Origin: Bacillota bacterium
Lineage (GTDB): Bacteria; Bacillota_E; Sulfobacillia; Sulfobacillales; Sulfobacillaceae
Assembly: GCA_021802375.1 (NCBI GenBank)
Contig: JAKAAL010000236.1
Location: forward strand, 1-6,612
Length of the DNA stretch: 6,612 nt
Reading direction: 5' to 3'
The translations under genes and the position numbers were made by a program. The notes beneath the pieces are model-generated. The model was not told where the DNA came from. It made no database searches and saw nothing but the letters and a program-made list of their open reading frames with translations. Each line of letters begins with the position of its first letter. Position 1 is the stretch's first letter. This document shows positions 1-6,612 of this stretch, piece by piece.

Positions 1-171
1 CGTTGTCACCTCAAACATTCCCGATGAAATTGGTACGGCGTCATTATCAGCCGCTTTTGGGCGATCCACAGACTGGCAAGTTGAAATCTCTCCTTCTTCT
101 CAGTAACCTCAATCTATCATGGCGATCCAATGGCCGTCAATGACTGTCCGCGAGCGTGAATAGTCCTTTGT

Positions 172-205
172 CAAAAAAGCACTCCCTCTCGGCATGAGGG
201 GGGTG
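172..205 (-). terminator. Rho-independent terminator, leftward
   Basis: Read on the minus strand, CACCCCCCTC (205-196) pairs with GAGGGAGTG (188-180) around a 7-base loop. The stem is about 8 bp with a small internal mismatch (two C opposite one A). It is followed at once by C and six T (178-173), the standard intrinsic terminator arrangement. The nearest upstream minus-strand gene is the serine recombinase, which stops about 350 bases earlier, so it either ends a long recombinase 3' untranslated region or belonged to a gene now lost. Confidence 0.65.
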
Positions 206-479
206 GCGCGATCGCATATTGTGTTAAAACCGTTGGAATGTCGAAATCGCATCTTTCCCGTCCGGCCTTATTGTCGATGCAGCGTGCATCGGAACTTAGA
301 GACTGACTAACAGATGATGCTCCGATACGGCTTGTCAATGTTTATGTCAGTGACCGGGACGAGACAAAAGATTTGGTATGGGTTACGTAATGGATTTTGA
401 GCGAGTGCAGCAATCGCTGCCGTTGGCGATCGCATTAGGGACACGAAGACATCACCTTTGTTCTGCATAGGGAGTCCCC

Positions 480-501
480 CATCTGCCAGATTTGGCGGAT
501 G
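480..501. repeat. 9-bp stem-loop just past the recombinase stop
   Basis: CATCTGCCA (480-488) pairs with TGGCGGATG (493-501) around a GATT loop, with one G-T wobble. There is no T run on either side, so it is not a standard intrinsic terminator. The left arm is preceded by GGAGTCCCCCA (471-481), an 11-base string also found next to the hairpin at the left end of the IS200/IS605 element (4133-4143, other strand). It could be a relic insertion-sequence end, part of an attachment site, or a 3' RNA-stabilising hairpin. Confidence 0.4.
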
Positions 502-552
502 AGGTGGTCACCCCTTGTGTTTTGCCCAGACACTGTGCCCGAGACCATGCGG

Positions 553-2040
553 TCACGATGATCCGCCTCGGTACTGGATCGTCACGGTGCCTGCTTGCAC
601 CTCGACCCGGTTGATATACTGTTTGACCAATTCCCGGCGTTCATGCACCGTCGCCGCGGCGCGAAAGGCGTCCGGCGCGGCCGCTAATTCAGCCATCAAG
701 CGTTGCGCTTCCTCCGTCGAGGGAGGGCGCTGCATCTCGTGAGCGAGCTGCTGAAGCCGTCCTTGGATCCGTTCCTTTTCCTGATCGAGGCGTGTTTGGG
801 CCTCTTGGAATTGCGGAATCGTAAAGACCCCTTGCAAGAGGGCGTCTTCCGCGCGTTGACGCATCGTCCGCAGTTCGTCGAGCCGGCGTTCGAGGCGGTG
901 GCGTTCCCGGAGAGTCTCATCGTAGGTGCGATCCTGCCCAATCTTCCATTCGGCCCACGCCTGGATCTCGCTTGGCGTAGGCTGGGCCATGTGCTGAAGC
1001 CAATGGTCGACCACCGCCTGTTCCACTTCGGCGACAGGGACGGTGTTCGGTTGACATAAGCCGGACATGTGATAACTGCGACAGGAATACCGGGGTTGGC
1101 GATTACGCCCCCCTTTAATGACCGTCATGGGTTTTCCACAGTATCCACAGAAAACCAGACCACTTAACAAGTAGGGTGAATCGGCACTGCGTCCACTGCG
1201 TTGTCCCCGCGATTGCATAATCCGTTGGGCTGTCTCCCATGTCACCCGGTCCACAATGGCGGGATGTGCGTCCCGAATGATCACCGCGTCCTCGCGGTGA
1301 CGCTTGTGGGTCACGCCGGTTCGTTCCTTGTAAAACTCTAACGCGCCATGTTGCAAATCCCCCACGTTGGCGGGTTTCCGCAACAGGCGCAAAATTTCGG
1401 TTGAAGCCCACTGACTGCGGCCTGTCTGCGTTGGGATGCCTTGGACGTTCAGGCGCTTGGCAATTTCCCGGGCACCAAGCCCCTCATGCACATACCACTC
1501 ATAAATTTGACGGACCACCGGCGCTTGTTCTGGATGCGGCTCGAGTTTATCCCCATTAAATTGGAATCCATAGGGGGGCCGTCCGCCATGATGCTTGCCG
1601 TGGCGTGCCCGTTCTGCCAACCCGCCTTTCACCTTGCGGGCCAACTGCTTGCGGAAATAATGGGCAAACACGGAGAGAATCATCATTTTGAGTTCACCGT
1701 CGGGAGTGGTCAAATCCAGATCATCGGCCACGGCGGCAAACCGACATCCCACCTTTTGCAAGTCTTCCAAAAATAACAAGGTCGATACCATATCTCGGGC
1801 GAGACGGTCGAGTTCATTGACAACGACCACACGAATCTGTTCGTGGTCGACCCGAGCTAAGATCTCTTGAAGCTCCCGATAATTCGATCCGCCCGATTGG
1901 ACATATTCCACCACATCAACCAAATCCCATCCTCGTTGAATGCAATATTCGGTAATCCGTTGCCGTTGATGGGGAATCGAAAATCGGTCGCCTGTCGCTT
2001 GTTCTTGTGTTGAAACGCGCGCCACGCCTAATGCCCGCAT
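553..2040 (-). CDS. Large serine recombinase (site-specific integrase)
   Basis: A 495-residue protein of the large serine recombinase family, which integrates and excises phages and conjugative or mobilisable elements by cutting both DNA strands through a serine linkage. The resolvase domain is at about 1-145: Arg8 and nucleophile Ser10 in ARVST, and D78-R79 with R82 in the LDRLARD motif, matching the catalytic set of this family. The GGRPPYGF linker (152-159) leads into the recombinase domain (about 160-275). A zinc ribbon follows, with Cys298, Cys301, Cys320 and Cys329, then a charged coiled coil at about 375-435. The length is normal (phage integrases are about 480-600). The ATG has AGGAGGA (2048-2054) 7 bases upstream. 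No active-site residue is missing, so the protein should be functional. The element it mobilises and its attachment sites are not evident. Confidence 0.93.
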   Translation of the reverse strand: MRALGVARVSTQEQATGDRFSIPHQRQRITEYCIQRGWDLVDVVEYVQSGGSNYRELQEILARVDHEQIRVVVVNELDRLARDMVSTLLFLEDLQKVGCRFAAVADDLDLTTPDGELKMMILSVFAHYFRKQLARKVKGGLAERARHGKHHGGRPPYGFQFNGDKLEPHPEQAPVVRQIYEWYVHEGLGAREIAKRLNVQGIPTQTGRSQWASTEILRLLRKPANVGDLQHGALEFYKERTGVTHKRHREDAVIIRDAHPAIVDRVTWETAQRIMQSRGQRSGRSADSPYLLSGLVFCGYCGKPMTVIKGGRNRQPRYSCRSYHMSGLCQPNTVPVAEVEQAVVDHWLQHMAQPTPSEIQAWAEWKIGQDRTYDETLRERHRLERRLDELRTMRQRAEDALLQGVFTIPQFQEAQTRLDQEKERIQGRLQQLAHEMQRPPSTEEAQRLMAELAAAPDAFRAAATVHERRELVKQYINRVEVQAGTVTIQYRGGSS

Positions 2041-2085
2041 GGATCTGTCCTCCTACCTGGTCCCTGACCTATTTTCGGCCCACCT

Positions 2086-2114
2086 ATCATATCGTTCACT
2101 GAAAGGAGTGTGGA
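2086..2114 (-). promoter_or_regulatory. Candidate sigma-70-type promoter for the recombinase
   Basis: Read on the minus strand, TCCACA (2114-2109) and TATGAT (2091-2086) are separated by exactly 17 bases, matching TTGACA and TATAAT at 4 and 5 positions. Transcription would start near 2079, giving a leader of about 38 bases before the recombinase ATG. The -35 box lies among the purine tracts that serve as ribosome binding site for the divergent small ORF, so the two transcription units share this short region. Confidence 0.45.
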
Positions 2115-2119
2115 GGGGC

Positions 2120-2266
2120 ATGAAAGTCATCGTGGTCGGTACACTCACCCCAGATCAACAAAAGCAATTGGCCTATGATCTCTTAGAATTCTTTTATCAG
2201 GCACATCGTCACGCCGAAAAAACGTGCTCCGTGGCTCCGGCGTCGGACGACGCGTCCATGCGATGA
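2120..2266 (+). CDS. Small hypothetical protein, divergent from the recombinase
   Basis: A 48-residue ORF beginning MKVIVVGTLTPDQQKQ. I do not recognise the family. The first ten residues look like a short hydrophobic beta strand, followed by a probable amphipathic helix (about 10-35) and a polar tail. I chose the ATG at 2120 because it is preceded by AAAGGAG (2102-2108) and GGAGG (2112-2116); the same frame is open back to an ATG at 2039, but that one has no ribosome binding site and overlaps the recombinase start. The ORF is transcribed away from the recombinase, with 79 bases between the start codons, the place where recombination directionality factors or small regulators are sometimes found. 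That role is only a guess. The spacing of two purine tracts is not ideal, and the ORF is short enough to be chance. Confidence 0.45.
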   Translation: MKVIVVGTLTPDQQKQLAYDLLEFFYQAHRHAEKTCSVAPASDDASMR

Positions 2267-2555
2267 CGCCATCCATATCATATTATGAAGATATCATCCT
2301 ATTCTGATGCCGCTCAAGCCTGCGCGATTCCTTGGTAAGACGTGACGTTGAAGAATATCCTATGGGACCCCGGGCACCGCGAGGTCAAACGCCGCAGGTC
2401 CTGTGCTCCAACCCTGAAGGGCAATGAAGGTTAGCGTATCTTACTTAGATACCCCTCTATGGGAATGAATTGCGCACCTATGTGGACCGGGGTCGATAGC
2501 CTGGTTACGGTCATTGGAACAGGCTTGGTCGCAAGGGACGTTGAAGAACGCAGCA
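2267..2555. other. Non-coding stretch between the small ORF and the doc remnant
   Basis: I see no convincing gene. On the plus strand there are two short open frames without ribosome binding sites: GTG at 2342 for about 30 codons, and ATG at 2465 for about 50 codons, the latter running antisense into the doc remnant. A 12-base direct repeat GACGTTGAAGAA occurs at 2344-2355 and 2537-2548. An inverted repeat GTATCT/AGATAC with a 5-base spacer is at 2436-2452. The sequence lies just past the stop of the broken toxin gene and may mark an older insertion boundary. Confidence 0.4.
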
Positions 2556-2744
2556 TCAGTAGCATGTATCGTCTGATGAAAAGGTATGAAATTGGAGCCA
2601 TTCTACGATGGCCTTAACGGACAAATGTTTCGCGCCTACGTCGACGACGAAATTTTCCATCTCAGAGCTTGAGCTATTCAACTCCAGGTCGTTGCATCGC
2701 AGGAACAAGCCCAACGCGGTAAAAGCCGTTCGCTTGTTTCCGTC
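2556..2744 (-). pseudogene. doc: doc-family toxin, 3' part (codons 71-132) separated by the insertion
   Basis: Read on the minus strand from 2744, the frame gives DGNKRTAFTALGLFL, then a helical stretch ending in VKAIVEWLQFHT and a TGA at 2556-2558. DGNKRTA is the second half of the Fic/Doc signature (HxFxDGNKR), and the rest matches the usual C-terminal half of death-on-curing toxins, including the closing WL helix. There is no start codon or ribosome binding site. The fragment begins exactly where the tnpB element ends and continues in frame from the 5' part at 4156-4364; together they make 132 residues, the normal length for Doc. Its sequence is undamaged apart from the separation. The same bases just outside the element are also the predicted guide source for TnpB. 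Confidence 0.88.
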
Positions 2745-2900
2745 GTCAACTGCTCGCCGCCTACGCTAACGCTTAGAGGCGGGAACTTGTAACTGAACTA
2801 GTGGTAAACGGTTTTCGCCTCCCACGTCACGGCAACTCAATTGCACATAATCGTTACAATAGGCTGGCTGACACACAGCCCGATCACCAGTGGCATGCAC
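2725..2900 (-). ncRNA. Predicted TnpB guide RNA (omega/reRNA) with doc-derived guide
   Basis: In IS200/IS605 elements, the RNA that TnpB uses is made from the end of tnpB through the right end of the element, with about 16-20 bases of flanking DNA as guide. Here the 139 bases between the tnpB stop and the element boundary (2883-2745) contain a 6-bp hairpin at 2757-2782 and would be the scaffold. The guide would start GACGGAAACAAGCGAA (2744-2729, minus strand), which is doc coding sequence. The 5' limit is arbitrary and expression is not shown; this is a family-based prediction. Confidence 0.5.
2757..2782. repeat. Right-end subterminal hairpin of the IS element
   Basis: CCGCCT (2757-2762) pairs with AGGCGG (2777-2782) around the loop ACGCTAACGCTTAG. 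On the minus strand it lies about 12 bases before the right boundary, similar to the spacing of transposase-recognised hairpins in IS200/IS605 elements. It would also be part of the guide RNA scaffold. Confidence 0.7.
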
Positions 2901-4023
2901 TAGCAATCTCGTTCTCATGGCGAATCTCCCGACCACGATCCCGAATGTTTCTTGCACCGACCAAATCATCATTCAACTTGTAATGGCATTTACGGCAGTC
3001 GAACCGATGCTTTTTCTTGTCTCGATTAGCCTTTTCGGTATGACCACATTTGGGACACTTTTGGCTCGTGTAATGGGATGACACGGACAATACCGAAATC
3101 CCCGCTGCGACAGCTTTGTAACGAATGAAGGATTCAAGTTGCGCAAAGGCCCATGAGAATCGCCAATACCGATTCCGTAACCGAACCGTGGTGTTTAAGT
3201 TCATGTTGGTCAGGTTTTCTAACACAATGCAAGGGTTATTCCCGGATGCCTTTGCAAACGCAATGATTTGATTGGCAACTTGATGGTTGACGTTCGTCAT
3301 AAAACGGTTTTCTCGCCCTGCAAGGTTCTTGAGTTTCCGCTTTGCCGAACGATTGCCTTGACGCTGTAAGTCTTTGCGTTGACGAACAAATCTTGCTTTT
3401 TTGTCCTTGATCGATCGTCCCTTGAAGAACATCGCTTTGTCATCCTGATTCGTAGCCACCGCCAAGAAGTTCATGCCACGATCTACCCCAATGATCGCAT
3501 CGCACTCTGTGAGACGTGGTTCAACGATCTCATACTTTACCGTGACATGTAGAGAATACCCCGTACGAGTAGGAACCAATTCCGCAGAACCAAACCGCCA
3601 ATCTTGACTGTGTAGATAAGGAAGATAGTTTTCACCAACAAGAAAAGGAACCTTGATTCGTTTATCAAGCGTACCGATAGACACGGTGTGCTCATTGACC
3701 TGTACGGTATAGTCTCGGTTATATGAATACACCAATTTGCTATGCGAGAATACAGCCAATTTCATTCTCTTGTTACTCTCGGCACTGGCGTAGGTACTTG
3801 CAACCGCCGAGCATACATTACACGCCATCTGTGATTTGAGTCCAAAGTCATTCCGCAACGGTCTATAGACCAATTGTTGTAACGTCTTAAAGGCCGATAT
3901 GCCGCCGTTCTGAAAGGCGACTTTGCTGGTAAAATTCAAGGCCCGACGGTTCGCTATCAATGTCGTATCCAATGCGTGCTTCTGTGCTGGAGAAACAAGA
4001 AGTTTCAAACGTATCGTCCGCAC
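2884..4023 (-). CDS. tnpB: TnpB RNA-guided nuclease (IS200/IS605 OrfB)
   Basis: A 379-residue TnpB, the transposon-encoded ancestor of Cas12 nucleases; characterised members cut DNA next to a target-adjacent motif as directed by a guide RNA from the element's right end. The N-terminal helical/beta region is at about 1-170. The split RuvC active site is complete: Asp181 in IIGVDRG, Glu269 in IVLENL, and Asp353 in LNDDLVGARNI. A zinc ribbon sits between the last two with Cys323, Cys326, Cys343 and Cys346. The length is normal. The GTG start gives the typical N-terminus MRTIRLKLL, but has no good ribosome binding site of its own. Instead, a 4-codon ORF (ATG at 4037, AGAGGG at 4047-4042) ends in a TAG overlapping this GTG, so translation may be coupled. 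A TATGAT box at 4070-4065 could be its -10. The gene looks intact and active. Confidence 0.93.
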   Translation of the reverse strand: MRTIRLKLLVSPAQKHALDTTLIANRRALNFTSKVAFQNGGISAFKTLQQLVYRPLRNDFGLKSQMACNVCSAVASTYASAESNKRMKLAVFSHSKLVYSYNRDYTVQVNEHTVSIGTLDKRIKVPFLVGENYLPYLHSQDWRFGSAELVPTRTGYSLHVTVKYEIVEPRLTECDAIIGVDRGMNFLAVATNQDDKAMFFKGRSIKDKKARFVRQRKDLQRQGNRSAKRKLKNLAGRENRFMTNVNHQVANQIIAFAKASGNNPCIVLENLTNMNLNTTVRLRNRYWRFSWAFAQLESFIRYKAVAAGISVLSVSSHYTSQKCPKCGHTEKANRDKKKHRFDCRKCHYKLNDDLVGARNIRDRGREIRHENEIASACHW

Positions 4024-4037
4024 TAATTCCGTGCCAT
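4023..4037 (-). promoter_or_regulatory. Four-codon leader ORF overlapping the tnpB start
   Basis: On the minus strand, ATG-GCA-CGG-AAT-TAG (4037-4023) has a good ribosome binding site, AGAGGG (4047-4042), 4 bases upstream. Its TAG shares the final G with the GTG start of tnpB. This is the geometry of stop-start reinitiation and would explain how a tnpB with no Shine-Dalgarno sequence of its own is translated. It could instead be chance. Confidence 0.35.
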
Positions 4038-4105
4038 TTCACCCTCTTTCAGTAGCATGATCGTATCATACAATTTACTGAACGGAAAAAATATCGTGGC
4101 ATTCC

Positions 4106-4139
4106 TCCTCCACTTACGCTATCGCTTAGAAGTGGGGGA
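4106..4139. repeat. Left-end subterminal hairpin of the IS element
   Basis: The 10-base arm 4106-4115 (core CCACTT) pairs with 4130-4139 (core AAGTGG), with one T-G wobble, around the loop ACGCTATCGCTTAG. The loop differs from the right-end hairpin at one base. It lies about 16 bases inside the left boundary (4155), consistent with a Y1-transposase recognition hairpin. Confidence 0.72.
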
Positions 4140-4155
4140 CTCCTGCCATCCCCCG

Positions 4156-4364
4156 TTGAAAAGGCTGATGGAGGTCTAACGAGTGGAGTAGTACGGCGGC
4201 TTTTCCAGAACAGACGAATAGAGATCGTCTCCGGCCATCGTGGCCTGCGGTCGGGCGATCGCCGATTCGAGTCCTGTCAGGTTTAAAACGCCATGAGCGC
4301 CGCCGAATTGTTCAATCACACGGAAGTGAATGAAAAGGATTTCCTGAATGGTCAAATATCTCAT
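4156..4364 (-). pseudogene. doc: doc-family toxin, 5' part (codons 1-70), frameshifted and cut by IS
   Basis: The N-terminal half of a death-on-curing (Doc/Fic fold) toxin; characterised Doc phosphorylates EF-Tu and blocks translation. The frame starts MRYLTIQEILFIH and contains the family hallmarks ESAIARPQ and DLY. The start ATG overlaps the stop of the AbrB-type antitoxin (ATGA), so the pair was a translationally coupled operon. After Lys55 (AAG ending at 4200) the frame shifts: one missing G turns the expected AAVLLHSL into PPYYSTR and a TAG. Restoring the G gives AAVLLHSLDLHQPFQ up to the IS boundary at 4156, exactly 70 codons. The residue where the Fic catalytic His is expected is Gln67 (CAG, 4167-4165). 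The missing G could in principle be a sequencing error; the insertion alone is enough to destroy the gene. Confidence 0.88.
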
Positions 4365-4600
4365 CGGTCAGCTAATCGCCTTAGTACATCCGCATACTCG
4401 GCCACAAAACGGTCAACGGCTTGCACGAAGTTCGGCGTAATATCTCGCGAAGCCTCTCTTAAGGGCTTTACGATAATTTCTCCCTTCTCGTTTCGAATGA
4501 GCTCCACCGGTTGATCTTCGAGATTCATCTCACGTACCCAGTCAGAAGGAATCGACACGGCATAACTATTGCCAGCCTTAAACACTTTGCGAAATTGCAC
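4361..4600 (-). CDS. AbrB/SpoVT-fold antitoxin of the disrupted doc locus
   Basis: A 79-residue addiction-module antidote. Residues 1-45 form the swapped-hairpin AbrB DNA-binding fold (FRKVFKAGNSYAVSIPSDWV, then a beta strand ending IIVKPL). The C-terminal helix (about 50-79, VDRFVAEYADVLRRLADR) is the part expected to bind and neutralise the toxin. I chose the GTG at 4600 because AAGGGA (4616-4611) lies 10 bases upstream; the frame also opens at a GTG at 4609, but the same site would be only 1 base away. The stop overlaps the doc ATG. Such antitoxins usually repress their own promoter with the toxin as co-repressor. The reading frame is intact although its toxin partner is destroyed, so it would now be an orphan antitoxin. 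Confidence 0.88.
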   Translation of the reverse strand: MQFRKVFKAGNSYAVSIPSDWVREMNLEDQPVELIRNEKGEIIVKPLREASRDITPNFVQAVDRFVAEYADVLRRLADR

Positions 4601-4629
4601 GCGAGTCACTTCCCTTCATTATTCAAACA

Positions 4630-4635
4630 ATTATA
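4630..4635 (-). promoter_or_regulatory. Consensus -10 box of the antitoxin-doc operon
   Basis: A perfect TATAAT on the minus strand. The -35 region 17 bases upstream (TCGCAA) is poor, suggesting a weak or regulated promoter. Transcription would start near 4623, giving a leader of about 22 bases before the GTG at 4600. The box sits inside a loose AT-rich dyad (ATTC...AATT...GAAT) that could be the AbrB-type operator, but the arms are imperfect. Confidence 0.45.
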
Positions 4636-4691
4636 ACGAATCAAGGGATTCCTTGCGAGTATGAGATGTTTGTGAGGATTTGAAGCCCTTG

Positions 4692-4760
4692 CTAGACATG
4701 GGCACTCGGCGGAAAGACCGGCATACCGTGCATCTGGGATTGAATATCTAACGGGCTCAT
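4692..4760 (-). CDS. 22-residue ORF after the nucleotidyltransferase, possibly a truncated partner gene
   Basis: A 22-codon ORF starting MSPLDIQSQM and ending TAG at 4694-4692. It begins 13 bases after the nucleotidyltransferase stop and has GAGG five bases before the ATG, so it would be co-translated. Real but very short, it could be the intact start of a longer gene whose remainder was deleted. In MNT systems the usual partner is a HEPN-domain toxin, but the visible residues do not resemble HEPN, so I assign no function. No second frame downstream clearly continues it. Confidence 0.35.
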   Translation of the reverse strand: MSPLDIQSQMHGMPVFPPSAHV

Positions 4761-4773
4761 GTGTACCTCTAAA

Positions 4774-5109
4774 CTAAGATGTGGTGAAGGTCGACGACTC
4801 ACCATATACCCAACGCCCCTTCTGCAGGATTTCTCGCATAACTGGATTTCCTTCAGCTACTGCCTGTTGCAGTTCTTCCGGGGTTCGCACCAAAATATCC
4901 GACGCGATGATACGCGGTCTTAGGGCCATTTGATATTTGATAGCCCGTTGGCGAGGAGGATCTGCATTCTGCTCAATGACCAAGAAATCGAAGTCGCTCT
5001 CGTCGTTCGCCGTGTGGTTTGCTTCCGACCCAAAGACTACGATGGCTTCCGGATGGCCGACTGCCACCATTTTCTGAATGTAATCGTGAAGAATTGCGCT
5101 CCGGTCCAT
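4774..5109 (-). CDS. MNT-type minimal nucleotidyltransferase (antitoxin-like)
   Basis: A 111-residue protein of the DNA polymerase beta-like nucleotidyltransferase superfamily, minimal MNT type. Numbering from the chosen ATG, the nucleotide-binding Gly27-Ser28 is followed by Asp39 and Asp41 (GSx10DxD, in ESDFDFLV), and a third acidic residue Asp71 comes on the next strand (ASDILV), completing the catalytic triad. Family members transfer NMP or AMP to partner proteins; those paired with HEPN toxins AMPylate and silence them. I chose the ATG at 5109 because GAGGGG (5122-5117) lies 7 bases upstream; an in-frame ATG at 5124 has no ribosome binding site. A TATACT at 5141-5136 may be its -10. No HEPN gene is visible on either side, so it is a stand-alone copy or has lost its partner. 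Confidence 0.85.
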   Translation of the reverse strand: MDRSAILHDYIQKMVAVGHPEAIVVFGSEANHTANDESDFDFLVIEQNADPPRQRAIKYQMALRPRIIASDILVRTPEELQQAVAEGNPVMREILQKGRWVYGESSTFTTS

Positions 5110-5458
5110 GACGATTCCCCTCATATAGTTTTTTTAGTATATCACGCTTCAAGGTCGCACCAGAATTTCGGAATCCATCGCGCCACCGACAATGACGCGC
5201 TGGATTCCGATTCCGCGAGCATCAAACCGGTCTAGAAGCCGCTATTCATCCTTGGCATCCTCGGGATGTTACCAAATTTGGTGTAAACTTTATTCGACAC
5301 ACCTTGGTAACGGTCAAGGAGATTGGCCCAAAACCGATGTTAGTAATGATGCCGTCCCGCGTTTAAGCCGTCGTCGTGGAGCTCCGCGAATTACTTTCCA
5401 GCACGGGTTTAGGGGTCCAAAGGAGGCGTTGCATTGAGAAACCGTCTTTAACTCCCCA
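5110..5458. other. Gene-poor stretch between the MFS and nucleotidyltransferase genes
   Basis: No intact gene is evident. The most gene-like part is an open plus-strand frame at 5196-5366, described separately. A near-perfect ribosome binding site AAAGGAGG (5419-5426) precedes a TTG at 5434 by 7 bases, but that frame stops after five codons. There is no clear terminator for the minus-strand MFS gene. Confidence 0.45.
5196..5366 (+). pseudogene. Gene-like fragment of unknown family
   Basis: Between a TGA at 5193-5195 and a TAA at 5364-5366 the plus strand is open for 56 codons with protein-like content: HPWHPRDVTKFGVNFIRHTL, then a hydrophobic strand (MLVMM). There is no start codon near its beginning and no ribosome binding site, so if real it is the broken C-terminal end of a gene. 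I do not recognise it. A longer plus-strand frame (ATG at 5192 to 5437) overlaps it, but its composition looks less like protein. It may be chance. Confidence 0.25.
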
Positions 5459-6612
5459 TTACGTGAGTTCGACCTGTGTGAAATCCAATTGGTGAAACGG
5501 TCGGGTGAGGAGAACGGTTACCACGCCGACAAATCCTAAGACCGCAAAGACTAAAATCGTCGATGTTACCCCCAGCCGATGGGCCAACATCCCCGAGAAA
5601 AAGTAACTGATGCTGGACACGCCGGTAGACGCCGCGACTAACACCGCCCGCACACGCCCTAATTTCTCTCGCGGCGTATAGTGTTGAAGAATGGTGATAA
5701 ACGGAATGTTAAACAAGCTGATGGCCGCGCCCACCCCTAACAAGGCGATCAGACTGGCGTCGATATGGCGACTGAGACCAAAGAGAGCCATGAATACCGA
5801 TTCCCCTACGGTGGCCAGGCCTAAGTACATCGGGAGCAACGAGCTGGCCATGCGGAATTTACTGAACACCAATGCACATAACATTCCGCCTCCTGTCACG
5901 GCGATCTCCAAGTCAGCATATTGTTGGGACCCGCCATGGAGGACATCCAACGCATAGGGGGCCATCAACGTGATGGTGGGGGTAATGGCGATGTTGGAGA
6001 ACACCGCCAATCCCAGCACCGAAACTAACCATTTTTTGCCTAGGACAAAGGTGATGCCGTCACCCCAGGGGGCCATCAGGCCGGTTTTGGCGATGGCTGT
6101 CATCGGGTCGTGCGGTGTCCGCAAACTCCCGAGCAGACCGAATCCCAGAAAGTAGCCCAGACTCTCCACAAAAAGAATCCGGCCCACACTCAGCAGCGAT
6201 GCCGTGACCCCGCCTAAAGCCAATCCGATCATGCTGCCAAACTGATACACGATACTTATTAAGGCGTTCGCGCGGGAGAGGTCGTGCTCGTCCACGATGT
6301 CTCGGATCAGTTTGGTGCTGGAGAGTTCATACAGGGCCCCGAGTGCGACCAAAATGACTGACATCACCATGAGCCACAATAAGGAGATGTGGGCAAGAGA
6401 AATCAACAAACCGAACCCCAGTAATAAACCGCCTCGTGCGAATAACAGGGTTTGCATGAGGGGCTTCGCGGGGAAGCGGTCGCTCAGAGGGCCCAACACC
6501 AGATTAAAAACAAATCGCGCAAAGTACGTCAACGCAATGAGCACCGCGAGAGACGTGACGCCGACCGTTTTCGAATAGGCCCAGTAAATCGCAATGTACG
6601 TCACGTTGGACC
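5459..6612 (-). CDS. MFS exporter, N-terminus beyond the window
   Basis: A 12-helix major facilitator superfamily transporter of the EntS / macrolide-efflux-like group, in the inner membrane, probably exporting a small molecule by proton antiport. The visible part is about 384 residues, and the frame stays open to the window edge with SNVTYIAIYW before the first possible GTG (6604), so roughly the first 25-30 residues are missing. MFS motif A (GPLSDRF, with Asp at about residue 42 from that GTG) follows the second helix. The half-repeat signature LSRANALIS, then GLALGG lies mid-N-terminal half, and FNIPFITILQHYTPREKLGRV matches the C-domain signature of this group. Hydrophobic helices alternate with short loops throughout. 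The TAA is at 5461-5459. Substrate cannot be read from the sequence, and neighbours give no hint. Confidence 0.88.
   Translation of the reverse strand, partial: SNVTYIAIYWAYSKTVGVTSLAVLIALTYFARFVFNLVLGPLSDRFPAKPLMQTLLFARGGLLLGFGLLISLAHISLLWLMVMSVILVALGALYELSSTKLIRDIVDEHDLSRANALISIVYQFGSMIGLALGGVTASLLSVGRILFVESLGYFLGFGLLGSLRTPHDPMTAIAKTGLMAPWGDGITFVLGKKWLVSVLGLAVFSNIAITPTITLMAPYALDVLHGGSQQYADLEIAVTGGGMLCALVFSKFRMASSLLPMYLGLATVGESVFMALFGLSRHIDASLIALLGVGAAISLFNIPFITILQHYTPREKLGRVRAVLVAASTGVSSISYFFSGMLAHRLGVTSTILVFAVLGFVGVVTVLLTRPFHQLDFTQVELT

What the first reader, a model, noticed from the sequence alone, without database searches (positions are those of the whole stretch)
2556..4364. A doc toxin gene split into two fragments 1.4 kb apart by a tnpB element
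Visible directly: the minus-strand frame from 4364 encodes the Doc N-terminus and stops being Doc at 4156; the frame from 2744 resumes with DGNKRTAFTALGLFL and ends at 2556. Joining them gives 209+189 bases, which with one restored G is exactly 133 codons including stop. The 3' fragment has no start codon and would be missed by gene callers, so an automated annotation would probably show only a short truncated toxin and an unannotated gap.
Basis: seen in the sequence. Interest (0 to 1): 0.7.

Follow-up and report, generated by a model that had tools for sequence, protein, structure and literature searches.

The report
Toxin gene split by tnpB element
A bacterial growth-arrest toxin gene (doc) has been cut in two, inside its active-site motif, by a small selfish DNA element carrying the RNA-guided nuclease TnpB; this is an ordinary kind of gene inactivation with a few neat details.

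Summary
Each piece matches Doc on its own: 4179-4364(-) hits PF02661 positions 1-53, 2559-2744(-) hits TIGR01550 positions 70-121 of 122, both just below curated cut-offs. Of 120 listed Doc homologues, 117 have exactly 15 residues between where the pieces end and resume; the window has 44 bases there, one short, and the other frame reads as Doc. The insert, 2745-4155, is a tnpB-only IS200/IS605-type element. Relatives share its ends, TTCAA| left and GTTGAC| right. Its right end has a covarying omegaRNA-like fold; its predicted guide is the doc codons starting DGNKR. The insertion splits the Fic motif HPFx|DGNKR. The toxin carries three lesions: a one-base frameshift, a changed motif histidine (His in 118 of 120) and the insertion. 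The antitoxin frame is open. Intact antitoxin-doc pairs exist in Alicyclobacillus and an intact Doc in Sulfobacillus. One point was overstated: the 3' piece has a TTG start. New member of a known kind; modest interest. Doc was not mended or joined in any call.

The parts
4361..4609 (-). AbrB/MazE-type antitoxin gene (82 aa), open frame, overlapping the doc start by 4 bases
   Evidence: PF04014 E=2.3e-12; TIGR02609 doc_partner E=5.3e-11, below its cut-off; 62-70% identical antitoxins beside doc in six distinct loci
4176..4364 (-). doc 5' piece as read from its ATG: codons 1-54 in Doc frame, then a frameshift and an early stop (62 aa)
   Evidence: PF02661 profile 1-53, E=0.0021; 76-85% identical to the 14 best Docs printed
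4156..4203 (-). 16 codons of doc in the shifted frame, up to the insertion; 3 residues seen in none of 120 Docs, including the motif histidine position
2745..4155 (-). tnpB-only IS200/IS605-type element, 1411 bp, inserted 3' of TTCAA; no target duplication seen
   Evidence: ends shared with relatives; TTCAAC at 10 of 10 distinct left ends; doc DNA runs TTTCAA directly into GAC in 4 of 6 close relatives
4107..4155 (-). left end with a subterminal hairpin (hairpin judged by eye)
   Evidence: sequence conserved in relatives
2884..4023 (-). tnpB, GTG start, 379 aa; RuvC residues D181, E269, D353 present
   Evidence: NF040570 guided_TnpB E=6e-52; PF07282, PF01385; alignment with 114 homologues
2745..2894 (-). 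right end with predicted omegaRNA scaffold, 6 helices
   Evidence: 11 of 42 pairs with change on both sides in 6 sequences; 0 of 500 shuffles reach it
2729..2744 (-). predicted 16-nt guide: the doc codons starting DGNKR
   Evidence: position next to the right end; guide rule from PMC8612924 (passages)
2556..2744 (-). doc 3' piece, resuming at DGNKRTA, 62 codons plus stop
   Evidence: TIGR01550 profile 70-121 of 122, E=1.4e-9

Best explanation
Shown: an antitoxin-doc operon carries a 1411-bp tnpB-only IS200/IS605-type element between doc codons 70 and 71, inside the Fic motif, and doc also carries a one-base frameshift and a changed motif histidine just upstream. Inferred: the host is a Sulfobacillus-like acidophile; a Y1 transposase acting in trans pasted the element as single-stranded DNA 3' of TTCAA on the doc coding strand, without target duplication; the toxin is dead and the antitoxin is left without a partner; TnpB with the omegaRNA from the right end would take the adjoining doc codons as guide and cut doc copies that lack the element next to TTCAA, which would hold the insertion in place as for other TnpB elements.
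For: Independent Doc matches of both pieces. Constant 15-residue spacing in 117 of 120 homologues. Antitoxin-doc neighbours in relatives. Element ends shared with copies in other contexts and TTCAAC at 10 of 10 distinct left ends. TnpB catalytic residues and covarying right-end fold. Four of six close relatives keep TTTCAA followed directly by GAC at the same codons. TnpB guide and TAM rules: PMC8612924 (passages). Mutating the motif His makes Doc nontoxic: PMC2686095 (passages).
Against: No uninterrupted allele from the same species with the same flanks was found; no whole genome is held. TnpB carries N224 where 114 of 114 homologues have T, N270 where 105 of 114 have D, and three extra C-terminal residues against the 17 closest, so its activity is uncertain. 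The single-sequence fold of the right end is only mildly unusual (z -1.72; 12 of 200 shuffles fold as well), and one covariation measure, further pair types, is not above shuffles (182 of 500). Of five relatives compared, the best has one mismatch to the guide in the first 16 bases (position 6) and the others two to four.
Confidence: 0.93

Rival explanations
1. The split is an assembly artefact: two contigs or repeats joined wrongly around a repeated element.
For: No whole genome is held for the window, no reads were seen, and tnpB elements are often repeated (recalled). The TnpB cluster has 6 members on 2 contigs.
Against: The doc pieces resume at adjacent codons as judged by relatives and the junctions fall exactly at element ends defined by other copies; a chimera would not be expected to do both.
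Confidence: 0.03
2. The pieces are two separate, still useful genes (a short Doc-like N-terminal protein and a short C-terminal protein), not one broken gene.
For: The 5' piece has its own ATG and stop; the 3' piece has a TTG start.
Against: The 5' piece ends in a frameshifted tail; the active-site motif is split; residues at positions 64, 66 and 67 are unseen in 120 Docs.
Confidence: 0.02
3. The one-base frameshift and the odd residues beside the left junction are sequencing errors, and the only real lesion is the insertion.
For: All lie within about 50 bases; 3 of 4 unseen residues fall in the 16-residue stretch (chance 0.007, post hoc). No reads were available.
Against: Substitutions that keep the frame are not the usual form of an indel error (general knowledge); codons 1-54 hold no unseen residue.
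Confidence: 0.2

Closest known systems
IS200/IS605 family, tnpB-only elements (called IS1341-type, a label recalled, from no call); TnpB of ISDra2
   Same: TnpB alone on the element, left end 3' of a fixed target motif, no target duplication seen, right-end RNA fold, RuvC D-E-D
   Different: Target motif TTCAA rather than TTGAT (ISDra2) or TTAC (IS608) (PMC8612924 passages); no tnpA on the element; TnpB activity untested and one invariant residue changed
Death-on-curing (Doc) family toxin with AbrB/MazE-type antitoxin (TIGR01550 / TIGR02609), as annotated in Alicyclobacillus sp. ALC3
   Same: Gene order, 4-base overlap, spacing of conserved blocks
   Different: Split by an element, frameshifted, and motif histidine changed
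TnpB-driven spread of insertion sequences in plasmids (PMC11870625, abstract and outline seen)
   Same: The guide records the insertion site, here doc codons
   Different: No spread or cutting was shown here

Membership tests
IS200/IS605, tnpB-only element | TnpB family protein | tested here: met
   NF040570 177 bits against cut-off 100
IS200/IS605, tnpB-only element | Fixed target motif at the left end, no target duplication | tested here: met
   TTCAAC at 10 of 10 distinct left ends besides the window (20 rows, repeats of one place and two matches inside right ends dropped); doc DNA and spacing in relatives leave no duplicated bases
IS200/IS605, tnpB-only element | Subterminal hairpins at both ends | tested here: inconclusive
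   right end folded and covarying; left end conserved in sequence but its hairpin was judged by eye, not folded
IS605 with its own transposase | Y1 transposase tnpA on the element | tested here: not met
   besides tnpB the longest start-to-stop frame within 2745-4155 is 68 aa; ISDra2 TnpA has 140 aa (PMC8612924)
Active TnpB nuclease | RuvC catalytic D, E, D and zinc-finger cysteines | tested here: met
   D181, E269, D353; C323, C326, C343, C346
Active TnpB nuclease | RNA-guided cleavage | not testable with these tools
   needs a bench assay
Doc toxin | N- and C-terminal Doc family match | tested here: met
   each piece apart; both scores are below the curated cut-offs, as expected of halves
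Doc toxin (functional) | Intact motif HPFx[D/E]GN[G/K]R in one frame | tested here: not met
   motif split by the element, upstream frame shifted, His position changed; motif as given in PMC2686095
Doc antitoxin partner (TIGR02609) | Score at the curated cut-off | tested here: inconclusive
   42.7 bits against 55.9 over the full model; PF04014 above its cut-off

The most novel reading that the evidence does not exclude
By landing in the Fic motif, the element has acquired a guide for codons that are nearly invariant among Doc toxins, so its TnpB would cut doc genes of relatives as well as the empty allele and act as an RNA-guided remover of toxin-antitoxin addiction genes.
Probability: 0.05. 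Interest if true: 0.65.

Novelty: new member of a known kind. Interest (0 to 1): 0.28.

Why it matters
It is a clean, base-resolved case of an IS200/IS605-type insertion, in which intact relatives serve as the empty site and define both element ends and the target motif TTCAA for this TnpB group. It also shows a toxin-antitoxin pair that has lost its toxin but keeps an open antitoxin frame, and a TnpB whose predicted guide is a conserved enzyme motif. None of this changes current understanding.

Tried and rejected
No whole genome is held for the window, so copies of the element or a second doc allele in the same genome could not be sought. A search for the right end followed by Fic-motif codons found 0 of 398 genomes of the class of the Alicyclobacillus genome G001 (Sulfobacillus could not be reached by handle) and 7 viral contigs, none with a TnpB relative: taken as chance matches. 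The viral scans returned no relative of TnpB or of the Sulfobacillus Doc P0036. PLSDB gave one record. The MFS gene as a host marker gave only distant hits in that class (315 of 398 genomes, best 38%) but 74% over 83% of its length to a Sulfobacillus thermosulfidooxidans protein. Rfam: no match at gathering score; the one weak hit in the right end, on the other strand (E=0.77), was taken as chance. PADLOC Cas12f hits of TnpB I read as shared ancestry, not a CRISPR system. Ten further small frames outside the named genes gave no Pfam hit at E<=0.1. Paper searches: 1 listed of 1, 8 of 8, 15 of 29, 8 of 189, 8 of 58, 4 of 4, 5 of 5. Judged by titles and abstract starts, no listed paper seemed to describe this case.

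Full report
The observation. On the minus strand an antitoxin gene (4609-4361) overlaps by four bases an ATG at 4364 that opens a 62-codon frame ending at 4176. That piece matches PF02661 over profile positions 1-53 (E=0.0021, below the gathering score). A second piece, 2744-2556, matches TIGR01550 DOC_P1 over positions 70-121 of 122 (E=1.4e-9, just below the cut-off). Between them lies a 379-aa TnpB (NF040570, 177 bits against a cut-off of 100). The pieces were searched apart; no call or script joined or mended the gene.

Are the pieces one gene? An antitoxin-doc pair is annotated on an Alicyclobacillus sp. ALC3 plasmid with the same 4-base overlap. Antitoxin searches matched 3 of 7 genomes or records behind my loci, 20 of 200 genomes of one class and 11 of 41 of one family; these sets overlap and most matches are weak (27-34% identity). 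In the six closest distinct loci (L017, L019, L020, L042, L043, L048; L018 and L041 repeat L017), antitoxin identity is 62-70% and both doc pieces lie in order beside it; in five of the six they are 45 bases apart in one frame, and in L020 46 apart, out of frame. Of 929 Doc homologues found with the L042 Doc as query, the best 120 were listed and used. At a lenient limit both pieces match all 120, and 117 of 120 have exactly 15 residues between them; the other three have 8, 9 and 17. The window has 44 bases in that place, one short of 45, and there the other frame reads as Doc: a match in 115 of 120, with 81% identity to 13 of the 14 best-scoring Docs printed and 75% to the other. So a one-base frameshift precedes the insertion.

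Further lesions. On an alignment of the 120 Docs, using 54, 16 and 51 residues of the three stretches, the first holds no residue unseen in the others, the last holds one, and the 16 next to the insertion hold three, among them the motif histidine position (His in 118 of 120) and the preceding Asn (116 of 120). In leave-one-out controls no intact Doc had more than two unseen residues in that 16-residue stretch, though some reach 7 and 9 in the longer ones. The clustering has a chance of 0.007, computed after the fact. Mutating this histidine makes Doc nontoxic (PMC2686095, passages seen). The order of the lesions cannot be told, and each alone would be expected to silence the toxin (inference). 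Sequencing error in the odd stretch is not excluded.

The element. Copies at 67-83% DNA identity in Alicyclobacillus mengziensis and in unclassified Bacillota MAGs share its ends. At the left, TTCAAC is present in 10 of 10 distinct relatives; two of these are mini-elements. At the right, GTTGAC closes the window copy and those of L001, L002, L004, L011 and L012; L061 and L064 share it, while L062, L066, L067, L059 and L069 carry near variants. Of the six close docs, four (L041, L042, L043, L048) run TTTCAA directly into GAC; L019 and L020 differ in the preceding codon. That places the element at 2745-4155 with no duplicated target bases and splits the Fic motif HPFx|DGNKR. No other frame in the element is long enough for a Y1 transposase, so transposition would need one in trans (inference). 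The right end folds into six helices; in six sequences 94.3% of cells pair, 11 of 42 pairs show change on both sides, no shuffle of 500 reaches either, and slid partners fail, but the count of further pair types is not above shuffles (182 of 500) and the structure was derived from this same alignment. The single-sequence fold is only mildly unusual (z -1.72; 12 of 200 shuffles as good).

How it would work. In ISDra2 the TnpB RNA is the right end plus about 16 flanking bases, and the target motif licenses cutting (PMC8612924, passages seen). By that rule the guide here is the doc sequence from codon 71 on. On an alignment with 114 of the 119 other listed homologues (5 shorter than 340 aa dropped; 429 were found), TnpB keeps D181, E269, D353 and its zinc cysteines, but has N224 where 114 of 114 have T, N270 where 105 have D, and three more C-terminal residues than the 17 closest (stops of L001, L002 and L004). 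It may or may not be active. Five relatives' docs differ from the guide at one to four of the first 16 positions. Spread of insertion sequences by TnpB is known (PMC11870625, abstract and outline seen).

Host. The MFS gene at 5459-6604 is 74% identical over 83% of its length to one of Sulfobacillus thermosulfidooxidans, and Docs named from S. thermosulfidooxidans and S. benefaciens are among the homologues, the former third among the best matches to the pieces. I take the source to be a Sulfobacillus-like acidophile; this is inference.

Verdict. Confirmed and ordinary in kind: an IS200/IS605-type insertion that splits a toxin gene which was, or has since been, damaged in other ways too. The point worth keeping is that the insertion sits in the active-site motif, which makes the predicted guide a conserved one.

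Noticed in passing
4774-5124 (-): A MntA-like nucleotidyltransferase (PF18765 E=3.3e-07; NF047752 below cut-off). No HEPN partner turned up among ten further small frames scanned (not all frames); possibly a second partnerless antitoxin next to the dead doc pair.
   Followed up: partly
553-2040 (-) and 2120-2266 (+): Large serine recombinase of 495 aa (PF00239, PF07508, PF13408), with a small divergent frame just upstream that has no Pfam hit at E<=0.1 (scanned from 2039).
   Followed up: partly
   Followed up: partly
L020, doc from 1743: The doc next to the antitoxin in Alicyclobacillus mengziensis also changes frame just after the Fic motif (99 aa), so doc decay is not confined to this window.
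   Followed up: no
4156-4203: Three residues unseen in 120 Docs and a frameshift cluster directly upstream of the left junction; cause unknown.
   Followed up: partly
5168-5210: Inverted repeat, arms of 18 bases, 89% complementary, 7 bases apart, between the nucleotidyltransferase and MFS genes.
   Followed up: no
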